DNA from: Flavobacterium sp. Root186
GTDB taxonomy: Bacteria; Bacteroidota; Bacteroidia; Flavobacteriales; Flavobacteriaceae
Direction: 5' to 3'
Assembly (NCBI RefSeq): GCF_001428525.1
Contig: NZ_LMHW01000011.1
Coordinates: 372,001-436,000, forward strand
DNA length: 64,000 nt
Part shown: in pieces, positions 1-64,000 of the stretch
Layout of the letters: every line of letters starts with the position of its first letter
Numbering within the stretch: the stretch's first letter is position 1
Translations under genes and position numbers: made by a program
The notes under the pieces: generated by a model
What the model was told of the DNA's origin: nothing
Database searches by the model: none
The model's input: only the letters and a program-made list of their open reading frames with translations

Positions 1-594
1 GTATCTCCTGCGGCTCAAATTACCGTAACAATCAACGATGTACCAGCGCCAACTTTAAACCAGGATGGGCAAAACTTTTGCGGCTTAGACAATCCTACAA
101 TTCTTGATTTATCAAATAATACAGGATCACCTTCAACAGTTGTTTGGTATGATGCGCCAAATAATGGAAATTTACTTTCAGCTTCAACTCCTTTAGTAGA
201 TAAAGCAATTTATTATGGATTTGATTTTTCGCCAACACTAAATTGCGTTTCACAAGAAAATATTGCAGTTACGGTTTCATTAATAGTTTGTGATTCTCCG
301 GAATATACTTTTTTTGTTCCTGATGGATTTTCTCCAAACGGAGATGGAATTAACGACACTTTTACTATTCCTGACATCGATTTTTTATATCCAAATTATT
401 CACTCGAAATTTTTAACAGATATGGAAACGGTATGTATAAAGGCTTTAAAAATAAGCCGGCATGGGATGGAATAAATTACGAACAAAGTGGAATTGGCGG
501 CGGAATAGCACCAAACGGAGTATATTTTTACATTCTCTATTTTAATAAAGACAATAGACCCCCTCAACAAGGACGTCTTTATCTAAATCGATAA
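1..594 (+). CDS. T9SS type B sorting domain protein, C-terminal fragment
   Basis: Frame 1 is open from the first base to TAA at 592-594, giving the last 197 residues of a large secreted protein; the start lies outside the window. The first ~100 residues look like a beta-sandwich (Ig-like) repeat of an adhesin. The last ~95 residues carry the gliding-motility-associated C-terminal domain: FVPDGFSPNGDGINDTF, then LEIFNRYGN, then AWDG, then APNGVYFYIL. This domain directs export by the type IX secretion system and attachment at the cell surface. PorP/SprF follows 19 bases later, the usual partner of type B substrates. A cell-surface adhesin or gliding-related protein is the likely role; its ligand cannot be told from this fragment. 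Confidence 0.9.
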   Translation, partial: VSPAAQITVTINDVPAPTLNQDGQNFCGLDNPTILDLSNNTGSPSTVVWYDAPNNGNLLSASTPLVDKAIYYGFDFSPTLNCVSQENIAVTVSLIVCDSPEYTFFVPDGFSPNGDGINDTFTIPDIDFLYPNYSLEIFNRYGNGMYKGFKNKPAWDGINYEQSGIGGGIAPNGVYFYILYFNKDNRPPQQGRLYLNR

Positions 595-613
595 TTTTTA
601 ATATAAATTTCAA

Positions 614-1540
614 ATGAAAAAAATACTCTATATAACTTTCTTCTTCTATATAACTTCAGTTTCTGCACAGCAGGATCCTGAATACACACATTATATGTAC
701 AATATGAGCGTGGTCAACCCGGCGTATGCAACAGGAGTTCCTGCAATGATGAATTTTGGAGGATTGTACAGAACACAATGGGTTGGAGCGGTTGGCGCGC
801 CAAAAACTTTTACCTTTTTTGGCCACACGGCAATTTCAGACAAAGTTGAAGCCGGACTATCATTTATATCAGATGATATTGGTGATGGTGTTAAAAAAGA
901 AAATAATATTTATGCTGATTTTGCATACGTTCTAAAATTAGGAGGAAAAAATAAGCTTTCTCTGGGTCTAAAAGCTGGATTATCATCAATGCAAACCAAT
1001 TTTAATGGATTTAAGTTTAATGATCCTGCTACAGATATGGCTTTCGCCGAAAACATAAATGCTACAAAACCTAACATTGGAGTTGGGGCTTATTATTTTA
1101 GAGATAATTTATATGTTGGACTTTCGGTGCCTAACTTATTGAAAACAAAATATATTGAAGAAAAATCAGGAGTAAATGCTTTTGGATCCGAAAACATTCA
1201 CACTTTCCTAACCGCAGGATATGTTTTCCAGGTAAATAATATGTGGAAAGTGAAACCCGCATTTATGACTAAATTTGTAAAAGGAGCACCAATTTCAATA
1301 GACTTAACAGCCAATGTTTTGTATAATGAAAAGTTTGAACTTGGGGCGGCTTATAGAATAGATGATTCGGTAAGTGCTTTGTTTAATTTTAATGTAACAC
1401 CTACTTTAAGAGTGGGTTATGCATACGATTATACACTTACAAATTTAGGTCAGTTTAACTCGGGAACGCATGAAATTATGCTGCTTTTTGATTTGGATTT
1501 ATTAGGTAAAGGATTTGATAAATCACCAAGATTCTTCTAA
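614..1540 (+). CDS. PorP/SprF family type IX secretion system membrane protein
   Basis: 308 residues with a signal peptide ending near VSAQQ. The family start pattern follows it (QDPEYTHYMYN, then NPAYATG), and the rest alternates as an outer-membrane beta-barrel, ending in an aromatic residue (RFF). PorP/SprF proteins sit in the outer membrane and are needed for secretion or surface anchoring of the type B sorting-domain protein encoded beside them. Here the substrate lies 19 bases upstream and a PorE-like OmpA protein starts right after the stop, so the three probably form one operon and one export cassette. Several paralogues normally exist per genome, so this need not be the copy used for gliding adhesin SprB. 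Confidence 0.92.
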   Translation: MKKILYITFFFYITSVSAQQDPEYTHYMYNMSVVNPAYATGVPAMMNFGGLYRTQWVGAVGAPKTFTFFGHTAISDKVEAGLSFISDDIGDGVKKENNIYADFAYVLKLGGKNKLSLGLKAGLSSMQTNFNGFKFNDPATDMAFAENINATKPNIGVGAYYFRDNLYVGLSVPNLLKTKYIEEKSGVNAFGSENIHTFLTAGYVFQVNNMWKVKPAFMTKFVKGAPISIDLTANVLYNEKFELGAAYRIDDSVSALFNFNVTPTLRVGYAYDYTLTNLGQFNSGTHEIMLLFDLDLLGKGFDKSPRFF

Positions 1541-1541
1541 A

Positions 1542-3680
1542 ATGAAAAATATGAAAAAACTACTCGTTATTATATTCGTATTTTCAATACAGTTTATAAA
1601 TGCCCAGGATCAGGAATTGATTAGAGCAAAGAAATTTTTTGATAGAACTTATTACAGCGAAGCTATTATTTTATATGAAAAATTAGCCGAAGAAAAACCA
1701 TCACAAGAAGTAATAAAAAACCTTGCAGATTCCTATTATTATACAAATGATCTAATAAAAGCACAGCGTTATTATCGTTTACTTGTTCAAAATTATAATG
1801 ACAATTTAGACAGAGAATATTACTTTAGATACGCACAGACTCTAAAAGCAACAAATGCATACACTGATGCAAATACTGTTTTAAAAGAATATTATGCAAA
1901 ATCATCGAATCCGGATGATGCAGCCAATTTTGAAAAGGATATTAAAACATTGGAAAATGTTTCAGCAATTGGAAAGAGATTTGAAATTAAAAATCTGCCA
2001 ATAAATACACCAAATTCAGAGTTTGGAGCTGTAAAATATAAAGACAATTTGGTTTTTGCAGGCGTTAAATTGAAGCCGGGAATATTCGATAAAAAATTTA
2101 AATGGGATGGAGAAACCTATTTGAATTTGGTTACAGTTCCATTAAAAAATATTAATTCAGCAGATTCTATTACGCATTATTTTGCCAAAGAATTAAAAAC
2201 CGGAATGCACGAATCAAATGCCATTTTTACAAAAGATGGAAAAACAATTTACTTTACCAGAAATAATTCTAAAAACGGAAAGAAAAAGAAAGACGATAAG
2301 AAAATTTCAAACCTTCAGATTTTTAAAGCTGAGTTAGTTAATGGAAAATGGACAAATATTACGTCCCTGCCTTTTAACAGCCCCAATTATTCTGTAGAAC
2401 ATCCTTCGCTTAGTATTGATGAAAAAGTGTTATATTTTGCTTCGGATATGCCTGGATCTCTTGGTTCTTTTGATATTTATTCGGTAAACATAAATAAAGG
2501 TGCATTTGATACTCCAAAAAATTTAGGTCCCGAAATTAATACAAATAAAAGAGAACAATTTCCTTTTGCTTCCGCAGATAATAAACTTTACTTTTCTTCT
2601 GATGGGCATTTAGGTTACGGCTCTTTGGATGTTTTTGTTTCTGAAATAAACGGAAATGAATATTCAAAACCGATAAATATTGGGCTTCCATTAAACTCAA
2701 ATTTAGACGATTTCGCATTCAATATTGACTCTGAAACCAAAGAAGGATATTTTGCATCCAATAGAGAAGGAGGAAAGGGCGGCGATGATATTTATCAATT
2801 TAAAGAGACTAAAGATTTAATTGTTGAAGATTGCCATCAGTTGATTGCAGGCATTATTACAGATATCGACACTAAATTGGTTTTAGAAAATGCAACAGTA
2901 ATACTGCAGGATTCAAATAATAAAACCTTGAATACAGCGACAACTTCTGCAGATGGAAAATTTAGTTTTAGAGTTCCTTGTGAAGCTTCGTATAAAGTTT
3001 CGGCTTTTAAAGAAAAATATACAAATGAGTCTAAAACACTAACTTTAGATAATATCAGAAATAAAGAAAATGATGCTTCTTTAGCATTAAAATCTTTGGA
3101 AAAAATCAAGCTAGAAGAAAAAGAAAATGCTGAAAAGAAAAGACAGCAGGAAATTATTATAGAAGAAGAAAACAAGAAAAAAGAAGTTCTTGCCGCTGTA
3201 GAATTAAAGCAGAAAGAGAAAAAAGCAAAAGAAGCTGAAATCGCTGCCGCAGAAGTCAAAAAGAACGAAAAAGTAAAACAAATTTTAGAACAGGAAAAAG
3301 ATGTTGTAAGAGATAAAGACCGTTTAATTATCAAAACAGATCCTATTTATTTTGATTACAATATGTGGTACATCCGTAAAGAATCAAAAGTTGTTTTAGG
3401 AAGAGTTGTGGCATTGATGAATAAATATCCGGGAATGGTAATCGAAATTGGTTCACATACAGATTCTCGTGGAAATGCAAAATTCAATGAAAATTTATCT
3501 CAAAAAAGAGCCAATTCGACCAGAGAATTTATAATACAATCTGGAATTGATGCCAAAAGAGTTACTGCTAAAGGCTACGGAGAATCGGTTCCAATTATAA
3601 AATGTAAAACCGACGATGCATGCTCTGAAGAAGAACATGAATTAAACAGAAGATCTGAATTTGTAATTAAGAATTTATAG
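1542..3680 (+). CDS. PorE-like OmpA family protein (TPR, beta-propeller, CRD, OmpA)
   Basis: 712 residues. I start at ATG 1542, one base after the PorP stop; ATG 1551 is also possible, and the TTG further up lies inside porP. In order: signal peptide to about residue 22 (INAQ); TPR-like helices to ~120; WD40/PD40 propeller repeats ~150-420 (motifs such as LYFASD and YFASNREGGKGGDDIY); carboxypeptidase-like regulatory fold ~430-510; lysine/glutamate-rich coiled coil ~520-600; OmpA peptidoglycan-binding domain ~610-712 with GSHTDSRG and a downstream arginine. This order matches PorE, the T9SS component that ties the outer-membrane machinery to peptidoglycan. Being third in the adhesin-PorP cassette suggests a substrate-specific paralogue. 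Confidence 0.9.
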   Translation: MKNMKKLLVIIFVFSIQFINAQDQELIRAKKFFDRTYYSEAIILYEKLAEEKPSQEVIKNLADSYYYTNDLIKAQRYYRLLVQNYNDNLDREYYFRYAQTLKATNAYTDANTVLKEYYAKSSNPDDAANFEKDIKTLENVSAIGKRFEIKNLPINTPNSEFGAVKYKDNLVFAGVKLKPGIFDKKFKWDGETYLNLVTVPLKNINSADSITHYFAKELKTGMHESNAIFTKDGKTIYFTRNNSKNGKKKKDDKKISNLQIFKAELVNGKWTNITSLPFNSPNYSVEHPSLSIDEKVLYFASDMPGSLGSFDIYSVNINKGAFDTPKNLGPEINTNKREQFPFASADNKLYFSSDGHLGYGSLDVFVSEINGNEYSKPINIGLPLNSNLDDFAFNIDSETKEGYFASNREGGKGGDDIYQFKETKDLIVEDCHQLIAGIITDIDTKLVLENATVILQDSNNKTLNTATTSADGKFSFRVPCEASYKVSAFKEKYTNESKTLTLDNIRNKENDASLALKSLEKIKLEEKENAEKKRQQEIIIEEENKKKEVLAAVELKQKEKKAKEAEIAAAEVKKNEKVKQILEQEKDVVRDKDRLIIKTDPIYFDYNMWYIRKESKVVLGRVVALMNKYPGMVIEIGSHTDSRGNAKFNENLSQKRANSTREFIIQSGIDAKRVTAKGYGESVPIIKCKTDDACSEEEHELNRRSEFVIKNL

Positions 3681-3707
3681 ATTCTGTCAAAATGATAAAT
3701 TTAATTA

Positions 3708-3736
3708 AGAAGCCTTTATTTTGGCTTCTTTTTTAT
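3708..3736 (+). terminator. Intrinsic terminator after the T9SS cassette
   Basis: AAGAAGCC at 3708-3715 pairs with GGCTTCTT at 3723-3730 and is followed by a T-rich run. It closes the cassette 27 bases after the OmpA stop. Confidence 0.8.
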
Positions 3737-3777
3737 TTATTTTTATAAAATATAACCCTGAAATAAAATATTGAAAT

Positions 3778-4260
3778 ATGAAAAATCTAGTTTTACCTTA
3801 TCTGCTTGTTATCTGCATTGGATTTCAAAGTTGTAAAAATGAAGAAAAACAAAAACAAACTGAGTCAGCAAAATCTGATGCTGAAACAGTTGTAAATACG
3901 GAGTGTTATCAGGCCGTATATGAAAAAGATACTCTTCAATTAAAGCTTAACACTTTAAAAAATGGAAAATTAAGTGGAAATATGATTATGAAAGTGGCGC
4001 CTTCAACCGTAAGAACGGGTGAAATTAAAGGTGAATTTCACGGAGATACCTTATTTGCCGATTATACTTTTAAGGATTTAGCAAGTAAAGACAAAACGTT
4101 TAAAAATCCAATGGCATTTTTAAAGAAAGACAAACAGCTTATTTTAGGAAACGGAACAATGCAAACCACAATGGGAGTTACTTATTTAGTAAAAGATAAG
4201 CCTATTGATTTTGATCAAGTAAAATATAAATTTGATGCAGCTGAATGTGCCACTAAATAA
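3778..4260 (+). CDS. Small lipoprotein of unknown function
   Basis: 160 residues. A type II signal peptide ends in the lipobox FQSC (Cys19), followed by a Lys/Glu/Gln-rich linker. The rest reads as alternating beta strands (LKLNTLKNGKLSGNM, GEIKGEFHGDTLFADYTF), as in small beta-barrel lipoproteins of the periplasm or outer membrane. Two cysteines (near residues 43 and 157) could form a disulphide. It has its own interval after the upstream terminator and is closed by a bidirectional terminator. I do not recognise a named family; NlpE-like or META-like folds are possible but unproven. Confidence 0.8.
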   Translation: MKNLVLPYLLVICIGFQSCKNEEKQKQTESAKSDAETVVNTECYQAVYEKDTLQLKLNTLKNGKLSGNMIMKVAPSTVRTGEIKGEFHGDTLFADYTFKDLASKDKTFKNPMAFLKKDKQLILGNGTMQTTMGVTYLVKDKPIDFDQVKYKFDAAECATK

Positions 4261-4295
4261 ACGTGAAAAGTCAGATGTAAGATTTTGATAAAATA

Positions 4296-4328
4296 AAAAG
4301 CCGTTTCTAAATTTAAGAAACGGCTTTT
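4296..4328. terminator. Bidirectional intrinsic terminator between convergent genes
   Basis: AAAAGCCGTTTCT at 4296-4308 pairs with AGAAACGGCTTTT at 4316-4328 across a 7-base loop. An A-run on one side and a T-run on the other let it serve both the lipoprotein gene and the convergent DUF1573 gene. Confidence 0.85.
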
Positions 4329-4355
4329 ATAATTTTTTTAGATTTTATTTTTTTG

Positions 4356-4736
4356 CTATAAAACTTCACCTTTAATTTTTAAGGCAACGCGGCCATCAGG
4401 ATAGTTTACAGCGTTGGTTTCAACCGTAATTGTTTTACGAATTGGACCGGCAGCCATGTTATATTTAACATCAATTTTTCCTTTTTTACCAGGCATTACA
4501 GCTGCTGCGGGTTTTGTAACAACTATAGAACTAACTGTCGATTCTGCACCAATAATTAAAAGCGGTGCATCGCCGGTGTTAGTAAACTCAAAGGAGCGAA
4601 CTCCATTATCAGTCTTAGAAATTTTTCCATAATCAATTGTATTGTCCGGGGCTGCAAATTCAATTTTTGGGCCATTTTGTGCATAACCTATTGCGCTAAA
4701 CAATACGACTGCAATAAAAGAGGCAACATTTTTCAT
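4356..4736 (-). CDS. DUF1573 domain protein, secreted
   Basis: 126 residues from the ATG at 4736, chosen because it gives a clean signal peptide (MKNVASFIAVVLFSAIGYAQ); a longer frame to 4787 adds an unlikely charged leader. The mature part is one immunoglobulin-like DUF1573 domain: IDYGKISKTDNGVRSFEF, then TGDAPLLI, then GKKGKIDVKYN, then PIRKTITVETNA. These short proteins are common in Bacteroidota, are exported to the periplasm or outside, and have no firmly assigned role. It is monocistronic, convergent with the upstream lipoprotein gene and divergent from valS. Confidence 0.88.
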   Translation of the reverse strand: MKNVASFIAVVLFSAIGYAQNGPKIEFAAPDNTIDYGKISKTDNGVRSFEFTNTGDAPLLIIGAESTVSSIVVTKPAAAVMPGKKGKIDVKYNMAAGPIRKTITVETNAVNYPDGRVALKIKGEVL

Positions 4737-4827
4737 CTTGAAATTATTTTTAAGTTGTAAGTAAATATACATTCTTTTAATTAACACACAAATTATTAAT
4801 TCGCTTTTTATAGTGTACTTAATTATT

Positions 4828-4835
4828 TACTTTTG
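4828..4835 (+). promoter_or_regulatory. Bacteroidota -7 element before valS
   Basis: TACTTTTG matches TAnnTTTG. It lies 145 bases before the valS start, leaving a long leader (4861-4975) with an AACCAAA/TTTGGTT hairpin and several CGATTAAA-type repeats. Assignment is by pattern only. Confidence 0.5.
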
Positions 4836-4980
4836 CTGTCAATTACAATTACAAAAATTGAACCAAAGTTTTTTGGTTTATTTGTTTAACTGTTTATCGT
4901 TTTACCAAATCACCCGAAACGATTGAATAAATAAACAAATTGACGATTAAACGAATTAACGATTAAAACAACCTATTTAA

Positions 4981-7614
4981 ATGACAATTCCAGCACAATT
5001 TGACGCTAAGACGATTGAGAATAAATGGTATGATTACTGGATGAAAAACAACTATTTTCATTCAGAACCAGATCATAGAACGCCGTATACTATTGTAATT
5101 CCGCCTCCAAACGTCACTGGTGTCTTGCATATGGGACATATGTTGAATAATACTATTCAGGATGTTTTAATTCGTCGTGCACGTTTAAAAGGTTTCAACG
5201 CTTGCTGGGTTCCGGGAACGGATCACGCTTCTATTGCTACTGAAGCAAAAGTAGTAGCGAAATTAAAAGCGGAAGGAATCAACAAAAATGATTTAACTCG
5301 TGAAGAATTCCTAAAACATGCCTGGGAATGGACTGATAAATATGGCGGAACAATCTTGGAACAGCTTAAGAAATTAGGAGCTTCATGCGATTGGGAACGC
5401 ACAAAATTCACTATGGATCCGGATATGTCGGCTTCTGTAATTCGTTCTTTTGTTGATTTGTATAACAAAGGATTAATTTACCGAGGTTACCGAATGGTTA
5501 ACTGGGATCCGGAAGCTAAAACGACTTTATCTGACGAAGAAGTTATTTACGAAGAACAACAAGGAAAATTATTTTTCCTGAAATATAAAATTGAAGGTTC
5601 AGAAGATTTTCTTACGATTGCAACAACACGTCCTGAAACTATTTTTGGAGATACCGCAATCTGTATCAACCCGACTGATGAACGTTTTACACATTTAAAA
5701 GGCAAAAGCGCCATCGTTCCTATTTGCGGAAGAGTAATTCCAATTATCGAAGATGAATATGTAGATGTTGAATTCGGAACAGGATGTTTGAAAGTAACGC
5801 CTGCACACGATATGAACGATAAAACGCTAGGAGAAAAGCACAATCTTGAAATCGTTGATATTTTTAATGAAGATGCGACTTTAAACAGCTTCGGATTACA
5901 TTATCAGGGAAAAGATCGTTTTGTGGTTCGTACTGAAATTGCAAAAGAATTAGAAGAAATTGGAGCTTTGGCGAAGACCGAAATCCATTTGAATAAAGTG
6001 GGAACATCTGAAAGAACCAAGGCGGTAATCGAACCAAGATTATCTGATCAATGGTTCCTGAAAATGGAAGATTTGGTAAAACCGGCAATTAAATCAGTTT
6101 TAGAAACGGGAGATATTAAATTACATCCAAAACGTTTTGAAAACACTTATGCGCACTGGTTAAACAATATTCGTGACTGGAATATTTCCCGTCAATTATG
6201 GTGGGGACAACAAATTCCGGCCTATTATTACGGTGATGGAAAAGAAGATTTCGTAGTTGCTGAAAACATCGAAGACGCTTTAGCTTTAGCGAAAGAAAAA
6301 ACCAACAACCAACAACTAACAACCGACAACCTTAAACAAGATGTTGATGCCTTAGATACCTGGTTCTCTTCATGGCTATGGCCGATGTCCGTTTTTGGCG
6401 GAATAATGGATCCTGAAAGTGCTGATTATAAATATTATTATCCAACAAACGACTTGGTTACTGGTCCGGATATTTTATTTTTCTGGGTTGCCAGAATGAT
6501 TATTGCAGGTTATGAATATGCTGGCGAAAAACCATTTACAAATGTATATTTGACTGGTTTAGTTCGTGATAAACAACGTCGTAAAATGTCTAAATCATTA
6601 GGGAATTCTCCTGATCCTTTAGACCTGATTGAAAAATTTGGTGCCGATGGTGTTCGTGTAGGATTGCTTTTGAGCGCTTCTGCAGGAAACGACATTATGT
6701 TTGATGAAGAATTATGCAATCAGGGAAAAGCGTTCTCCAACAAGATTTGGAATGCCTTTAAATTGATTAAAGGTTGGGAAGTTTCTGAAACTATTCCACA
6801 ACCCGAATCATCAAAAGTAGCGATAGAATGGTATGAAGCGAAGTTGCAACAAACTTTAGTTGATATCGAAGATAATTTTGAAAAATACAGAATTTCAGAT
6901 TCTCTTATGGCGATTTATAAATTGGTGTGGGATGATTTCTGTTCTTGGTTTTTAGAAATGATCAAACCGGCATATCAACAGCCAATTGATAAAACAACTT
7001 TTGATAAGGCAATTGAAATGTTAGAAAGTAATTTGAAATTGCTTCATCCTTTTATGCCTTTCTTAACGGAGGAAATCTGGCAGTTAATCGCCGAAAGAAC
7101 TCCAGAGGAAGCATTAATCGTTTCAACTTGGCCGGAATTAAAACCATTTGATGCTAAATTGATTGCTGATTTTGAAAATTCAATTGAAGTAATTTCTGGA
7201 ATTAGAACTATTCGTAAAGACAAAAATATTCCGTTTAAAGATGCAATCGAATTGAAAGGAATCAACAGCGAAAATGTTTCTACATACTTTGATTCAGTAG
7301 TAACCAAATTAGGAAACGTTTCGGCATTCGAATACGTTTCTGAAAAAGTGGATGGTGCATTATCTTTCCGAGTAAAATCAAATGAATATTTCATTCCGAT
7401 TACAGGAAATATCGACGTTGAAGCAGAAATCGCGAAACTAGCAGAAGAATTGAATTATACAAAAGGATTCCTGAAATCTGTTGAAGCGAAGCTTTCAAAC
7501 GAGAAATTCGTAAACGGAGCTCCGGAAAAAGTTCTAAACATCGAAAAACAAAAACAAGCTGATGCCCTTGCAAAAATTGCTACAATTGAGCAGAGTTTAG
7601 CTGGTTTGAAATAA
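4981..7614 (+). CDS. valS: Valyl-tRNA synthetase
   Basis: 877 residues, a normal length for bacterial ValRS. It charges tRNA-Val in the cytoplasm. The class I signatures are present: HMGH at residues 50-53 within PPPNVTGVLHMGHM, and KMSKS at 535-539 followed by LGNSPDPLDLI. Between them lies the inserted editing domain (TTRPETIFGDTAICINP, then GTGCLKVTPAHD). After the anticodon-binding helical domain the protein ends in the ValRS-specific coiled-coil arm (~810-877, Lys/Glu/Ala-rich). It is a single gene with its own promoter and a strong terminator 30 bases after the stop. Confidence 0.98.
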   Translation: MTIPAQFDAKTIENKWYDYWMKNNYFHSEPDHRTPYTIVIPPPNVTGVLHMGHMLNNTIQDVLIRRARLKGFNACWVPGTDHASIATEAKVVAKLKAEGINKNDLTREEFLKHAWEWTDKYGGTILEQLKKLGASCDWERTKFTMDPDMSASVIRSFVDLYNKGLIYRGYRMVNWDPEAKTTLSDEEVIYEEQQGKLFFLKYKIEGSEDFLTIATTRPETIFGDTAICINPTDERFTHLKGKSAIVPICGRVIPIIEDEYVDVEFGTGCLKVTPAHDMNDKTLGEKHNLEIVDIFNEDATLNSFGLHYQGKDRFVVRTEIAKELEEIGALAKTEIHLNKVGTSERTKAVIEPRLSDQWFLKMEDLVKPAIKSVLETGDIKLHPKRFENTYAHWLNNIRDWNISRQLWWGQQIPAYYYGDGKEDFVVAENIEDALALAKEKTNNQQLTTDNLKQDVDALDTWFSSWLWPMSVFGGIMDPESADYKYYYPTNDLVTGPDILFFWVARMIIAGYEYAGEKPFTNVYLTGLVRDKQRRKMSKSLGNSPDPLDLIEKFGADGVRVGLLLSASAGNDIMFDEELCNQGKAFSNKIWNAFKLIKGWEVSETIPQPESSKVAIEWYEAKLQQTLVDIEDNFEKYRISDSLMAIYKLVWDDFCSWFLEMIKPAYQQPIDKTTFDKAIEMLESNLKLLHPFMPFLTEEIWQLIAERTPEEALIVSTWPELKPFDAKLIADFENSIEVISGIRTIRKDKNIPFKDAIELKGINSENVSTYFDSVVTKLGNVSAFEYVSEKVDGALSFRVKSNEYFIPITGNIDVEAEIAKLAEELNYTKGFLKSVEAKLSNEKFVNGAPEKVLNIEKQKQADALAKIATIEQSLAGLK

Positions 7615-7644
7615 GAAATAGAGTTTTTATTAATTTATAAAATT

Positions 7645-7678
7645 AAACCCGACAAGTTTCTCAAACTTGTCGGGTTTT
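7645..7678 (+). terminator. valS: Intrinsic terminator of valS
   Basis: A 15-bp perfect stem (AAACCCGACAAGTTT at 7645-7659 with its complement at 7663-7677), a 3-base loop, then TTTT. Confidence 0.9.
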
Positions 7679-7696
7679 CTGCTTTTAAAGTATTAT

Positions 7697-7798
7697 TTGT
7701 CATTCCGAGGCACGAGGAATCTCCGCAAGTAAATCCACAACGAGAATCCAATCTTTGTCGAGCTTCTCGTGAAGATTTTTAGTGCCTCGAAATGACAA
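7697..7798. repeat. 102-bp palindromic intergenic repeat
   Basis: TTGTCATTCCGAGGCA at 7697-7712 faces TGCCTCGAAATGACAA at 7783-7798, with 15 of 16 positions pairing. The inside holds further imperfect pairing around CGAGGAATCTCC and CTTCTCGTGAAG. It resembles REP/MITE-like palindromes scattered through flavobacterial genomes. The rest of the gap to 7949 is A/T-rich with no gene. Confidence 0.7.
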
Positions 7799-7949
7799 TA
7801 TTTGGGTATTTTCTCTTGTAAAATCATTCTAGTTTTCTATTTTAATAAAGGCCATTTTCTTTAAAAAATAGTTGGCTTTTTTTGATTTTTATATTTTAAA
7901 ATGATATAATTTTAGTACGATTTTACGTTAAAACAAAAATCACTTCGCA

Positions 7950-9011
7950 ATGAAAAAAATCGTATTATTTGTGTTTGTTTCCTGTCTTTTTTTGGGATGT
8001 TCCAATAAAGAAAATAAAGTTAAAAATGTCGAAAGAGCTTTCTATTACTGGAAGAATGGATCTTCTTTTAATGGTGAAACAACTCAGCAACTTAATAAAT
8101 TGCAGGTCAGGAAAATCTACTATAAATTTTTTGAAGTCGATTATAGTGAAACCATGGGGAATTTTCCTTATCAAAAAAATAGTCCCGATCGATATACATT
8201 TAGAGATATGGATTCAATTAGTATTATTCCGACCATTTTTATCAAGAATGAAATCTTTCAATATAATAACGAAAAGTCACTGGATAAGCTAGCGGACAAT
8301 ATTGTTTTTCTAATAGACAAATACCGTAAAAATCGTTATCAATATGGAAATGACGATACTACTAATTTCGATTACTCTGAAATTCAGATTGATTGCGACT
8401 GGACCAAGTCAACAAAAGATAAATATTTCTATTTATTAAAAAAGATCAAGCAATTATCTAAAAAAGAAATAAGTTGCACGCTACGTCTTTATCCATATAA
8501 ATATCCTGATATAATGGGAGTTCCGCCAGTCGATAAAGCGACCTTAATGTGTTATAATCTGATTAAGCCACAATCTCAAAAAGATAAAAATTCGATTTTA
8601 GATATAAATGAATTAAAATCATATTTAGATAAAAAGAGAAGTTATCCCGTACATCTGGATGTAGCATTGCCTGTTTTTTACTGGACGTTGTGGTATCATA
8701 ATAATCGTTTTGCCGGATTGGTCAATTTTAATTCTGCAGATATTAGTCAAATTAGTAAGCAAACAAAACCAATGTGGTACGAAATGACAGAAGATTATAC
8801 TTTTGAATATGAGTATTATTTAAAAAAAGGTGACCAACTAAAAATCGAAGAAGTCGATTCCAAAACAATTCAGGAAGCGATTTCGATTATTAAAAAAAAT
8901 GTCGAATTAGACGACACTACAACAATTTCATTATTCCATTTAGACGACAGTACTTTTAAAAAATACAATCATGAAGAAGTTTCTGGTTTTTATAGTTCTT
9001 TTAGCAAATAG
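7950..9011 (+). CDS. Lipoprotein with a probable TIM-barrel (glycosidase-like) fold
   Basis: 353 residues with lipobox LGC (Cys17). The body shows strand-loop patterns typical of GH18/DUF3142-like barrels: IQIDCDWT around residue 150, then helices, then CTLRLYPYKYPDIMGVPPVDKA, then TLMCYNL, then YPVHLDVALPVFYW. The acidic D-x-D-W motif would sit in the active site of such a fold. Function is inferred from fold-like patterns only; I did not recognise a named family with certainty. The stop overlaps the start of the next gene by 41 bases in another frame, so the two are translationally linked and probably act together at the cell surface. Confidence 0.78.
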   Translation: MKKIVLFVFVSCLFLGCSNKENKVKNVERAFYYWKNGSSFNGETTQQLNKLQVRKIYYKFFEVDYSETMGNFPYQKNSPDRYTFRDMDSISIIPTIFIKNEIFQYNNEKSLDKLADNIVFLIDKYRKNRYQYGNDDTTNFDYSEIQIDCDWTKSTKDKYFYLLKKIKQLSKKEISCTLRLYPYKYPDIMGVPPVDKATLMCYNLIKPQSQKDKNSILDINELKSYLDKKRSYPVHLDVALPVFYWTLWYHNNRFAGLVNFNSADISQISKQTKPMWYEMTEDYTFEYEYYLKKGDQLKIEEVDSKTIQEAISIIKKNVELDDTTTISLFHLDDSTFKKYNHEEVSGFYSSFSK

Positions 9012-11247
9012 TTTTTGCCAAAGTTTTGCTTGTGGATATTCTCCGTATGGCGAAGATGTAAGATATTGTCTGTTTAAACCCAATTACTTTAATTATGCCC
9101 AATACAAATCATTTTTTTACAATGCCGATTTATGGGGATTTGACTATAGTAGAAATCCGGAGGATTATAAGCTTACTGTAGATTCTAATATTGCAGACTG
9201 GTATCATTACACCAATAAAAAAGTTTCGATTGGTGCTATCGAAGATTTTAATTTCAATTTATCTTACACTGATATTCATTCTAAGAGTGATAATGACTTT
9301 ATAAAATATTTATTTCAGCATAATAAAACAACTGCGATTGCTTACCTCAAAATGGCAAAGAATTGTGAAATGATTGCTGATGCAGAAGATGTTTGGGAAA
9401 GAAACGAGGAGTCAAATCATAAAAACAGATCTGAATTATTAAATAAAATTGCAGACGTTACTAATAAAGAACAGGACCAATATTTCAAACGAAAATATGC
9501 TTTTTTAACGATCAGATTAGCTTATTATTCGGGAAGGAATGATATAATAAAATCGGTTTTTGAGGCTAATTTTAATAAAGCTAAAAAAGATTATTTGTAT
9601 TACTGGAGTTTATTTTTCTACACTTTTACAAAATCAAATCCGGGATACATGGTTGATGTTGCCAATTTAATGGCAAATTCTCCAGAAAAAAGTTATGCAA
9701 GTTATTATTATTTTCATCATGACTTTAAAATTCAGGAAGCTTTAAAGTACGCTCAGAGTAAAGAAGAAACAGCAAATGTTTATGCGTATGCATCCGTTCA
9801 AAAAGTAGATAAAAACCTCGATTATTTGAGAGCGATTTACGCAAACAATCCAAAGTCTCCAATTTTAGGATTTTTACTTTTGCGCGAAATCAATAAAATT
9901 GAAGATTGGGTCTATACTCCATATTATTCTAATTACAATCCGTCTACAGATTTTGAAGATTTTTGGAGAATTAACGAAAAAGTAAAAGTTACAACCGAAA
10001 CCTTGCGCAATCGCTCTGAAAACGATAGATTGTATGCAAAGGAAGTTTTGGATTTTATAAATACGGCAGATGTGTCTAAAACACAAAATCCGATTGTTTG
10101 GGAAGCTTCAAAAATCAACTTACAATTCATTACAAGAAATTATACTGAATGTTTAAAAAATATTTCCCTTTTTGAAAAAGCACATCGATCTGAAAAAATA
10201 GGTGATGAAATAGAGAAAATAAAAGCGCTTTGCATTACTGCAAATCAGGAAAAAGGGAAAGCGGTTATAAAACCTGAAATTAAGCCGATTATCTTAAAAT
10301 ATAAAGACGATCCACGTTTTATTTTTGCTTTAGGAAGAGAATTGGAGTTTAGAGAAAACATTACTGATGGATTGGCTTTAATGTCCCTAATTGAAGAAAC
10401 TACAGCGCGATCATATGATTCGGATGATGTAGAATGGCGAGGAAATCGAATCAAAACATCAGGTAATTTACAGGAGTTTTATCGTTATTTTGATTATTTG
10501 GATTTTGTGTATTCTGCTAAAGATTTGCAAACCATTGTTGATCGAATAGACAAAGGTTTTTCTACCGAATTTCAAAAAATAATTTATGCAAAACTCTTGA
10601 AAGATAAAGATTATATTAAAGATTTATTAGGAACTAAGTATCTTAGAGAGAGTCAATTAAATAATGCATTAATTGCATTTAGATCTTTAGATAAAAAATA
10701 TTGGGATGATAATTACAATGCATGGGAAAGAGGTGAGTTTGGAGATTCTTATGTTTTTGATCAAAATCCGTTTTATGATTTTAAGTACACAAATTCTTTT
10801 ATTGAACATAGAGAAAAATATCTGGTTACTAAACTCGCTGTGACAGAACATTTAATAAAATATACAAGTTTAGCTAATAATCCAAAAACTAAAGATCGGG
10901 ATTATTACTATTTTCTAATAGCAAATTGTTATTATAATATGTCAAATTATGGTAATTCCTGGATGATGAGACGTTATTCAAGCTTTAGTTATGGAAGTAA
11001 TGAAGTAAATGAGTCCTATATCGACGAAATTGAATATCGAAACAAAATCAAAGCTGTTGCAAATTATAAGCTGGCTTGTCAAAATGCAAAAAGTGATAAA
11101 TTTAAAGCGCTCTGTTTGCGAATGATGGATTATGTAGAAAAAAATGAATATTCAAGTTCAAAAAGAGTAAACAAAGAATTTTCCGAATTTAGTTCAGATT
11201 TATCCGGTTGCGAAAACTTAGAAGAATATTTTAAAGCCAGAAGATAA
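8971..11247 (+). CDS. Large exported helical protein of unknown function
   Basis: 758 residues with a signal peptide (MKKFLVFIVLLANSFCQSFA) and a mature start CGYSPYGEDVRYC that could form a disulphide. The remainder is mostly helical, rich in Tyr, Lys and Asn, with pairs of amphipathic helices resembling TPR/SEL1-type repeats (for instance KIADVTNKEQDQYFKRKYAF and HYKLACQNA-like ends). It begins inside the preceding lipoprotein gene (41-base overlap), so the pair should be co-expressed. It may be a scaffold or partner for the barrel lipoprotein. No catalytic motif is visible and I do not recognise the family. Confidence 0.8.
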   Translation: MKKFLVFIVLLANSFCQSFACGYSPYGEDVRYCLFKPNYFNYAQYKSFFYNADLWGFDYSRNPEDYKLTVDSNIADWYHYTNKKVSIGAIEDFNFNLSYTDIHSKSDNDFIKYLFQHNKTTAIAYLKMAKNCEMIADAEDVWERNEESNHKNRSELLNKIADVTNKEQDQYFKRKYAFLTIRLAYYSGRNDIIKSVFEANFNKAKKDYLYYWSLFFYTFTKSNPGYMVDVANLMANSPEKSYASYYYFHHDFKIQEALKYAQSKEETANVYAYASVQKVDKNLDYLRAIYANNPKSPILGFLLLREINKIEDWVYTPYYSNYNPSTDFEDFWRINEKVKVTTETLRNRSENDRLYAKEVLDFINTADVSKTQNPIVWEASKINLQFITRNYTECLKNISLFEKAHRSEKIGDEIEKIKALCITANQEKGKAVIKPEIKPIILKYKDDPRFIFALGRELEFRENITDGLALMSLIEETTARSYDSDDVEWRGNRIKTSGNLQEFYRYFDYLDFVYSAKDLQTIVDRIDKGFSTEFQKIIYAKLLKDKDYIKDLLGTKYLRESQLNNALIAFRSLDKKYWDDNYNAWERGEFGDSYVFDQNPFYDFKYTNSFIEHREKYLVTKLAVTEHLIKYTSLANNPKTKDRDYYYFLIANCYYNMSNYGNSWMMRRYSSFSYGSNEVNESYIDEIEYRNKIKAVANYKLACQNAKSDKFKALCLRMMDYVEKNEYSSSKRVNKEFSEFSSDLSGCENLEEYFKARR

Positions 11248-11249
11248 AA

Positions 11250-11286
11250 AAAATCCCAATCCTGAAATTTCCAGGATTGGGATTTT
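11250..11286. terminator. Bidirectional intrinsic terminator
   Basis: AAAATCCCAATCCTG at 11250-11264 pairs with CAGGATTGGGATTTT at 11272-11286. It lies between convergent genes, with A/T runs on both sides. Confidence 0.88.
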
Positions 11287-11300
11287 CCCTATTTAACTAC

Positions 11301-12614
11301 TTATTTCTTTCTCTTCAAAACCAAAAACAAAGGATAAGAAACAATGGTAATCGCTACAATAATTCCAAAGCTTTTAGGATCGCTGTAAATAAAGCCTGCA
11401 AGTAATGCAATAGAAAAGATGATCGCTAATATAGTTGTCCACGGATACCAAAAAGAACGATAAGGTCTCAGTAAATCAGGTTCTGTGGTTCTTAATTTTA
11501 TAAGTGAATAATACGCCAGTCCCCAAACAATTATAGAAATAAAAGCAGCGAATGAAAATAATACTTCAAAAGAACCAATACAGATTAAAAACAAACTGAA
11601 AAGCGACGAAACCAGAAGCGCGACTATTGGCGTTCCGCCTTTATTTACAGTAGTCCCTTTTTCGATAAAAAAACCATCGCGGCTTAATCCGTATAGAATT
11701 CTTGGCGGAATCATCATAAAAGCATTCAAAATGCTAATTAAAGAGAAAATAGAAATCACCGTTACAACTATGGCACCGTTTTCTCCAAAAAGAATTTTAG
11801 CGACATCGGCAGCAGCCAAATTTGATTTTGCTAAAGTTTCAATAGGCAATACGTGAAAAAAAGCAGCATTTACTAAAACATAAATTGCCACAACCAGCAA
11901 AACACCGCTGTATAAAGACTTCGGAATATTTTTGCTGGGATCATCATTTTCCTCAGCAAAAAAACAAACGGCGTTCCAGCCATTATATGTTCCGATAATA
12001 AGCTGTAATGATTTAAAAAATCCAAAAATAAGTCCGATTTGAAAAATAGAACTATCAGTTTTGATTTTTGGAACTTCAATTCCTGAATACATAAAACAGG
12101 CAATTACCAAAGCCACAAAACAAATCACTTTTAAGAAACTTGTAATTTGCTGAATCACACTTCCGTTTTTCACGCCGCTTAAATGCAGCAAGACAAAAGC
12201 AGCTAACAACGAAATGGATATTACGGTAGAATAATTGGAAAGTGACGGAAATAAAATTATAGTATATTCACTAATTACAATGCAGTAAAAAGCAGGAGGA
12301 ATGGCATTGACAATATAATCAAACCAGCCAGATAAAAAACCAGCGTATTCTCCTAAAGCTCTTTTAATATAATTATAAGATCCGCCGGCTTTTGGCAACA
12401 TTGTCGCCAATTCTGAATAGGAATTGGCCCCAAGTAAAACGTATAAACCTCCAAAAATCCACGAAGCAAGAATGAGCCAATAATTATTTAATAATCCTGC
12501 AATGGAACCTGGTGTTCGCAGAATTCCAACTCCAATTGTTCCACCAATTAATACTGCAATGTTAAAACTTAATCCAAGCGTTTTTTTTAATTGGTTTTGT
12601 TTGAAATCTGACAT
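11301..12614 (-). CDS. Amino acid permease, APC superfamily
   Basis: 437 residues with about 12 hydrophobic helices. The N-terminus has the APC signature in helix 1, NIAVLIGGTIGVGILRTPG, with the unwound GxIGxGI segment that holds the substrate. Helix 3 to 6 features fit LAT/YjeM-like exchangers (ELATMLPKAGGSYNYIKRALGE; GTYNGWNAVCFFAEE). It would move amino acids across the inner membrane by symport or exchange; the substrate cannot be read from sequence. It is monocistronic, convergent with the upstream exported pair. Confidence 0.92.
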   Translation of the reverse strand: MSDFKQNQLKKTLGLSFNIAVLIGGTIGVGILRTPGSIAGLLNNYWLILASWIFGGLYVLLGANSYSELATMLPKAGGSYNYIKRALGEYAGFLSGWFDYIVNAIPPAFYCIVISEYTIILFPSLSNYSTVISISLLAAFVLLHLSGVKNGSVIQQITSFLKVICFVALVIACFMYSGIEVPKIKTDSSIFQIGLIFGFFKSLQLIIGTYNGWNAVCFFAEENDDPSKNIPKSLYSGVLLVVAIYVLVNAAFFHVLPIETLAKSNLAAADVAKILFGENGAIVVTVISIFSLISILNAFMMIPPRILYGLSRDGFFIEKGTTVNKGGTPIVALLVSSLFSLFLICIGSFEVLFSFAAFISIIVWGLAYYSLIKLRTTEPDLLRPYRSFWYPWTTILAIIFSIALLAGFIYSDPKSFGIIVAITIVSYPLFLVLKRKK

Positions 12615-12685
12615 ATTTGAAAGTTAAGATTAAAGTGGTGTTCAATGGCAAAAGTACTTATAAATAAAGGACATTTTTCAACAAA

Positions 12686-12718
12686 ATAAAAAACCTCACC
12701 TTTTGCAAGATGAGGTTT
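12686..12718 (-). terminator. Intrinsic terminator of the first siderophore receptor gene
   Basis: Read on the minus strand, AAACCTCA (12711-12718) pairs with TGAGGTTT (12691-12698 region) and is followed by a run of T. It lies 74 bases after the receptor stop. Confidence 0.75.
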
Positions 12719-12791
12719 AAAATTTCCAAAAGAACACTCTGATTTCTAATAATCAGAAAATGCTAAATGGAAAAAAATCTAATTCAAATTT

Positions 12792-15086
12792 TTAGAACTT
12801 GTATCGTAAGCTTGTCATAATTTGACGAGGCGCGATAGGATTCACACTATAATTTTCGTGAACTGTATAATTCAATTCGTTTGTTATGTTTGATAATCTG
12901 CATAAGATTGAGAATTTTTTCCATTCATATCCAAGAGAAGCATCTACAGTAACGTATCCTTCTAACGGAATATCACGATCTCTAATTGTTACCGTATATG
13001 TTTTTGGATTGGTTGAAGGGGTATTTTCTGTCCATAAATAATCATCATTCCAACCTCCTGTACGGTCACCAACATAGTTTCCGATAGCTCCAAAAGTGAT
13101 TCCTTTTAATAAACCGCTAGGTAATTTATAGAAGAAACTCAAATTGGCAGTATTTTTTGGAGTTCTTGCTAAAACATCTCCAACAACAAGGCTTCCGCTT
13201 GTGCCAGATGATTTCGATACTTTGGTTTCATTAAAGCTATAACCAGCCATAATGTTCAAACCTTCTACGGGTGTCGCAGTAATATCTATTTCAACTCCTT
13301 TTCCTTTTGTAGCTCCAACCAATTCTTTTATATTAGTATTAACGTTTTGTGTAACACCGTCTGATGCAAATTGAGCCGTTTGTGCTAAATTATCATTGGT
13401 AATTTGATATAATGTTACGTTTGTTGTCAAAAGACCTCTAAAGAAATCTTTTTTCACACCAACTTCATATTGATCTATAATAGATGGATCTAATGATTTT
13501 GAATCTACTGTTGTTCCTGTATTTGGAGTAAAAGAGTTGGAATAACTTGCAAACAAAGACAAATCTTTAGTAGGCTGCACAACCAGTCCTGCTTTTGGTG
13601 AGAAAGCTTTGTTTACAGCTTTAGCACCAGTTACAGGTAATGCATTTTCGTAAGCAGTGGTAATGACATTTACATTATTCTTTTTCTCTATCACTTCTTT
13701 TGTAGTGGTAGCTTCGCTTTGCTGCCACGACCAGCGTAATCCGGCCAGAACTTTTATGTATTGATTAATCGAAACTAAATCTTGAAAATAAGCTCCAAAA
13801 CGCTGCGTTTCTGTACTTGTTAATTGAGTAGTTCTTGTTGGATAAGGAACAACAGTACTTTGTGTGCTATAATCGTAAGTATATAAGTTTATAGCCGTAG
13901 CTTCTGTTGTTAAAAGGTCTGCAGGTTTTCCGGGAGCATAGAATCCAAAAGTATAATTTGGAGCTAAAGAGTTTTCGTAATCAGCACCAGTAAAAATTTG
14001 GTGTTTTACACTTCCTGTATTAAAAGTCCCCTGTAAACTTAATTGGTCTCCAAATATTTGTTCGGCACCATCCGCTTTTGTTAAACCACGTTTCCAGTTT
14101 CCATTTGCATCAATTGTACTTAATTGAGCTGTAGAAGTTTGTGTTCTTCTGTAAGATTGGTAAGAAGAATTAAAATTTAATTTCCAGTTTTTATTAAAAT
14201 CATGATTAAATAATAAAGAAGCGCTGGAAGATTTAGTATTTGCAGTAGACCAAAGCGCCCCGAAGAATTCGTTACGAGGTAAGTCTAAAATTGTTTTTCC
14301 GTAGATTCCGGTTCCAAAATCCGGAGTCCAGTCGGCACTTAAATAATCTCCTTGTAATGTAATTTGGGTTTTATCTGAAAGATGAAACAGGAAGGAAGGA
14401 TTGATATAAATACGTTCGTTCTTTACAAAATCCCTAAAGCTTTCTGAATTTTCATAAGATCCTGTAAATCTGTAAGCAATAGATTTATTTAAAGGTCCGT
14501 AAAAGTCAACAGATGGTTTGTAATAAGAGTAACTTCCCATTTGCATAGAAACTTCTCCGCCGCTTGTAAATTTTGGTGTTTTGGTAACTAAATTCATGAT
14601 TCCGCCAGGAGCAACATTCCCATACAATAAAGCGGAACCTCCTTTTAAAAATTCAACTTTTTCTAAAGAAGAAACCTCAGGTATAGAACCGGCATTATAT
14701 CGAAAACCATTTTTAAACATATTATTGGCACTCATATCATAACCTCTTGAAAAGAATGATTCCTGAGCACCACCACGAGCAGATCCTACATAAACACCAT
14801 TAAGGTTTTTTACTACTTCACTTAATCTAATGGCTTGTTGTTGTTCGATTACTTCGCTGCCAATAACCTGAACACTTTGTGGCAAGTCCATTACTTTAAT
14901 GCCTGAACGTGCTGCTTCAACTGGCTTTTTAGGTTTATTTGCAGTAATTAATACTTCATTAAGGATTTCTCCTTTTTTGTTTTTTACGGTATCTGCTGCT
15001 GTACTACTTTCTGTACTTGTATAATTTTGACTATAAGAAGAAGCAAAACTTATTAAGGCTAAGAATAGTATTAAATTATGTTTCAT
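12792..15086 (-). CDS. TonB-dependent siderophore receptor
   Basis: 764 residues. Signal peptide MKHNLILFLALISFASSYS, a TonB-box-like EVLITA near residue 45, then a plug domain with LPQSVQVIGSEVIEQQQAIRLSEVVKNLNGV and KVEFLKGGSALLYGNVAPGGIMNLVTK (FhuA/FhuE-like), then a 22-strand barrel ending in the canonical terminal aromatic, YKF. The family takes ferric siderophores across the outer membrane using TonB energy. Unlike the two other receptors here it lacks the N-terminal carboxypeptidase-like domain. It has its own promoter and terminator. Ferric hydroxamate is a plausible ligand but cannot be fixed from sequence. Confidence 0.94.
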   Translation of the reverse strand: MKHNLILFLALISFASSYSQNYTSTESSTAADTVKNKKGEILNEVLITANKPKKPVEAARSGIKVMDLPQSVQVIGSEVIEQQQAIRLSEVVKNLNGVYVGSARGGAQESFFSRGYDMSANNMFKNGFRYNAGSIPEVSSLEKVEFLKGGSALLYGNVAPGGIMNLVTKTPKFTSGGEVSMQMGSYSYYKPSVDFYGPLNKSIAYRFTGSYENSESFRDFVKNERIYINPSFLFHLSDKTQITLQGDYLSADWTPDFGTGIYGKTILDLPRNEFFGALWSTANTKSSSASLLFNHDFNKNWKLNFNSSYQSYRRTQTSTAQLSTIDANGNWKRGLTKADGAEQIFGDQLSLQGTFNTGSVKHQIFTGADYENSLAPNYTFGFYAPGKPADLLTTEATAINLYTYDYSTQSTVVPYPTRTTQLTSTETQRFGAYFQDLVSINQYIKVLAGLRWSWQQSEATTTKEVIEKKNNVNVITTAYENALPVTGAKAVNKAFSPKAGLVVQPTKDLSLFASYSNSFTPNTGTTVDSKSLDPSIIDQYEVGVKKDFFRGLLTTNVTLYQITNDNLAQTAQFASDGVTQNVNTNIKELVGATKGKGVEIDITATPVEGLNIMAGYSFNETKVSKSSGTSGSLVVGDVLARTPKNTANLSFFYKLPSGLLKGITFGAIGNYVGDRTGGWNDDYLWTENTPSTNPKTYTVTIRDRDIPLEGYVTVDASLGYEWKKFSILCRLSNITNELNYTVHENYSVNPIAPRQIMTSLRYKF

Positions 15087-15121
15087 GGTATTTATTTAGA
15101 TTCAATAAAAATTATCGAATG

Positions 15122-15151
15122 CAAATATAGAACTGTGAAGACCTTAACAAA
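15122..15151 (-). promoter_or_regulatory. Promoter of the first siderophore receptor gene
   Basis: On the minus strand, TTTG (15148-15151) is followed after 18 bases by TATATTTG (15122-15129), a full match to the Bacteroidota -33/-7 pattern, 35 bases before the start codon. Confidence 0.7.
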
Positions 15152-15260
15152 AAATTATGAGGTGATTATATTACTTAAAGTTTTATTAGTTTTGTCTTAA
15201 GATTTGCTTAAGATTTTGCTTTAAACATTTTTATTGTCTATAGAATTAAATGCCTAAAAC

Positions 15261-15290
15261 AAAAAAACCTTGCCCGAAAGAGCAAGGTTT
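15261..15290 (-). terminator. Intrinsic terminator of the DUF4198 gene
   Basis: On the minus strand, AAACCTTGC pairs with GCAAGGTTT and is followed by T7. It sits 36 bases past the stop. Confidence 0.82.
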
Positions 15291-15325
15291 AATCGAAAAT
15301 TAAACTCTAAAAAATAATTAGAAAA

Positions 15326-16051
15326 TTATTTAACTGCAATTAAGTATGTAGCCATTTTCCAGATTTCATCATATTTTTTGCCGTTATGGTCTCCGGAAGC
15401 TTTTTCAGTATAAGCAAATTCTACCATATAGTTTCCTGGCCAGATTGGTGTAAATGAAAAATGACCTTTATCATCTGTCCATAATTCTTTTTCCCAGCCG
15501 TTTGGAGCAATTACTTTGATTTTTTGTTCTTTTGCAGATACGCCTTCATACAAAGCAAATCCATCGATTTTTGCGTTCTTTTTTGCGAGGTCTGCGTTTT
15601 CGCTAAATAAGCCAATAATATTATTGTTCGCCGTTGCATAGTTTCCTGCAGTTTTGTTTCCAACAACTACAGTTGCACTAGAATTGTAATCTAAAACCAT
15701 TGTTCCGTAAACATCTTTAACTTTATGATGCATTACGATTGTATAAACGCCGTCTTCATCCGGAGTAAAAAATGCCTGATATTTATTGTCTAAAGCTTTT
15801 GAAGTAAGTTTTGTTTCTTTTTTTGACGGAGAAACTAATACCAAAGTAAAATCTTTTAAATCAGAAAACCATTTGTCTGCTTTTGTGATATCATTTTCTG
15901 AAAATTCTCCAAAATAAATTGAAATTTCCTGTGCTTTTCCTTTTGTTCCGGTTGCTTTAGTTTCTATCCAAAGTGCGTGAGCAAAAAGCTGAGGTGCTGC
16001 AAAAAGCATTAAAAATGCAAATGTTATTAATTTAAAAGTTTTTGATTTCAT
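15326..16051 (-). CDS. DUF4198 periplasmic protein, metal-uptake associated
   Basis: 241 residues. Signal peptide MKSKTFKLITFAFLMLFAAPQLFA; the mature protein starts HALWIETK, where the N-terminal histidine could bind metal as in NikM/NikK-like DUF4198 proteins. The strand pattern (FTLVLVSPSKKETKL, GVYTIVMHHKV, GHFSFTPIWPGNYMVEFAY) is two beta-sandwich domains. Members often accompany TonB receptors for metals. Here the gene follows the same orientation as the neighbouring receptor but has its own promoter and terminator, so it is a separate unit. The role is probably periplasmic metal or ligand handling. Confidence 0.88.
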   Translation of the reverse strand: MKSKTFKLITFAFLMLFAAPQLFAHALWIETKATGTKGKAQEISIYFGEFSENDITKADKWFSDLKDFTLVLVSPSKKETKLTSKALDNKYQAFFTPDEDGVYTIVMHHKVKDVYGTMVLDYNSSATVVVGNKTAGNYATANNNIIGLFSENADLAKKNAKIDGFALYEGVSAKEQKIKVIAPNGWEKELWTDDKGHFSFTPIWPGNYMVEFAYTEKASGDHNGKKYDEIWKMATYLIAVK

Positions 16052-16132
16052 GGTAATAAGATTTAAAATTAATATTGAAAAATCCTGATAAACACTCAGG
16101 ATTTTTGATTTATAGGTTATTATTTTGTGTCA

Positions 16133-16163
16133 CAAATGTACTGTTTAATATTCGTTACACAAT
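16133..16163 (-). promoter_or_regulatory. Promoter of the DUF4198 gene
   Basis: On the minus strand, ATTG (16160-16163) and, 19 bases on, TACATTTG (16133-16140) match the -33/-7 pattern except for the first base of the -33 box. Confidence 0.55.
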
Positions 16164-16225
16164 GCTTATTTAGATTAATTATTAATAATATTTTGAAATA
16201 ATGTTATAAAGTTTTAGAAATAAAG

Positions 16226-16257
16226 AAAAAGCCCTGTCGGAATTCTGAACAGGGCTT
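16226..16257 (-). terminator. Intrinsic terminator of the receptor-PepSY-esterase operon
   Basis: On the minus strand, AAGCCCTGT pairs with ACAGGGCTT and is followed by TTTCTTTA. It is 55 bases past the esterase stop. Confidence 0.82.
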
Positions 16258-16312
16258 CCAAAAAAAATAAAAAACAAGAAAATCAGATGATTGATGATTT
16301 CTTTTCGTGAAA

Positions 16313-17416
16313 TTAATTATCAGGTTTTTGATTCTTTCTTTGAATTGCTTTTTCTAAACTAACGGATACGTTTTTACTGTTGGGATAATATTTTTCTGCC
16401 CATTTAAAAAAGACAACTGCCTGATCTGTCCGGCCGATATCCAAAGAATAATTCCCCATCCAGTCGAGATAATTTTCTGATGGAAGAAAAGGAAAACCAG
16501 TTTCTTCAGAAAGTTTTAAATATTGTTTTTCAACTAAAGCAGGTTCTAAAACAGCTTGTTTTACCTGAACCAAATGCGATTTAAATAAAAAACGCAAACC
16601 ATCATATTCTGCCGGAATTGGAATTGTGCCGTGATCTTCATTTTCATAAAATTTAAAATCCCAGCGAAGATTTTTAGGCTTTTTCTCTTTCAGTAATTTT
16701 TCAAATTTCCTGATTCCTCTTGCCATGTCAGTCGTTGTATCTTGTGGAATATTGATTTTATTAGCCATTGCGACATAAATGTTTCGCTGCTTAAAATCTT
16801 TAATATTAAAAACAGAATCGGCTTTTTTGATCATGATTTCATTATCCCACCAAAGACTCGGATCGATAATTATATATGAATTAAATAATTCGGTATGATT
16901 TAATAGAATATTCGTTGCGGTTAATCCCCCAAAAGAGTGCCCGTTTAAAACATTATACCCCGAAGTTCTGTAGTTTGAATCGATATAAGGCCGAAGTTCT
17001 TTTTCTAAAAAAGTGATGAAATTTTTATTTCCGCCGCTTTGGTTAAACATCTTTTTTTTCGAATCAAAAAAGGCTTGTCGATTAGCTTCGGTAGGAGTGA
17101 GGTCGCGGGTTCTGTTGGTATTCGTTATCCCTACAACAATCATTTGCGGAATCATAGCATACGGACCTTTTGCCAATGACTGTGCTAAACCAGTAAACGA
17201 ATGAAAATTACTTTCGGCATCTAATAAATAAACAACCGGATATTTTGCCGGAGCAAATTTCTTGCTGTTATAATCAGGCGGAAGATAAACCCAGAAATTG
17301 CGTTCTTCGTTTAATGCTTTTGAAAAAATATGATGTTTGCTGCCTATTGTAAGGCTGTCTTGTGCCGATATTTTAGCAAAGCAAAAGAAAACCAGGAGTA
17401 AAAGAGTTTTTTTCAT
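16313..17416 (-). CDS. Secreted alpha/beta hydrolase, siderophore esterase-like
   Basis: 367 residues with a signal peptide to about residue 18. It belongs to the putative esterase family (esterase D/Fes/IroE type): RNFWVYLPPDYN, VVYLLDAE, then the nucleophile elbow GHSFGG at 159-164 (Ser161), an aspartate region IIIDPSLWW, and a catalytic His in NEDHGTIP (~262). The C-terminal ~90 residues are helical. It is the third gene of an operon after a siderophore receptor and a PepSY protein (1-base gap to PepSY), so hydrolysis of an ester siderophore such as a catecholate trilactone is the likely job. Other ester substrates remain possible. Confidence 0.88.
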   Translation of the reverse strand: MKKTLLLLVFFCFAKISAQDSLTIGSKHHIFSKALNEERNFWVYLPPDYNSKKFAPAKYPVVYLLDAESNFHSFTGLAQSLAKGPYAMIPQMIVVGITNTNRTRDLTPTEANRQAFFDSKKKMFNQSGGNKNFITFLEKELRPYIDSNYRTSGYNVLNGHSFGGLTATNILLNHTELFNSYIIIDPSLWWDNEIMIKKADSVFNIKDFKQRNIYVAMANKINIPQDTTTDMARGIRKFEKLLKEKKPKNLRWDFKFYENEDHGTIPIPAEYDGLRFLFKSHLVQVKQAVLEPALVEKQYLKLSEETGFPFLPSENYLDWMGNYSLDIGRTDQAVVFFKWAEKYYPNSKNVSVSLEKAIQRKNQKPDN

Positions 17417-17417
17417 T

Positions 17418-18587
17418 TTAAATAGATTTTGTTTTTTTTGATTTATTTCGGCGTCCGTACCAAATTAAAAATCCCGTAACAGGCAGAAACATACAGATAA
17501 GTCCAACGAATAAAGTCAGCGTTTTGCCAATCCATCCGGCCCAAAAACCAATATGCAGGTTCATTGTTGTATCGTCGATATCTAAACCGTTTAATATTTT
17601 TACAGGGATTTCGATTTCTTTTCCGGTATATCGGTTTATAGAAAACGTTTTTCCGTTTTGAACACCTTTTAAACCAATATCTTTTGCGGCAACCGCATAC
17701 AAAGTCGTAATACTGTCTTTTGAAGCAATAGACAATTTTACCTGCTCGACAGTTTTATCTTTGGCAAATAAATTTTTAATAATAGGGTTTAATGGCGCAA
17801 AAGTTTTAGTGCTGTCATAATCGGGTTTTATATCCCGAATTTCGGCGTATGCTCTCGGAACCCCGCCAAAAATTTTATGTGTTGTCGAGTTTAGTGTTTT
17901 ATTTACAATGATTAAACCTGTAACCGTAATCAATAAAGCCGGCAGTAAATTATAAAAGCCGGGAACATTGTGTAAATCGTAATTTAAGCGTTTAAAAGTC
18001 GAATTTTTCTTGATGGTAAAACTCTGAATTCTGGTAGACCGATTCCATTTTTTTGGCCACCATAAAATAAGTCCGGTTATCAATTCAATTAAAAATATCC
18101 AAACCGAAACTTCGACAATTGTATTTCCAACTTTTCCAAACGGAATATGTCCGCTGTGAATGTGCGCAATAACATAGAAAAAATCATAAGCTTTTCCAGA
18201 AGTCAAAACTTTTCCCGTGTAAGGATCAATCCACGAAAATTGTAAATCGCGATCTTTAGTAGAAGAGGCCAGTTTTATGGTTCGTTCCGGATCTCGATAC
18301 GTAATAAAATAACTCGCTTTTCGATCCGGAAGCTGTTTTTTAAACGAAGCTATAATTTCTTCGGGAGTTAATCTCTTTTCTTTTACTTCGGGAACATAAA
18401 TGGAATCATAAGCAAATCCATCAATAATATCATCACAAAAAACGAATAATACGCCGGTAAGCGAAACAATAAAAACTATAATGCCCGAAGTTAAGCCCAG
18501 CCATAAATGAAGCCAGTGATTAAGCTTACTCCATTTGCTTTTTTGTTTGATTTTCTTTTCCCTTTTTTGAATTGGATTTTGGGTCAT
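17418..18587 (-). CDS. PepSY-associated membrane helix protein, siderophore-linked reductase
   Basis: 389 residues from the ATG at 18587; an in-frame ATG at 18641 adds 18 residues and cannot be excluded. I prefer the shorter form because the family starts with a basic stretch right before helix 1 (KWSKLNHWLHLWLGLTSGI). There are four transmembrane helices (~25-50, ~170-190, ~215-240, ~345-370), with PepSY-type periplasmic domains between (PEEIIASFKKQLPDRKA, DPYTGKVL). Histidines within helices (HWLHLWLG, HIHSGHIPFG, HNVPG, LHIGFWAG) fit haem binding, as in siderophore-associated ferric reductases. Its place between receptor and esterase supports iron release. Confidence 0.9.
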   Translation of the reverse strand: MTQNPIQKREKKIKQKSKWSKLNHWLHLWLGLTSGIIVFIVSLTGVLFVFCDDIIDGFAYDSIYVPEVKEKRLTPEEIIASFKKQLPDRKASYFITYRDPERTIKLASSTKDRDLQFSWIDPYTGKVLTSGKAYDFFYVIAHIHSGHIPFGKVGNTIVEVSVWIFLIELITGLILWWPKKWNRSTRIQSFTIKKNSTFKRLNYDLHNVPGFYNLLPALLITVTGLIIVNKTLNSTTHKIFGGVPRAYAEIRDIKPDYDSTKTFAPLNPIIKNLFAKDKTVEQVKLSIASKDSITTLYAVAAKDIGLKGVQNGKTFSINRYTGKEIEIPVKILNGLDIDDTTMNLHIGFWAGWIGKTLTLFVGLICMFLPVTGFLIWYGRRNKSKKTKSI

Positions 18588-18658
18588 AATATAAAACGGT
18601 AAAAACCAAGCCAACAACCATGACGATGTTAACTTGGTCATAACTAATTAAAAAAGAA

Positions 18659-21061
18659 TTAAAATTTGAAAGTAAGGTTGGCCACTAATTGTCTTGTAGG
18701 CATCATATTAGCCCAATAATCTGCAGACCAATATTCTTTGTTTGCAATATTATTTAGTTTTAAGCCTAATCTAAATTTTTGTTTTTCGTAAAAAACGCTG
18801 GCATCCAGAGTCGTGTAACCGTTTGCCGTAAACGTATTGGCATCATTAAGATAACTATCACTTTGTGTATTTCCTCCAAAACCGAAGCCAAGGCCTTTTG
18901 CTTTTCCGTCTAACAATTTATAGCTCAGCCAAAAGTTGGCAACGTTAGCAGGAGTAGAGTATGGGCGCTTTCCCTGAACATTTGGGCTGGCTTTTGTGTA
19001 TTCACTTTCGTTATATCCATAACCCACAATAACGTGGAACCCTCTAAATGGATTTGCGATTAAATCGGCTTCGAAACCTTTACTTCTTTGTGTGGCATCC
19101 TGAACAGAAAACATATTGTTGTTTGGGTCTGTACGAAGTTTGTTTTTAACTTCGATATCATAATAACTCAAAGTTCCGTTTAATTTTCCACCTAATAATT
19201 CCACTTTTACACCACCTTCTAATTGGTTGGCATGTTCTGGTTTAAATTCAGTTAATCCATTTGGGTTGTCTGCCGTTGGAGCAGGAGCCACGTTTGTAAA
19301 TCCGTTCATGTAATTTCCAAAAACCGAAACTTTGTCTTTAACAACCTGATACACTAAACCAAATTTTGGTGAAACTGCATCTTGATTGTATTTTGCAATT
19401 TTATTTTCGTAATGATCAAAACGTGCGCTCGCCATGGCAAGGAAACGATCTGTAATATTAATAACATCCGAAGCATAAAAACTCAACGTTCTAAAATCTC
19501 TTGTATTTACAACCGTTGGAGCTGTCATATCAGCGATTAGCTGTTTGTATTTGTCCATATTAATAAAAGCAGCATTTCCGTTTATGGGTAAGGCAGGATT
19601 CCCAACTGCTGCATCATAATTATTAATAAGCCATCTGTTGTCGTTTGTGCTGATATAAGTATAATCGATACCAAGTAATAAACGGTTTCTAAGACTTCCT
19701 ATATTGAAATTTCCAATAAAGTTTTGCTGTATTTGAGAAGTTTTAAATGTACTGTTGATGTTGTATAACCTTCTTTGTAATGTCATATCGGAATTGGCAG
19801 CCGTGTTGATTAAAACAAACAAATAATTGGCTTTGTTGTCTGTAAATGCATTTGAGAAATTCGTCTGTGAAACCCATTGATCAGATAATTGATAAGTGGC
19901 ACGTGCAAAAATATTGGTGTTTTTTGCTTCAGATTGTAAATCATCTGTTGCATACGATTTTTTGAAATCAAAGTGTAAATCGTCTAGGCTTGCAACTGGC
20001 GGTGTTCCTGAACCTAAACCAATAGAAATAGAGTTTCGGCTTCCTTTATACAATTCTAAATCAAAATCTAAAGTTAAGCGGTCACTTGCTTTATAAGTAA
20101 ACGACGGAGCGACAACAAATGTGCTGCTTTTACCGTAATCCTGCCATGTTTTTTGATTGTCAAGGGCAGCATTTATTCTAAAAAGCATAGTTTTTTCTTC
20201 GTTTAAAGGCGTGTTGAAATCGATTGTCGTACGGCTTAAAGCCCAGCTTCCGGTTGTGTAGCTTACTTCGCCTTTCATAACGTCAAAAGGTTTTTTGGTA
20301 ACTCTGTTAATTAAACCTCCATAAGTGGTTAATGCAGAACCAAATAAAGTGGCAGATGGCCCTTTGATAACTTCGATACTTTCAAGATTTACAGGATCGC
20401 TTAAAGTTACCCAGTTGGTATTCATTCCGTTACGGATTGATCCCGCTGCCGATGCACCGCTAAAACCTCGCATTCTTAAGCTCAAACCAACTCCGCCTGA
20501 ACCCACGCTTAAGGTTACGTTGTTTAATCCAGGTGCCGTATTTAAGGCACTTCTAAAATCGACTGCAATCTGTTCCTGGAAAAGTTCTTTTGGAACTACG
20601 GTATAAACCTGCGGATTTTCGAGATTGCTAATTGGTAAACGGGCAACATATTCGCTCTTTTTTTCTGCAAATTTTTTAGCTCCGGAAACCACCACAACTT
20701 CCTGAAGTTCTTTTAAAGAAGATTCCAGCTGAAAAGAAATGTTTGTAGTTTCGTTTGTATTTACCGTAATTTCTTGTTTTAATGGTTTATGTCCCATCAT
20801 GTTAATCTCAATTTGATAGGTTCCGGTTGGAATTTTATGCAAAATAAAAACACCATTTTCGTCTGTAATGGCTGATTTTTTTATTTCAGGAATTACAATA
20901 TTTACAGATCCGGCATTTTGATCGTCAGATGTAATTACGTTTCCTTTTATTGAGCCTGTATTTTGCTGTGCAAATGTTTTTGTTGCTAATAAGCAGCAAA
21001 ATAAAACAGCATAAACAAGCTTGCTTAACATTTTTCTTTGAATGGTTTTAATAAAAAACAT
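18659..21061 (-). CDS. TonB-dependent siderophore receptor with carboxypeptidase-like domain
   Basis: 800 residues from ATG 21061; ATG 21031 (MLSKLVYAVLFC) would give a cleaner signal peptide. After the signal comes a carboxypeptidase-like regulatory domain (~35-110, GSIKGNVITSDDQNAG, ITDENGVFILHKIPTG), a TonB-box-like EVVVVSG, a plug with NLESIEVIKGPSATLFGSALTTYGG (residue text shortened), and a barrel ending NLTFKF. It imports a ferric siderophore and heads an operon with the PepSY protein and esterase. An AraC regulator is divergent. Two direct half-sites lie upstream of its -7 element, so iron/siderophore-responsive activation is likely. Confidence 0.93.
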   Translation of the reverse strand: MFFIKTIQRKMLSKLVYAVLFCCLLATKTFAQQNTGSIKGNVITSDDQNAGSVNIVIPEIKKSAITDENGVFILHKIPTGTYQIEINMMGHKPLKQEITVNTNETTNISFQLESSLKELQEVVVVSGAKKFAEKKSEYVARLPISNLENPQVYTVVPKELFQEQIAVDFRSALNTAPGLNNVTLSVGSGGVGLSLRMRGFSGASAAGSIRNGMNTNWVTLSDPVNLESIEVIKGPSATLFGSALTTYGGLINRVTKKPFDVMKGEVSYTTGSWALSRTTIDFNTPLNEEKTMLFRINAALDNQKTWQDYGKSSTFVVAPSFTYKASDRLTLDFDLELYKGSRNSISIGLGSGTPPVASLDDLHFDFKKSYATDDLQSEAKNTNIFARATYQLSDQWVSQTNFSNAFTDNKANYLFVLINTAANSDMTLQRRLYNINSTFKTSQIQQNFIGNFNIGSLRNRLLLGIDYTYISTNDNRWLINNYDAAVGNPALPINGNAAFINMDKYKQLIADMTAPTVVNTRDFRTLSFYASDVINITDRFLAMASARFDHYENKIAKYNQDAVSPKFGLVYQVVKDKVSVFGNYMNGFTNVAPAPTADNPNGLTEFKPEHANQLEGGVKVELLGGKLNGTLSYYDIEVKNKLRTDPNNNMFSVQDATQRSKGFEADLIANPFRGFHVIVGYGYNESEYTKASPNVQGKRPYSTPANVANFWLSYKLLDGKAKGLGFGFGGNTQSDSYLNDANTFTANGYTTLDASVFYEKQKFRLGLKLNNIANKEYWSADYWANMMPTRQLVANLTFKF

Positions 21062-21103
21062 GTTGTGTTTATTTAGATTGGTTATAAATTGTTAATTTTA
21101 CCG

Positions 21104-21111
21104 CAAAAGTA
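21104..21111 (-). promoter_or_regulatory. Bacteroidota -7 element of the receptor operon
   Basis: TACTTTTG on the minus strand matches TAnnTTTG, 43 bases before the receptor start. No clear TTTG lies 18-20 bases upstream; instead the repeat pair at 21131-21169 starts there, as expected where an activator replaces a poor -33 box. Confidence 0.6.
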
Positions 21112-21130
21112 AGAGGATAAAAAAAACATA

Positions 21131-21169
21131 ATAAACGCAATAAGGATTAATATAAACGCAAAAGGGATT
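21131..21169. promoter_or_regulatory. Direct-repeat operator, probable AraC-family site
   Basis: ATAAACGCAATAAGGATT (21131-21148) and ATAAACGCAAAAGGGATT (21152-21169) match at 16 of 18 positions. They start 21 bases apart, two helical turns, so both face the same side of DNA. AraC-family proteins bind such direct half-sites. The site lies between an AraC gene and the receptor operon. Confidence 0.65.
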
Positions 21170-21249
21170 TTGTTGAATGCTCTTAGAAAGAGTTAGTTAT
21201 AATTGATCAAAATACATTTAACCAACCCAGCCATAAACAATTTTTAGGA

Positions 21250-22239
21250 ATGAAAACAATGATGAGAAGCGATATCTTTAAAAAGGAACTGGTTGTGGTT
21301 AATGACCCAATTCGGTTTAATAAAGAGGATCTTATCGAAAAGAAAATCAATTACGACTATAAAGGAATTAAGGGTATCATTACAGATATTATGCTTGACG
21401 GAATTCATGTGGTTGCGCGCGATGTTACCGTTGCCGATGGATCGTATTCTATAGAAGTAGAACATGATTTTTCGTTTGTAAAACTCCATATAGAAATGGA
21501 AGGTGATAATGAATATTGCCCCGAAAATCCAGAGGAAAGAGGCATTTATGTTCCGCAGGGACATTATAATTTATTTTATCTGCCTAAAATAAAAGGTATT
21601 TTAAATTATCGGACTAAAAAAAGAAGAACACTCGAAATTACGTTTACAGAAGATTATCTGCAGCAATTATTTTATCCGAATTTAAAAGCTACAATTCCCT
21701 TATTAGCAGAAGCGCTGACCAATAAAACAGAATATGTGATGTGGGAAAACAGTAAAAGTATTTCGCCAAAATTGAATATTTTAATTGAAGATATTTTGCA
21801 GTGTACATATTCCGGCGCGATTAAAAAAGCCTTTTTAGAATCGAAAGTAGTGGAGATTCTTTCGTATTTATTTACGATTATAAATGAAGAAGAAAATACA
21901 AAGGTGAATGTAGAATTAAGTGCCTGCGATTATATTAAAATTCTTGCTGTAGAAAATATCTTAAAAACACAATTTAAAGAAAAACATACTCTGGCGAGTA
22001 TCGCTGCACAAGTTGGTTTGAATAATTTTAAAATCAAGAAATATTTTAAATTGGTTTTTAATACAACGGTTTTCAATTACTTAACGCAGGTTAGAATGGA
22101 ATATGCAAAACAATTGATTTTAGAAAAAGATATGCCTATTTCTGTTGTTTCTGAAGAATTGGGCTATAAAAATCCGCATCATTTTACGGTTGCTTTTAAA
22201 AAGACTTTAGGGTATTTGCCGAGTAAATTGAAAAATTAA
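21250..22239 (+). CDS. AraC family transcriptional regulator
   Basis: 329 residues. The N-terminal ~200 residues are a ligand-sensing domain of the PchR kind (GIHVVARDVTVADGSYSIEVEHDFSFVKLHIEMEG-type strands). The last ~100 residues form the double helix-turn-helix: HTLASIAAQVGLNNFKIKKYFK and then PISVVSEELGYKNPHHFTVAFKKTLGYLPS. PchR-like proteins bind a ferric siderophore and activate the cognate receptor genes. The gene is divergent from a receptor operon and convergent with another receptor, so control of one or both is likely. Confidence 0.92.
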   Translation: MKTMMRSDIFKKELVVVNDPIRFNKEDLIEKKINYDYKGIKGIITDIMLDGIHVVARDVTVADGSYSIEVEHDFSFVKLHIEMEGDNEYCPENPEERGIYVPQGHYNLFYLPKIKGILNYRTKKRRTLEITFTEDYLQQLFYPNLKATIPLLAEALTNKTEYVMWENSKSISPKLNILIEDILQCTYSGAIKKAFLESKVVEILSYLFTIINEEENTKVNVELSACDYIKILAVENILKTQFKEKHTLASIAAQVGLNNFKIKKYFKLVFNTTVFNYLTQVRMEYAKQLILEKDMPISVVSEELGYKNPHHFTVAFKKTLGYLPSKLKN

Positions 22240-22271
22240 AAAAGGGATTAATAGAAATTAATCCCTTTTTT
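22238..22271. terminator. Bidirectional intrinsic terminator
   Basis: AAAAAAGGGATTAAT at 22238-22252 pairs perfectly with ATTAATCCCTTTTTT at 22257-22271 across a 4-base loop. It overlaps the AraC stop codon and faces the convergent receptor gene. Confidence 0.88.
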
Positions 22272-22276
22272 AATGT

Positions 22277-22345
22277 CTGTCACCCTAAGCTAAGTCGAAG
22301 GGCAGTACAGTACGTGAGCTTCGACTTAGCTCAGCCTGAAAAATA
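22277..22345. repeat. REP-like palindrome
   Basis: AGCTAAGTCGAAG at 22288-22300 pairs with CTTCGACTTAGCT at 22319-22331. The outer flanks TGTCACCCTA and CAGCCTGA pair only in part. It resembles the widespread CACCCTGAGC-TCGAAG palindromes of environmental Bacteroidota. Confidence 0.6.
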
Positions 22346-22367
22346 CTAAACTGCACTTGACAAATCT

Positions 22368-24824
22368 TTAGAATTTATAAGAAAAACTTAATAACGCATT
22401 TCTTGGTTTTTGTGGATTAACCGTAGACCATCCGCCATTAAAATAATCTTTATTTCCGATATTGTTGATATTTAAAGCTACACGAAATTTAGTCGAACTA
22501 TAAAAAATCGAACCATTGATTACGGTGTATTCCGGCAGAACAAATTTTCCTGTTACCTGACTGTCTAAAATAACATTGTCGCTGGCGTAATTTCCTCCAA
22601 AACCAATTCCGAAATCTTCTAAGAAACCTTCATCAAATTTATAAGTTGCCCAAAGATTTACAAGATTTTTAGGCCCTGACCAAAATGGTCTTTTTCCGGT
22701 TTCAAGCCATGAATTTGCCTCATCTCCTTTTACTATTTTGCTATCATTATGGCTATAACCTGCTATGATGCTTACACCTTTTAGAGGTGCAGCATTCAAA
22801 TCAAATTCGAATCCTGTGCTTTTTGCTGAACCTCCTTGTACTGTATTTATCGGGCTTCCGGGAGCTGCAGTAACTAAATTATCTACTTCAATGTTATAAT
22901 AACTTACCGTAGCATTTAGTTTATCAGCTAAAAGATTTGCTTTTACTCCAAATTCTAATTGGTTGGCATGTTCTGGTTTGAACGTTTTTGTTCCCGTTGG
23001 TTCTTCTGTAACTTCATCATATACAATGGCTGGAGAAATATTTTTAAAACCATTCATATAATTGGCAAACACGGCAAGTTTATCTTGTATTGGCTGATAA
23101 AGCAAACCAAATTTTGGAGATAAAGCAGTTTGATCATAATCATCTTCATCTGTTGTTACATCAGCTTCAGTATCAAAATAATCAACACGTAAACTCGCCA
23201 TTGCCAATAAACTTGGCGTTATATTAATAACATCAGATGCATAAGCACTATATGTCGCTTCTTTACTAGTATAATTTGTTGTTCCGGCAGATGCCAAAAC
23301 ATTATCTACAGAACTGCGGGTAGGATATCTCGGATCATGTTCGATACCGGTTTCAGGATCAATATAACTTACATCTCCCTGGGCTGTTACATTGTATAGC
23401 CATGCATATCCGCTGCCGCCAAACATTACTTCTTTTGCAAAATAATCAAATCCGGCAACTAAACGATTACGCATGTTTCCGATTTTGAAATCGCCTACAA
23501 AATTTTGCTGAATATCTGTTGTTGTAGTTTGTGACTGTTCTTTAGTAAGACTTAGACCAAATTCTTTCGTACCATTTTGATTGTCATAAATATATGAGTA
23601 ATAACCATCAGACTTTGAAGAACCTCTTGAAAAAATCGTTTGTGAAGTCCATTGATCAGAAATTTTGTAATTCATCTGAGCCTGTAAATTGAACCTTGGG
23701 TTTTTCATACTTAAATCATTACCAGAAAAAGAAAGATGTGTATTATAGTTCAGTTCATCCAGATTTGCGAACTGAAGCTGGGATTCTCTGCCTAAAAATA
23801 ACATTGGAGGCGTTGTTTTTTCTTCCTGCATAAACTCTGTATTAATAAGAAAAGATAATTTGTCATTTACTTTATAAGAAAGGGAAGGAGCAACAAAAAG
23901 TGCTGTACGGAATCCTGAATCCTGAAAACTGTTTTCTGTTTGGTAAGAAGCATTAACCCTAAATGAAATATCATTATTATCATCTAATCGTGTATTAACG
24001 TCAGCGGTAACTCTGTTAAGGCCAAAACTTCCTGCTGTATAGGAGAATTCCCCGCCAAAACCTTCGTATGGTTTTTTGGTTACGGTATTAACAAGACCTC
24101 CGTAAGAAATTAAACTGCTGCCAAATAAAGTTCCGGATGGTCCTTTGATCACTTCAATTCTTTCAATGTTTGCAGGATCAAGACTTCCGTTAGTTAAGCC
24201 CGGTAATCCGTTTACGATATTTGCCTGAGCTTCAAATCCACGTAATGTATAATACGAACCGCCATCGCCGCCGCGGCCTGTAGATTCCCATAATTTTTGA
24301 ATTCCCGGTACATTTTTTAAAGCATCGTCATAAGCGGTAATAGCTTGTTCTTTCATTAATTCAGAAGAAACCACATTGTAAACCTGTGGATTTTCGATGT
24401 TTTTAAGAGGCATTTTAGAAACATAAGTACTTTGTTTTGGGAATGCTTTTCCTCTCGAATTGGTAATAATAACTTCCTTTAACTGCTTGTTTGAAACTCT
24501 CAATTGCAGGCTTAATATTGCCGTTTCACCGCTGGTAACAGTGACTTCTTGTTCAAGAGTTTCGTAACCCGTTAAGGAAACCTGAACGGTGTATGTATTT
24601 GGTTTTACTCTATTAAATTCAAAAGAACCATCTTCGGTAGAAACAGTTCCGTATTTTGAGTTTTTAAGGATGATGTTTACGCCAAGTGCCGGTTCACCGT
24701 CAGATGTTGTTATCGTTCCTTTAATTTTTCCGTTATTTTGCTGGGCATTTACAGCACCAATAAAAATAAGGAACAAGCAGATTGTATAAAGAAACTGCTT
24801 AGTAATTTGGTTAGAATAATTCAT
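22368..24824 (-). CDS. TonB-dependent siderophore receptor with carboxypeptidase-like domain
   Basis: 818 residues. Signal peptide to ~28 (GAVNAQQ), regulatory beta-sandwich ~35-110 (GKIKGTITTSDGEPALGVN), TonB-box-like EVIITNS, plug with NIERIEVIKGPSGTLFGSS and GGLVNTVTKKP, and a barrel ending SFSYKF. It is clearly a paralogue of the receptor at 18659-21061 (shared NPQVY near residue 140 and KPEHANQLE near 600), so the two probably take related ferric siderophores. It is a single gene convergent with the AraC regulator. Confidence 0.93.
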   Translation of the reverse strand: MNYSNQITKQFLYTICLFLIFIGAVNAQQNNGKIKGTITTSDGEPALGVNIILKNSKYGTVSTEDGSFEFNRVKPNTYTVQVSLTGYETLEQEVTVTSGETAILSLQLRVSNKQLKEVIITNSRGKAFPKQSTYVSKMPLKNIENPQVYNVVSSELMKEQAITAYDDALKNVPGIQKLWESTGRGGDGGSYYTLRGFEAQANIVNGLPGLTNGSLDPANIERIEVIKGPSGTLFGSSLISYGGLVNTVTKKPYEGFGGEFSYTAGSFGLNRVTADVNTRLDDNNDISFRVNASYQTENSFQDSGFRTALFVAPSLSYKVNDKLSFLINTEFMQEEKTTPPMLFLGRESQLQFANLDELNYNTHLSFSGNDLSMKNPRFNLQAQMNYKISDQWTSQTIFSRGSSKSDGYYSYIYDNQNGTKEFGLSLTKEQSQTTTTDIQQNFVGDFKIGNMRNRLVAGFDYFAKEVMFGGSGYAWLYNVTAQGDVSYIDPETGIEHDPRYPTRSSVDNVLASAGTTNYTSKEATYSAYASDVINITPSLLAMASLRVDYFDTEADVTTDEDDYDQTALSPKFGLLYQPIQDKLAVFANYMNGFKNISPAIVYDEVTEEPTGTKTFKPEHANQLEFGVKANLLADKLNATVSYYNIEVDNLVTAAPGSPINTVQGGSAKSTGFEFDLNAAPLKGVSIIAGYSHNDSKIVKGDEANSWLETGKRPFWSGPKNLVNLWATYKFDEGFLEDFGIGFGGNYASDNVILDSQVTGKFVLPEYTVINGSIFYSSTKFRVALNINNIGNKDYFNGGWSTVNPQKPRNALLSFSYKF

Positions 24825-24876
24825 GGTTTTCTTTTTAAATAGTTATCGCTGTTATTTAGAATAAATAAAAACAACG

Positions 24877-24884
24877 CAAATGTA
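24877..24884 (-). promoter_or_regulatory. Bacteroidota -7 element of the third receptor gene
   Basis: TACATTTG on the minus strand matches TAnnTTTG, 53 bases before the start codon. The AraC half-site motif seen at 21131 is not repeated here. Confidence 0.55.
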
Positions 24885-25018
24885 AAAATTATAATTCCGC
24901 TAACAAATATTATTTGAGTTCATTTGTTAATGATTTTGTTATAATCGGTAGGAAGAAAAACTGAAAATTGCAGGCTTTTATTAAATGTAAAAAGAACAGT
25001 AATTCCCTTTAAAAGCTT

Positions 25019-25026
25019 TATTTTTG
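25019..25026 (+). promoter_or_regulatory. Bacteroidota -7 element of the MFS gene
   Basis: TATTTTTG matches TAnnTTTG and lies 20 bases before the start codon. Confidence 0.55.
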
Positions 25027-25046
25027 CAATCTGAAAAACAGACTTC

Positions 25047-26207
25047 ATGATTTTACCTTTCTTCAAAAAAATACAAAATACACCCCGAGGATTCCGTATA
25101 GCAAATACTGTGTTTTTTTTCCTTTCCGGTTTTGGTTATTCTTCCTGGGTATCCAGAATTCCGCATATACAAGCGCAATTGCATTTAAGCGAAGCGGAGT
25201 TTGGAGCTGTTTTATTTGCATTTCCAATTGGTTTAATGCTTACAATGCCATTTACAGGAAAGTTATTAAATAAGTACAGCAGTCGTTATATTATGCTTTT
25301 AGGAGCGATTATGTTTAATATTGTTCTTTCTTTACCGGGTTTAGCCGCTTTTGTATGGCAGCTGGTTATTATACTTTTAATTTTTGGTGCTTCGCGTAAT
25401 ATTTTCAATTTATCGATCAATGCGCAATCCCTGGAAGTTCAAAAATTATATCCAAAATCAATTATAACCCGTTTTCATGCAGTTTGGAGTATTGCCGTTT
25501 TTTCGGGTGCAGGTTTAGGTTATGTGATGGTAACGCAGCATATTGCACCTTCACATCATTTATTAGGAGTAAGTGTTTTTATGCTGGCACTTACGGCTTG
25601 TTTTTACCCGTTAAGTATTCATAATGATCCTGTACCGGTTAAAAAGAAGTTCTTTTCAATGCCGGAAAAAAATCTTGTCAAGTTTGCCTTGATTTGTTTT
25701 GTCTCCATGGCTTGCGAAAATACAATGTACGACTGGAGCGGTATTTATTTTGAAAATATACTAAAGGCTTCGCCAAAGTTAACCAGTGCAGCATTTGTGT
25801 TTTTTGCTACAGCGGTAACTTTAGGACGTATATTTGGTGATTATGGTGTTATGAAATTCGGGACTAAAAAAATTCTGCTTTACAGCGGAATTTTAATCAC
25901 TGTTGGTTTCGCACTTTGTTTTATTCTGCCTTACGCATACCCAACTATTTTTGGTTATGTTTTAATAGGATTTGGGGTCTCCTGTGTGGTTCCGTTAGTG
26001 TTCAGTATTGCCGGAAGATCGTCAAAACTCAGCAGCGGTTCGGCATTAACTTCTATTTCTACTATTGGTTATTTAGGATTTTTATTGGTGCCGCCAATGG
26101 TTGGTTTTATCTCTGAATATTTAAGTATGAAATGGGCTTTTCTTGTTATGGCACTTTTAGGTATTCTGATGATTTTTATGGTGAATAAAATCGGAGAAAA
26201 CGAATAA
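25047..26207 (+). CDS. MFS transporter, YbjJ-like
   Basis: 386 residues with 12 predicted helices in two halves of six. The pattern GFGYSSWVSRIPHIQAQLHLSE and LNKYSSRYIMLLGA in the N-half, and VSMACENTMYDWSGIYFE at the start of the C-half, recalls YbjJ/FucP-side MFS proteins. The substrate is unknown. Its position beside siderophore receptors allows a role in siderophore export or uptake of a released ligand, but sugar or nucleoside transport is equally compatible. It has its own promoter, and a hairpin within the following repeat may end its transcript. Confidence 0.85.
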   Translation: MILPFFKKIQNTPRGFRIANTVFFFLSGFGYSSWVSRIPHIQAQLHLSEAEFGAVLFAFPIGLMLTMPFTGKLLNKYSSRYIMLLGAIMFNIVLSLPGLAAFVWQLVIILLIFGASRNIFNLSINAQSLEVQKLYPKSIITRFHAVWSIAVFSGAGLGYVMVTQHIAPSHHLLGVSVFMLALTACFYPLSIHNDPVPVKKKFFSMPEKNLVKFALICFVSMACENTMYDWSGIYFENILKASPKLTSAAFVFFATAVTLGRIFGDYGVMKFGTKKILLYSGILITVGFALCFILPYAYPTIFGYVLIGFGVSCVVPLVFSIAGRSSKLSSGSALTSISTIGYLGFLLVPPMVGFISEYLSMKWAFLVMALLGILMIFMVNKIGENE

Positions 26208-26217
26208 TTTTTTGTCT

Positions 26218-26270
26218 AAACTGGACTGAAGTCCAGCTCTACAAAACAGGTTGAACCTTTGGTTCTTTTT
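26218..26270. repeat. Half copy of the GGACTGAAGTCC repeat with terminator-like hairpin
   Basis: AAACTGGACTGAAGTCCAGC at 26218-26237 matches the left arm of the complete element at 59009-59111 with few changes. It is followed by GAACCtttGGTTC and T7, which can act as a terminator for the MFS gene. Confidence 0.65.
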
Positions 26271-26317
26271 TTAAAACTGAAAGTAAAACAAATTAAATCA
26301 CCTAGTAAAGATTATTC

Positions 26318-26752
26318 TTAGTTTTGATTTGGATCAAAATCATACATAAAATCATTCAATTGTCCATCTGAACTTTCCAGACCGACAATATCCATTAATT
26401 CTTCAAAATAAGTACAAATTCTTTCACGATTTTCAGTATCCAATTCAAGATAAATTTCTGAAAATCGATTAAGCCCAGTTTTTATTGCATTTTGATAATT
26501 TTCATCTGTAGGATTCTTTGATTCAGCAATCTTTTTAAAATCATCTGCCATTAAATTAATTTTTTCTGTCAAAATAGATTTTAATTTTTCATCACCAATT
26601 CCTGGATAAAAAATAGTATTGTCTGGTAGAAATTTTTCTTTGTTTTTGAAATTTTCAAATTTCTGCATAGCATTAGTTGATATTTTCATTTTAGATTGTC
26701 CGCAAGATAAAAATGAAAGTATTACGCTTATTAAAAATAACTTTAATTTCAT
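26318..26752 (-). CDS. Lipoprotein, DUF4844-like
   Basis: 144 residues with lipobox LSC (Cys17). The body FLPDNTIFYPGIGDEKLK, NRFSEIYLELDTENRERIC and FEELMDIVGLESSDGQLN is strongly patterned and, from memory, matches DUF4844, a small helical family of unknown role that is sometimes cytoplasmic and sometimes lipidated. It starts 2 bases after the stop of the gene upstream, so the two lipoproteins share a transcript. Confidence 0.7.
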   Translation of the reverse strand: MKLKLFLISVILSFLSCGQSKMKISTNAMQKFENFKNKEKFLPDNTIFYPGIGDEKLKSILTEKINLMADDFKKIAESKNPTDENYQNAIKTGLNRFSEIYLELDTENRERICTYFEELMDIVGLESSDGQLNDFMYDFDPNQN

Positions 26753-26754
26753 TA

Positions 26755-27231
26755 TTATTTCTTCGTCATAACAAATTTCTCTGAACTCGGTTTTCCATTC
26801 AAATTCCCGGAAATTTCAGCCGTTAAAGTATTATTTGTGCCTTTTGTATAGGTGATTTTTTGAGGATAATCGTGTTTTGCGTTTTCAAAAACCAATTGTT
26901 TGTCTGATTCTGCAGTAGATGGAAAAGCCACGGCTTTATCTTCATTTTGACCTTTTACGGTTGCGAAATAAGTTAAAGTTTCGCCTTTTTGAGCCAAAAC
27001 AATAGTTTCAAAATGTAAAGTGTCTTTTCCTTTTATAAAGTAGGAAGAAGCATTAAAAGTACTGTCGTTTAGTTTTTCCCAGTTTTCGGTTAAAACACCG
27101 TCTGGAGAAGTATTTTCCCAGTTTCCGATCAGCCAGTCGGCAATTTTGATTTTATCTTTTTCTACAGATTCCTTTTTCTGGCAGGAAACAACAGCTAATA
27201 CAAGCGCTAAAAGAGTAATTTTCTGAAACAT
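26755..27231 (-). CDS. Lipoprotein, DUF6265-like
   Basis: 158 residues with lipobox VSC (Cys17). The mature part begins IADWLIGNWENTSPDGVLTE and continues as an eight-to-ten-strand lipocalin-like barrel (HFETIVLAQKGETLTYFATV, KQLVFENAKHDYPQKITYTK). This fits the DUF6265 family of small beta-barrel proteins. The ligand is unknown. First gene of a two-gene operon with the DUF4844-like lipoprotein. Confidence 0.78.
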   Translation of the reverse strand: MFQKITLLALVLAVVSCQKKESVEKDKIKIADWLIGNWENTSPDGVLTENWEKLNDSTFNASSYFIKGKDTLHFETIVLAQKGETLTYFATVKGQNEDKAVAFPSTAESDKQLVFENAKHDYPQKITYTKGTNNTLTAEISGNLNGKPSSEKFVMTKK

Positions 27232-27335
27232 ATTTATGAGTTTTTGATGTTAAATGGAAGCACTAAAGTATGAAAAAAAAGTTTGCCACAAATTACACTA
27301 ATTTTTACGAATTTCTTTTTGAAAAACTGGAGATG

Positions 27336-27572
27336 TTTTGCCACAGATTAAAGGATTAAAATGATGTTTGTTTCACGCAGATTCAGCAGATTCAGGCAGA
27401 TTTAATTTTGATGCAGAATTATATAATCTGCGAGTATCTGCTTAAATCTCTTCAAATCTGCGTGAAAAATAAATTCGTGGAAATTCGAGTAATTACTTCG
27501 TCAATTACCTTCGGTCGAGTCGCGGCAAAAAAAATAAAAAAATCTTTGCTAGTCCTTTAATCTGTGGCAAAA
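27336..27572. repeat. Nested inverted repeats, 237 bp
   Basis: The outer arms TTTTGCCACAGATTAAAGGA (27336-27355) and their complement (27553-27572) pair perfectly over 20 bp. The inner arms TTTCACGCAGATT (27371-27383) and AATCTGCGTGAAA (27455-27467) pair perfectly over 13 bp. Between them lie further short repeats of CAGATT and AATTCG. It fills most of the 344-base gap before topB and shows no coding pattern. Confidence 0.75.
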
Positions 27573-27575
27573 AAA

Positions 27576-29879
27576 CTAAACGCTTTCTTCCAAAATCGAA
27601 TACACCAATTCTTTCGTTGGCTTTTGATCTTTTAGTTTGGCACGGACTTCATCAAAAGTAACTTTAAAATCACAGCCCGATTTATATTCTGAGCAGCCGT
27701 AAGCGGTTTTTCCTTTAAGAATTGTTCCTTTTTTGCATTTCGGACAAGTTAAAGAATCTAATGTTTCCTGCGTTGTTTTCTTCCCTTCGGTTTTCTTCGG
27801 TTCTAATTTGAGTTTGTAATTTTCTTCAAAACGAATTAAACCTTCAACGGTTCCAGATTCGGTTTTAAAACCTTTTATATTTACAGTTGAGCCTTTTTGA
27901 ACCAATCGTAAATACTGACTTTCTGTAATTTTTTTATCTAAAAAAACATTAGGCAGTAGAAAATCGCACCCCGATTTATATTCGCTGCATCCAAAAGCCG
28001 ATTTTCCTTTTATAAGATTCCCTTTCTGACATTTCGGACACGTTTCTGCCAAAATTCCGTCGGCTTTCTTTTTCTCGGGTTTTACAACTGGTTTCTGAAT
28101 CGTTGCGGCGTGCGAAATATTAGCGTGCCTTGTTTCACTTCGAACTTCGGTGACCAAAGCTTCGACCATACGTTTCATGTTTTTTATGAAAGCAGAAGCA
28201 GTATAAGTTCCTTTTTCAATATCTTTTAACTGCTTTTCCCAAGAACCCGTAAGTTCTGCCGATTTTATTAATTCATTCTGAATCGTATCAATTAACTGAA
28301 TTCCGGTTGTTGTTGGCAAAACCTGTTTTTTATTGCGGACAATATACTGACGTTTAAAAAGCGTTTCGATAATATTAGCACGCGTTGACGGACGCCCTAT
28401 TCCGTTTTCTTTCATTAATTCACGCAAATCTTCGTCGTCAACTTGTTTTCCTGCGGTTTCCATGGCACGCAGTAAAGTTGCTTCGGTAAAATGATTGGGC
28501 GGTTTGGTTTCTTTTTGAAGGAAAGAAGGTTCATGCGGCCCTTTTTCACCCACAACAAAACTTGGTAATAAATCGGGTTCTTTTTCTTTAGCATTTGGAT
28601 CTTCAAAAACAACACGGAAACCTTTTTTCAGGATTTCTTTTCCTGTAGCTTTAAAAGTTACATCGGCTGCTTTTCCAATAACTGTGGTGTTGGCAACGAG
28701 ACAATCATCATAAAAAACCGCAATAAAACGTTTTACAATAATATCATAAACCTGCTGCTGATTGTACGGCAGATTAATTTCGATTCCTGTTGGAATAATC
28801 GCATGGTGATCGGTTACTTTTTTATCGTTGAAAACCTTTGGCGATTTTTTAATTTTCTTTCCTAAAAGAGGTTCTGTTAAATGAGCATAATGCGTCAGTT
28901 TTTGCAGAATTCCCGATACTTTTGGGTAAATATCTCCCGGAAGAAAAGTCGTATCAACTCTGGGATAGGTGATGGCTTTCTGCTCGTATAAAGTCTGTGC
29001 AATTTTAAGCGTTTCTTCTGCCGAAAATCCGAATTTTTGATTGCAATAAACCTGTAAACCTGTTAAGTCAAAAAGTTTTGGAGCGTATTCGTTCCCATTC
29101 TTTTTATCGACAGAAACAATTTCAAAATCACTTTCTTTGACTTTTTCAGCCAGAATTTCTCCGTCTTCTTTTTTCAGGAAACGGCCTTCTTCATAACTAA
29201 AAAGTGTTTCTCTGTATAAAGTCTGCAATTCCCAATAGGGTTGAGGTTTAAAATTTTCGATTTCTTTAAATCGGTCCACAACCATTGCCAATGTCGGCGT
29301 CTGCACGCGTCCAATAGACAAAACTTGTTTGTAACCGCCATGTTTTACGGTATACAAACGTGTTGCATTCATTCCGAGAAGCCAATCGCCAATCGCTCTT
29401 GAAAATCCGGCATAGAATAAATTATCATAGTTTTCAGAGGGTTTTAGGTTGTCAAAACCTTCTTTTATGGCTTCGGTGGTTAGGGATGAAATCCACAAGC
29501 GTTTTATTTCGCCTTTGTAATGCGCTTCGTTCATAACCCAGCGCTGAATTAATTCTCCTTCCTGCCCGGCATCCCCGCAGTTTATGACTAATTCGGCTTT
29601 GTCGAAAAGACTTTTGATAATTTTAAACTGTTTCTGAATTCCCGAATTCTGAACGACTTTGGTTTCGAATTTTTCGGGAAGCATTGGGAGGTTATTTAAA
29701 TCCCAGCTTTTCCAGTGCGGTTTATAATCGTTGGGTTCTTTTAAGGTACATAAATGCCCAAAAGTGTAGGTTACGGCATAACCGTTGCCTTCGTAATATC
29801 CGTCGTGTTTGGTATTGGCGCCCAAAACGGATGCGATTTCGCGTGCTACACTTGGTTTCTCAGCAATACATACCTTCAT
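27576..29879 (-). CDS. topB: DNA topoisomerase III
   Basis: 767 residues. A type IA enzyme that cuts one strand and passes another, resolving recombination and replication intermediates. TOPRIM domain at the N-terminus (AEKPSVARE with Glu7; CGDAGQEGE with Asp103 and Glu107); SIGRVQTPTLAMV at 188-200; catalytic Tyr305 in KAITYPRVDTTFLP; GIGRPSTRANIIETL further on. After the core come two Cys4 zinc-finger-like modules (~614-642 and ~711-739; CPKC then GCSEYKSGCDF), near-copies of each other. It is a single gene. The plasmid-type TopB family often has such extra fingers. Confidence 0.95.
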   Translation of the reverse strand: MKVCIAEKPSVAREIASVLGANTKHDGYYEGNGYAVTYTFGHLCTLKEPNDYKPHWKSWDLNNLPMLPEKFETKVVQNSGIQKQFKIIKSLFDKAELVINCGDAGQEGELIQRWVMNEAHYKGEIKRLWISSLTTEAIKEGFDNLKPSENYDNLFYAGFSRAIGDWLLGMNATRLYTVKHGGYKQVLSIGRVQTPTLAMVVDRFKEIENFKPQPYWELQTLYRETLFSYEEGRFLKKEDGEILAEKVKESDFEIVSVDKKNGNEYAPKLFDLTGLQVYCNQKFGFSAEETLKIAQTLYEQKAITYPRVDTTFLPGDIYPKVSGILQKLTHYAHLTEPLLGKKIKKSPKVFNDKKVTDHHAIIPTGIEINLPYNQQQVYDIIVKRFIAVFYDDCLVANTTVIGKAADVTFKATGKEILKKGFRVVFEDPNAKEKEPDLLPSFVVGEKGPHEPSFLQKETKPPNHFTEATLLRAMETAGKQVDDEDLRELMKENGIGRPSTRANIIETLFKRQYIVRNKKQVLPTTTGIQLIDTIQNELIKSAELTGSWEKQLKDIEKGTYTASAFIKNMKRMVEALVTEVRSETRHANISHAATIQKPVVKPEKKKADGILAETCPKCQKGNLIKGKSAFGCSEYKSGCDFLLPNVFLDKKITESQYLRLVQKGSTVNIKGFKTESGTVEGLIRFEENYKLKLEPKKTEGKKTTQETLDSLTCPKCKKGTILKGKTAYGCSEYKSGCDFKVTFDEVRAKLKDQKPTKELVYSILEESV

Positions 29880-30079
29880 TTCTCTCTTTCTTATTCGAAA
29901 GCGAAATTAGGAATTTAAAAAGTGGTATTGAAATTTAAAGAGGCAAAGTTACAAAGTTGTAAAGCCGCAAAGGTTTTCTTGTTTTACTCGGATTTAAAAG
30001 AGGTTTGAGCAAAATGTTCACACAGTAATTTAAAAAAATCTAATAGAATCTTTAATCTTATGCTTCATGAATAAAGCAT

Positions 30080-30108
30080 AAAACCACAAACAGAAGTTTG
30101 TGGTTTTT
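30080..30108 (-). terminator. Intrinsic terminator of the cytochrome-like gene
   Basis: On the minus strand, AAAACCACAAACTTC pairs through the loop with GTTTGTGGTTTT. It is 30 bases after the stop. Confidence 0.78.
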
Positions 30109-30137
30109 ATATTTATTAAATTTAAAAGTAAAGTTGC

Positions 30138-31586
30138 TTATTGTTTGGTTCTTAATTTTAGACGCAGATTGAATTGTTTAACAATTTCTTTAACATGCTT
30201 ATCTTTGATTTGTTTTCTGTTTAACCCCTGCAGACTTTGTACATATCCGGTAAAAACATGGCTTATATAAAGAGGTGAATTAGTGTTATTATCAGATGTA
30301 TTGTGGCAAGAGAAACAATTAACAAGATTGCTTACTGAATTTCCGTGTATTGATGTTGGATTAAAACCGACCTGAACATAGGTTTCCATAGTAATATTGT
30401 AGGCTGAAACAGAACCTCTGGTTAATTTTCCAGGTGCTGAATTTGAAAGGTCATAACTCAGAGAGTCTAATAAAGCCGCTTGTGCCGGAGTATCATTATA
30501 TCCTGCCGTATTAATCCATAGTGAACCATTGTAAAAATAATTGTTCCAGATACCTGTTAGCTGTGTCTTAACGCTTTGATTAATAGTGCGAATATTATTT
30601 AAGTTCTCTGAACCATTTTGGCTGGTTTGCATAAAAAGCTGAACATTATGAGAACCTTTCATTGCTTTTTCAACAGGAACGCCATACTTGTAAACAGAAA
30701 AGACATCGGTATAAATTCCATTTCCTGAAGTTATATTAATAACTGTTGCAGTGCTGTTTTTATTAAAAAAAGGATAATCAACTGTACTTGTCACCGGCGC
30801 ATCTGTTGTTGGCGTAGCTTTTGACCAATCGTAAGCAGGTGCAAGATTTTCATGCTCAAAAGTAGCCCACACAAATTCTGGATGATTTTCTACAACTCCA
30901 ACTACGTGCATTCCCAAAAGTGCTACTTTTGTTTTTACTCCATTTATCACGCCCTGAGTAATAAAATAAGAAGAAGGATCTTTAAGAACGCTCGCATCAA
31001 TCCAGGAAGTTTTAAGTTCTAATGAGCCTACAGGAAAAGTTACACCTTTCACTTTAGTAGAATCACTTTTTGCAATTGGACCGTATTTTATCATTGTTCC
31101 GTAAAGAAGTTTGTCCATAAATATAGAATAGTAGACCGTTGTAGATTTAGGAACTCCCGATGAATAATTAGGTGTTTTTAAAATATCAGTGCTGCCACTT
31201 GCCTGAGCAGTATCCGTTAAAACAATCCCATTACTTGGATCTAATTTCTGACCTGCTGCATTCACCTGAATCAGATTAGTCATAAAGAAGGGTTTTCCGT
31301 TGACTTCATTAGTCAGCCAAAGAAATTTTTGCCATGACCATTGATGAAAGTCGCAATTTGTTACTGTTGCATTGTTGGCAAATACACTTGTTGGGCCTTC
31401 ATTAGGAGGAGGAGTCTGGCGAGTGTTGTTTACGATCGTAAACCAATTAGCAGGAGCCAAACACTCAGAAGCTGCAGCATTTTTGTTTACAGTTGTATAA
31501 TTATCTTTCTCTCCCTTTGCGTCTTTTTTACAGGCACCGAATGAGATTAGAATGATAAAAAGTAATACCATTTTTGTAGTTTTCAT
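30138..31586 (-). CDS. Cytochrome c-like lipoprotein with one haem site
   Basis: 482 residues. Lipobox GAC (Cys19), then a Lys-rich linker. A single CFSCH (CxxCH) haem-binding motif lies near residues 424-428 in NLVNCFSCHNT, late in the chain, after ~380 residues of strand-rich sequence with the patterned segment LLGMHVVGVVENHPEFVWATFEH. This layout resembles a family annotated only as cytochrome c family or hypothetical in Pseudomonadota and Bacteroidota. It is anchored outside the inner or outer membrane and may pass electrons or sense redox. It is monocistronic; no oxidase or reductase genes are adjacent, so its partner is unknown. Confidence 0.8.
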   Translation of the reverse strand: MKTTKMVLLFIILISFGACKKDAKGEKDNYTTVNKNAAASECLAPANWFTIVNNTRQTPPPNEGPTSVFANNATVTNCDFHQWSWQKFLWLTNEVNGKPFFMTNLIQVNAAGQKLDPSNGIVLTDTAQASGSTDILKTPNYSSGVPKSTTVYYSIFMDKLLYGTMIKYGPIAKSDSTKVKGVTFPVGSLELKTSWIDASVLKDPSSYFITQGVINGVKTKVALLGMHVVGVVENHPEFVWATFEHENLAPAYDWSKATPTTDAPVTSTVDYPFFNKNSTATVINITSGNGIYTDVFSVYKYGVPVEKAMKGSHNVQLFMQTSQNGSENLNNIRTINQSVKTQLTGIWNNYFYNGSLWINTAGYNDTPAQAALLDSLSYDLSNSAPGKLTRGSVSAYNITMETYVQVGFNPTSIHGNSVSNLVNCFSCHNTSDNNTNSPLYISHVFTGYVQSLQGLNRKQIKDKHVKEIVKQFNLRLKLRTKQ

Positions 31587-31718
31587 AATATGGGGCTTTA
31601 GTTAATTTTTGTAATTATTTTTTTGAATACTGAAAGTAGATAATTAAGAAAGTAACTACTAAAAAAATGTCATAAGTCCGTCATATTTAGGTATAAAACC
31701 AATAAAATTTGTATTAAT

Positions 31719-31748
31719 AAAAAAGCTGCTATCTTGATAGTTATCTGG
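31719..31748 (-). terminator. Weak terminator-like hairpin after the GTPase operon
   Basis: On the minus strand, CTATCaaGATAG sits within a longer imperfect stem and is followed by T6. It lies about 25 bases past the stop of the tail-anchored protein. Confidence 0.45.
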
Positions 31749-31770
31749 ACTAAGGTGCTAAATCTTAAAA

Positions 31771-33000
31771 TTATGCACCTAAAAAGAAATTGTTTATTTC
31801 ATCTAAAAACAGAAAATATAAAAAGGTTAAAACCCATAATGAGAAGAATAAAATTGAAAGGAATATGTAAAATTGGAATGGTTCGTTTTCTGTTCGTTCT
31901 TTTCTTTTCGATTCGTTATTAGGCTGAAGCCATTCAGGAGCTGGTTGATTTCTAACAGTTGAGCTGGTTTTGGACTGTATGTTACTTAAACTATTTAGAT
32001 ATTGGGGTTTAGTATTTTCGTTTATATAATTTATAAATTCACGTTTGTTTTCATTGTGAAATAGTTTTATTTCTTCAATTTTTTTATCGGAATGTATGTA
32101 ACTTATTGCTTCTTTTATTTTCTTCGAAAATTCCGAATATTTATTTTCTACAATAGCAACTTGTTTTTTTGACTCTTCTATTTTTCTGCCATTTTCCTGA
32201 TGTAGTCTTATGTTTTGTTCAATACTCTCTTTGAGTACCCTGATATTCATTTTTTTGTTTTCTTCAAGTTCAGAAAATTCTTTTTCAAAATCATGAAGTA
32301 TAATTTGTCGCTGCTTCTTTTTTTCCTCTTTTACAATTTGTATTTCATCATCAAATCCTTTTTCATCTATTGTTTTGTAAAGGCTTTTAGCGATGGTAAA
32401 ATTGGCAATTTCTTGATGATCAGTAAAAAAGATAGTGTCAAAATTATTCAATAATTCTAATGATTTTTTCAGGTTTTGCTGCAATGAATTTTCATCAATA
32501 TGAGAATAAACAACCAGATTTGAATTTGATAACCTGAAATTAGAAGGTTCGTCAATGCTTTTAAGATGAAAGCTGAGTTTATCAAAATCTATAGGCATAT
32601 CAACGGTAAAATCATCAGAATGATTCACCATTATGGTTTTATCAACGATATTTTTGTGGACTAATATTTCATGAAATTCATTGAGTTTGGTAATTGTTAA
32701 ATTATCTTCTGCAATTTCATTGGTAAACAAGATACTTGCTCCAACAAAGGTTCCTCCTCGGTCAGAATTTTTTTCTTTTGCAAAAGAGTATTTGGAGTAC
32801 GCAATGGCGTTTAATCCGTTTACTGATTCTTTACGAATAGAGTAAAGAATGCTGTTTTCAAATAGTTTTATTGCATTGGTATTGAGGTCGAAGGTTTTAA
32901 TTGATTTTGCAACATTTTGGTTTCCTAAATAAAAAGTCTGTCTAAAACCATAAGGGTTTCCAAATGTGCCAAAAGCCAGCAGGTATATATTTTGTGTCAT
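31771..33000 (-). CDS. Tail-anchored coiled-coil protein of a GTPase operon
   Basis: 409 residues. Residues 1-~200 form a compact domain starting IYLLAFGTFGNPYGFRQTF, then SDRGGTFVGASILFTN. This resembles the N-terminal domains of GTPase-associated proteins in NTPase-driven conflict systems, but I cannot confirm that by eye. Residues ~215-300 are a Lys/Glu coiled coil, followed by a polar linker (~340-375) and one hydrophobic helix near 378-400, so the protein is anchored in the inner membrane by its C-terminus and faces the cytoplasm. It starts 4 bases after the GTPase stop, so the two are co-expressed and probably bind. No enzymatic motif is visible. Confidence 0.82.
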   Translation of the reverse strand: MTQNIYLLAFGTFGNPYGFRQTFYLGNQNVAKSIKTFDLNTNAIKLFENSILYSIRKESVNGLNAIAYSKYSFAKEKNSDRGGTFVGASILFTNEIAEDNLTITKLNEFHEILVHKNIVDKTIMVNHSDDFTVDMPIDFDKLSFHLKSIDEPSNFRLSNSNLVVYSHIDENSLQQNLKKSLELLNNFDTIFFTDHQEIANFTIAKSLYKTIDEKGFDDEIQIVKEEKKKQRQIILHDFEKEFSELEENKKMNIRVLKESIEQNIRLHQENGRKIEESKKQVAIVENKYSEFSKKIKEAISYIHSDKKIEEIKLFHNENKREFINYINENTKPQYLNSLSNIQSKTSSTVRNQPAPEWLQPNNESKRKERTENEPFQFYIFLSILFFSLWVLTFLYFLFLDEINNFFLGA

Positions 33001-33004
33001 TAGT

Positions 33005-33925
33005 TTAAAAGCTAAATTTTAATCGTTCCCAGAAAGTTCCTTCATAATCTAACGGATAGCCTACTATGCTTTCGTAAAGCCAGTTCGACAAAACTTCGGC
33101 AGGAGCTAAATTTAAAAGTGTGATTCTTTCTCCGTTACCATTATTTTCAATACTGCCAATTGTAAAATAGGTTTTATTCAATTCATAAGAATTTATTCGG
33201 GTATTGGTTCTTGGCAGCCTTTCGTTGATAAAGTTCTCCAGTTCATCTTCGTTTGAAACATCTGTTCTGCCTGATTTATCCCATTTAGAAACAACTAAAA
33301 TCACGTTTATTGATTTCAGGTTTTTCCCTTTTCTTTCAAGTTCATCCAGAAATTCGTTAATTAAAGTATCTTCCAGATGTGCATTGTCATAACTGGTAAC
33401 AATTATAAAAGTTAACGGAATATTCGCATTCAGATATGCTTCGATACTGCTGTGATAAGTACCGCCTCTGCTGATATCTTTATGATTTTCGCCCGAAGTT
33501 TCCAGAAAAGTCAGGTTTATAGGCGGAACTTTTTTAGACTTATTGTTAGGTTCAAAGATTAAATCCAGTCTCGTAACCTGATCTCGAGTAGTTCTATTGG
33601 GTAGAATGCCTTGTCGTATGTTTTCAAAAAAATCAGCCAGTAAAACCTGAGCTTCTTTTGTATTGGGAGTACCCAGTTTTGGACGTAAAACGCCGGCTTG
33701 CGAACTTAAATAATATAAAATCGAAGAAAGAATAACCGACTTGCCCGATTCTCCTACACCAAAAAAGAAAATAAAATTACTTTCCTTATTTTTAATTTGA
33801 TTGGTACTGGCATTTGCCAAAGGAACAAAATCTGGTCTTGCATTATTTTGAGCATCATACGAAATAGGTTTTAATGTTTCATTGCTCAGGGTTAAAGGCT
33901 TTAAAGTGTTGTTATCTTCAGTCAT
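33005..33925 (-). CDS. P-loop GTPase of a three-gene membrane operon
   Basis: 306 residues from ATG 33925; a TTG at 33943 would overlap the upstream gene and is less likely. The first ~45 residues are low-complexity. The G-domain then shows Walker A GVGESGKS (56-63), a Walker B/G3-like strand ending LETSGEN (141-147) in place of DxxGE, and G4-like SKWD (213-216) in place of NKxD, followed by a G5-like GSIENN. The order and spacing fit TRAFAC-class GTPases of the double-GTPase or Era-like kind, with altered G3 and G4 residues. It lies between a membrane protein and a tail-anchored partner with gaps of about 4 bases. Confidence 0.85.
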   Translation of the reverse strand: MTEDNNTLKPLTLSNETLKPISYDAQNNARPDFVPLANASTNQIKNKESNFIFFFGVGESGKSVILSSILYYLSSQAGVLRPKLGTPNTKEAQVLLADFFENIRQGILPNRTTRDQVTRLDLIFEPNNKSKKVPPINLTFLETSGENHKDISRGGTYHSSIEAYLNANIPLTFIIVTSYDNAHLEDTLINEFLDELERKGKNLKSINVILVVSKWDKSGRTDVSNEDELENFINERLPRTNTRINSYELNKTYFTIGSIENNGNGERITLLNLAPAEVLSNWLYESIVGYPLDYEGTFWERLKFSF

Positions 33926-33929
33926 CTTT

Positions 33930-34961
33930 TTAGTTTTTAGCAATTAATACTTTCCCGTTTCTTTTACTGCCACTGAATATGCTGGAGCTATTACTGCTGT
34001 TTCCGCTGCCGGGAGTGGCTAGTAATACAATGATCACAATAACAAAGTCTAATAGGATACAACCCATTAATACAACAAACTGGTACATTCCAAAATTTTT
34101 GACGGCATGTTCAAAGGCAAAACCAATTTTTCCTACATCCTGTGTTTTGGAGATTTCAGGAGTAAATTTAAATTTATCGTCACCTAAAACGGAATGGGCA
34201 CGATTTCCAAGTTTATTGTATTCCGATAAAGAATCATCGATTAATCCCTGAGATAGGTCATCTTTTTCTTTTTTAGAAAGCAGTAATAAGTCCTGAATCT
34301 TTTTGTTCCATTTTAATACCGCATTGTTTATATCTGTTTTTAAAGCTTTTTCTTCTGGCGAAAGGTCAGAAATCATATTGTCAATCTGCAATCCCATTCT
34401 TTCTGCCAGATCATCATAATCATTAGCAACCGGAGTCAGGAAATCAACTTTTTGCCCGGTTAATTTTTCGATATCACGTATTAAAGACTGGGCTCTTGTG
34501 CCTATTCCTTTATTTCCGGGATCTTTGATCTGCTCCATCATCTGCTTCTTTTTAATTTCGATATCCTGAGCCGTTTCTTTGTTGTATTTGTAACTTAGTT
34601 TGGACTGAACATCAGCTTCCAGATTATTAAAACGTTCGTTTATATCCCTTAATTCGGTAGTATAAATGTCGGTTTTCATAAATCTGGTGTATAAGGCATT
34701 AAAGTTGGCTATGAAGCAAAAGGAGGCAATAAAAAGATAGATTCCCACCAAATTTGAAGTGGAACGGCCTTCTACTTTTGCAGTTCTGATCATCCAGATT
34801 AAAAACAATAATAAGAAAGATAAAACTAAGGCGATTATAAAAGAAGCCGGCCCAAAAATCTGATCTAATCCCAGCCAGGTCTGATAAAAACTTACACTAA
34901 TTAATAAAATAGCCAGTATAGCCAAAAAAATGTCGGTTACTTGAATTGATTTTCTGCTCAT
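33930..34961 (-). CDS. Four-helix membrane protein with large external domain, head of the GTPase operon
   Basis: 343 residues. Three hydrophobic helices near 10-30, 36-58 and 70-92 are followed by ~200 polar, mostly helical residues, then a fourth helix near 292-318 and a short Ser/Asn/Lys tail. With the N-terminus inside, the helical middle domain would be periplasmic and the tail cytoplasmic, the shape of a sensor. It is the first gene of an operon with the P-loop GTPase (stop and next ATG 4 bases apart) and the tail-anchored protein. I do not recognise a family. Confidence 0.82.
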   Translation of the reverse strand: MSRKSIQVTDIFLAILAILLISVSFYQTWLGLDQIFGPASFIIALVLSFLLLFLIWMIRTAKVEGRSTSNLVGIYLFIASFCFIANFNALYTRFMKTDIYTTELRDINERFNNLEADVQSKLSYKYNKETAQDIEIKKKQMMEQIKDPGNKGIGTRAQSLIRDIEKLTGQKVDFLTPVANDYDDLAERMGLQIDNMISDLSPEEKALKTDINNAVLKWNKKIQDLLLLSKKEKDDLSQGLIDDSLSEYNKLGNRAHSVLGDDKFKFTPEISKTQDVGKIGFAFEHAVKNFGMYQFVVLMGCILLDFVIVIIVLLATPGSGNSSNSSSIFSGSKRNGKVLIAKN

Positions 34962-35056
34962 TGTTGGTAAAATTTAAGATTATGTATCTGTTTTTGTTTT
35001 TGGTTTCAAAAAATACCTGACCCTTTTCGAACAAATCAGGATATAAATTTGTTATT

Positions 35057-35064
35057 CAAAACTA
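35057..35064 (-). promoter_or_regulatory. Bacteroidota -7 element of the GTPase operon
   Basis: TAGTTTTG on the minus strand matches TAnnTTTG, 95 bases before the first start codon. The palindrome at 35084-35102 occupies the place where a -33 box would lie. Confidence 0.5.
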
Positions 35065-35083
35065 AGGGCTTTACGATCAGTGG

Positions 35084-35132
35084 TTTTACGGAAATCCGTA
35101 AAGGAGAAAAATAATTACGGATTTCCGTTTTT
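35084..35132. promoter_or_regulatory. Two ACGGAAATCCGT palindromes, candidate operator
   Basis: TTTTACGGAAATCCGTAAA at 35084-35102 is an almost perfect palindrome. A second, TTACGGATTTCCGTT, lies at 35115-35129. A third copy of the motif is at 42781-42799, also between divergent genes. Such shared palindromes suggest a dimeric regulator. Confidence 0.5.
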
Positions 35133-35158
35133 TGAGAAAGGAAAGGAAATCTCTCATA

Positions 35159-35199
35159 AAAAAATGCGTAAAAGCTAATAGTACTTTTACGCATTTTTT
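35159..35199. terminator. Orphan intrinsic terminator between divergent genes
   Basis: AAAAAATGCGTAAAAG (35159-35174) pairs perfectly over 16 bp with CTTTTACGCATTTTTT (35184-35199). Neither flanking gene ends here, so it implies a short unannotated transcript within 34962-35448. That gap otherwise holds the palindromes above and, at 35253-35278, a GGTTAAA/TTTAACC hairpin; I see no convincing small reading frame. Confidence 0.7.
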
Positions 35200-35346
35200 T
35201 ATTAAACCTTATGTGAGGCCAATTTGAGATTGGTAGTGATTAGGTTAAATAAAAAAATCCAGTTTTAACCATTTTGTCACTTTTATTCCTCAGATTTTTA
35301 GAGTGAAATTAAGTGAAATTCTTGTAATGATTTCTAATTAAATTTA

Positions 35347-35354
35347 TATTTTTG
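35347..35354 (+). promoter_or_regulatory. Bacteroidota -7 element of the six-helix membrane protein gene
   Basis: TATTTTTG matches TAnnTTTG; TTG lies 22 bases upstream at 35322-35324. The leader is ~95 bases. Confidence 0.5.
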
Positions 35355-35448
35355 GTCAAAATGACCATGATATTATAAGCAATATATAATTAACCAATTT
35401 TTATAAATATACCAACCAAATAACCACCTAAAAGACCTAACTAACCTT

Positions 35449-36453
35449 ATGAGCAATTCTACCCAGGAAACCACTTTACCAAAAATTTATAGAACTACCG
35501 CATTAACTGCCTTTATATACACTGCCTTTATAATTGTCTTTGCCATTTACAAACAATTTTTTTATGTCGACGGAACATGGTTTCATGGTTTTTTAGCAAA
35601 TGGTTTTGCGATTTTAAGCACTGTGACTTGGTTTGGAATACTACTGGTTTTTAAACTTTTTTTAAATAGAATACTTAAGTACAGCAAGGCCGATTCATTG
35701 ATTATTGCTTCTTTAGTTTTCTTAGCAATACCAATTTATTCTTTAGGTTCAGTTCTGTACAGTTTTATACAAACATATCTGACATTTGGCGGGGAAGATA
35801 CTTTTGATTCATTATCTTCTTTTGCTTCGACCTCTATTTCGAGTGCAATATTGCTGATCCTTTCTAACATTGGAATGATTGTGGTTACTGTTTTATTAGG
35901 AAACCGTATCAGAACAATTGATGTTATTCAGAAGAAATTTTTCACCATTTTAGGTTTTTCGTTTATAGCACTTGGAGTAGGTTCTGCGCTGCAGGCCGTA
36001 TCTGTCATCGACAGTGATTTCATTGTGTTTTTACCAAAAGCAGTTACGGCTGCGGTTTTAGGTTATATTTTGAAAGAGACTTCTCAAATGAACTATTCTG
36101 AATTATCTTCGACGTTAAAGCCTGAAACAAATGAAAATGTAAATCTTTCTAAAGTCAAAGTTTCCTCACAAAAAGAATCTGAAAAATCGGAGAAAATCAA
36201 TGTTTTCAAGAAAAAAGAACAAATCAATCCTGGGCCGGAAATAATTCCTAATATTGATATCAACGAGCTGGAAAATAAAGAAATAATACTTTCTTATTTT
36301 GATAATCTGTCTACAGATGAATTAAACAGACTTGAGGTTGTTGTGGCTAAAAATTTTACTCAGAATTTGACTGACGACCAGAAAAAGAATCTCGTTATAC
36401 AACATATCGCAGAGAAAAAACTGTACGACCACAATCGCTATGCACCAAAATAG
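35449..36453 (+). CDS. Six-helix membrane protein with cytoplasmic tail
   Basis: 334 residues. About six hydrophobic helices lie in the first 220 residues (starting near ALTAFIYTAFIIVFAIY and ending near AVTAAVLGYILKE). A polar tail of ~115 residues follows, with a Lys/Glu/Ser linker and a terminal helical segment (LNRLEVVVAKNFTQNLTDDQ). No transport or enzyme motif is visible. It is divergent from the GTPase operon across a 487-base gap holding shared regulatory palindromes, so a functional link is possible but unproven. Confidence 0.78.
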   Translation: MSNSTQETTLPKIYRTTALTAFIYTAFIIVFAIYKQFFYVDGTWFHGFLANGFAILSTVTWFGILLVFKLFLNRILKYSKADSLIIASLVFLAIPIYSLGSVLYSFIQTYLTFGGEDTFDSLSSFASTSISSAILLILSNIGMIVVTVLLGNRIRTIDVIQKKFFTILGFSFIALGVGSALQAVSVIDSDFIVFLPKAVTAAVLGYILKETSQMNYSELSSTLKPETNENVNLSKVKVSSQKESEKSEKINVFKKKEQINPGPEIIPNIDINELENKEIILSYFDNLSTDELNRLEVVVAKNFTQNLTDDQKKNLVIQHIAEKKLYDHNRYAPK

Positions 36454-36491
36454 AATGGTGCATTTGTAAAAGTATGAGAATGAAATAATTG

Positions 36492-36986
36492 CTAATTATT
36501 AATCATTGGGTTCAAATTTTCATCTTTGTTGCGTAAATCTATGCCGCCTTCGTAAACTGATTTAAGATTGGTTAAGTAAAACTGCCAGCCGTGTGAACAG
36601 CCAAGCCTAATATATTGTTTAGAAGAATCATCTGTAGGGATATTGTGCTGACGAAGTTCAACCACGGTATAACCGTTTGTTTCGCTTAGTTTTATATCTA
36701 CCAGACACGTTCCTTCAAAAGTAAATTGTAATTGGTCTTTTCCGTTGGCAGCAATAATTTTTCCTTTCATGGAGTCTTTATACAAATACCAAAGCCAATC
36801 GTAAGTTGTGCCCTCCACGGCATTTTTGTCTTTGCTAATTGGTTCCTGATTTGTATCGAAAAAAGATACTTTTTCGAGAAACCATTTTTCTAATTCATCT
36901 GCTTTTGTCCAGGCATTATAAATGTCGCTGAGTTTAGCTTTAATTGCTATTTTTTTTGTGAAGGATGTCCAGTCGAAGTTTTCCAT
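36492..36986 (-). CDS. SRPBCC (AHSA1-type) domain protein
   Basis: 164 residues, cytoplasmic. It shows the START/SRPBCC helix-grip fold pattern: FTKKIAIKAKLSDIYNAWTKADELEKWF at the start, then strands YDWLWYLYKDSMKGKIIAANGKDQLQFTF and VELRQHNIP, and the long C-terminal helix GWQFYLTNLKSVYEGG. AHSA1-like proteins bind hydrophobic ligands or act with partners; no specific role can be given. It is last in a leftward string of three genes spaced by 3 bases each. Confidence 0.88.
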   Translation of the reverse strand: MENFDWTSFTKKIAIKAKLSDIYNAWTKADELEKWFLEKVSFFDTNQEPISKDKNAVEGTTYDWLWYLYKDSMKGKIIAANGKDQLQFTFEGTCLVDIKLSETNGYTVVELRQHNIPTDDSSKQYIRLGCSHGWQFYLTNLKSVYEGGIDLRNKDENLNPMINN

Positions 36987-36989
36987 GGT

Positions 36990-37520
36990 TTAATTTTTAT
37001 TTGATTGTACAATAGGAGCGAGACATTTGTGTAATTTATAGTTTAATTTCCACCAAAACATATTCCAATTATGTTTTAATCCACCTAGTTCCCAATTAAC
37101 ATCAAATTTGTTTTTATCACTTTTAAGATAAGGCGGCTGAGTTATTTTACAATGTAGCATTGGTGGGTTATTAATTACTTTTTTTAAATAATCAGCATCA
37201 AGTTGACTTTTAAGAAAATATCTAATGTCAATGATAGTTTGATGTTTTTCAGATTTATAAACATATAGATTTATGTCATAAGTTAAATGATAAATTTCTT
37301 TAACGGCTGCCATCGCTTCGTTAAAGCTTTTAAGTATTTTATTTTTGTTAAGTTTATTTTTATTAAGGCGTTGAATAAAAAAGTTTTCTCCTTTTACTTC
37401 TGAAATATCTGAAAGAATAAACATTAAATTTTTTGAAATATCATTCCAACAATAATGATTTACCAAATCGAGTAATTGTGTCGTTAGATTTTTTATTTCT
37501 TCTTCAATTTTATTTTCCAT
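36990..37520 (-). CDS. Unknown cytoplasmic protein
   Basis: 176 residues, no signal peptide or membrane helix. The N-terminal ~80 residues are helical and Asn/Lys-rich; the middle holds a beta pattern (INLYVYKSEKHQTIIDIRYF); the end is Trp-rich (GGLKHNWNMFWWKLNYKLH). I do not recognise a family. It sits between a lipoprotein and an SRPBCC gene with 3-base gaps, so the three form an operon of unknown purpose. Confidence 0.7.
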   Translation of the reverse strand: MENKIEEEIKNLTTQLLDLVNHYCWNDISKNLMFILSDISEVKGENFFIQRLNKNKLNKNKILKSFNEAMAAVKEIYHLTYDINLYVYKSEKHQTIIDIRYFLKSQLDADYLKKVINNPPMLHCKITQPPYLKSDKNKFDVNWELGGLKHNWNMFWWKLNYKLHKCLAPIVQSNKN

Positions 37521-37523
37521 ATT

Positions 37524-37853
37524 TTAATATACATATTTATATTTAATTTCAGAAAATACATTTCCAGTTACAGCGTCAATTTGTATGGCTGAGCAATTAT
37601 TACATTTTTTAGAAACATCCCAATAAAATAACTTTCTTTTTCCTCTTTGATAGCCTAAGCTGGTTTTTGAGTAAGTATAGGTATTAAAGAATATCTCTAG
37701 ATTATCTCCCGAAATACCATATCGTTTCGCAATTTCTAACGCCTGACTTTCTGTAATCTTAATTTCGTTTTTATCTTTTTCTTTGCATGAAGTGAAAGAG
37801 AAACAAATTCCGAATAGAAGAACTATTATTGCAGTTAGAAATTTTTTATTCAT
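37524..37853 (-). CDS. Small lipoprotein with a PepSY-like domain
   Basis: 109 residues with lipobox TSC (Cys23). The mature part is ITESQALEIAKRYGISGDNLE, then strands ending YYWDV-like KLFYWDVSKKC and IQIDAVTGNVFSE. This is the helix-strand pattern of a PepSY domain, a periplasmic module often linked to peptidase inhibition or metal/redox proteins. A Cys-x2-Cys-like pair (KKCNNCS) could bind metal or form a disulphide. First gene of the three-gene operon. Confidence 0.75.
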   Translation of the reverse strand: MNKKFLTAIIVLLFGICFSFTSCKEKDKNEIKITESQALEIAKRYGISGDNLEIFFNTYTYSKTSLGYQRGKRKLFYWDVSKKCNNCSAIQIDAVTGNVFSEIKYKYVY

Positions 37854-38185
37854 TTCTTTTTAGTTTTCATGAATTAGTGAGAAAGACTCCAATAGAATTA
37901 AATTTGATCAGCTTATTTATTTTTAGGTGATTTAATTTATTACCAAATATAAGGTTTTCTTGGATTTGCATCCATTTCATTTAAAGAGTGAAGACAAAAA
38001 CTTATCCTTTCATAAAAATGCCGCCAAATAGTGTCTAAATTTTATGAGGCAGTTCATCCTTATGCGGATCAATTTTTTGTATCAAAAATAATAAATAATA
38101 ATAAGATAATTACTTCAAAAAATATTCATTAAAGGATTAAAATAATTATATTCGTTCTTCAAAAATTAACCATAACCAATTATAA
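37854..38185. other. Intergenic gap without a recognised gene
   Basis: A/T-rich divergent gap of 332 bases. TATATTCG near 38146, one base off TAnnTTTG, may be the -7 box of the DUF5995 gene. I see no hairpin terminator or small reading frame. Confidence 0.4.
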
Positions 38186-38977
38186 ATGAATATGAAACAA
38201 GCAAATACTATAGACGAAGTAATTCAGTTTTTGGATGAAATAATAGAAAAATCAAAGATTGACCAAAGCAATATAGGTTTGTTTGCTATCCTGTATCGTG
38301 AAGTTACTGTAAGAGTTAAACAAGGTATTCAGGCTGGTTCTTTTCAAAATGGGGAACGAATGGAAAAACTGGATGTCATTTTTGCCAATCGGTATTTAAA
38401 AGCTTATTATCAATATCAGGCCAAAGAAAAACCATCCGAATGCTGGGGATTTGCTTTTGAACAAGCTGAAGATTTTTGGCCAATAGTTTTGCAGCATTTA
38501 CTACTCGGAATTAATGCGCACGTAAACCTTGATTTAGGAATTGCCTCGGCTCAAATTAGTACCGTTGAAGACATCGCAGATTTAAAACATGATTTTGACC
38601 AAATAAACGCTATTCTTAGCAGTCTGGTAGCAGGTGTCGAAAAATGTTTAATTAAAATTTGGCCAACGCTAACATGGATATTAAAATACACAGGCAAAAT
38701 AGATAATTTCTTTATTGATTTCAGTATGGAAGAGGCAAGAAACGGAGCATGGAAATTTGCCAACGAATTTGTAGCGGTTCCAGAAAACGAAAGAGAAGCG
38801 TGTACAAAGTTAAGAGACGAAAGGATAACAGAAATTGCCAGATTGGTTTCAAATCCCGGATATTTTGTGAGTGCCGTTTTTAAATTCATTCGCTTATTTG
38901 AAAGAGGAACTGTCGCTCAAAAAATAATCGATATGCAGATAATGGAAGAAAAAAATATGGAATGTGTTGTGGCGTAG
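38186..38977 (+). CDS. DUF5995 family protein
   Basis: 263 residues, all helical, cytoplasmic. It shows the family pattern: an N-terminal helical part with GLFAILYREVTVRVKQGI, then FANRYLKAYYQY, then WPIVLQHLLLGINAHVNLDLGIA, in which His and Asn residues could ligate a metal as in helical hydrolases of the PhoE/ZnPLC-like kind. Another cluster is NGAWKFANEFV. The family is widespread in Bacteroidota and Actinomycetota with no known role. It is monocistronic. Confidence 0.85.
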   Translation: MNMKQANTIDEVIQFLDEIIEKSKIDQSNIGLFAILYREVTVRVKQGIQAGSFQNGERMEKLDVIFANRYLKAYYQYQAKEKPSECWGFAFEQAEDFWPIVLQHLLLGINAHVNLDLGIASAQISTVEDIADLKHDFDQINAILSSLVAGVEKCLIKIWPTLTWILKYTGKIDNFFIDFSMEEARNGAWKFANEFVAVPENEREACTKLRDERITEIARLVSNPGYFVSAVFKFIRLFERGTVAQKIIDMQIMEEKNMECVVA

Positions 38978-38999
38978 ATAATATTCCTCATCAGGAGTT

Positions 39000-39443
39000 T
39001 TACTTTTCTAATTCAATTTTTAGTTTTTCGATTATTTCCTTTTCAAATTCTCTTTTCATCATGATGTTGCCATATAAGCCTAAATCCTGATTGATTAACT
39101 GCCATTGTGTTTCTCTGTTTTTATATACAGCCACAAAACCAACATGTGTATTGTTGTCAAAAGCAGGTCTTGTCCATGCCTCTATTCTTTTACCATCCAG
39201 ATTAAAATAAATGTCATGCCAATAGTCTGTGGTATCTTTATCTTTTAAGTCAGCATTTTCAAGATGCATTTTTTCCAGTGCATCAAGGATTTCCTTTTCA
39301 GGATATTTAAGATAATAGGTTTCTGCATAAGGATATCTTCCTGCTGCATAGAAGTGAAAGGTAGAAAAAAAAGAAATTATCTTATAGGAAAAAAATAAAA
39401 CTATTGTGATGATTATTACTAGTTTAAATTTAGATTTGGTCAT
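39000..39443 (-). CDS. Membrane-anchored protein of unknown function
   Basis: 147 residues. One N-terminal hydrophobic helix (LVIIITIVLFFSYKIISFF) serves as anchor or uncleaved signal. The outside domain holds the strands WHDIYFNLDGKRIEAWTR and HVGFVAVYKN and ends in a Lys/Glu helix. I do not recognise a family. It is convergent with the DUF5995 gene and ends 22 bases from it. Confidence 0.7.
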   Translation of the reverse strand: MTKSKFKLVIIITIVLFFSYKIISFFSTFHFYAAGRYPYAETYYLKYPEKEILDALEKMHLENADLKDKDTTDYWHDIYFNLDGKRIEAWTRPAFDNNTHVGFVAVYKNRETQWQLINQDLGLYGNIMMKREFEKEIIEKLKIELEK

Positions 39444-39507
39444 TTTAGAATTTAGTTTGGATTTGTATGGTGTTCAAAAGCTTAATAAAAACCAGCTGAA
39501 TGCGATG

Positions 39508-39731
39508 CGCAAATGTCTCTGACTTTGAGCTAATTTCTAACGTGTCATTTAAAAATGGATTCGCCATAAAGTCTCTGACTTTTTTCCAAATATAAATTAA
39601 AAAGATGTCACAATTTCTTTAAAGAATTATTGTATTCAACTTTTTTTATTCTCTCAAAAAAGTCAGAGACTTTTGACGCGTTTACAATTTATAAGAAGCA
39701 AAAAAAATACGCAAAGTCAGAGACATTTGCG
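39508..39731. repeat. Nested inverted repeats built on AAAGTC-TCT-GACTTT
   Basis: CGCAAATGTCTCTGACTTTG (39508-39527) is the exact complement of 39712-39731. Inside, AAAGTCTCTGACTTTTTT (39568-39585) is the exact complement of 39656-39673. Each unit is itself a 6-3-6 palindrome or close to it. A fifth copy, AAAGTCTCTGACTTTA, is at 40077-40092. The centre holds TTCTTTAAAGAA. No coding pattern. Confidence 0.8.
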
Positions 39732-39817
39732 TAGCATTTCATTAGTACTCTTCGGAGAGCGGGATGATTTGCATAAATTAAGTTTGAAATAATATGCGAT
39801 AGCGTATTATCATATTG

Positions 39818-39966
39818 CGATAGCGCGGATTTGCAATCCGTGCCCACAAAGATTGGTTTATACTTTTGTAATAAAAACAAAAGCTACATGATTTTGTAGC
39901 TTTTAATTTTAATGATTTTTATTGTGTCTTATTGTCGCGGGCACGGATTTCAAATCCGCGCTATCG
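39818..39966. repeat. Long inverted repeat with internal hairpin
   Basis: The arms 39818-39845 (CGATAGCGCGGATTTGCAAT and on) and 39939-39966 pair at 27 of 28 positions. Between them, AAAAGCTACA (39879-39888) and TGTAGCTTTT (39895-39904) form a terminator-like hairpin. Its GC-rich arms stand out from their surroundings. Confidence 0.75.
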
Positions 39967-40108
39967 GGTATTTGTATAATGTCTTAAAAGTATAGAATAG
40001 ATGGCAAATCTCGTTACTCCAAATGTTTCAGGCTTTGCACCATTTTTACTATAATTTGTTTGAAAACGAAAACTTCAAAGTCTCTGACTTTATATTAAAT
40101 TACTAACT

Positions 40109-40573
40109 TTATACAATCGAATTAGTTTTTAGAAAACTTTTTATAAAATCTGTGATGTCGTATGCTCTTTTTGATAATTTGACATTTTTAGTTAAATTAT
40201 CAAATCTTTCCCAATGATTAACACCATTGGAATTGTTTATTGAAAAGACTTTAATATGATAATGATTTGCATTTAGAAAAGCCATTGTGCTTCCATGATG
40301 TTGACCACCGACTTGCTCTGCTAATATTAACATTTCCGGTAAGTGTTGCCATTCTTCAAATCTTTTGCTTAAAGGAATATCAGTTTCTGAAGGAGAGGCT
40401 GGTATACAGTAAAAAACTATTCTCAAACTTTTAAAAATTGGATTCAAAAATATTTGTTGCCATCCAGCCTTCATTTGCTTTAAGTTTTTAAAGCCAAATA
40501 GTTTAATCAATTCTTTAATTGTGGAAGTTTTCCCTGAATTTTGCGTTCCTTCAATAATAATTGCTAATCTCAT
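40109..40573 (-). CDS. Small P-loop NTPase-like protein
   Basis: 154 residues. Walker A GTQNSGKT at residues 9-16 after a first strand LAIIIEG. A likely Walker B is a hydrophobic strand before the SETD region near residue 63; a later strand HIKVFSIN is followed by an NGVNHWE turn. The size and fold resemble small nucleoside kinase or PRK-like proteins, but no lid or substrate motif is clear. It lies last in a leftward group of small unknown genes beside the repeat-rich gap, a setting common for accessory or defence genes. Confidence 0.75.
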   Translation of the reverse strand: MRLAIIIEGTQNSGKTSTIKELIKLFGFKNLKQMKAGWQQIFLNPIFKSLRIVFYCIPASPSETDIPLSKRFEEWQHLPEMLILAEQVGGQHHGSTMAFLNANHYHIKVFSINNSNGVNHWERFDNLTKNVKLSKRAYDITDFIKSFLKTNSIV

Positions 40574-40613
40574 TCTTTATATTTCTTAATTTAGGTAGAT
40601 TTAAAGTTCAATT

Positions 40614-40889
40614 CTATTCAGAAAGAGGTTTATCTAAATTGTTAATTAATTTCATTAATTGTTTAATATATTTTTCCTTAGAAGAAACAATATTTTTATT
40701 TTGATCATTCCCTTTTCTAAAATGTGCATTTAAACCTTTTTCAATAATTTGAATTTGTGCATTTAAAGTCTTTGCTTGGTCAGAATAACTCAATTCTTCA
40801 AATGTTTTCTCATCCTTTCCGTGAGTTCCTTTTTTCATAATTTTTTTTGAGTTTATTTGCTTTTTCTTTTTTGTATTCTTTTCAAACAT
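40614..40889 (-). CDS. Small basic helical protein
   Basis: 91 residues, very rich in Lys, Asn and Gln (KKKKQINSKKIMKKGTHG). A coiled-coil-like second half (SDQAKTLNAQIQIIEKGLNAHF) is followed by another helix. A basic tail plus helical pair suits a nucleic acid or partner-binding protein. A start at the internal ATG (MKKGTHGK) is possible. No family recognised; it lies 40 bases before the P-loop gene in the same direction. Confidence 0.55.
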   Translation of the reverse strand: MFEKNTKKKKQINSKKIMKKGTHGKDEKTFEELSYSDQAKTLNAQIQIIEKGLNAHFRKGNDQNKNIVSSKEKYIKQLMKLINNLDKPLSE

Positions 40890-40976
40890 TTTAGAGTCTC
40901 CCTACTTTGTATAGCTTTTATGAGGAACACTTTGGAAAGCAGTGAACATAATCGACGTTGTGATCTGTTTTAAAAA

Positions 40977-41579
40977 TTAAAAAACGTTATTATTACCCAT
41001 TGTCCATAATAATTTATCTGTGATTCTATTTTTACAAATGATATCTAGTTTATCTAAATTACTAAAATCATTATGTATTAATGTTATTAATGGTTTGATA
41101 TGATCTAAACATTTTTCAAAAATATGTTCGTTATCTTCTTGAAATTGAATAAGGTTTTTGCTGTAAACTGAGTAATTGTTTTCCTTTTGATTTAGCGTCT
41201 TTCTTGCTAATCTATCCATTGGGATAATTTCCCACGGATTGTTTAGAAATAAAATTTTTGAGGCCATTGATGTCGTTACCTTTCCACGAGTTAAATTACT
41301 TTGTGCCAATCTTTCAGCAAATAAATCTACATCATTTGAATTTTTTGAATTAATCCATACCAATGTTTCTTCAAGCAATTTATCCACACTTCCACTTTTG
41401 AAATTTCTAACAACCCTAAATTCAATTAAAAAAGAATAAAAACTTCCAATATCTTTTTTTATGTATTCCGAAGCAACATTTGGATTTAATTTAAAATATT
41501 GAAACCTTTTAATATAATTCAAATCAGTTTTGTAATACGCTAGGAAATTTCCAATTGATTGAATTTGTGTAGAAGTCAT
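40977..41579 (-). CDS. Helical protein, possibly DNA-glycosylase-like fold
   Basis: 200 residues, all helical, cytoplasmic. The segment TTSMASKILFLNNPWEIIPMDRLARKTL resembles the part of the helix-hairpin-helix glycosylase fold where the SKxLxFxxP motif precedes a catalytic Asp (here Asp in PMDR). Similar OGG-fold proteins of unknown role are found near defence genes. This is a resemblance only; the hairpin GPD motif itself is not clear. Same orientation as its neighbours. Confidence 0.7.
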   Translation of the reverse strand: MTSTQIQSIGNFLAYYKTDLNYIKRFQYFKLNPNVASEYIKKDIGSFYSFLIEFRVVRNFKSGSVDKLLEETLVWINSKNSNDVDLFAERLAQSNLTRGKVTTSMASKILFLNNPWEIIPMDRLARKTLNQKENNYSVYSKNLIQFQEDNEHIFEKCLDHIKPLITLIHNDFSNLDKLDIICKNRITDKLLWTMGNNNVF

Positions 41580-41699
41580 AATTTATAATTGAACTTTTCA
41601 ATATGAATAAATATCATATTCTCATTATTGGATTGAAAATATAGCTACTGTAATTTTTTTATTATATGTAAACCTATTTTAGGGTAAATAGAGTAATAA

Positions 41700-42131
41700 T
41701 TAACCATTAGGGAAATTATCATTTGTTTTATTGTTGTTTGCTCCATTTTTATTGGCAATTGCAAAACCAGATACTGCAGATAGAATTGGAAGACCAGCTT
41801 CAGGAGTTATAGTTTTTGTCAAAAGTAAAATAGCAATTATACCGATAATGAATATGCATATTGCCATTTGACCATAACTATTCCAAAAATTATTTCGCTT
41901 TTCAAGTAAGTCTCCTAAATAGTTTGACAATGTATTTAAAAGTCTATTCCAATCATTTCTATTATTGGCTAAACTATAATCAAGACTTTTTAATAATTCA
42001 CGAAGGTATAGATCTTCAATGCTATATCGTTTATATAATAGTTTACCGAAAAACCAGATTCCAAGGAATATCAAAAGAGTTAAAAATGAAACCAAAATAA
42101 TACTTCCTGGGATAATGTACTGTTCTTCCAT
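41700..42131 (-). CDS. Membrane protein with three predicted helices
   Basis: 143 residues. Hydrophobic helices lie near 8-30, 88-105 and 110-128. Between the first two lies a ~55-residue amphipathic soluble loop (SIEDLYLRELLKSLDYSLAN). The tail is Asn/Lys-rich. It could be a small effector or anchor of an accessory system, but no family is recognised. Neighbouring genes share orientation with gaps of ~120-140 bases, so co-transcription is uncertain. Confidence 0.68.
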   Translation of the reverse strand: MEEQYIIPGSIILVSFLTLLIFLGIWFFGKLLYKRYSIEDLYLRELLKSLDYSLANNRNDWNRLLNTLSNYLGDLLEKRNNFWNSYGQMAICIFIIGIIAILLLTKTITPEAGLPILSAVSGFAIANKNGANNNKTNDNFPNG

Positions 42132-42271
42132 AATTACATTTGTTTAAAGTTTGTACTATATAATTTCCTCTTTTGATGTGTTCAATGATATGAAGATATT
42201 AAAAACTAAATATATTTTAAAAACAAATATCGCATAAAATTTAATTTTATCATCAAGTAAAAACACCTGAT

Positions 42272-42715
42272 TTAATCTCCTTTTTTATATTCTTGAATAT
42301 CTTTAGAATTATCATCAAAGGTTTGAATTATATTAATTTTGTTATTTTTTTCAACAAAAGTTATTTTCTCATCATATTTTGAATCCCTCCATCTTCCATC
42401 AAAGTTTGCCCAAAGAATTTTGTTTCCGTCAAATTTTATCTTGTAATCAAATTTCTGATGATCAGATTTTCTGATGTAAGACACAAAATATAATTCGTCC
42501 ATTTTTCTCACTTTAATTATTTTTGATGGTTGTCCCATAATAGAAGCCATTGTATATCGAGCTATATCTTCATAAGAGAAATTCTTTAAAGTTATTTCTT
42601 CCTTTTCTATGATTTCTGGAACTTTAGTCTCTATTGTTAAATTAGTTTCATTTTGCTCTTTGCGATTACAGCTAAAAATTAAAATAAAAAGTGGGAAGTA
42701 TAAGAGTAATTTCAT
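42272..42715 (-). CDS. Small lipoprotein of unknown function
   Basis: 147 residues with lipobox FSC (Cys16). The mature part holds an amphipathic helix (YEDIARYTMASIMGQ) and then beta strands (YFVSYIRKSDHQKFDYKIKFD, KINIIQTFDDNSKDIQEYK) like a small lipocalin or NTF2-like domain. No family recognised. It is divergent from prfA; the ACGGAAACCCGT palindrome lies in between. Confidence 0.75.
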   Translation of the reverse strand: MKLLLYFPLFILIFSCNRKEQNETNLTIETKVPEIIEKEEITLKNFSYEDIARYTMASIMGQPSKIIKVRKMDELYFVSYIRKSDHQKFDYKIKFDGNKILWANFDGRWRDSKYDEKITFVEKNNKINIIQTFDDNSKDIQEYKKGD

Positions 42716-42780
42716 AAGATGTAATTTTTAATTTTATATAAAATATTTTTTGATAAAAGTAATCTCTTTAAATTCAATGA

Positions 42781-42799
42781 TTTTACGGAAACCCGTAAA
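42781..42799. promoter_or_regulatory. ACGGAAACCCGT palindrome, candidate operator
   Basis: TTTTACGGAAACCCGTAAA matches the palindrome at 35084-35102 except for one base. It lies between a divergent lipoprotein gene and prfA. Confidence 0.45.
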
Positions 42800-42897
42800 C
42801 AGCTCCTAAAAAACATTATAATTCCATTAAAATTTCTCTCGAAACCACCCTCAAAATTCCCAAAAAATCAACACTAGAATTTTCCACAAAAATTTTG

Positions 42898-42905
42898 TAA
42901 TTTTG
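42898..42905 (+). promoter_or_regulatory. prfA: Bacteroidota -7 element of prfA
   Basis: TAATTTTG matches TAnnTTTG, 24 bases before the start codon. Confidence 0.55.
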
Positions 42906-42929
42906 CAGTCCAATAAAAGGAATTAGAAA

Positions 42930-44006
42930 ATGTTAGATAGACTTCAATATGTAAAGCAGCGTTTTGATGAGATTTCGGATTTGATTATTCAGCCGGATGT
43001 TATTGCTGATCAAAAACGTTATGTGCAGCTTAACCAGGAATATAAAAGCATAAAAGCACTGGTTGAAAAGAGAGAAGAATACATTCTTGTTTTAGCAAAT
43101 ATTGACGAAGCAAACGAAATTATTGCTGACGGAAGCGATGCTGATATGACCGAAATGGCCAAAATGCAGCTTGACGAAGCAAAAGAACGCTTGCCGCAGC
43201 TAGAGGAGGAAATCAAATTTATGTTGATTCCTAAAGATCCTGAAGATGCTAAAAATGTTATGGTTGAGATTCGCGCCGGAACGGGTGGGGACGAAGCTAG
43301 TATTTTTGCAGGGGATTTATTTAGAATGTATACTAAATATTGTGAAGGCATGGGCTGGAGAACTTCGGTTGTAGATATGAACGAAGGAACTTCCGGAGGT
43401 TTCAAAGAGGTTATTTTTGAGGTTTCGGGAGAGGATGTTTACGGTACTTTGAAGTTTGAAGCAGGTGTTCACCGTGTACAGCGTGTTCCGCAGACAGAAA
43501 CGCAAGGTCGTGTGCATACATCGGCAGCAACTGTTATGGTTTTACCGGAAGCAGAAGAGTTTGATGTTCAAATCGATATGAACGATGTTCGTGTAGATTT
43601 CTTCTGTTCGTCTGGACCTGGAGGACAATCTGTAAATACAACGAAATCGGCTGTACGTTTAACGCACATTCCAACCGGATTAGTAGCGCAATGTCAGGAT
43701 CAGAAATCGCAGCATAAAAATAAAGATAAAGCGTTAACGGTTTTACGTTCTCGTTTATATGAAATGGAATTGGCTAAGAAAGAAGCTGAAGATGCTACAA
43801 AACGTACTTCTCAGGTTAGTTCTGGTGACCGTTCGGCTAAGATTCGTACCTACAACTATGCGCAAGGCCGTGTAACTGATCACAGAGTTGGTTTAACACT
43901 TTACGATTTAGGAAACATCATGAATGGTGATATCCAAAAAATTGTTGCCGAGTTACAATTGGTTAACAATATGGAGAAATTGAAGGAAGCTTCAGAAGTT
44001 TACTAA
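42930..44006 (+). CDS. prfA: Peptide chain release factor 1
   Basis: 358 residues, normal RF1 length. It ends translation at UAA and UAG on the ribosome. The GGQ catalytic tripeptide is at 231-233 in [16 protein letters not shown], and the RF1-type stop recognition motif P-x-T appears as PQT (187-189) in [15 protein letters not shown]. Domains: helical N-terminal part, PCRF domain, and the GGQ domain with the basic tail [13 protein letters not shown]. Own promoter and strong terminator. Confidence 0.98.
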
Positions 44007-44085
44007 TCTAAGTTGCTAAGATTCTAAGATGCTGAGGTTCTAAGTTTTTATTTAGATTGTTGGCTAAGATTCTAAGTTTTTTTAG
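44007..44085. repeat. CTAAG-type oligomer repeats left of the prfA terminator
   Basis: A string of degenerate units such as CTAAGTTG, CTAAGATT, CTAAGATG and CTGAGGTT. The complementary units (CTTAGCAT, CTTAGAAT) lie to the right of the terminator at 44148-44181 and again at 44241-44280, so terminator and flanks form one large imperfect palindrome. Confidence 0.65.
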
Positions 44086-44104
44086 ATTTTAAATTAAAAT
44101 ATAT

Positions 44105-44135
44105 AAAAAAGCCGAACTTATGTTCGGCTTTTTTT
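44105..44135 (+). terminator. prfA: Intrinsic terminator of prfA
   Basis: AAAAAGCCGAAC pairs with GTTCGGCTTTTT around a 4-base loop, with a T-run after it. Confidence 0.9.
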
Positions 44136-44147
44136 ATTATCAAAAAA

Positions 44148-44280
44148 ACTTAGCATCTTAGAATCTCAGAACCTTAGCCCCTTTCAAAAAAAAGTATCTT
44201 TTTTACGAATCTAGCTTTTTTAATTATAAAGGTTTTCTGAGAAACTTAGAACCTTAGTATCTTAGAGCCTTAGAAACTTC
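44148..44280. repeat. CTTAG-type oligomer repeats right of the prfA terminator
   Basis: Units CTTAGCAT, CTTAGAAT, CTCAGAAC and CTTAGCCC at 44148-44181, then CTTAGAAC, CTTAGTAT, CTTAGAGC and CTTAGAAA at 44241-44280. They are inverted relative to 44007-44085. Related strings are at 45681-45712, 45784-45832 and 60995-61018. Confidence 0.65.
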
Positions 44281-44287
44281 CAAAAAA

Positions 44288-44318
44288 TTTTGTATTATCA
44301 TTTTTTATTTCATATTTG
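44288..44318 (+). promoter_or_regulatory. Promoter of the DUF5723 gene
   Basis: TTTG (44289-44292), 18 bases, then CATATTTG (44311-44318); one base off TAnnTTTG. It is 31 bases before the start codon. Confidence 0.5.
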
Positions 44319-44348
44319 CGTTACTAATCAACCAATTATAACCAATTT

Positions 44349-45680
44349 ATGAAGAGAACTTTACTATTATTATGCTTCTTTGGAAGCTTTTTTTATGCCC
44401 GGAGTCAATCTTATTTCGGATTTCGGGACGACAATTACGCCGGAATTCAGGGAGTTTTATTTAATCCGTCGGTCATTGTAGATTCTAAATACAGAGCCGA
44501 TGTTACAATTGCTTCGGCAAGTGCAACGGCACAAAATGATTTGTATGGCGTTAATTTTGCCGAAATATTTGACGGCGGTTACGATCTGGATACAGATGCA
44601 AAGAAGAAATTTAAATCGAATAACAGAGGGAATTTTAATGCCGATATTCTGGGCCCTTCGTTTATGCTGAATATTAATCCGCAACATAGTATTGGCGTTT
44701 TTACACGCGTACGAAGCATCACGAATCTGGTTGATGTAAACGGACAGCTTGTTGATGAGGTGAATAAAGATATCGATGCATCAAACAGCTTTTTAATATC
44801 GGGAGGAAATCCTAATGGTGTCAATAATTCGTGGGCAGAGATTGGAGCCAGTTACGGAACAATATTATTAGATCATGATGTACATTTTCTTAAAGCAGGG
44901 ATTACAATAAAATATTTAATGGCGGGAGTAAACGGTTATATCAACGGAAATAACTTGAGCGTTGCCTTTAATAAAAATGACGCAGATCCGGCTTTGAGTT
45001 CCTATACTTCAACAGGAACGCTAAAAACGGCCGCAAGTTACGATTATGAAAACGAAAAAGATCCGGAATTTGATATGACTTCGGCAGGCGTGGGTCTTGA
45101 TTTGGGTTTTACTTATGAATACCGTACCAATTGCCATACTTGTATAGGAAACAGATACAAGCTTAAAGCCGCAATAGCGGTAACGGATATTGGTAAACTG
45201 AATTATAAAAATCTTACCGAAAACACGTATGACCTAACCGGAAATGTTACTCAGGATGACATTGACAATGCAGACGATGTTTTTAAGTTTTTTGATACTT
45301 ATTATACCAAAATCTCATCGAGAAAAGGAGTCAAGGCAAATTTACCAACAGCATTACACACGAATTTTGACTGGAATATTGACAATAAGTTTTATTTGAA
45401 TTTAAGCAGTGATTTTAGTTTAGTTGATGCCAAAAAGATCAACGGAACTGCGATTGCTAATTCGGTTACATTTACGCCTCGATATGAAACGAGACAATTC
45501 AGTTTTTATGTACCCGTAACATATATGCAATACAGTGGAACACAGATAGGAACTGGTTTTAGGGCCGGCCCGTTATTTATTGGTTCAGGATCTTTGATTT
45601 CGAATTTGTTTTCAAACAATTCTAAAGCTGCTAATGTATATGTTGGTTTAAAACTTCCAATTTATCAAAATTACAATTAA
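44349..45680 (+). CDS. DUF5723 outer-membrane beta-barrel protein
   Basis: 443 residues. Signal peptide to ~19 (YARSQS), then the family start YFGFRDDNYAGIQGVLFNPS. Long alternating strands follow throughout (GASYGTILLDHDVHFLKAGITIKYL, FTPRYETRQFSFYVPVTYMQY), as in outer-membrane barrels of the PorP/FadL size. It is a paralogue of the N-terminal ~455 residues of the protein at 52670-54853 but has no TSP3 or OmpA part. Function unknown. Own promoter and terminator. Confidence 0.88.
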   Translation: MKRTLLLLCFFGSFFYARSQSYFGFRDDNYAGIQGVLFNPSVIVDSKYRADVTIASASATAQNDLYGVNFAEIFDGGYDLDTDAKKKFKSNNRGNFNADILGPSFMLNINPQHSIGVFTRVRSITNLVDVNGQLVDEVNKDIDASNSFLISGGNPNGVNNSWAEIGASYGTILLDHDVHFLKAGITIKYLMAGVNGYINGNNLSVAFNKNDADPALSSYTSTGTLKTAASYDYENEKDPEFDMTSAGVGLDLGFTYEYRTNCHTCIGNRYKLKAAIAVTDIGKLNYKNLTENTYDLTGNVTQDDIDNADDVFKFFDTYYTKISSRKGVKANLPTALHTNFDWNIDNKFYLNLSSDFSLVDAKKINGTAIANSVTFTPRYETRQFSFYVPVTYMQYSGTQIGTGFRAGPLFIGSGSLISNLFSNNSKAANVYVGLKLPIYQNYN

Positions 45681-45712
45681 AGGTTCTGAGGTTCTGAGAT
45701 GCTAAGGTTTTT
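45681..45712. repeat. CTGAG/CTAAG oligomer repeat left of a terminator
   Basis: Units GGTTCTGA, GGTTCTGA, GATGCTAA and GGTTTTT. The inverted set at 45784-45832 lies across the terminator. The rest of the 336-base gap to 46016 is A/T-rich with no gene seen. Confidence 0.6.
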
Positions 45713-45718
45713 AAAAAG

Positions 45719-45759
45719 AAAAAGAGATTGTCTCACTTAAGTGAAACAATCTCTTTTTT
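45719..45759 (+). terminator. Intrinsic terminator of the DUF5723 gene
   Basis: AAAAAGAGATTGT (45719-45731) pairs with ACAATCTCTTTTT, and the loop itself contains CACTT/AAGTG. A T6 run follows. Confidence 0.88.
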
Positions 45760-46016
45760 GGTTGAGGAGGTTTTAAGTATTTAACTTAGAAAAATCTTAG
45801 TATCTTAGAACCTTAGCTCCTCAGAACCTTAAAAAATATAATAAAGTATTAACTGTTTAACCGTTTGTTATAGCAGAAACGTATAAACGAGTTAGATACC
45901 AAAAAATACTCGTGTGTATTCAAAACATTTATATAGATTAGAGTACATGTATACACCATTTTTTAATACTATGTGGCTTAACTTTTCCATAATGCTTAAA
46001 ATTTAAGTTTAACAAA

Positions 46017-46397
46017 TTACTCTCTTGATGGTTCATATTGTGATGATTCTTCTTCCGAAGTTTCATGTGAAGATTCGCTCGGTTTCGAAACCAGATTGGT
46101 TATAATAAGCTGAACGATTGAGCCTAAAATTCCTTTAAACATCGAATCGCCTTTGCCGACAATAAATCTTTTAGCCAGATATCCAATTCCGATGCTGATG
46201 GCAGATTGTGCCAGATGGCTTTTAAAACCAACCGTTTCGTTGATTTCCTCGACCGTGTTTCGAATGAGATTAATAGGTTTTAAATTCTCTTTAATATCCT
46301 CGATATGGTCTTTTATGGCGCACCATTCAGTATCCTGACGTTCTTCTAATAATTTAATTCTCTGATTTAATTCATCAATAGTGTAAATAGGCTCCAT
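46017..46397 (-). CDS. Small protein with a hydrophobic centre, stress cluster
   Basis: 126 residues. The N-terminal ~50 residues are a charged coiled coil (IDELNQRIKLLEERQ). A moderately hydrophobic middle (QSAISIGIGYLAKRFIVGK, GILGSIVQLIITNLV) could be a membrane hairpin, and the tail is Ser/Glu-rich. I do not recognise a family. It lies 37 bases from the phage-holin-like gene and, like it, begins MEP, so both probably belong to one envelope-stress unit. Confidence 0.72.
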   Translation of the reverse strand: MEPIYTIDELNQRIKLLEERQDTEWCAIKDHIEDIKENLKPINLIRNTVEEINETVGFKSHLAQSAISIGIGYLAKRFIVGKGDSMFKGILGSIVQLIITNLVSKPSESSHETSEEESSQYEPSRE

Positions 46398-46434
46398 AAT
46401 AGTCTTTTTTAGTTATTAATAGTTTTAAATCAGT

Positions 46435-46788
46435 TTATTTCTCTTTTAAAATACTCGAAATAATCGAGTTACCAATTGGGGTTTTGATCAGCTTGTGATG
46501 CGATTTGTGCAGTACAATGGCCACTATTAAATAGAAAAGTGCCATGATAAAAAATCCAAAATAATATTCCCCGAGTTCTTTCCCAATCCATAAACTTAAA
46601 CCAACATTAAGGAACAAGGTAAAAAATGCAACAACAACACCGACTGCTATCTTAGATGCTAATGATGAAACACCATCGGCGACTGAATTTATTGTTTTGA
46701 GTTTTAATAGTTCTAAACTCGTTTTTGTATAATTTTCAGCTTTTTCATATAGATTAAAATCCTGGTTTGTTGTTGCATTTGGTTCCAT
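46435..46788 (-). CDS. Phage holin family (DUF1469-like) membrane protein
   Basis: 117 residues. An amphipathic N-terminal helix (ENYTKTSLELLKLKTINSVAD) is followed by two transmembrane helices near 45-70 and 76-98 and a basic C-terminal helix. This is the pattern of the Phage_holin_3_6/DUF1469 family, which in free-living bacteria is part of envelope-stress operons and is not a lysis gene. Downstream of YtxH and before a small membrane protein of the same kind. Confidence 0.85.
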   Translation of the reverse strand: MEPNATTNQDFNLYEKAENYTKTSLELLKLKTINSVADGVSSLASKIAVGVVVAFFTLFLNVGLSLWIGKELGEYYFGFFIMALFYLIVAIVLHKSHHKLIKTPIGNSIISSILKEK

Positions 46789-46825
46789 GATGTTGGTATT
46801 TATGGTTTGAAAAAATCACTTTATA

Positions 46826-47110
46826 TTAGTAGTTTGATTTTACAGTTTTAGCTTCATCTTTAACTGTATTGAAATCATCTTTTACCTGGTTGAATTTTGC
46901 TTTTCCTTCCTCGATGATGTCTTTACCGTTTGAAGTGATTGTGCTTACAATACCATCAAATTTTGTTTTGATATTATCTCCGTAATCTTTCGATTTATCT
47001 TTGATTTTTTTTCTAGTATTTGAACCTTTGTCCGGTGCGAATAATACTCCTAATAATGCTCCTGCGGCTGCAGCTCCTACGATTCCTAAAATTGTGCTAG
47101 ATGCTTTCAT
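46826..47110 (-). CDS. YtxH domain protein
   Basis: 94 residues. One glycine/alanine-rich transmembrane helix (TILGIVGAAAAGALLGVLFAP) is followed by DKGSNTRKKIKDKSKDYGD and a long helical Lys/Asp tail. This is the YtxH pattern, a family of general-stress proteins. Within the leftward stress cluster, with holin-like and CsbD-type genes near. Confidence 0.9.
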   Translation of the reverse strand: MKASSTILGIVGAAAAGALLGVLFAPDKGSNTRKKIKDKSKDYGDNIKTKFDGIVSTITSNGKDIIEEGKAKFNQVKDDFNTVKDEAKTVKSNY

Positions 47111-47160
47111 AATATTTGATTTTTAATAGATTAATATATTTATTTAATGTTGATTAATTT

Positions 47161-47313
47161 TTAAACCTCCCGGCCTTTGATAAGTCTCAGTAAAATGGCA
47201 ATAATGGCAATTACTAATAAAATATGGATGATACTTCCGAAACTGTATACAAAGAACCCAAGAGCCCACAGAATAACAAGTATTACTGCTACGGTATATA
47301 ATAAATTTGACAT
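47161..47313 (-). CDS. 50-residue lmo0937-type membrane protein
   Basis: A small gene from ATG 47313 to TAA 47161: a start MSNLLYTVAVILVILWALGF, a glycine turn (FGSIIH) and a second helix ending LLRLIKGREV. Two helices of ~18-20 residues joined by a short turn match the lmo0937/DUF5670 family of tiny membrane proteins that are induced by stress. It lies between the porin and YtxH genes in the same orientation. Confidence 0.8.
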   Translation of the reverse strand: MSNLLYTVAVILVILWALGFFVYSFGSIIHILLVIAIIAILLRLIKGREV

Positions 47314-47350
47314 GGCTGCTTATTTAATGAGTTAGTAATTAAATTGTTTT

Positions 47351-48004
47351 TTAATTTAACTTATACGAAAGGTATAAGGTCAAATTGCTGTTTTTTGCAT
47401 CTGGAAACGTATAAGTCGTTCCGTCAATAGCAGTTCTTTCTTTTCCAACTGTTGTAAGACCATAGTTATAACGTAATCCGATGCTTATTGGACTAAAATC
47501 TACTCCAACACCTGCAGCAATACCCGCATCAAATTTGTTTAAATCGTCTGTGTCTACATCTTCATCAAAATCAAAATCTCCGCTTCCTGTAACTTTAGAA
47601 CTTACCAGATATGATGCATATCCACCGGCATGTACATTAAAGTTTTTAGTAATGTTAACTCTTACTAAAAGAGGAACTTCGATATAGTTTAATTTGAATT
47701 TGGCATTTCCTGATGCAAAAGCATTGTCGTATTCAAATTCAGAACCCTTTGTTGTGAATAAAATCTCTGGTTGAATTGCTACAAAATCTGAAATTGGTAA
47801 TGTGGCATAAACACCGGCATTAAAACCGTATAGAACATTTTCATCATTAGGTTCGTTTTCACCATCAGATATTAAATTCGACATGTTGAATCCTCCTTTT
47901 ACACCAAACTCGGTGTTTACATTATTGTCTTGAGCGTGCAGCATTCCAAATGAAGCTGAAATAAAAAGGGTTAAGGCGCATAAAAAATTGGTTTGCATTT
48001 TCAT
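47351..48004 (-). CDS. Outer-membrane beta-barrel (porin family) protein
   Basis: 217 residues. Signal peptide to ~24 (GMLHAQ). Then strands typical of the eight-stranded OMP_b-brl family: TEFGVKGGFNMSNL, YGFNAGVYATLPIS, VAIQPEILFTTKGSEF, LNYIEVPLLVRVNITKNFNVHAG and the C-terminal LTLYLSYKLN. Such proteins are structural or adhesive and bind no known ligand. The gene is in the stress cluster. Confidence 0.88.
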   Translation of the reverse strand: MKMQTNFLCALTLFISASFGMLHAQDNNVNTEFGVKGGFNMSNLISDGENEPNDENVLYGFNAGVYATLPISDFVAIQPEILFTTKGSEFEYDNAFASGNAKFKLNYIEVPLLVRVNITKNFNVHAGGYASYLVSSKVTGSGDFDFDEDVDTDDLNKFDAGIAAGVGVDFSPISIGLRYNYGLTTVGKERTAIDGTTYTFPDAKNSNLTLYLSYKLN

Positions 48005-48052
48005 AATAAAATAATTTAGTTAGTAATACGGGCTTTTAATAATTTCTTTTTT

Positions 48053-48622
48053 TTAATTTTTCTCTTTAATAATTCTCTCGGTTTCCCTTAAGAGGTCAAA
48101 TTGTTCAGGCAAATACTTCAATACTAATTTTAAAATTATTTTATCGTTAGTTTCATTCGAAACGGTTTCTAATAACTTAATCTGCTGTTCCAGGCATTCT
48201 TTCATAGAATTTAAATAAACTCTGTTGAAATCTGAAGGATTTGCGGTAATCAATTCATAAGTATCTCCTCTGTGTGTTGCATTAATTTCAGATATAATAA
48301 TCAGCTTTTTGTTTGCCAATTCTGTTATTTCGTGCAACAGTTGATTTTGATGTCTTTCGATTTGTTTACCTAAAATCACTATTGAATTTTCTGAACTTTT
48401 TTGTTGTGCAATTTGACTTTTCGAAATAATTGTTTTTCCAACGTTGGCCGTTTCGATAAAAAAAAAAGCTACTGTTTCTTCTTCCTCATTTTTCGCAAAA
48501 GTTTCATTTTTTTTTAGTGTGTTTTCTATCGAATTATTTTTTTTGCATGACGAAACACAAATTATAATTAATAAAAAAAGTACTTTAAAAAATGTCACTT
48601 TCAGTACGGGTATTGTTTTCAT
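48053..48622 (-). CDS. Lipoprotein, DUF4142-like helical bundle
   Basis: 189 residues with lipobox SSC (Cys26). The mature part is a four-helix bundle: AFFFIETANVGKTIISKSQIAQQ, then IVILGKQIERHQNQLLHEITELANKK, then two further helices (FNRVYLNSMKECLEQQIKLLE, ILKLVLKYLPEQFDLLRETE). This fits DUF4142/ferritin-like bundles without the usual metal-binding residues. It follows the porin gene in a cluster of stress proteins, so a periplasmic protective role is possible. Confidence 0.78.
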   Translation of the reverse strand: MKTIPVLKVTFFKVLFLLIIICVSSCKKNNSIENTLKKNETFAKNEEEETVAFFFIETANVGKTIISKSQIAQQKSSENSIVILGKQIERHQNQLLHEITELANKKLIIISEINATHRGDTYELITANPSDFNRVYLNSMKECLEQQIKLLETVSNETNDKIILKLVLKYLPEQFDLLRETERIIKEKN

Positions 48623-48683
48623 TATTACTTCTTAAAGTATTACATTACAAAGATGCTAATGAATACAACGTTTTGCTTTACAG

Positions 48684-48733
48684 CATAAAAAAGAAACGTT
48701 ATATAATTCCCATAAAGAATTTATATAACGTTT
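48684..48733 (-). terminator. Intrinsic terminator of the kinase/regulator operon
   Basis: AAACGTTATATAA pairs with TTATATAACGTTT (48694-48706 with 48721-48733), and T6 follows on the minus strand. It is ~33 bases after the kinase stop. Confidence 0.75.
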
Positions 48734-48765
48734 AATATGTTAGTGTTTTAGGGAGTTAACGAAAT

Positions 48766-50547
48766 TTAATCAGGGAGAAATAAGGTAAAAACAGATCCTT
48801 TATTTGGTTCACTATGAGCCATAATATATCCTTTATGGTTGTCTGCGATTTTCTTACAAATTGCTAAACCAATTCCGGTTCCGGGATAATCTGTTTTGGA
48901 ATGCAAACGCTGAAACAAAATAAAGATCGTTTCTTTAAATTGAGGATCAAATCCCATTCCGTTGTCAGTAAAAGTTATTTTATGGAATTTTTTAATATTT
49001 TGATCTAGTTCCAGATAATCTTCAGAATTGACCTTTGTGCTCTCTATTGTTATTGAGGGTATAACATTTGGTCTGCTGTATTTTAAAGAATTTCCAATTA
49101 AGTTGATAAAAAGCTGTTCAATTTGATACGGAATAACGGCAAGTTTTGGAAGTTTATTAGCCACTATTACAGCACTTTTTTCTTCAATAACTTCTGTTAG
49201 TTCAGATTCGGCGTTTTGAAGCAATTCCTCTAAGTTCGTTTTTATAAATTCTTTCTTGGTGGTATTTGTTTTCGAAAATAAAAGTAAGTCATCAATTAAT
49301 ACACGCATTCTTTTTGCCGAAACCTCAATCTTAGCAATATAATCTCTTGCACTTTGTGACATACCCGCTTTATCAGCGTCAGAAACCCGCGAAATAAAAG
49401 TCTGTATTTTTCGCAGCGGCTCTTGTAAGTCGTGACTTGCCACATGATTGAAAGAAGCAAGTTCCTTATTGCTTTTTTCAAGTTCTTTATTACGTTCCTG
49501 CAATTCAATATTTAGCAAATGTTCATCGGTAATATCAAAATTGATTCCAAGTAAAATTTTACTTCCCTGCTGATCGGTCAATAATTTTCCGGTCGACTTA
49601 AAATATCTGATTTCGTGACTAGGAAGTAATACTTTATAATAGACAAACGGAAGCTGTCTGTTTTTTAAAATTCCTTCAATAGAATTCGAAACATTTTCTT
49701 TATCATCAGGATGTACAAAGTCTAAAAAAGTTTCTTTTACAGGTGTAAATGAGCCGGGTTCATAACCCAGTAAACGATATTGATTGTCTGAATAATCGAT
49801 TTTATTCGCATCTAAATCCCATTGCCAGGTACTAAATTTTCCAATGGTTTCAGATTCTGAAATTAATCCGTTTGAAATTAAAAGTCTTTTATTGAAAACT
49901 TTTAAGCGCTGGAAATCTTTACTGATTTGTCTGAAAGCTAAAAGGATAAAAAATAGTGCTGTTAAAAATAATGAAATAGAGAAAAGCGGACTTAGCGAAA
50001 TTTCATCGTCATAAATTTTAAGTCTGTTTTTTAAATACGTTTTCTCGATGTCGTTCATTTCGTCAACTTTAAAACGAATGTTTTCCATCAGGATTCGTCC
50101 TCCAAACATATGATTGTCGAGTCTTCGTTTATCATATGTTTTAGGATCGCTGTATTTTAGACAATTTTCAAAAGAAACAAAACGCTGAATAATCAGCTTA
50201 AATAATCTTCGAAGATTTTCCTGCTGAACGGGATTATCAGCAGTTAATTTTTTTAATGTAATAAATGAAGTGTTTACCTTATCGCGAGAATAAATATAAG
50301 GAGTTAAAAAACGGGCATTTCGGGTAATAATATAACCTCTCTGACCGGTTTCGGCATCCTTAATTGCCGACATTAACCTTTCTAACTGAATGTTTATTTC
50401 ATAAGTATGCATAACCACCTTACTCGATTCGTTCAAGTCCTGATTATGCTTATAAGCAATAGAAGAAAGAAATAACAGAATGAAAACTGCGATTACAAAA
50501 ATAACTCTCAAAGAGTTTGAAGAATTAAAATTTGGTATCCATTTCAT
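48766..50547 (-). CDS. Sensor histidine kinase with CHASE3 and PAS domains
   Basis: 593 residues, inner membrane. Helix 1 ~13-31; CHASE3 sensor domain in the periplasm (~40-185, with the family signature DAETGQRGYIITRN at ~64-77); helix 2 ~188-207; PAS domain ~235-345 (WQWDLDANKI, GYEPGSF, FVHPDDKE); HisKA with phospho-acceptor His372 in FNHVASHDLQEPLRK; HATPase with N-box LIGNSLKYS, DNGMGF and GTGIGLAICKK. The response regulator and AraC genes follow upstream in the same operon (gaps 10 and 21 bases), so a phosphorelay from membrane to gene control is likely. Confidence 0.94.
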   Translation of the reverse strand: MKWIPNFNSSNSLRVIFVIAVFILLFLSSIAYKHNQDLNESSKVVMHTYEINIQLERLMSAIKDAETGQRGYIITRNARFLTPYIYSRDKVNTSFITLKKLTADNPVQQENLRRLFKLIIQRFVSFENCLKYSDPKTYDKRRLDNHMFGGRILMENIRFKVDEMNDIEKTYLKNRLKIYDDEISLSPLFSISLFLTALFFILLAFRQISKDFQRLKVFNKRLLISNGLISESETIGKFSTWQWDLDANKIDYSDNQYRLLGYEPGSFTPVKETFLDFVHPDDKENVSNSIEGILKNRQLPFVYYKVLLPSHEIRYFKSTGKLLTDQQGSKILLGINFDITDEHLLNIELQERNKELEKSNKELASFNHVASHDLQEPLRKIQTFISRVSDADKAGMSQSARDYIAKIEVSAKRMRVLIDDLLLFSKTNTTKKEFIKTNLEELLQNAESELTEVIEEKSAVIVANKLPKLAVIPYQIEQLFINLIGNSLKYSRPNVIPSITIESTKVNSEDYLELDQNIKKFHKITFTDNGMGFDPQFKETIFILFQRLHSKTDYPGTGIGLAICKKIADNHKGYIMAHSEPNKGSVFTLFLPD

Positions 50548-50557
50548 TGGTATACTT

Positions 50558-51007
50558 TTATTTTAGTCGCAGCAAGAAATTATCACGATTTAACCCAGAG
50601 GTATGATAGTGCCAGTTTACGGTCACGACTTCATTAATTATTTTTTTCAGCGTATTGAAATCGCTTGGTTTTTTAATATAAATATTGGCACCCTGAATAA
50701 AAGTGTCTTCTATATCTTCTTCAGAAGACGAAGTAGAATAGATCGCAATAATTATATTTTTAAGATGCTCTGTTTTTTTAATTTCAATCAAACACTCTTT
50801 ACCTGTTTTTTTTGGCATATTTAAATCCAGAAACAAAATATCCGGCAGTTTGTTATCCTGATCCATTAAATGCTCCATTAACTGCATTCCGTCATGAACA
50901 AATTCCACGTTTGTTTGTATTTTGATTTCTTCAAATGCATCCTTAAAAAAAAGACGATCATCCTCGTCATCATCTGCCAGTAAAATATTTAATGCGTTTT
51001 TTTGCAT
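50558..51007 (-). CDS. Single-domain response regulator (Rcp1-like)
   Basis: 149 residues, receiver domain only. Acidic pocket LLADDDEDDR (Asp12-Asp13 region), phospho-acceptor Asp61 in ILFLDLNMPKKTGKECL, and the conserved Lys in IYIKKPSDF. No DNA-binding part, so it must act by contact with another protein, as Rcp1-type regulators do. It lies between the kinase and an AraC-type gene and is probably phosphorylated by that kinase. Confidence 0.93.
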   Translation of the reverse strand: MQKNALNILLADDDEDDRLFFKDAFEEIKIQTNVEFVHDGMQLMEHLMDQDNKLPDILFLDLNMPKKTGKECLIEIKKTEHLKNIIIAIYSTSSSEEDIEDTFIQGANIYIKKPSDFNTLKKIINEVVTVNWHYHTSGLNRDNFLLRLK

Positions 51008-51028
51008 TTTAGTATGGTATTTGGTTTT

Positions 51029-51580
51029 TTATTTTAAATTTTCTCTTCTTTTCTTTATTATTCTTTGAAATGCCGAAGGAGTAATTCCTGTCGTATTTTT
51101 AAACTGCGTACTTAAATGCGCAACGCTTGAGTAATTTAACAAAAAAGCAATTTCTGTCAAACTCATTTCATTAATAATAATTAATTGTTTTGCTCTTTCT
51201 ATTTTTTGTAAAATGATGAAGTTTTCGATAGACGAATAAGTAACTTCCGAAAAAACATTGGATAAATAACCATAGCTATGGTTGAGTTTTTCTGCTAAAA
51301 AAACAGAACTTTTATAATTGTTACTGTCTTCCATAAAGACCAGCTCAATTATCGCATCTTTGATTTTTTGTACTAAAACACTTTTCTGATTTTCTACAAC
51401 TTCAAAACCATGCGGAATTAAATTATTTTTTAAAGTTTCGAGTGCATCAGCATCAAGATTGTCATCAATCTCAATCTCGCCAAATCCTAAACTGGTAAAA
51501 TTTATATTTTGTTGTTCCAGGTTTTGTTTTAGATAAAGTGAACAGATGGTATTTATGTCGAACTTTATAAATAGCTTCAT
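51029..51580 (-). CDS. AraC-type transcription factor
   Basis: 183 residues. The first ~80 residues are a small alpha/beta part (SLGFGEIEIDDNLD, ADALETLKNNLIPHGFEVVEN). The last ~100 residues are an AraC domain: FLAEKLNHSYGYLSNVFSEV as one helix-turn-helix and SLTEIAFLLNYSSVAHLSTQFKNTTGITPS as the second. Short AraC proteins of this build next to CHASE3/PAS kinases and Rcp1-like regulators are common in Flavobacteriia. Targets may include the CsbD, Dps and YtxH genes nearby. Confidence 0.88.
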   Translation of the reverse strand: MKLFIKFDINTICSLYLKQNLEQQNINFTSLGFGEIEIDDNLDADALETLKNNLIPHGFEVVENQKSVLVQKIKDAIIELVFMEDSNNYKSSVFLAEKLNHSYGYLSNVFSEVTYSSIENFIILQKIERAKQLIIINEMSLTEIAFLLNYSSVAHLSTQFKNTTGITPSAFQRIIKKRRENLK

Positions 51581-51682
51581 TTTTATAAAAAATTTGGTTA
51601 AAGATAAATAAATTATTTGGGGTTACAGCGTTTAATGTTTTTTTAAAATCTATAAACAGTAATAATAATCAATAAAAGTTTC

Positions 51683-51724
51683 AAAAAAATACCGCCTAAT
51701 ACATTTAATTACTAGACGGTATTT
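51683..51724 (-). terminator. Intrinsic terminator of the CsbD gene
   Basis: On the minus strand, AAATACCG pairs with CGGTATTT across a ~25-base loop that has its own CTA/TAG pairing, with T7 after it. Confidence 0.75.
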
Positions 51725-51743
51725 CCTGATTGAGTCAGAAGGT

Positions 51744-51929
51744 TTACAAATCTGACAGAATTTGATGAAATTCTTCTTTAGTTTTACCTAATTTTTGCTG
51801 AAGTTTTCCATACAATTCGTCTTCTTTTCCTTCAGCATAAATTAAATCATCATCTGTCAACTCAGCATATTTTTGCTTCAGTTTTCCTTTTAACTCATTC
51901 CAATTTCCTTTTATTTCTGTAGTATTCAT
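51744..51929 (-). CDS. CsbD family stress protein
   Basis: 61 residues. The family pattern is complete: [20 protein letters not shown], then [27 protein letters not shown]. CsbD is a small, highly charged, general-stress protein found in the cytoplasm and regulated by sigma-B in Bacillus; its molecular role is unknown. Own terminator; next to Dps and the kinase operon. Confidence 0.95.
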
Positions 51930-52036
51930 GATCGCGTTTGTTTTGTTATTATTACAATGTAAAGTTGCAGTTTCTCTATGAAATTTGTGTTACAAGAATT
52001 TCGATGATCGTTGCATAATTCACATTTTGCCTTTAT

Positions 52037-52510
52037 TTAGGCCTGATAACGACGTAAAACCCATGCCATTTTTTCGTGTTCCTGTAGCAGTCCTGTAACA
52101 AAATCAGCAGATCCGGCATCGTTTGTTTCGTTTTCAAAAACCGGAATGTAATCTCTAAATTCTGTAACCAACTGCTCATGATTTTCTAAAAGTTCCTCAA
52201 GCATGTGTTTTTGCGAAGCATATTCTTTTGGAGATTCTTTAAGTGTAGAATTTTCGATAAACTCCTTCATTGTACCAATCGTTTTTTCGCCAAGCTGACT
52301 GATTCTTTCTGCAACTTCGTCTATTTGTGCTTCTAAAATGCGGTATTGTTCTTCAAACAATTTATGCAGTTCCATAAAACTATTTCCTGAAATATTCCAG
52401 TGAAATTTTCTGGTTTTAACATAAAGTGTCATTTCGTTAGATAGAATCGTGGCTAATATAGTTGAACTCTTTTTTAAGTTTGCTGCCGATATTCCGATAT
52501 GTGGAGTCAT
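52037..52510 (-). CDS. dps: DNA starvation/stationary-phase protection protein
   Basis: 157 residues. A 12-subunit ferritin-like protein that binds DNA and oxidises iron. Helix A and the ferroxidase residues are seen in YVKTRKFHWNISGNSFMELHKLFEEQY, with His31-type and Asp/Glu residues; the later helix has HEQLVTEFRDYIPVF and HEKMAWVLRRY. The N-terminus is short, without a long Lys tail. It lies in the stress cluster and is divergent from the DUF5723-OmpA gene. Confidence 0.95.
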   Translation of the reverse strand: MTPHIGISAANLKKSSTILATILSNEMTLYVKTRKFHWNISGNSFMELHKLFEEQYRILEAQIDEVAERISQLGEKTIGTMKEFIENSTLKESPKEYASQKHMLEELLENHEQLVTEFRDYIPVFENETNDAGSADFVTGLLQEHEKMAWVLRRYQA

Positions 52511-52632
52511 AATTGTTGTTTTTTGGATTCAATTCAAAAATAAAGAGGAAGAGCTTGGCGCATCTTACATAATTAGCCAAAGATGTTACATGAATTCAAT
52601 GTTTTCATAACATATTAATGATTTCAAAATTG

Positions 52633-52640
52633 TAGTTTTG
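52633..52640 (+). promoter_or_regulatory. Bacteroidota -7 element of the DUF5723-OmpA gene
   Basis: TAGTTTTG matches TAnnTTTG, 29 bases before the start codon. Confidence 0.55.
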
Positions 52641-52669
52641 CCGCCAACTAAAACTAAAACCCCTGAATA

Positions 52670-54853
52670 ATGAAAAAACAGTTACTCATTTTATTTATTT
52701 TAATTACTTCCGTATCAGCCAAAGCACAATCTTATATTGGTTATTTTCAAGATAATTACGCAGGTGTACAAAGCGTTCTTTTTAATCCGGCTTCTATAGC
52801 CGATTCCCGTTTTAAAACAGATATTAATATATTTTCTGTTAGCGGATCTGTACAAAATGATTTGTACGGAGTTAAAATTTTTGATACTTATAAAGATGGT
52901 TATGATTTTGACAGCCAGTCTAAAATGACTCCAAAAAATGCTAATAATGCATTAGCAAATTTTGATATCATGGGACCGTCTTTCATGTTTAATATTGCTC
53001 CAAAACATACTATTGCCGTATTCACAAGAGCAAGATCAATTACGAATGCCAACAAAATCAACGGATATCTGGTAGATCAGGTAAAAGATGGTTTAGATGA
53101 GGCAAGCGATTTTAATTTTAATTTAGGAAGCCCAAACGGATCTTCTAATGCCTGGGGCGAATTAGGAATCTCTTATGCAGCAGTTTTATACCAAAACAAT
53201 CAGCATTTCTTAAAAGGAGGTTTAACTGCTAAATATTTACAAGGTGGTGCAAATGCATATGTTCAGGGAAAAAATGTTAGTGTAACTTATGTTGAGAACA
53301 CAACAAATCCGCACTTAGGGCTATTACAATCAAGTGGAGAAATTACAGTAGGAGGAAGCCAGGATTGGGAAAATAATGAAGATTATGATTTTGACTCTGC
53401 TTCACGCGGATTTGGTTTTGATTTTGGATTGGTTTACGAATGGAGACCAGATTACGATCAATACGATTTAAGAAACGCAAAACCTGCGGATAATAACTTC
53501 AGAGATTTAAATAAATACAAATTACGTTTCGGTTTATCTGTTACAGATATTGGGGCTATTAACTACAAAAATTCTAAACTGGATACCTATAATGTAAATG
53601 GTGTTGTAACACAGCAAATGATTGATGATGCAGACAATTTATATGATTTCTTAAACGATCATTATACTAAAATTTCAACTTCAAAAGGGGTAAAAACAAA
53701 TCTGCCAACAGCTATTCACGCCGACGCAGACTGGAATATGTATAATAAATTCTATTTGAATCTTAATGGAGACATCAGTATGGTTTCTAACAATAAACTA
53801 AATTCATACGGAATTGCTGACAGAGTAACGTTAACGCCTCGCTATGAAAGCAGATGGTTTAGTTTTTATGTACCGGTAACGTATATGGAATATAGCGGTA
53901 TGCAGGTTGGTACAGGTTTGCGTACAGGAGTTTTCTTTATAGGTTCTGGTTCTATTTTGAGCAATTTAGTATCTAAAGAATCAAAAGGAGCAGATTTTTA
54001 TGTTGGGATGAAAATTCCGGTTTACGAAAAGCAGTTTAAAGATACCGATGGAGACGGAATTATTGATAAAGAAGATGCCTGCAAAAAAGTAGCCGGCCCT
54101 AAAGAAAATAATGGATGCCCTTGGCCAGATACAGATGGTGACAAAGTTTTTGATAAAGACGATGCCTGTCCGGATGTAAAAGGTCCAAAAGAAAATAAAG
54201 GATGTCCATGGAAAGATTCTGACGGAGATACTTTATTAGATAATGTAGATGCCTGCCCGGCAGCTGCAGGTCCGGTTGAAAATAAAGGATGCCCTTGGCC
54301 AGACACAGATGGAGATGGGGTTTTAGATAAAGACGATGCCTGCCCAGCAGTTGCCGGATTACCAGTAAACAAAGGATGTCCGGATCTTGATGCTGATAAA
54401 GACGGTGTTTTAGACAAAGAAGACGATTGTCCTCTTGTAGCCGGGCCAGCAGATAATAAAGGTTGTCCTAAAGTAACTAAAGAAACATTAGCGCAATTAA
54501 AAGTTGAAGCAAAATCTATTTTCTTCAATACAGGAAAAGCAACTTTAGACGGTGCTAAAATGGGAGAAACTTCAGGAAGACTTGACGCAATCAAAGAAAT
54601 TTTAAAGAACTATCCAAATGCTAAATTTGCAATTAACGGACACACAGATAATGTAGGGAATCCAAAAGCAAATCAGAAATTATCTGAAGCAAGAGCAAAA
54701 GCCGTAATGGATCTTTTAATTGAAAAAGGAGTAAATCCTGCCAATTTAACTTCTAAAGGTTATGGAGCCTCAAAACCGGTAAAAACAAATAAAACCGCAG
54801 CAGGAAGAGCCGAAAACAGAAGAACAGAAATTGTTTACTTAGGTAATTTATAA
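52670..54853 (+). CDS. DUF5723-TSP3-OmpA outer-membrane protein
   Basis: 727 residues. Signal peptide to ~19, DUF5723 barrel ~20-455 (same start YIGYFQDNYAGVQSVLFNP as the protein at 44349-45680), five thrombospondin type-3 calcium repeats ~457-605 (units DTDGDGVLDKDDACPAVAG and NKGCP), then an OmpA domain ~610-727 with INGHTDNVGN and the conserved arginine in RAENRRTEI. The OmpA part binds peptidoglycan, the barrel sits in the outer membrane and the TSP3 arm bridges them. Each TSP3 unit spans about 90 bp and the DNA copies are alike. Own promoter and terminator. Confidence 0.93.
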   Translation: MKKQLLILFILITSVSAKAQSYIGYFQDNYAGVQSVLFNPASIADSRFKTDINIFSVSGSVQNDLYGVKIFDTYKDGYDFDSQSKMTPKNANNALANFDIMGPSFMFNIAPKHTIAVFTRARSITNANKINGYLVDQVKDGLDEASDFNFNLGSPNGSSNAWGELGISYAAVLYQNNQHFLKGGLTAKYLQGGANAYVQGKNVSVTYVENTTNPHLGLLQSSGEITVGGSQDWENNEDYDFDSASRGFGFDFGLVYEWRPDYDQYDLRNAKPADNNFRDLNKYKLRFGLSVTDIGAINYKNSKLDTYNVNGVVTQQMIDDADNLYDFLNDHYTKISTSKGVKTNLPTAIHADADWNMYNKFYLNLNGDISMVSNNKLNSYGIADRVTLTPRYESRWFSFYVPVTYMEYSGMQVGTGLRTGVFFIGSGSILSNLVSKESKGADFYVGMKIPVYEKQFKDTDGDGIIDKEDACKKVAGPKENNGCPWPDTDGDKVFDKDDACPDVKGPKENKGCPWKDSDGDTLLDNVDACPAAAGPVENKGCPWPDTDGDGVLDKDDACPAVAGLPVNKGCPDLDADKDGVLDKEDDCPLVAGPADNKGCPKVTKETLAQLKVEAKSIFFNTGKATLDGAKMGETSGRLDAIKEILKNYPNAKFAINGHTDNVGNPKANQKLSEARAKAVMDLLIEKGVNPANLTSKGYGASKPVKTNKTAAGRAENRRTEIVYLGNL

Positions 54854-54874
54854 TTGCTGTTGAATATAAAACCA

Positions 54875-54910
54875 AAAAGCCATTCTTAATTGAGTGGCTT
54901 TTTTTATTTT
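54875..54910 (+). terminator. Intrinsic terminator of the DUF5723-OmpA gene
   Basis: AAAAGCCA pairs with TGGCTTTT and is followed by a T-run. The -7 box of pyrF (54905-54912) lies on its far edge. Confidence 0.8.
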
Positions 54911-54912
54911 TG
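54905..54912 (+). promoter_or_regulatory. pyrF: Bacteroidota -7 element of pyrF
   Basis: TATTTTTG matches TAnnTTTG, 50 bases before the pyrF start and set in the T-tract of the preceding terminator. Confidence 0.45.
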
Positions 54913-54962
54913 CATACTTTCTAAAAAGAATAAAATCTTTGAAAAAGAACTAAAAAAACAAT

Positions 54963-55784
54963 ATGACTACACAACAACTACACGAACAAATTCTTCAAAA
55001 AAAATCATTTTTATGCGTAGGCTTAGATCCTGATTTGAATAAAATTCCACCGCATTTATTAGAAACAGAAGATCCAATTTTTGAATTTAATAAAGCCATA
55101 ATCGACGCAACTCATGATTTAACCGTTGGATACAAACCTAATACCGCTTTCTTTGAAGCATACGGAATAAAAGGATGGATGTCTCTGCAAAAAACAATCA
55201 ATTATATCAACGAAAATTATCCTGATATTTTTACCATTGCCGATGCAAAACGCGGCGATATTGGAAATACATCAAGTATGTATGCTAAAGCTTTTTTTGA
55301 AGATTTAAATTTTGACAGTGTAACCGTTGCACCTTATATGGGAAAAGATTCTGTAGAACCTTTCCTGGCTTTCGAAAATAAACATACAATCATGTTAGCT
55401 TTAACCTCTAACGAAGGTGCTTTCGATTTTCAGACTTTAAACACAAACGGAACAGAATTATACAAACAAGTTTTAGAAACCTCTAAAACATGGAAAAACA
55501 GCCATAACTTAATGTATGTGGTTGGCGCTACAAAAGCAGAATATTTTGCGGATATCAGAAAAATTGTTCCAGACAGCTTTTTATTAGTTCCCGGAATTGG
55601 CGCTCAAGGAGGAAGCTTATCTGAAGTATGCAAATACGGAATGAACGATAAAATTGGTTTATTAGTAAACTCGGCAAGAGCTATAATCTATGCTTCAAAA
55701 GGAACAGACTTTGCAGAAAAGGCAAGAGAAGAGGCTTTGAAAGTGCAGCAGGAAATGGAAGAGATTATTAATTCTAAGTTTTAA
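54963..55784 (+). CDS. pyrF: Orotidine 5'-phosphate decarboxylase (type 2)
   Basis: 273 residues, typical of the longer type 2 enzyme. It makes UMP from OMP, the last pyrimidine step. Motifs: FLCVGLDPD at the N-terminus, [11 protein letters not shown], catalytic Asp-Lys pair in [10 protein letters not shown] (Lys96), and the phosphate-binding [11 protein letters not shown] followed by [11 protein letters not shown]. Single gene with its own promoter; a palindromic repeat lies after it. Confidence 0.97.
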
Positions 55785-55801
55785 ATAACTTTATAAATAA
55801 A

Positions 55802-55892
55802 TTAACCGCAAAGTTCGCTAAGGTTTTAGCAAGGTTCGCAAAGAAATAAACTTTGTGCTCTTAGCGTAAATCTTTGCGAACTTTGCGGTTAA
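55802..55892. repeat. Nested palindromic repeat after pyrF
   Basis: TTAACCGCAAAGTTCGC (55802-55818) and its complement (55876-55892) pair perfectly over 17 bp. Inside, TTCGCAAAGA (55835-55844) pairs with TCTTTGCGAA (55871-55880), and GCTAAGGTTTTAGC is a small hairpin. It ends 17 bases before the next start codon. Confidence 0.75.
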
Positions 55893-55909
55893 AAAGACAA
55901 TCTAAATAA

Positions 55910-56710
55910 ATGAAACAGTTAACTGATCAAATAGGAACCGTTCATTCTTTTGAGACAGCTCCAAAAAGAATTATTTCTTTGGTCCCTTCTCAAACAGAAT
56001 TGCTTTATGATTTAGGTTTAGAAGATAAAATTATCGGAATTACGAAGTTTTGTGTGCATCCGTTTCATTTTAAATCAACCAAAAAGATTGTAGGCGGAAC
56101 GAAGAAAATCCATTTTGAAAAAATAAAATTATTGCAGCCCGATATTATCATTTGTAATAAAGAAGAAAACACAGAAGAAATCGTAAAACAATTACAGGAA
56201 ATCTGCCCGGTTTGGGTTACGAATATCGTTTCTATAGAAGATAATTTCCAGATGATTTCAGATTTCGGACAATTATTCAACTGTAGAACCGAATCTCAAA
56301 AGTGGAATGATAAATTGACTTTCGCCTTGAGCGATTTCAAAAAATATATTCAGGATATTGAAGTAAAAAAAGCGGCTTATTTTATTTGGAAGAATCCGTA
56401 CATGGTCGCCGGGAAAGATACTTATATAAATGAGTTATTAAAACTGAATCATTTTACAAACATTTATGAAGATAAAGGGCGTTATCCTGAAATCGAACTA
56501 AAAAAAATGCGTTTAGAAGGTGATCCGGATCTTGTTTTTCTTTCCTCAGAACCCTATCCTTTTAAAGAAGAAGATGCCTTTGAAATAGGAAGGTTTACTC
56601 ATCATGCCAAAACCATTTTCGTCGACGGTGAAATGTTCTCATGGCACGGCAGCCGATTATTAAAGGCTTTCTCTTATTTTAAATTACTGCACGAAAGATT
56701 GAAGAATTAA
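55910..56710 (+). CDS. Periplasmic-type metal-complex binding protein (BtuF-like)
   Basis: 266 residues with a helical-backbone metal-receptor fold: APKRIISLVPSQTELLYDLGLEDKIIGITKFCVHP, then PDIIICNKEENTEEIVKQL, then the long domain-linking helix, then PDLVFLSSEPYPFKEED. BtuF/FhuD-type proteins carry cobalamin, haem or siderophores to ABC importers. I see no signal peptide or lipobox, which is unusual; the protein may be cytoplasmic, and no permease or ATPase genes are adjacent. The start is 17 bases after the pyrF repeat. Confidence 0.85.
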   Translation: MKQLTDQIGTVHSFETAPKRIISLVPSQTELLYDLGLEDKIIGITKFCVHPFHFKSTKKIVGGTKKIHFEKIKLLQPDIIICNKEENTEEIVKQLQEICPVWVTNIVSIEDNFQMISDFGQLFNCRTESQKWNDKLTFALSDFKKYIQDIEVKKAAYFIWKNPYMVAGKDTYINELLKLNHFTNIYEDKGRYPEIELKKMRLEGDPDLVFLSSEPYPFKEEDAFEIGRFTHHAKTIFVDGEMFSWHGSRLLKAFSYFKLLHERLKN

Positions 56711-56733
56711 AAAAAGAAATCTCAATAATTTAA

Positions 56734-56790
56734 AACTCCAAATTCCAATTTTCCAGTTTCGTGAAAAAATTGGAATTTGGAATTTTTTTA
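56734..56790 (+). terminator. Intrinsic terminator of the BtuF-like gene
   Basis: CCAAATTCCAATTTT pairs with AAAATTGGAATTTGG around a 12-base loop, followed by AATTTTTTT. Confidence 0.8.
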
Positions 56791-56810
56791 TTGGAATTTA
56801 ACCAAAAAAT

Positions 56811-56943
56811 AATGCCGGCATCTCAAACACGCCGGCATCATTTAACTAACCAAAACCAAAATAATAAATAACCAGTTTATTACATTACAAATGTCCGACA
56901 TATATCAATCTTAAGCTGTTAAGGTCTTGTTATTACTTTGTTG
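56811..56943 (-). repeat. 133-bp direct repeat, copy 1; candidate small-RNA gene
   Basis: It differs from copy 2 (57050-57182) at 3 positions. Read on the minus strand it ends in a GC-rich hairpin (ATGCCGGC with GCCGGCAT) and then a T6 run, that is, a terminator. Upstream on that strand are TTTG (in ATTTGTAATG) and TATTTTGG about 20 bases apart, like a weak promoter. So each copy may make a short transcript. On the plus strand no gene is visible. The unique spacer is 56944-57049. Confidence 0.7.
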
Positions 56944-57049
56944 GATATAAGTTAATGTCAAAGTTTTAGTTTTGGATAAAAAAACTTGTGCTGGGGTTAA
57001 ATTATGCTCAAAATAAAGCAACCTGAAACTAAAACTTATATAAAAAAAG

Positions 57050-57182
57050 AATGCCGGCATCTCGAAGACGCCGGCATCATTTAACTAACCAAAACCAAAA
57101 TAATAAATAACCAGTTTATTACATTACAAATGTCCGACATATATCAATCTTAAGCTGTTAAGGTTTTGTTATTACTTTGTTG
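57050..57182 (-). repeat. 133-bp direct repeat, copy 2; candidate small-RNA gene
   Basis: It is 98% identical to copy 1. The terminator-like hairpin is intact with the changes CAAACA to GAAGA-type only in its loop, and a T7 run follows on the minus strand. Loop-only change suggests the stem is maintained. Confidence 0.7.
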
Positions 57183-57301
57183 ACCATAAGTTAAGATTTG
57201 TCAAAACCCGTTTTTGAGCTTTCTGCAGCGTTAAATAATTTTTGATTATTAAAATATAATAACAATCAATTTTGTTTATGAATATCGTAGAGATTAGTTT
57301 G

Positions 57302-57309
57302 TATATTTG
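57302..57309 (+). promoter_or_regulatory. Bacteroidota -7 element of the catalase gene
   Basis: TATATTTG matches TAnnTTTG, 23 bases before the start codon. Confidence 0.55.
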
Positions 57310-57332
57310 ATAAAACATTAAAAATCAGCGAT

Positions 57333-58826
57333 ATGGAATCAAACAAAAAATTAACAACTGCTACAGGAACTCCAGTTCCAGACAACCAAAATATTCAAAC
57401 AGCAGGCCCGCGAGGCCCGGTTTTATTACAAGATTTTTGGTTTTTAGAAAAAATGGCACATTTTGATCGAGAGGTAATCCCGGAACGTCGTATGCATGCA
57501 AAAGGATCTGGCGCTTACGGAACTTTTACGGTAACTCACGATATTACAAAATACACAAGAGCCGATTTGTTTTCGGAAATTGGTAAAAAAACAGAAATGT
57601 TTGCTCGTTTTTCTACTGTTGCAGGAGAAAGAGGTGCTGCTGATGCCGAAAGAGATATTCGTGGTTTTGCTTTGAAATTTTATACGAATGAAGGAAACTG
57701 GGATTTGGTTGGAAACAATACTCCGGTATTCTTTTTTAGAGATCCAATGAAATTTCCTGATCTAAACCATGCCGTAAAACGTGACCCAAAAACGAACCTA
57801 AGAAGTGCTGATAACAATTGGGATTTTTGGACATTATTGCCAGAAGCTTTACATCAGGTTACAATTGTAATGAGTGATAGAGGAATTCCTAGATCATACA
57901 GACAAATGCACGGATTTGGAAGCCATACTTTTAGTTTCATCAATCATCAAAACGAAAGACATTATGTGAAATTTCATTTTGTAACACAGCAAGGAATTGA
58001 TAACCTTTCTGATGAAGAAGCAGCTCAATTAGTTGGAGGAGACAGAGAAAGCCACCAAAGAGATTTATTTGATGCCATCGAAGAAGGAAACTTCCCAAAA
58101 TGGAAATTGTTCGTTCAAATCATGACCGAAGAACAAGCTGAAAATTATCGTTTTCATCCTTTTGATTTGACTAAAGTTTGGTTGAAAAAAGATTTTCCAT
58201 TGATTCCAGTTGGAGAATTCGAATTAAACAAAAACCCTGAAAATTATTTTGCAGAAGTAGAGCAGGCTGCATTTAATCCGGCGCATGTTGTTCCTGGAAT
58301 TAGTTTCTCACCAGATAAAATGCTGCAAGCTCGTTTATTCTCTTACGGAGATGCGCATAGATACCGTTTAGGAGTAAATAATTTCCAAATTCCGGTAAAT
58401 TCAGCAAGATGCCCATACAATACTTTCCATAGAGACGGAGCAATGCGTGTTGACGGGAATAACGGATCTAAAAAACATTATGAGCCAAATAGTTTTGGTG
58501 AGATGCAAGAACAGCCAGAATTTAAAGAACCACCATTGAAACTTCATGGGGATGCTTGGGCGCATAATTTTAGAGATGACGATAACGATTATTTCACGCA
58601 GCCAGGATTATTATTCAACTTATTAACTCCGGAGAAAAAACAATTGTTGTTTAAAAATACTGCAGGGCAAGTAGGAGGTGCTCAAAAGTTTATCCAGATT
58701 CGTCACATCAGAAACTGTTACAAAGCCGATCCTGCATACGGAGAAGGTGTTGCAAACGCATTAGGTCTAACAATGAACGAAGTGAATACTTTTGATGATC
58801 CTAGACTGGCGATTGTGGTTCGCTAA
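57333..58826 (+). CDS. katA: Monofunctional haem catalase (clade 3)
   Basis: 497 residues, the small-subunit form. It breaks hydrogen peroxide to water and oxygen. Active-site His55 in [15 protein letters not shown], Asn128 in [14 protein letters not shown], and the haem-ligand Tyr338 in [14 protein letters not shown] are all present, with the signature [19 protein letters not shown]. No signal peptide; cytoplasmic. The symbol is by type, not by synteny. Own -7 box and terminator; the 133-bp repeat pair lies just upstream. Confidence 0.97.
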
Positions 58827-58880
58827 GTTACATAGGTTCAAAGGAACAAAGGTTCTGAATCTTAATTAGAATTTAAAATT

Positions 58881-58920
58881 AAACCCGATAGGATTTTTAA
58901 ATCCTGTCGGGTTTGTTTTT
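58881..58920 (+). terminator. katA: Intrinsic terminator of the catalase gene
   Basis: AAACCCGATAGGATTT pairs with AAATCCTGTCGGGTTT (one G-T pair); a T-rich run follows. It resembles the valS terminator at 7645-7678. Confidence 0.9.
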
Positions 58921-59008
58921 TAATATGAAAAAATATAAAAAATAAACCAGCGGAAACCTGTTTCATTCGTTAAGTCCGTGGGCAAAACCTATGCACAAAA
59001 CATTTGTG

Positions 59009-59111
59009 AAACTGGACTGAAGTCCGGCCCTACAATATAATTTGTTCCTTCGGAACTATAAAAGAGCCTTTGGCTCGATCTATATTGTAGGGCCGGACTT
59101 CAGTCCGGTTT
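59009..59111. repeat. 103-bp palindromic element with two inner hairpins
   Basis: The arms 59009-59039 and 59081-59111 pair at 30 of 31 positions (AAACTGGACTGAAGTCCGGC at the left end). Between them sit GTTCCttcGGAAC and GAGCCtttGGCTC. A folded strand gives a long stem carrying two small hairpins, cloverleaf-like. A half copy with one hairpin is at 26218-26270. The 348-base gap between catalase and purU holds this, the terminator and AAGGTTC-type oligomers at 58832-58860 and 59145-59178. Confidence 0.8.
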
Positions 59112-59174
59112 AATAATTATGTGTAAATGTAAAAAAGTAAACCTTTGTTCCTTTGAACCTCTGAGCCTTTGAAC

Positions 59175-60029
59175 CTAAGAGAAAACAACAGTCTTATTGC
59201 TGTAAACCATTGTTTTACGTTCGGCATGCAATTTTATAGCTCTTGCTAAAACAATACGCTCTAAGTCACGCCCTTTCATAATAAAATCTTCAACGGAATG
59301 AATATGAGAAACTCTTGCAATATCCTGCTCGATAATTGGGCCTTCGTCTAATTCTTCGGTAACGTAATGACTTGTTGCGCCAATAATTTTTACTCCTCGT
59401 TTAAATGCCGAATGATAAGGTTTCGCACCAGGAAATGCCGGTAAAAAGGAATGGTGAATATTGATAATTCTATTTTCGTAAAGCGAAATTAATTTTGGTG
59501 TAATGATCTGCATATAGCGCGCCAAAACGATAAAATTAATTTCGTATCTTTTTAAAAGTTCAATTTGTTTCGCTTCACCTTCTTCTTTATTATCTTTCGT
59601 AAAAGGCACACAGTGAAACGGAATGTCAAAACGCTCTGCAATTGATCTCAAATCATTATGATTACTTATAATTACCGGAATTTCAACATTTAATTCCCCA
59701 GCGCTGTATCTTCCTAAAATATCAAATAAACAGTGATCATATTTAGAAACAAACAATGCCATTTTTGGTTTTTGTTCCTGATTGTACAAATCCCATGACA
59801 TATTAAAATTAGTTGCAAGTGTTTTGTCAAATTCTCCTTTTAAGCTTTCGATCGTAACTTTCGGATTGGTAAATTCACATTCCAATCGCATAAAAAATAC
59901 ATTTTGCTCTACATCAACATGCTGGTCGATGTAGGTAATATTTCCTTCCACTTGGGCAATAAAAGTAGTTACTGATGCAATGATGTTTTTTTGGTCTTTG
60001 CAATGAATCAGAATGGTTATTTTTTGCAT
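59175..60029 (-). CDS. purU: Formyltetrahydrofolate deformylase
   Basis: 284 residues from ATG 60029; the TTG 30 bases upstream is not needed. It hydrolyses 10-formyl-THF to formate and THF, feeding purine synthesis and balancing one-carbon pools. N-terminal ACT domain (ITILIHCKDQKNIIASVTTFIAQ), then the formyltransferase fold with MALFVSKYDHCLFDIL, IINIHHSFLPAFPGAKPYH and the catalytic Asp region ATSHYVTEELDEGPIIEQD. Single gene. Confidence 0.96.
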   Translation of the reverse strand: MQKITILIHCKDQKNIIASVTTFIAQVEGNITYIDQHVDVEQNVFFMRLECEFTNPKVTIESLKGEFDKTLATNFNMSWDLYNQEQKPKMALFVSKYDHCLFDILGRYSAGELNVEIPVIISNHNDLRSIAERFDIPFHCVPFTKDNKEEGEAKQIELLKRYEINFIVLARYMQIITPKLISLYENRIINIHHSFLPAFPGAKPYHSAFKRGVKIIGATSHYVTEELDEGPIIEQDIARVSHIHSVEDFIMKGRDLERIVLARAIKLHAERKTMVYSNKTVVFS

Positions 60030-60133
60030 TTTTAGTTTATTGGTTTTGGTTAATGGCAAAGTTGTAAAGGTTAAAAGTTACCAGGTGCTCTGTCCCTTTG
60101 TAACTTTGAGCCTTTGAACCTTTAGGAAAAAAA

Positions 60134-60853
60134 CTATTTTCCGTCCTGCATTGCAAAAACACTTTTTAATAAAGGAGTTGTTCTTGCACTGATATTATTA
60201 CGGATATCTTTTTCTTCTACAGCAATCATTTTAAAAACTCCTGCTAGTGCCTGATTTGTTGTATAATCAGTTAAATCAGGATTTACTTTTTTCACTAACG
60301 GAATAGTATTGTATTTGTTAATGATTTTTGTCCATACAACATCGGCACCTACTTTTTCAAAAGAACTTTTAATTACCGGATTAAATTTTCCGTATAAAGC
60401 TGTAGTTGTACTTCCTTGTAAATAAGTAGTTGCAGCACTATCATTTCCTAGTAAGATATTTTTAGCATCTGTAAACGACATATTTTTAACTGCCGAAACA
60501 AATATAGGTGTTGCTTCTTTTACAGCATCTTCGGCTGCGCGGTTTAAAACTTTTATTCCTTCATCAGCCAGCGAGCCAAGACCAATTTTACGCAATGTAG
60601 CATCTACTTTTTGTAATTCTGCCGGCATTAAAATTTTTACGGCTTCATTCTTATAAAAACCATCTACTGCGGTTAATTTACTTACTTGTTCAGTAATTCC
60701 TTTGTTAAGAGCTTCTTTTAATCCAGAAGCGATATCAACGCCGCCAACTCCCGGAATCTGAGATGATATTTGCGGTAATTGATTTAAAGTCTGCTGTACC
60801 TGCGCACATGACGTTAGAGAAAATGTAATGGCTAATAAAAAAATCTTTTTCAT
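60134..60853 (-). CDS. DUF4197 family lipoprotein
   Basis: 239 residues with lipobox TSC (Cys16). The mature helical protein has the family features GLKEALNKGITEQVSKL, GFYKNEAVKILMP, FTDAKNILLGNDSAATTYL and VGADVVWTKIINKYN. DUF4197 is common in Proteobacteria and Bacteroidota; no role is known. Single gene with a promoter of its own. Confidence 0.9.
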   Translation of the reverse strand: MKKIFLLAITFSLTSCAQVQQTLNQLPQISSQIPGVGGVDIASGLKEALNKGITEQVSKLTAVDGFYKNEAVKILMPAELQKVDATLRKIGLGSLADEGIKVLNRAAEDAVKEATPIFVSAVKNMSFTDAKNILLGNDSAATTYLQGSTTTALYGKFNPVIKSSFEKVGADVVWTKIINKYNTIPLVKKVNPDLTDYTTNQALAGVFKMIAVEEKDIRNNISARTTPLLKSVFAMQDGK

Positions 60854-60875
60854 TTATTGGGGTTTTATTAAGGTT

Positions 60876-60883
60876 CAAAAATA
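60876..60883 (-). promoter_or_regulatory. Bacteroidota -7 element of the DUF4197 gene
   Basis: TATTTTTG on the minus strand matches TAnnTTTG, 22 bases before the start codon. A second TATTTTTG lies at 60893-60900. Confidence 0.5.
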
Positions 60884-61032
60884 CTACATATTCAAAAATA
60901 AAGCCACAATTTATTTAACGACATGTAACATTTTGTTTTATTATTAACAATTGTAATGTTTTAATTTAATACAAAATCAAATAGTAGAAAAAAACTTAGC
61001 GCCTCAGCACCTTAGCCTACTTTAAAAAAAAA

Positions 61033-61449
61033 CTATTTCTGCAACAAATCAATCTCTTCTTTTGTTTTCTCAATATAAACAGACATTTGATCGTATTTCC
61101 ATTTTCCTCTTTTTGTGGCAACAACAAATAGAGTAGCTTTTCCTTTAGGGCCTTTTATCGGAATTTGTAAATCGCAATTTCCGGTATTGTTGGTTGTGCT
61201 TATACTTCCGGAGATCATTCCATCAGTTTCAATTGGGTTTCCTAATTTTTCAATTACTATTTTATTGTGCTGAACGGCTGCGATCGATTCTTTAAAAGCA
61301 TCAGAATCTTTCATCATTGATGTTACTCCAAAAAATATTCCGCCAATAAATAAAGCAAAAAGTATTATAAGGCTTAAACATCCGGTTGGGACAAACCATT
61401 TCCAGTTTCTGTCCCACCAATTTTTTTGAGGTTGATAATCGTCATTCAT
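61033..61449 (-). CDS. Coa1-like membrane-anchored protein
   Basis: 138 residues. A basic/Trp-rich cytoplasmic start (KNWWDRNWKWFVP) precedes one helix (LSLIILFALFIGGIFFGV); the outside domain has KESIAAVQHNKIVIEKLGNPI, then DLQIPIKGPKGKATLFVVATK and WKYDQMSVYIE. This is the pattern of the bacterial Coa1/TIM21-type family, of which mitochondrial Coa1 helps assemble cytochrome oxidase. Whether this one does so is unknown; no oxidase genes are near. Confidence 0.85.
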   Translation of the reverse strand: MNDDYQPQKNWWDRNWKWFVPTGCLSLIILFALFIGGIFFGVTSMMKDSDAFKESIAAVQHNKIVIEKLGNPIETDGMISGSISTTNNTGNCDLQIPIKGPKGKATLFVVATKRGKWKYDQMSVYIEKTKEEIDLLQK

Positions 61450-61520
61450 AGTAATAGAAGGTTAATTTTTTGATTCGTTTAATTTTCTGAAAGATATAAT
61501 TTTCAGATCAAACGGAAACA

Positions 61521-61560
61521 AAAAAAATCACCTTATAAAATTTATAAGATGATTTTTTTT
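61521..61560 (-). terminator. Intrinsic terminator of the small unknown gene
   Basis: On the minus strand, AAAATCATCTTATAA pairs with TTATAAGGTGATTTT with one internal mismatch, then T-run. A/T-rich but long. Confidence 0.6.
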
Positions 61561-61689
61561 GTTTGAGATAAACGAATTACTAAAAAGCATTTTTTATCAG
61601 GTGTAGTAGGATTTGCTGATTGTCTTGATAGCTTTTGGTTTACCGTAACAAATTATATAACTAAGTTTTTTAGGGACAAAAAAGGTAGT

Positions 61690-62031
61690 TTAAACGTATT
61701 GCAGGCAATATAAATTTGGATTGTAAACCGGATTGATTTGCTTTAAATCAGCTAATATGTTATGAGTATAATCTTTACCGCCAATTGCTAAATAAAATAA
61801 AGATTTTGAAATATAAAAGGGTCGTAACGGAAGTGTGCGCCAGCCAAGTGCTATATTCTTTAAAAAGTGTTTTATGGCATATTTAAATGCTTTTTCTTCT
61901 GGACGTATAAAATAAATCGTATAACTTTTGATTTTTGTCATTAAGTTCGGAAACATTACAAATCTTGCTCCTTGTTGAATTAATAGATTTATTTCAAAAA
62001 GTGTTAATCCATCGATATTCTCTGTCTTCAT
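61690..62031 (-). CDS. Small unknown protein with a GARFVMF-type N-terminus
   Basis: 113 residues from ATG 62031. Two short strands (GARFVMFPNLMTKIKSYTIYFIRPEEKAFKY) are followed by GWRTLPLRPFYISKSLFYLAIGGKDYT, a mix of basic and aromatic residues that may contact a membrane or nucleotide. The same pattern (GxRFV, IYFIRPxE, GW, GGKDxT) is one I recall from uncharacterised Bacteroidota proteins. No function known. Confidence 0.72.
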   Translation of the reverse strand: MKTENIDGLTLFEINLLIQQGARFVMFPNLMTKIKSYTIYFIRPEEKAFKYAIKHFLKNIALGWRTLPLRPFYISKSLFYLAIGGKDYTHNILADLKQINPVYNPNLYCLQYV

Positions 62032-62150
62032 GATAAATTGATTTTGCAATTAATATTAGTGGTAGTATTACACTGCAAAGTTGCGACAGAAGTCAAAATA
62101 TTTTTAGACTTAAAAGTTTTAAAATTAATAAGTTAGGGTATTTTTAAAAA

Positions 62151-62190
62151 ACGAAAAATCGAGAATCCATTTAAGTGAATTCCCGATTTT
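62151..62190 (-). terminator. Intrinsic terminator of the L,D-transpeptidase gene
   Basis: On the minus strand, AAAATCG pairs with CGATTTT with an additional GAAT/ATTC pairing in the stem; a T-rich run follows, ~25 bases after the stop. Confidence 0.65.
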
Positions 62191-62215
62191 ATTTATTTTA
62201 TGATTTACTATATAA

Positions 62216-63829
62216 TTAGTTTGAAGCTACTCCATCAACGGGAAATAAGAAATTATTTAACTCTGTATCTTTTTCATAAACATCCTGATAAAAACTTATT
62301 TCTCCAGAATCATGAACCCATGAAGTAAAATAAGTAATGTAGATAGGCACTTTATTTGGCAGTTTAAAAGTAGTTTCAGTTTTTCCTTCCATTGCTTTGT
62401 TGATTTTTTCTGTTGTCCATTCAGGATAATCTTTAACCATTGCAATGGCTAATTCTTTGGCTTTGCTTACGTTAATACAACCGTGGCTGAAAGTTCTTCT
62501 TTCAAAATCGAATAATGATTTTGCAGGAGTATCGTGCATGTAAATATCTTCAGGATTTGGGAAAATAAATTTCACCAATCCAAGAGAATTATTTGGACCC
62601 GGTTTTTGTCTTACCTGACCATTCACCATTTCCATATTTTTTTCTGCCAGATAATTAGGATCGGCAGCCATTTTCATTTTCAATTCATTATCAACAATAC
62701 TTTGAGGAACTGTCCAGTATGGGCTGAAAACAATTTTATCAATATTTCCGTTAAATATGGTTGTTTTAGTTACCGCAGATCCCACAAAAACTTTAGAAGT
62801 AAGTTCCGGTTTTCCGTTTTTTACATATACCAGTTCAAAAGAAGGAATATTTACAATAATATATTCTTTGTCTTTCAAAATTTTTGGAGAAATCCAACGA
62901 CATCTTTCCATATTAACCATCAGGGTGTTAATCTTGTCCTCAAGCGGAATGTTCATTTCCTTAATATGATCTTCAGACAGAATGTAATTTGGTTTAAACC
63001 CATTTCTAAGTTTATATTTCATTACACCATCCATTAATTCACGATCATAAAAATTACTTTTAGAGTCATGAGCTAAATCACCCAAAATAAATAATCTCGT
63101 TCTAACTTGTCCAATTGTAGGTGTATTGGCGTCAGGGCGAAGATCTTTATATGGTTTTTCGGCAACAATAGGTTTCCAGGCACCAGATTTTTCTATTTCT
63201 CTGTATTTTTTAAGAGCATCCTGTAATTTATAATATTGGTTAAAAAGAAGATCGTCATTTTTCTCTAATAATGTAGGTTCGGTCATTAAAGAATCTAACA
63301 ATGTATCATAAGATATTTCTTTTTTTGGAAGAAGCCATCCTGTTTTTTTTGCGGTTTCAGCATCTAAACCAACATACACACGATTCATATATATAATGTA
63401 TGCAGCACTCAAAAGCATGTCAGAATCAGCTTTTGATGGTTTATCGTCCGATCTTTTTTTGAAAATTTGATCAATTTCATATTTATAAGGAAGTTCAAAA
63501 ATTAAACCTTCATCATAAGTATCATTCAATTTGTCATACAAGGTTTTTCCAAATTCATTGATTTTGTCTCCCTCATACCAAATTGGTTCGTAAGATCTTG
63601 TTTTATATAATGAGACAACCTCATTTTGATATTTTTTTAAATCAGAATATCTTTTAAAGAAATCAGTCAATACTTCACTGTCAACTTTTGTATCTGAATT
63701 GTTATTTAGATAAGATTTATTCAAACTTATGTTTTCTCTAGTACTACTATTATTATGTTTTCCAAAAGATAATATAGTGAAACTAAGAGCTAAAATTATG
63801 CTTAGTGGATATGTTGTTTTCATTTTCAT
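62216..63829 (-). CDS. L,D-transpeptidase (YcbB/LdtD-like)
   Basis: 537 residues. An N-terminal signal/anchor (YPLSIILALSFTILSFG), then a helical scaffold domain ~50-235 with a peptidoglycan-binding-like part ~237-285, then the YkuD catalytic domain ~320-480 (YIIVNIPSFELVYVKNGK; GNIDKIVFSPYWTVPQSIV; MHDTP) with the active-site Cys451 in FSHGCINVSKA. It cross-links peptidoglycan 3-3 or anchors proteins to it in the periplasm. The size and inserted parts match the YcbB branch. An alternative ATG at 63823 differs by two residues. Nothing recognised from 63830 to the end. Confidence 0.95.
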   Translation of the reverse strand: MKMKTTYPLSIILALSFTILSFGKHNNSSTRENISLNKSYLNNNSDTKVDSEVLTDFFKRYSDLKKYQNEVVSLYKTRSYEPIWYEGDKINEFGKTLYDKLNDTYDEGLIFELPYKYEIDQIFKKRSDDKPSKADSDMLLSAAYIIYMNRVYVGLDAETAKKTGWLLPKKEISYDTLLDSLMTEPTLLEKNDDLLFNQYYKLQDALKKYREIEKSGAWKPIVAEKPYKDLRPDANTPTIGQVRTRLFILGDLAHDSKSNFYDRELMDGVMKYKLRNGFKPNYILSEDHIKEMNIPLEDKINTLMVNMERCRWISPKILKDKEYIIVNIPSFELVYVKNGKPELTSKVFVGSAVTKTTIFNGNIDKIVFSPYWTVPQSIVDNELKMKMAADPNYLAEKNMEMVNGQVRQKPGPNNSLGLVKFIFPNPEDIYMHDTPAKSLFDFERRTFSHGCINVSKAKELAIAMVKDYPEWTTEKINKAMEGKTETTFKLPNKVPIYITYFTSWVHDSGEISFYQDVYEKDTELNNFLFPVDGVASN

Positions 63830-64000
63830 TTCAATTTTTACGTTACTACTTAGATTCGAAAGTTTTGGTAAAAATTTGGGGCCTTTTCTACACTGCTAAA
63901 TTACTTTAGGTTGTTGAGAATGAGTTGCTTTATTACATTTAGATTTTGCAAGATTGCCATGTTGTAGGTTTATATAGTATAAATCAGCTGGTTAGGATAT

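Follow-up and report, generated by a model that had tools for sequence, protein, structure and literature searches.

A recurrent Bacteroidota gene unit encoding a membrane protein, a divergent DO-GTPase and a partner with a predicted longin-like domain

Here, we describe a three-gene operon of Flavobacterium sp. Root186 that recurs as a unit in Bacteroidota and encodes MEM, a four-TM membrane protein; the GTPase GTP; and TAIL, a coiled-coil protein whose N-terminal domain is predicted to have the strand order of longin domains and carries a single invariant arginine. The GTPase is, by profile comparison, a divergent member of the DO-GTPases, a family recognised through comparative genomics (Kaur et al., 2020; PMC7159879). 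We tentatively propose, as a reading that falls a little short of probable, that the three proteins constitute an inner-membrane sensor/GTPase/GAP switch for the envelope, a reduced version of systems of the DO-GTPase kind. In this scheme, MEM would sense something periplasmic through its large external domain, and GTP, a cytoplasmic DO-type GTPase, would be the switch, perhaps forming a complex with its two partners. The output, where present, would come from exported hydrolases encoded downstream (a retropepsin-like protease and a staphylococcal-type nuclease, SNase) acting on presumed targets. In the window (the whole 64,000-nucleotide stretch analysed here) and at many other loci, expression would be turned on by a two-component system with a TPR histidine kinase, whose response regulator would bind a palindrome adjoining the promoter.

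Gene linkage, the membrane protein and the GTPase

The three open reading frames lie on the minus strand: MEM at 33930–34961 (343 aa), GTP at 33005–33925 (306 aa counted from its ATG; the mechanical ORF list opens 18 nt earlier, at a TTG) and TAIL at 31771–33000 (409 aa). Four bases intervene at both junctions, the tight spacing reported by the first-pass annotation of this DNA. The complete set was found in 59 of 60 Bacteroidota loci, the 60th ending at a contig edge, and the TAIL gene adjoins the GTPase gene at every locus where both were found. In a profile search of 395 Bacteroidota genomes, including that of the window, GTP was present in nine, MEM in eight and TAIL-N in nine, with all three side by side in the same eight. 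The linkage, for which a neighbourhood survey had been suggested, is confirmed: the trio keeps reappearing together across Bacteroidota, more than chance would give.

The gene downstream of TAIL in the window encodes 482 aa (30138–31586). At locus L004, whose GTP is 99% identical, TAIL is followed instead by a 767-aa gene equal in length to the window gene at 27576–29879, presumably a topoisomerase, and the 482-aa gene was dropped as a part of the system. A gene of ~1231 aa (cluster 3), located upstream in nine loci, was also dropped, as what we take to be chromosomal context.

The early description of MEM as a four-helix protein with an external domain of about 200 residues agrees with hydropathy, which gives TM segments at about 8–26, 40–58, 67–85 and 296–314 and a gap of ~197 residues between the third and fourth. 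Hydropathy and charge predict that residues of about 96–292 are periplasmic and that both ends lie inside, a topology that fits the external sensing suggested at the time and makes MEM a putative sensor. Mean column identity is 64% over 22 members, and the Pfam matches of MEM are confined to weak ones with DUF4199 (13 of the 22, best 3.4e-5). No GASH match was found among the best 25 of 47 Pfam families, or with the window protein.

GTP contains a P-loop at residues 56–63 (GVGESGKS), LETSGEN at 141–147 as G3 and SKWD at 213–216 as G4, all as originally noted. In an alignment of 59 GTPases, 58 retain SGK[S/T] and all have SKWD; the first G3 residue is Glu rather than Asp in 59 of 59, and another Glu directly follows the G3 glycine in 57. 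D92, G95 and E96 are invariant in 14 of 14 DO-GTPase1 rows, and the Glu after the glycine is, in our reading, the conserved Walker B/G3 glutamate meant in PMC7159879. Profile–profile comparison with hhalign aligned GTP with DO-GTPase1 (E 6.6e-11 over 187 columns) and with DO-GTPase2 (E 2.2e-8 over 166 columns). At E<=1, the DO-GTPase1 profile matches 17 of 17 GTP members, the best at 5.5e-8. Taken on its own, the window protein scores 20.6 bits, under the Pfam cut-off of 27. A DO-GTPase family search of the window's genome at E<=0.01 gave no match, nor did GTP against the sequences of solved structures at E<=1. The first-pass annotation had allowed that the system might be undescribed; no account of the three-gene arrangement was found in the literature searched, which covered few subscription papers.

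The longin-like domain of TAIL and Arg81

TAIL is predicted to consist of a longin-like region (residues about 1–147), a small alpha/beta extension (161–212), a coiled coil (213–303) and, by hydropathy, one C-terminal TM segment (379–397). It had been seen as a tail-anchored protein, which holds for the window copy; at 30 of 57 classified loci (33 with three reassigned by eye), however, TAIL runs past the TM segment into a periplasmic part, mostly of 116–143 residues; single loci have parts of 61 and 169 residues. In the remote homologue L090 it ends in the coiled coil, with no TM segment evident by inspection. The AlphaFold2 model of the full-length protein has a pLDDT of 85.5 and a pTM of 0.65, and that of residues 1–220 a pLDDT of 93.1 and a pTM of 0.91. 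The latter shows the order b-b-a-b-b-b-a, i.e. the longin strand order, the criterion for a longin being b-b-a-b-b-b-a-a.

When residues 1–220 were compared with known structures by VIA-align, the best nine rows comprised six longin-GAP-complex entries and three TagF entries, the chains being identified from entry titles and ranges alone. The longin rows have Z scores of 6.8 (Lst4), 5.9 and 5.8 (FLCN/FNIP), 5.8 (GATOR1), 5.3 (SEAC wing) and 4.8 (SEA), and the TagF rows 5.8, 5.2 and 4.8, all below 8 and of a size that is frequent without kinship. A search of the solved-structure sequences with TAIL-N gave no match at E<=10.

Arg81 (codon 32758–32760, minus strand) is the sole invariant arginine of TAIL, present in 62 of 62 rows, and falls between the predicted strands 4 and 5 (E63–73 and E85–93), where it is a candidate arginine finger. 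The catalytic arginine of DENN GAPs occupies the loop between strands 4 and 5 (PMC12803157), and Arg78 of NPRL2 sits on a longin-domain loop (PMC8534245). Multimeric longin GAPs work with two longin subunits (PMC12803157, PMC8213707), against the single one encoded here, although the DENN GAP Avl9 is reported to be monomeric.

Alternatively, the N-terminal domain of TAIL could be a PAS/profilin-like scaffold or ligand-binding domain with no GAP function, in which Arg81 would be structural or ligand-binding; we consider this possible, if doubtful. The longin fold is itself PAS-like (PMC3521125), and F13, G14, D38, Y71, G83 and G87 of TAIL are as invariant as Arg81. LOV/PAS-type entries head the VIA-align rows beneath the best nine, at Z 4.0 and below, and when the full-length model was used, two longin rows ranked below a LOV histidine kinase (Z 5.5). 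Foldseek listed TagF and a PAS domain in rows 1–2 for residues 1–220, with a best E of 0.018 and none <0.001, and placed a PAS domain first for the full-length model. Nevertheless, for residues 1–220 every PAS or LOV entry in VIA-align ranks below the longin-GAP and TagF entries; the constant proximity of the TAIL gene to a GTPase gene and the position of its invariant arginine, in the very loop that longin GAPs use, also speak for a GAP.

The first-pass annotation had asked whether TAIL residues 1–200 match GAP1-N domains. They gave no profile match: no GAP1 family appeared for 35 TAIL members among the best 25 of 100 Pfam families matched, and none with a typed TAIL consensus. GAP1-N2 (PF20013) was found at E<=0.001 in none of 198 Bacteroidota genomes, that of the window included, and not in the window TAIL at E<=1; GAP1-N1 is present in two of 198 sampled genomes. 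Comparison of TAIL-N with 14 GAP1-N1 domains by hhalign yielded a probability of 0.1 and an E of 0.63. The R-x-G-x-V motif of GAP1-N1 (14 of 14) is placed comparably to R81-x-G83-x-F85 of TAIL, a pairing that was not reproduced when TAIL plus three remote rows were aligned with GAP1-N1 (E 0.54). Membership of TAIL in the GAP1-N families was rejected because the profile scans and profile–profile comparisons were insignificant, and the suggestion persists at the level of the motif.

TAIL looks more like a regulator, a candidate GAP of the longin type, than the responding effector at the membrane that it had been taken for, and it may resemble the GTPase-activating proteins that act in nutrient sensing in eukaryotes. 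A fuller version, also possible though doubtful in our estimate, is that TAIL is a bacterial longin-fold GAP acting on a DO-GTPase with Arg81 as its finger, that the GAP1 proteins of DO systems are its distant relatives, and that the system combines a periplasmic sensor with exported hydrolases in some hosts and with two-component switch-on. Since the fold model is confident and the invariant arginine is single, one mutation would test whether such partners are GAPs.

Expression, downstream hydrolases and possible roles

Upstream of MEM, on the minus strand, lies an operator palindrome, TACGG-N4-CCGTA (35087–35100), which is conserved in relaxed form. Exactly 36 nt past its start is TAGTTTTG (35057–35064, minus strand), which we take to be a Bacteroidota-type -7 box on the assumption of a TAnnTTTG promoter consensus. 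A second copy of the palindrome, ACGGAAATCCGTAA, is located further upstream of the operon (35115–35128, minus strand), and L004 has a second copy too. Of 59 loci, 39 have the relaxed palindrome before MEM, the window's among them; a looser pattern occurs in 41 of 60 loci, against 3.8% of 2000 random pieces. Where the palindrome is present, the box stands at offset 36 in 38 of the 39 loci, and no other offset between 14 and 69 has one; at the 39th, L043, it lies outside the excerpt counted, and a separate scan marks it as present. The remaining 20 of the 59 loci, among them 11 that carry hydrolase genes, have no palindrome before MEM; L013 was counted with them because its start had been called too far upstream. 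An exact search of the genome with the 15-mer of the window palindrome gave a single occurrence, and a scan for promoters and terminators gave no excess over shuffles. A palindrome upstream of the window gene at 42930 lacks a box at 36 nt and was therefore left out of the count.

Two response-regulator genes in the window's genome, at C10:797655–798320 and C10:541312–541971, carry the same operator, which suggests two-component control of the operon there, with the regulator presumably one of this type. At the Pedobacter loci L035 and L046, a TPR kinase and regulator pair adjoins the operon, and in the window's genome such a pair occurs elsewhere. XRE-type regulators near eight loci were set aside as controllers because the operator evidence favours a response regulator. 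The operator and the presumed response regulators offer a handle for seeking the inducing signal.

A retropepsin-like gene (13 loci), an SNase gene (11) or both lie downstream in 20 of 60 loci, and a retropepsin-like gene also follows the remote L091. Their products are predicted to be exported and of the lipoprotein type, and are candidate outputs where encoded. Among classified loci, these genes occur only where TAIL has the long periplasmic part, in a count that ignores kinship. The window copy has neither.

The distribution is patchy: by profile, GTP is present in nine of 395 genomes, and a search of relatives gave three of 60, the window's own being counted in both. The GTPase tree conflicts with taxonomy, since the Weeksellaceae label requires six changes, at least four of them forced, and it is the one observation that suggests horizontal spread. 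GTP had no match in plasmid and phage collections, and 11 stretches of viral contigs fit a GTP pattern with none confirmed; a mobile-element origin was rejected on these grounds. Against PADLOC (2023), GTP matches only mad8, in a weak P-loop match (E 3.6e-5), and TAIL and MEM have no match at E<=1. Among 94 neighbouring proteins (16 from the window, plus 78 out of 117 at 24 other listed loci, the longest proteins and the hydrolases being among those omitted), 30 PADLOC families were matched at E<=1e-5, 16 of the 25 listed being matched by a single protein; as the scan had no control loci, we make no claim of a defence island. The original idea of a signalling or defence module is consistent in its first half with DO-GTPase kinship, linkage and sensing topology; a defence role is possible but unsupported, given the weak PADLOC result and the lack of phage or plasmid matches.

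Two other roles can be weighed against the sensor/GTPase/GAP switch. An envelope-stress or homeostasis module, in which a two-component regulon responding to envelope damage would tune periplasmic proteolysis and DNA clearance and the GTPase cycle would gate membrane traffic or repair, would account for the shared operator, the kinase/regulator pairs and the lipoprotein-type hydrolases, but its patchiness is excessive for a general stress system, an HSDR_N-type gene in the regulon could indicate nucleic-acid defence and 11 hydrolase-bearing loci have no palindrome before MEM; we regard it as rather unlikely. Somewhat less likely still is a conflict system directed against phages or competitors, a stripped-down DO-GTPase/GAP1 relative in which MEM would sense envelope attack and the effectors would be the exported hydrolases or else the membrane parts: a GTPase family from proposed conflict systems (PMC7159879), patchy distribution, a discordant tree and varying hydrolases are offset by the empty phage and plasmid searches, by the lack of a confirmed viral-contig match, by mad8 as the sole PADLOC match of GTP, by scattered, uncontrolled neighbour matches and by the expectation that exported effectors would not reach a phage in the cytoplasm.

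Comparison with known GTPase–partner systems

The closest comparison for the proposed switch is with the DO-GTPase/GAP1-N1 systems. In both, a DO-family GTPase gene is followed by that of a presumed partner, many members are membrane-associated and the accompanying genes vary (PMC7159879), and the partner has a comparably placed R-x-G motif. That work proposed that the partner touches the GTPase and relays sensing; neither 'GTPase-activating' nor 'longin' occurs in its main text. Unlike the GAP1-N1 systems, which have two GTPase genes, each operon listed here has one; an N-terminal zinc ribbon is absent by inspection, neither GASH nor GAP1, with its GAP1-N, -M and -C domains, is matched, a dedicated four-TM partner is present and some loci add an exported protease or nuclease.

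With the longin GAPs FLCN/FNIP, NPRL2/NPRL3, C9orf72/SMCR8 and Avl9 (PMC8213707, PMC8534245, PMC9646525, PMC8336837 and PMC12803157), TAIL shares the predicted longin order and an arginine that is conserved between the fourth and fifth strands, and its gene lies beside that of a GTPase. In contrast, TAIL is bacterial, has a single longin-like subunit fused to a coiled coil and a TM segment, and shows no detectable sequence similarity to these proteins; its GAP activity is putative. GTP also differs in family from MglA, whose assignment we take as given. The MglA/MglB pair nonetheless resembles the present one as a bacterial GTPase with a partner, the Roadblock GAP, of longin/Roadblock-related fold (PMC8336837, PMC3521125). 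Roadblock is a circularly permuted longin (PMC3521125), whereas TAIL is predicted to keep the longin order.

TagF of type VI secretion (PDB entries 9t0n and 6iz8) also resembles TAIL in structure, 9t0n aligning over residues 3–215 (Z 5.8, 175 aligned, rmsd 4.5). No sequence similarity between the two was found. We assume that PDB entry 2qnu, titled PA0076, is TagF as well, and we know of no GTPase partner of TagF.

The present system is a small case, with one GTPase, one partner and one membrane protein. If such partners are GAPs, bacterial signalling GTPases would be linked to longin GAPs, the origin of which was previously sought in MglB-like proteins (PMC3521125), and bacteria would have their own version, with the true longin order, of the GAP logic seen in FLCN, NPRL2 and SMCR8.

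Organization and distribution of the three-gene operon

The three open reading frames, which encode the four-TM protein MEM (34961-33930, minus strand), the GTPase GTP (33925-33005, minus strand) and the coiled-coil protein TAIL (33000-31771, minus strand), agree with their first description, with four intervening bases at each junction; the window occupies positions 372001-436000 of contig C11 of its own genome. Recurrence of the three genes together, one of the proposed checks, was borne out. Among 60 loci obtained by scanning GTDB species genomes for GTP, and thus found through it, all three genes are present in identical order in 59; in the remaining locus (L020) the contig begins 101 bases before GTP. 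Contig ends cut MEM in L014 and TAIL in L048. Two Niabella loci, L058 and L063, have GTP and TAIL each broken into more than one frame, L063 MEM as well; these are either decayed copies or sequencing errors. In a second check, profile searches of 395 Bacteroidota genomes, the window's own included, matched GTP in nine, MEM in eight and the N-terminal domain of TAIL (TAIL-N) in nine, and all three genes lie close together by coordinates in eight. The ninth GTP match (L091) is adjoined by MEM-like and TAIL-like ORFs on inspection; the ninth TAIL-N match (genome G093) covers only 56 residues (E = 8.9e-4).

GTP was found in three of the 60 genomes of a search of relatives, own genome included, so the system is patchy. 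In the GTPase tree (57 rows) the window copy groups with Flavobacterium rows, with 99% identity to that of Flavobacterium sp. CF108. The Weeksellaceae label requires six changes on this tree, at least four of them forced by well-supported branches, a pattern consistent with horizontal transfer; group labels rest on the titles of the records, and L060, a contig titled Cellulophaga, is misplaced in the Cytophaga group. The GTP gene of L060 is almost identical to its Flectobacillus counterparts in L045 and L047, reflecting either recent transfer or contamination. By eye, L092 encodes a 582-aa TAIL with a different periplasmic C-terminal region (1355-3103), and its operon is preceded by a 1241-aa RHS-like gene.

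By hydropathy, MEM contains four segments (residues 8-26, 40-58, 67-85 and 296-314; a weaker one, 30-48, overlaps the second). Net positive charge is found at the N-terminus, in loop 2-3 and at the C-terminus, and the stretch of 197 residues that separates TM3 from TM4 is slightly acidic; from this charge pattern that stretch is predicted to be periplasmic, in keeping with the four-helix protein with an external domain of about 200 residues described in the first-pass annotation. The tail anchor proposed for TAIL holds for the window copy, which has a single C-terminal TM (379-397), but in many other loci a long periplasmic part follows this segment. Beyond TAIL, 30138-31586 encodes a 482-aa protein that resembles a lipoprotein and contains a C-F-S-C-H-N (CxxCH) motif; it has no Pfam match at E<=1, and in L004 its gene was not seen in the interval from TAIL to the following gene.

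A shared operator and its candidate regulators

Two palindromes of the TACGG-N4-CCGTA type, ACGGAAATCCGT and ACGGATTTCCGT, lie upstream of the operon (35087-35128, minus strand), and the proximal one stands at a fixed 36 nt from a -7 box across genera. A loose form of this palindrome lies ahead of MEM in 41 of 60 regions versus 3.8% of 2000 random pieces drawn from the initial 5.5 kb of the loci. A stricter, still relaxed form precedes MEM in 39 of 59 loci. Of these, 38 have a TAnnTT-type box that begins exactly 36 nt further on and at none of the other offsets between 14 and 69; the 39th (L043) was cut short by the upstream excerpt used for the offset count, and its box was marked in a separate scan. 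The remaining 20 loci include L013, where the box was likewise marked in the separate scan; the stricter count missed its palindrome owing to a start assigned too far upstream. Across the 60 loci, 1.89 Mb when both strands are counted, the spaced pattern occurs 48 times. With the 36-nt spacing the palindrome sits near -41 of a Bacteroidota promoter, a position typical of class II activators.

The same element precedes response regulator genes. In Pedobacter L035, where a TPR histidine kinase gene and a response regulator gene are followed by the operon, palindrome and box stand before both the regulator gene and MEM, as they do in Niabella L063; in Pedobacter L046 they precede the regulator and an HSDR_N gene, not MEM directly, and the HSDR_N gene, a bacterial-PH gene and the operon follow one another on one strand. 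The window's genome has two full-length homologues of the regulator (35% and 38%), with operator and box beginning 100 and 87 nt before their start codons, in one case in relaxed form; the HSDR_N gene beside the first has an operator 69 nt before its start. We infer that these response regulators bind the palindrome. Kinase, regulator, HSDR_N and PH-type genes lie together at C10:796000-800500 of this genome (L116, 2-4022), the kinase and PH identities being assigned by likeness to L046, and the same kinds of genes adjoin the operon in L046. The second homologue adjoins, by eye, a secreted endonuclease/phosphatase-like protein (L117, 198-1972; C10:540000-544500).

Downstream hydrolase genes and a possible role in defence

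A retropepsin-like protease gene was found downstream in 13 of 60 loci (12 in cluster 1, plus L056 by tblastn) and an SNase gene in 11, giving 20 loci with one or both; L056 also has a weak SNase match (35%). All four proteases that were scanned matched Pfam gag-asp_proteas (E = 1.2e-14, 3e-14, 2.7e-13 and 4.2e-14), and both nucleases that were scanned matched Pfam SNase (4.6e-23 and 8.5e-28). D-T-G-A is kept in 12/12 cluster-1 proteases and R-x4-D-C-P-E in 11/11 SNases. Where listed (11 loci), the protease gene starts -16 to +11 nt from the TAIL end. A retropepsin-like gene likewise closes L091, the most remote operon, in which a DUF805 membrane protein is encoded between TAIL and that gene (3987-4661). 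Export of the hydrolases is predicted from their N-termini, where a Cys follows a hydrophobic stretch in 12/12 proteases and 4/11 SNases (by pattern, otherwise by eye); x-H-P-E follows this Cys in 15 of the 16.

Hydrolase genes accompany only a long TAIL, defined by at least 60 residues after the TM: 17/30 long versus 0/27 short among 57 classified loci (p = 9e-7, kinship ignored). After L045, L047 and L060, whose TM had been missed by the hydropathy cut, were moved by eye to the long class and L056 was added, the counts became 18/33 versus 0/24 (p = 4.6e-6, kinship again ignored). L001-L003, L048, L058 and L063 were left out; the last two have a split TAIL that is not classable, and both keep their downstream SNase gene despite the split frames. 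The window copy has a short TAIL and neither hydrolase gene. Among the 19 loci with hydrolase genes whose upstream DNA is readable, 11 have no palindrome before MEM (L031, L032, L033, L040, L042, L046, L052, L054, L055, L056 and L058), so the two features coincide only in eight (L034, L036-L039, L041, L053 and L063).

The operon may possibly be a defence system, as the GTPase family of GTP, the patchy distribution, the predicted exported hydrolases and the HSDR_N gene within the presumed regulon would suggest. Three results are against this or neutral: GTP gave no mobile-element match, PADLOC returned only a weak mad8 match, and the scan of neighbouring genes was run without a control.

Comparison with DO-GTPase systems and longin-type GAPs

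Judged by its profile matches, GTP is a divergent DO-GTPase. Pfam DO-GTPase1 matches 17/17 members at E<=1 (best 5.5e-8) and DO-GTPase2 8/17, and profile-profile E values are 6.6e-11 and 2.2e-8, respectively; the window GTP alone scores below the curated cut-off for DO-GTPase1, and a search of the window's own genome for the family gave nothing at E<=0.01. The atypical G3 and SKWD motifs remarked on earlier are present and kept across 59 aligned GTPases: Glu opens the G3 motif in 59/59 and follows the G3 glycine in 57/59, and SKWD and SGK[S/T] are conserved in 59/59 and 58/59. These oddities are near family traits: among canonical DO-GTPase systems taken for comparison (two from Bacteroidota genomes, 12 from plasmids), G3 can be seen as DISGE and G4 as SKWD or SCWD.

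The full-length TAIL model has pLDDT 85.5 and pTM 0.65; that of residues 1-220 (40 sequences) has 93.1 and 0.91. The latter comprises strands 5-12 and 19-25, a short helix, strands 51-60, 63-73 and 85-93, and helices 99-117 and 139-143, followed by a b-a-b-a-b stretch. As modelled, this order is that of longin and not of Roadblock, which is permuted relative to it (PMC3521125). Foldseek gave no match below E = 0.001 with either the full model (best rows PAS domain, then FLCN-FNIP2) or TAIL-N (TagF, then PAS domain). When Foldseek's candidates were re-ranked with VIA-align, the nine best rows for TAIL-N were longin complexes (Lst4, Z = 6.8; FLCN/FNIP, 5.9 and 5.8; GATOR1-KICSTOR, 5.8; SEAC wing, 5.3; SEA, 4.8) and TagF entries (5.8, 5.2 and 4.8; 2qnu is titled PA0076), the tenth having Z = 4.0. 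With the full model, rows from longin complexes have Z between 7.3 and 5.1; a LOV histidine kinase (5.5) stands among them, and some rows match the coiled coil. The matched chain within each complex was taken from entry titles and ranges, and all these Z values are middling, of a size that VIA-align warns occurs without kinship; DALI Z values of 4.5-5.2 between longin and Roadblock, together with visual comparison, have been read as kinship (PMC3521125).

Residues F13, G14, D38, Y71, R81, G83 and G87 are invariant across 62 TAIL sequences, of which 61 differ in the alignment and many come from related Chryseobacterium. R81 is the only invariant arginine and, in the predicted fold of TAIL-N, sits between strands 4 and 5. 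An arginine finger between longin-subdomain strands 4 and 5 has been proposed as a mark of DENN GAPs (PMC12803157, preprint); Arg78 of NPRL2 sits on a loop of its longin domain (PMC8534245), and Arg147 of SMCR8 is shown pointing at the phosphate mimic (PMC8213707). In the VIA-align row for 9v0j_A, a chain that is probably NPRL2, residues 3-146 of the full TAIL model align with 6-143, which by interpolation, as no residue pairs are given, places R81 near chain residue 80. No title or abstract was found that joins longin domains with these bacterial systems, most subscription papers being outside the scope; neither 'longin' nor 'retropepsin' occurs in the main text of PMC7159879, and PMC9481161 deals with MglA/MglB. 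As for the proposed match of TAIL to GAP1-N domains, the hhalign alignment is not significant, and its pairing of R74-x-G76-x-V78 with TAIL R81-x-G83-x-F85 was not reproduced after three remote rows were added. R74-x-G76-x-V78 is invariant in the GAP1-N1 domains (14/14), in a place similar to that of R81 in TAIL.
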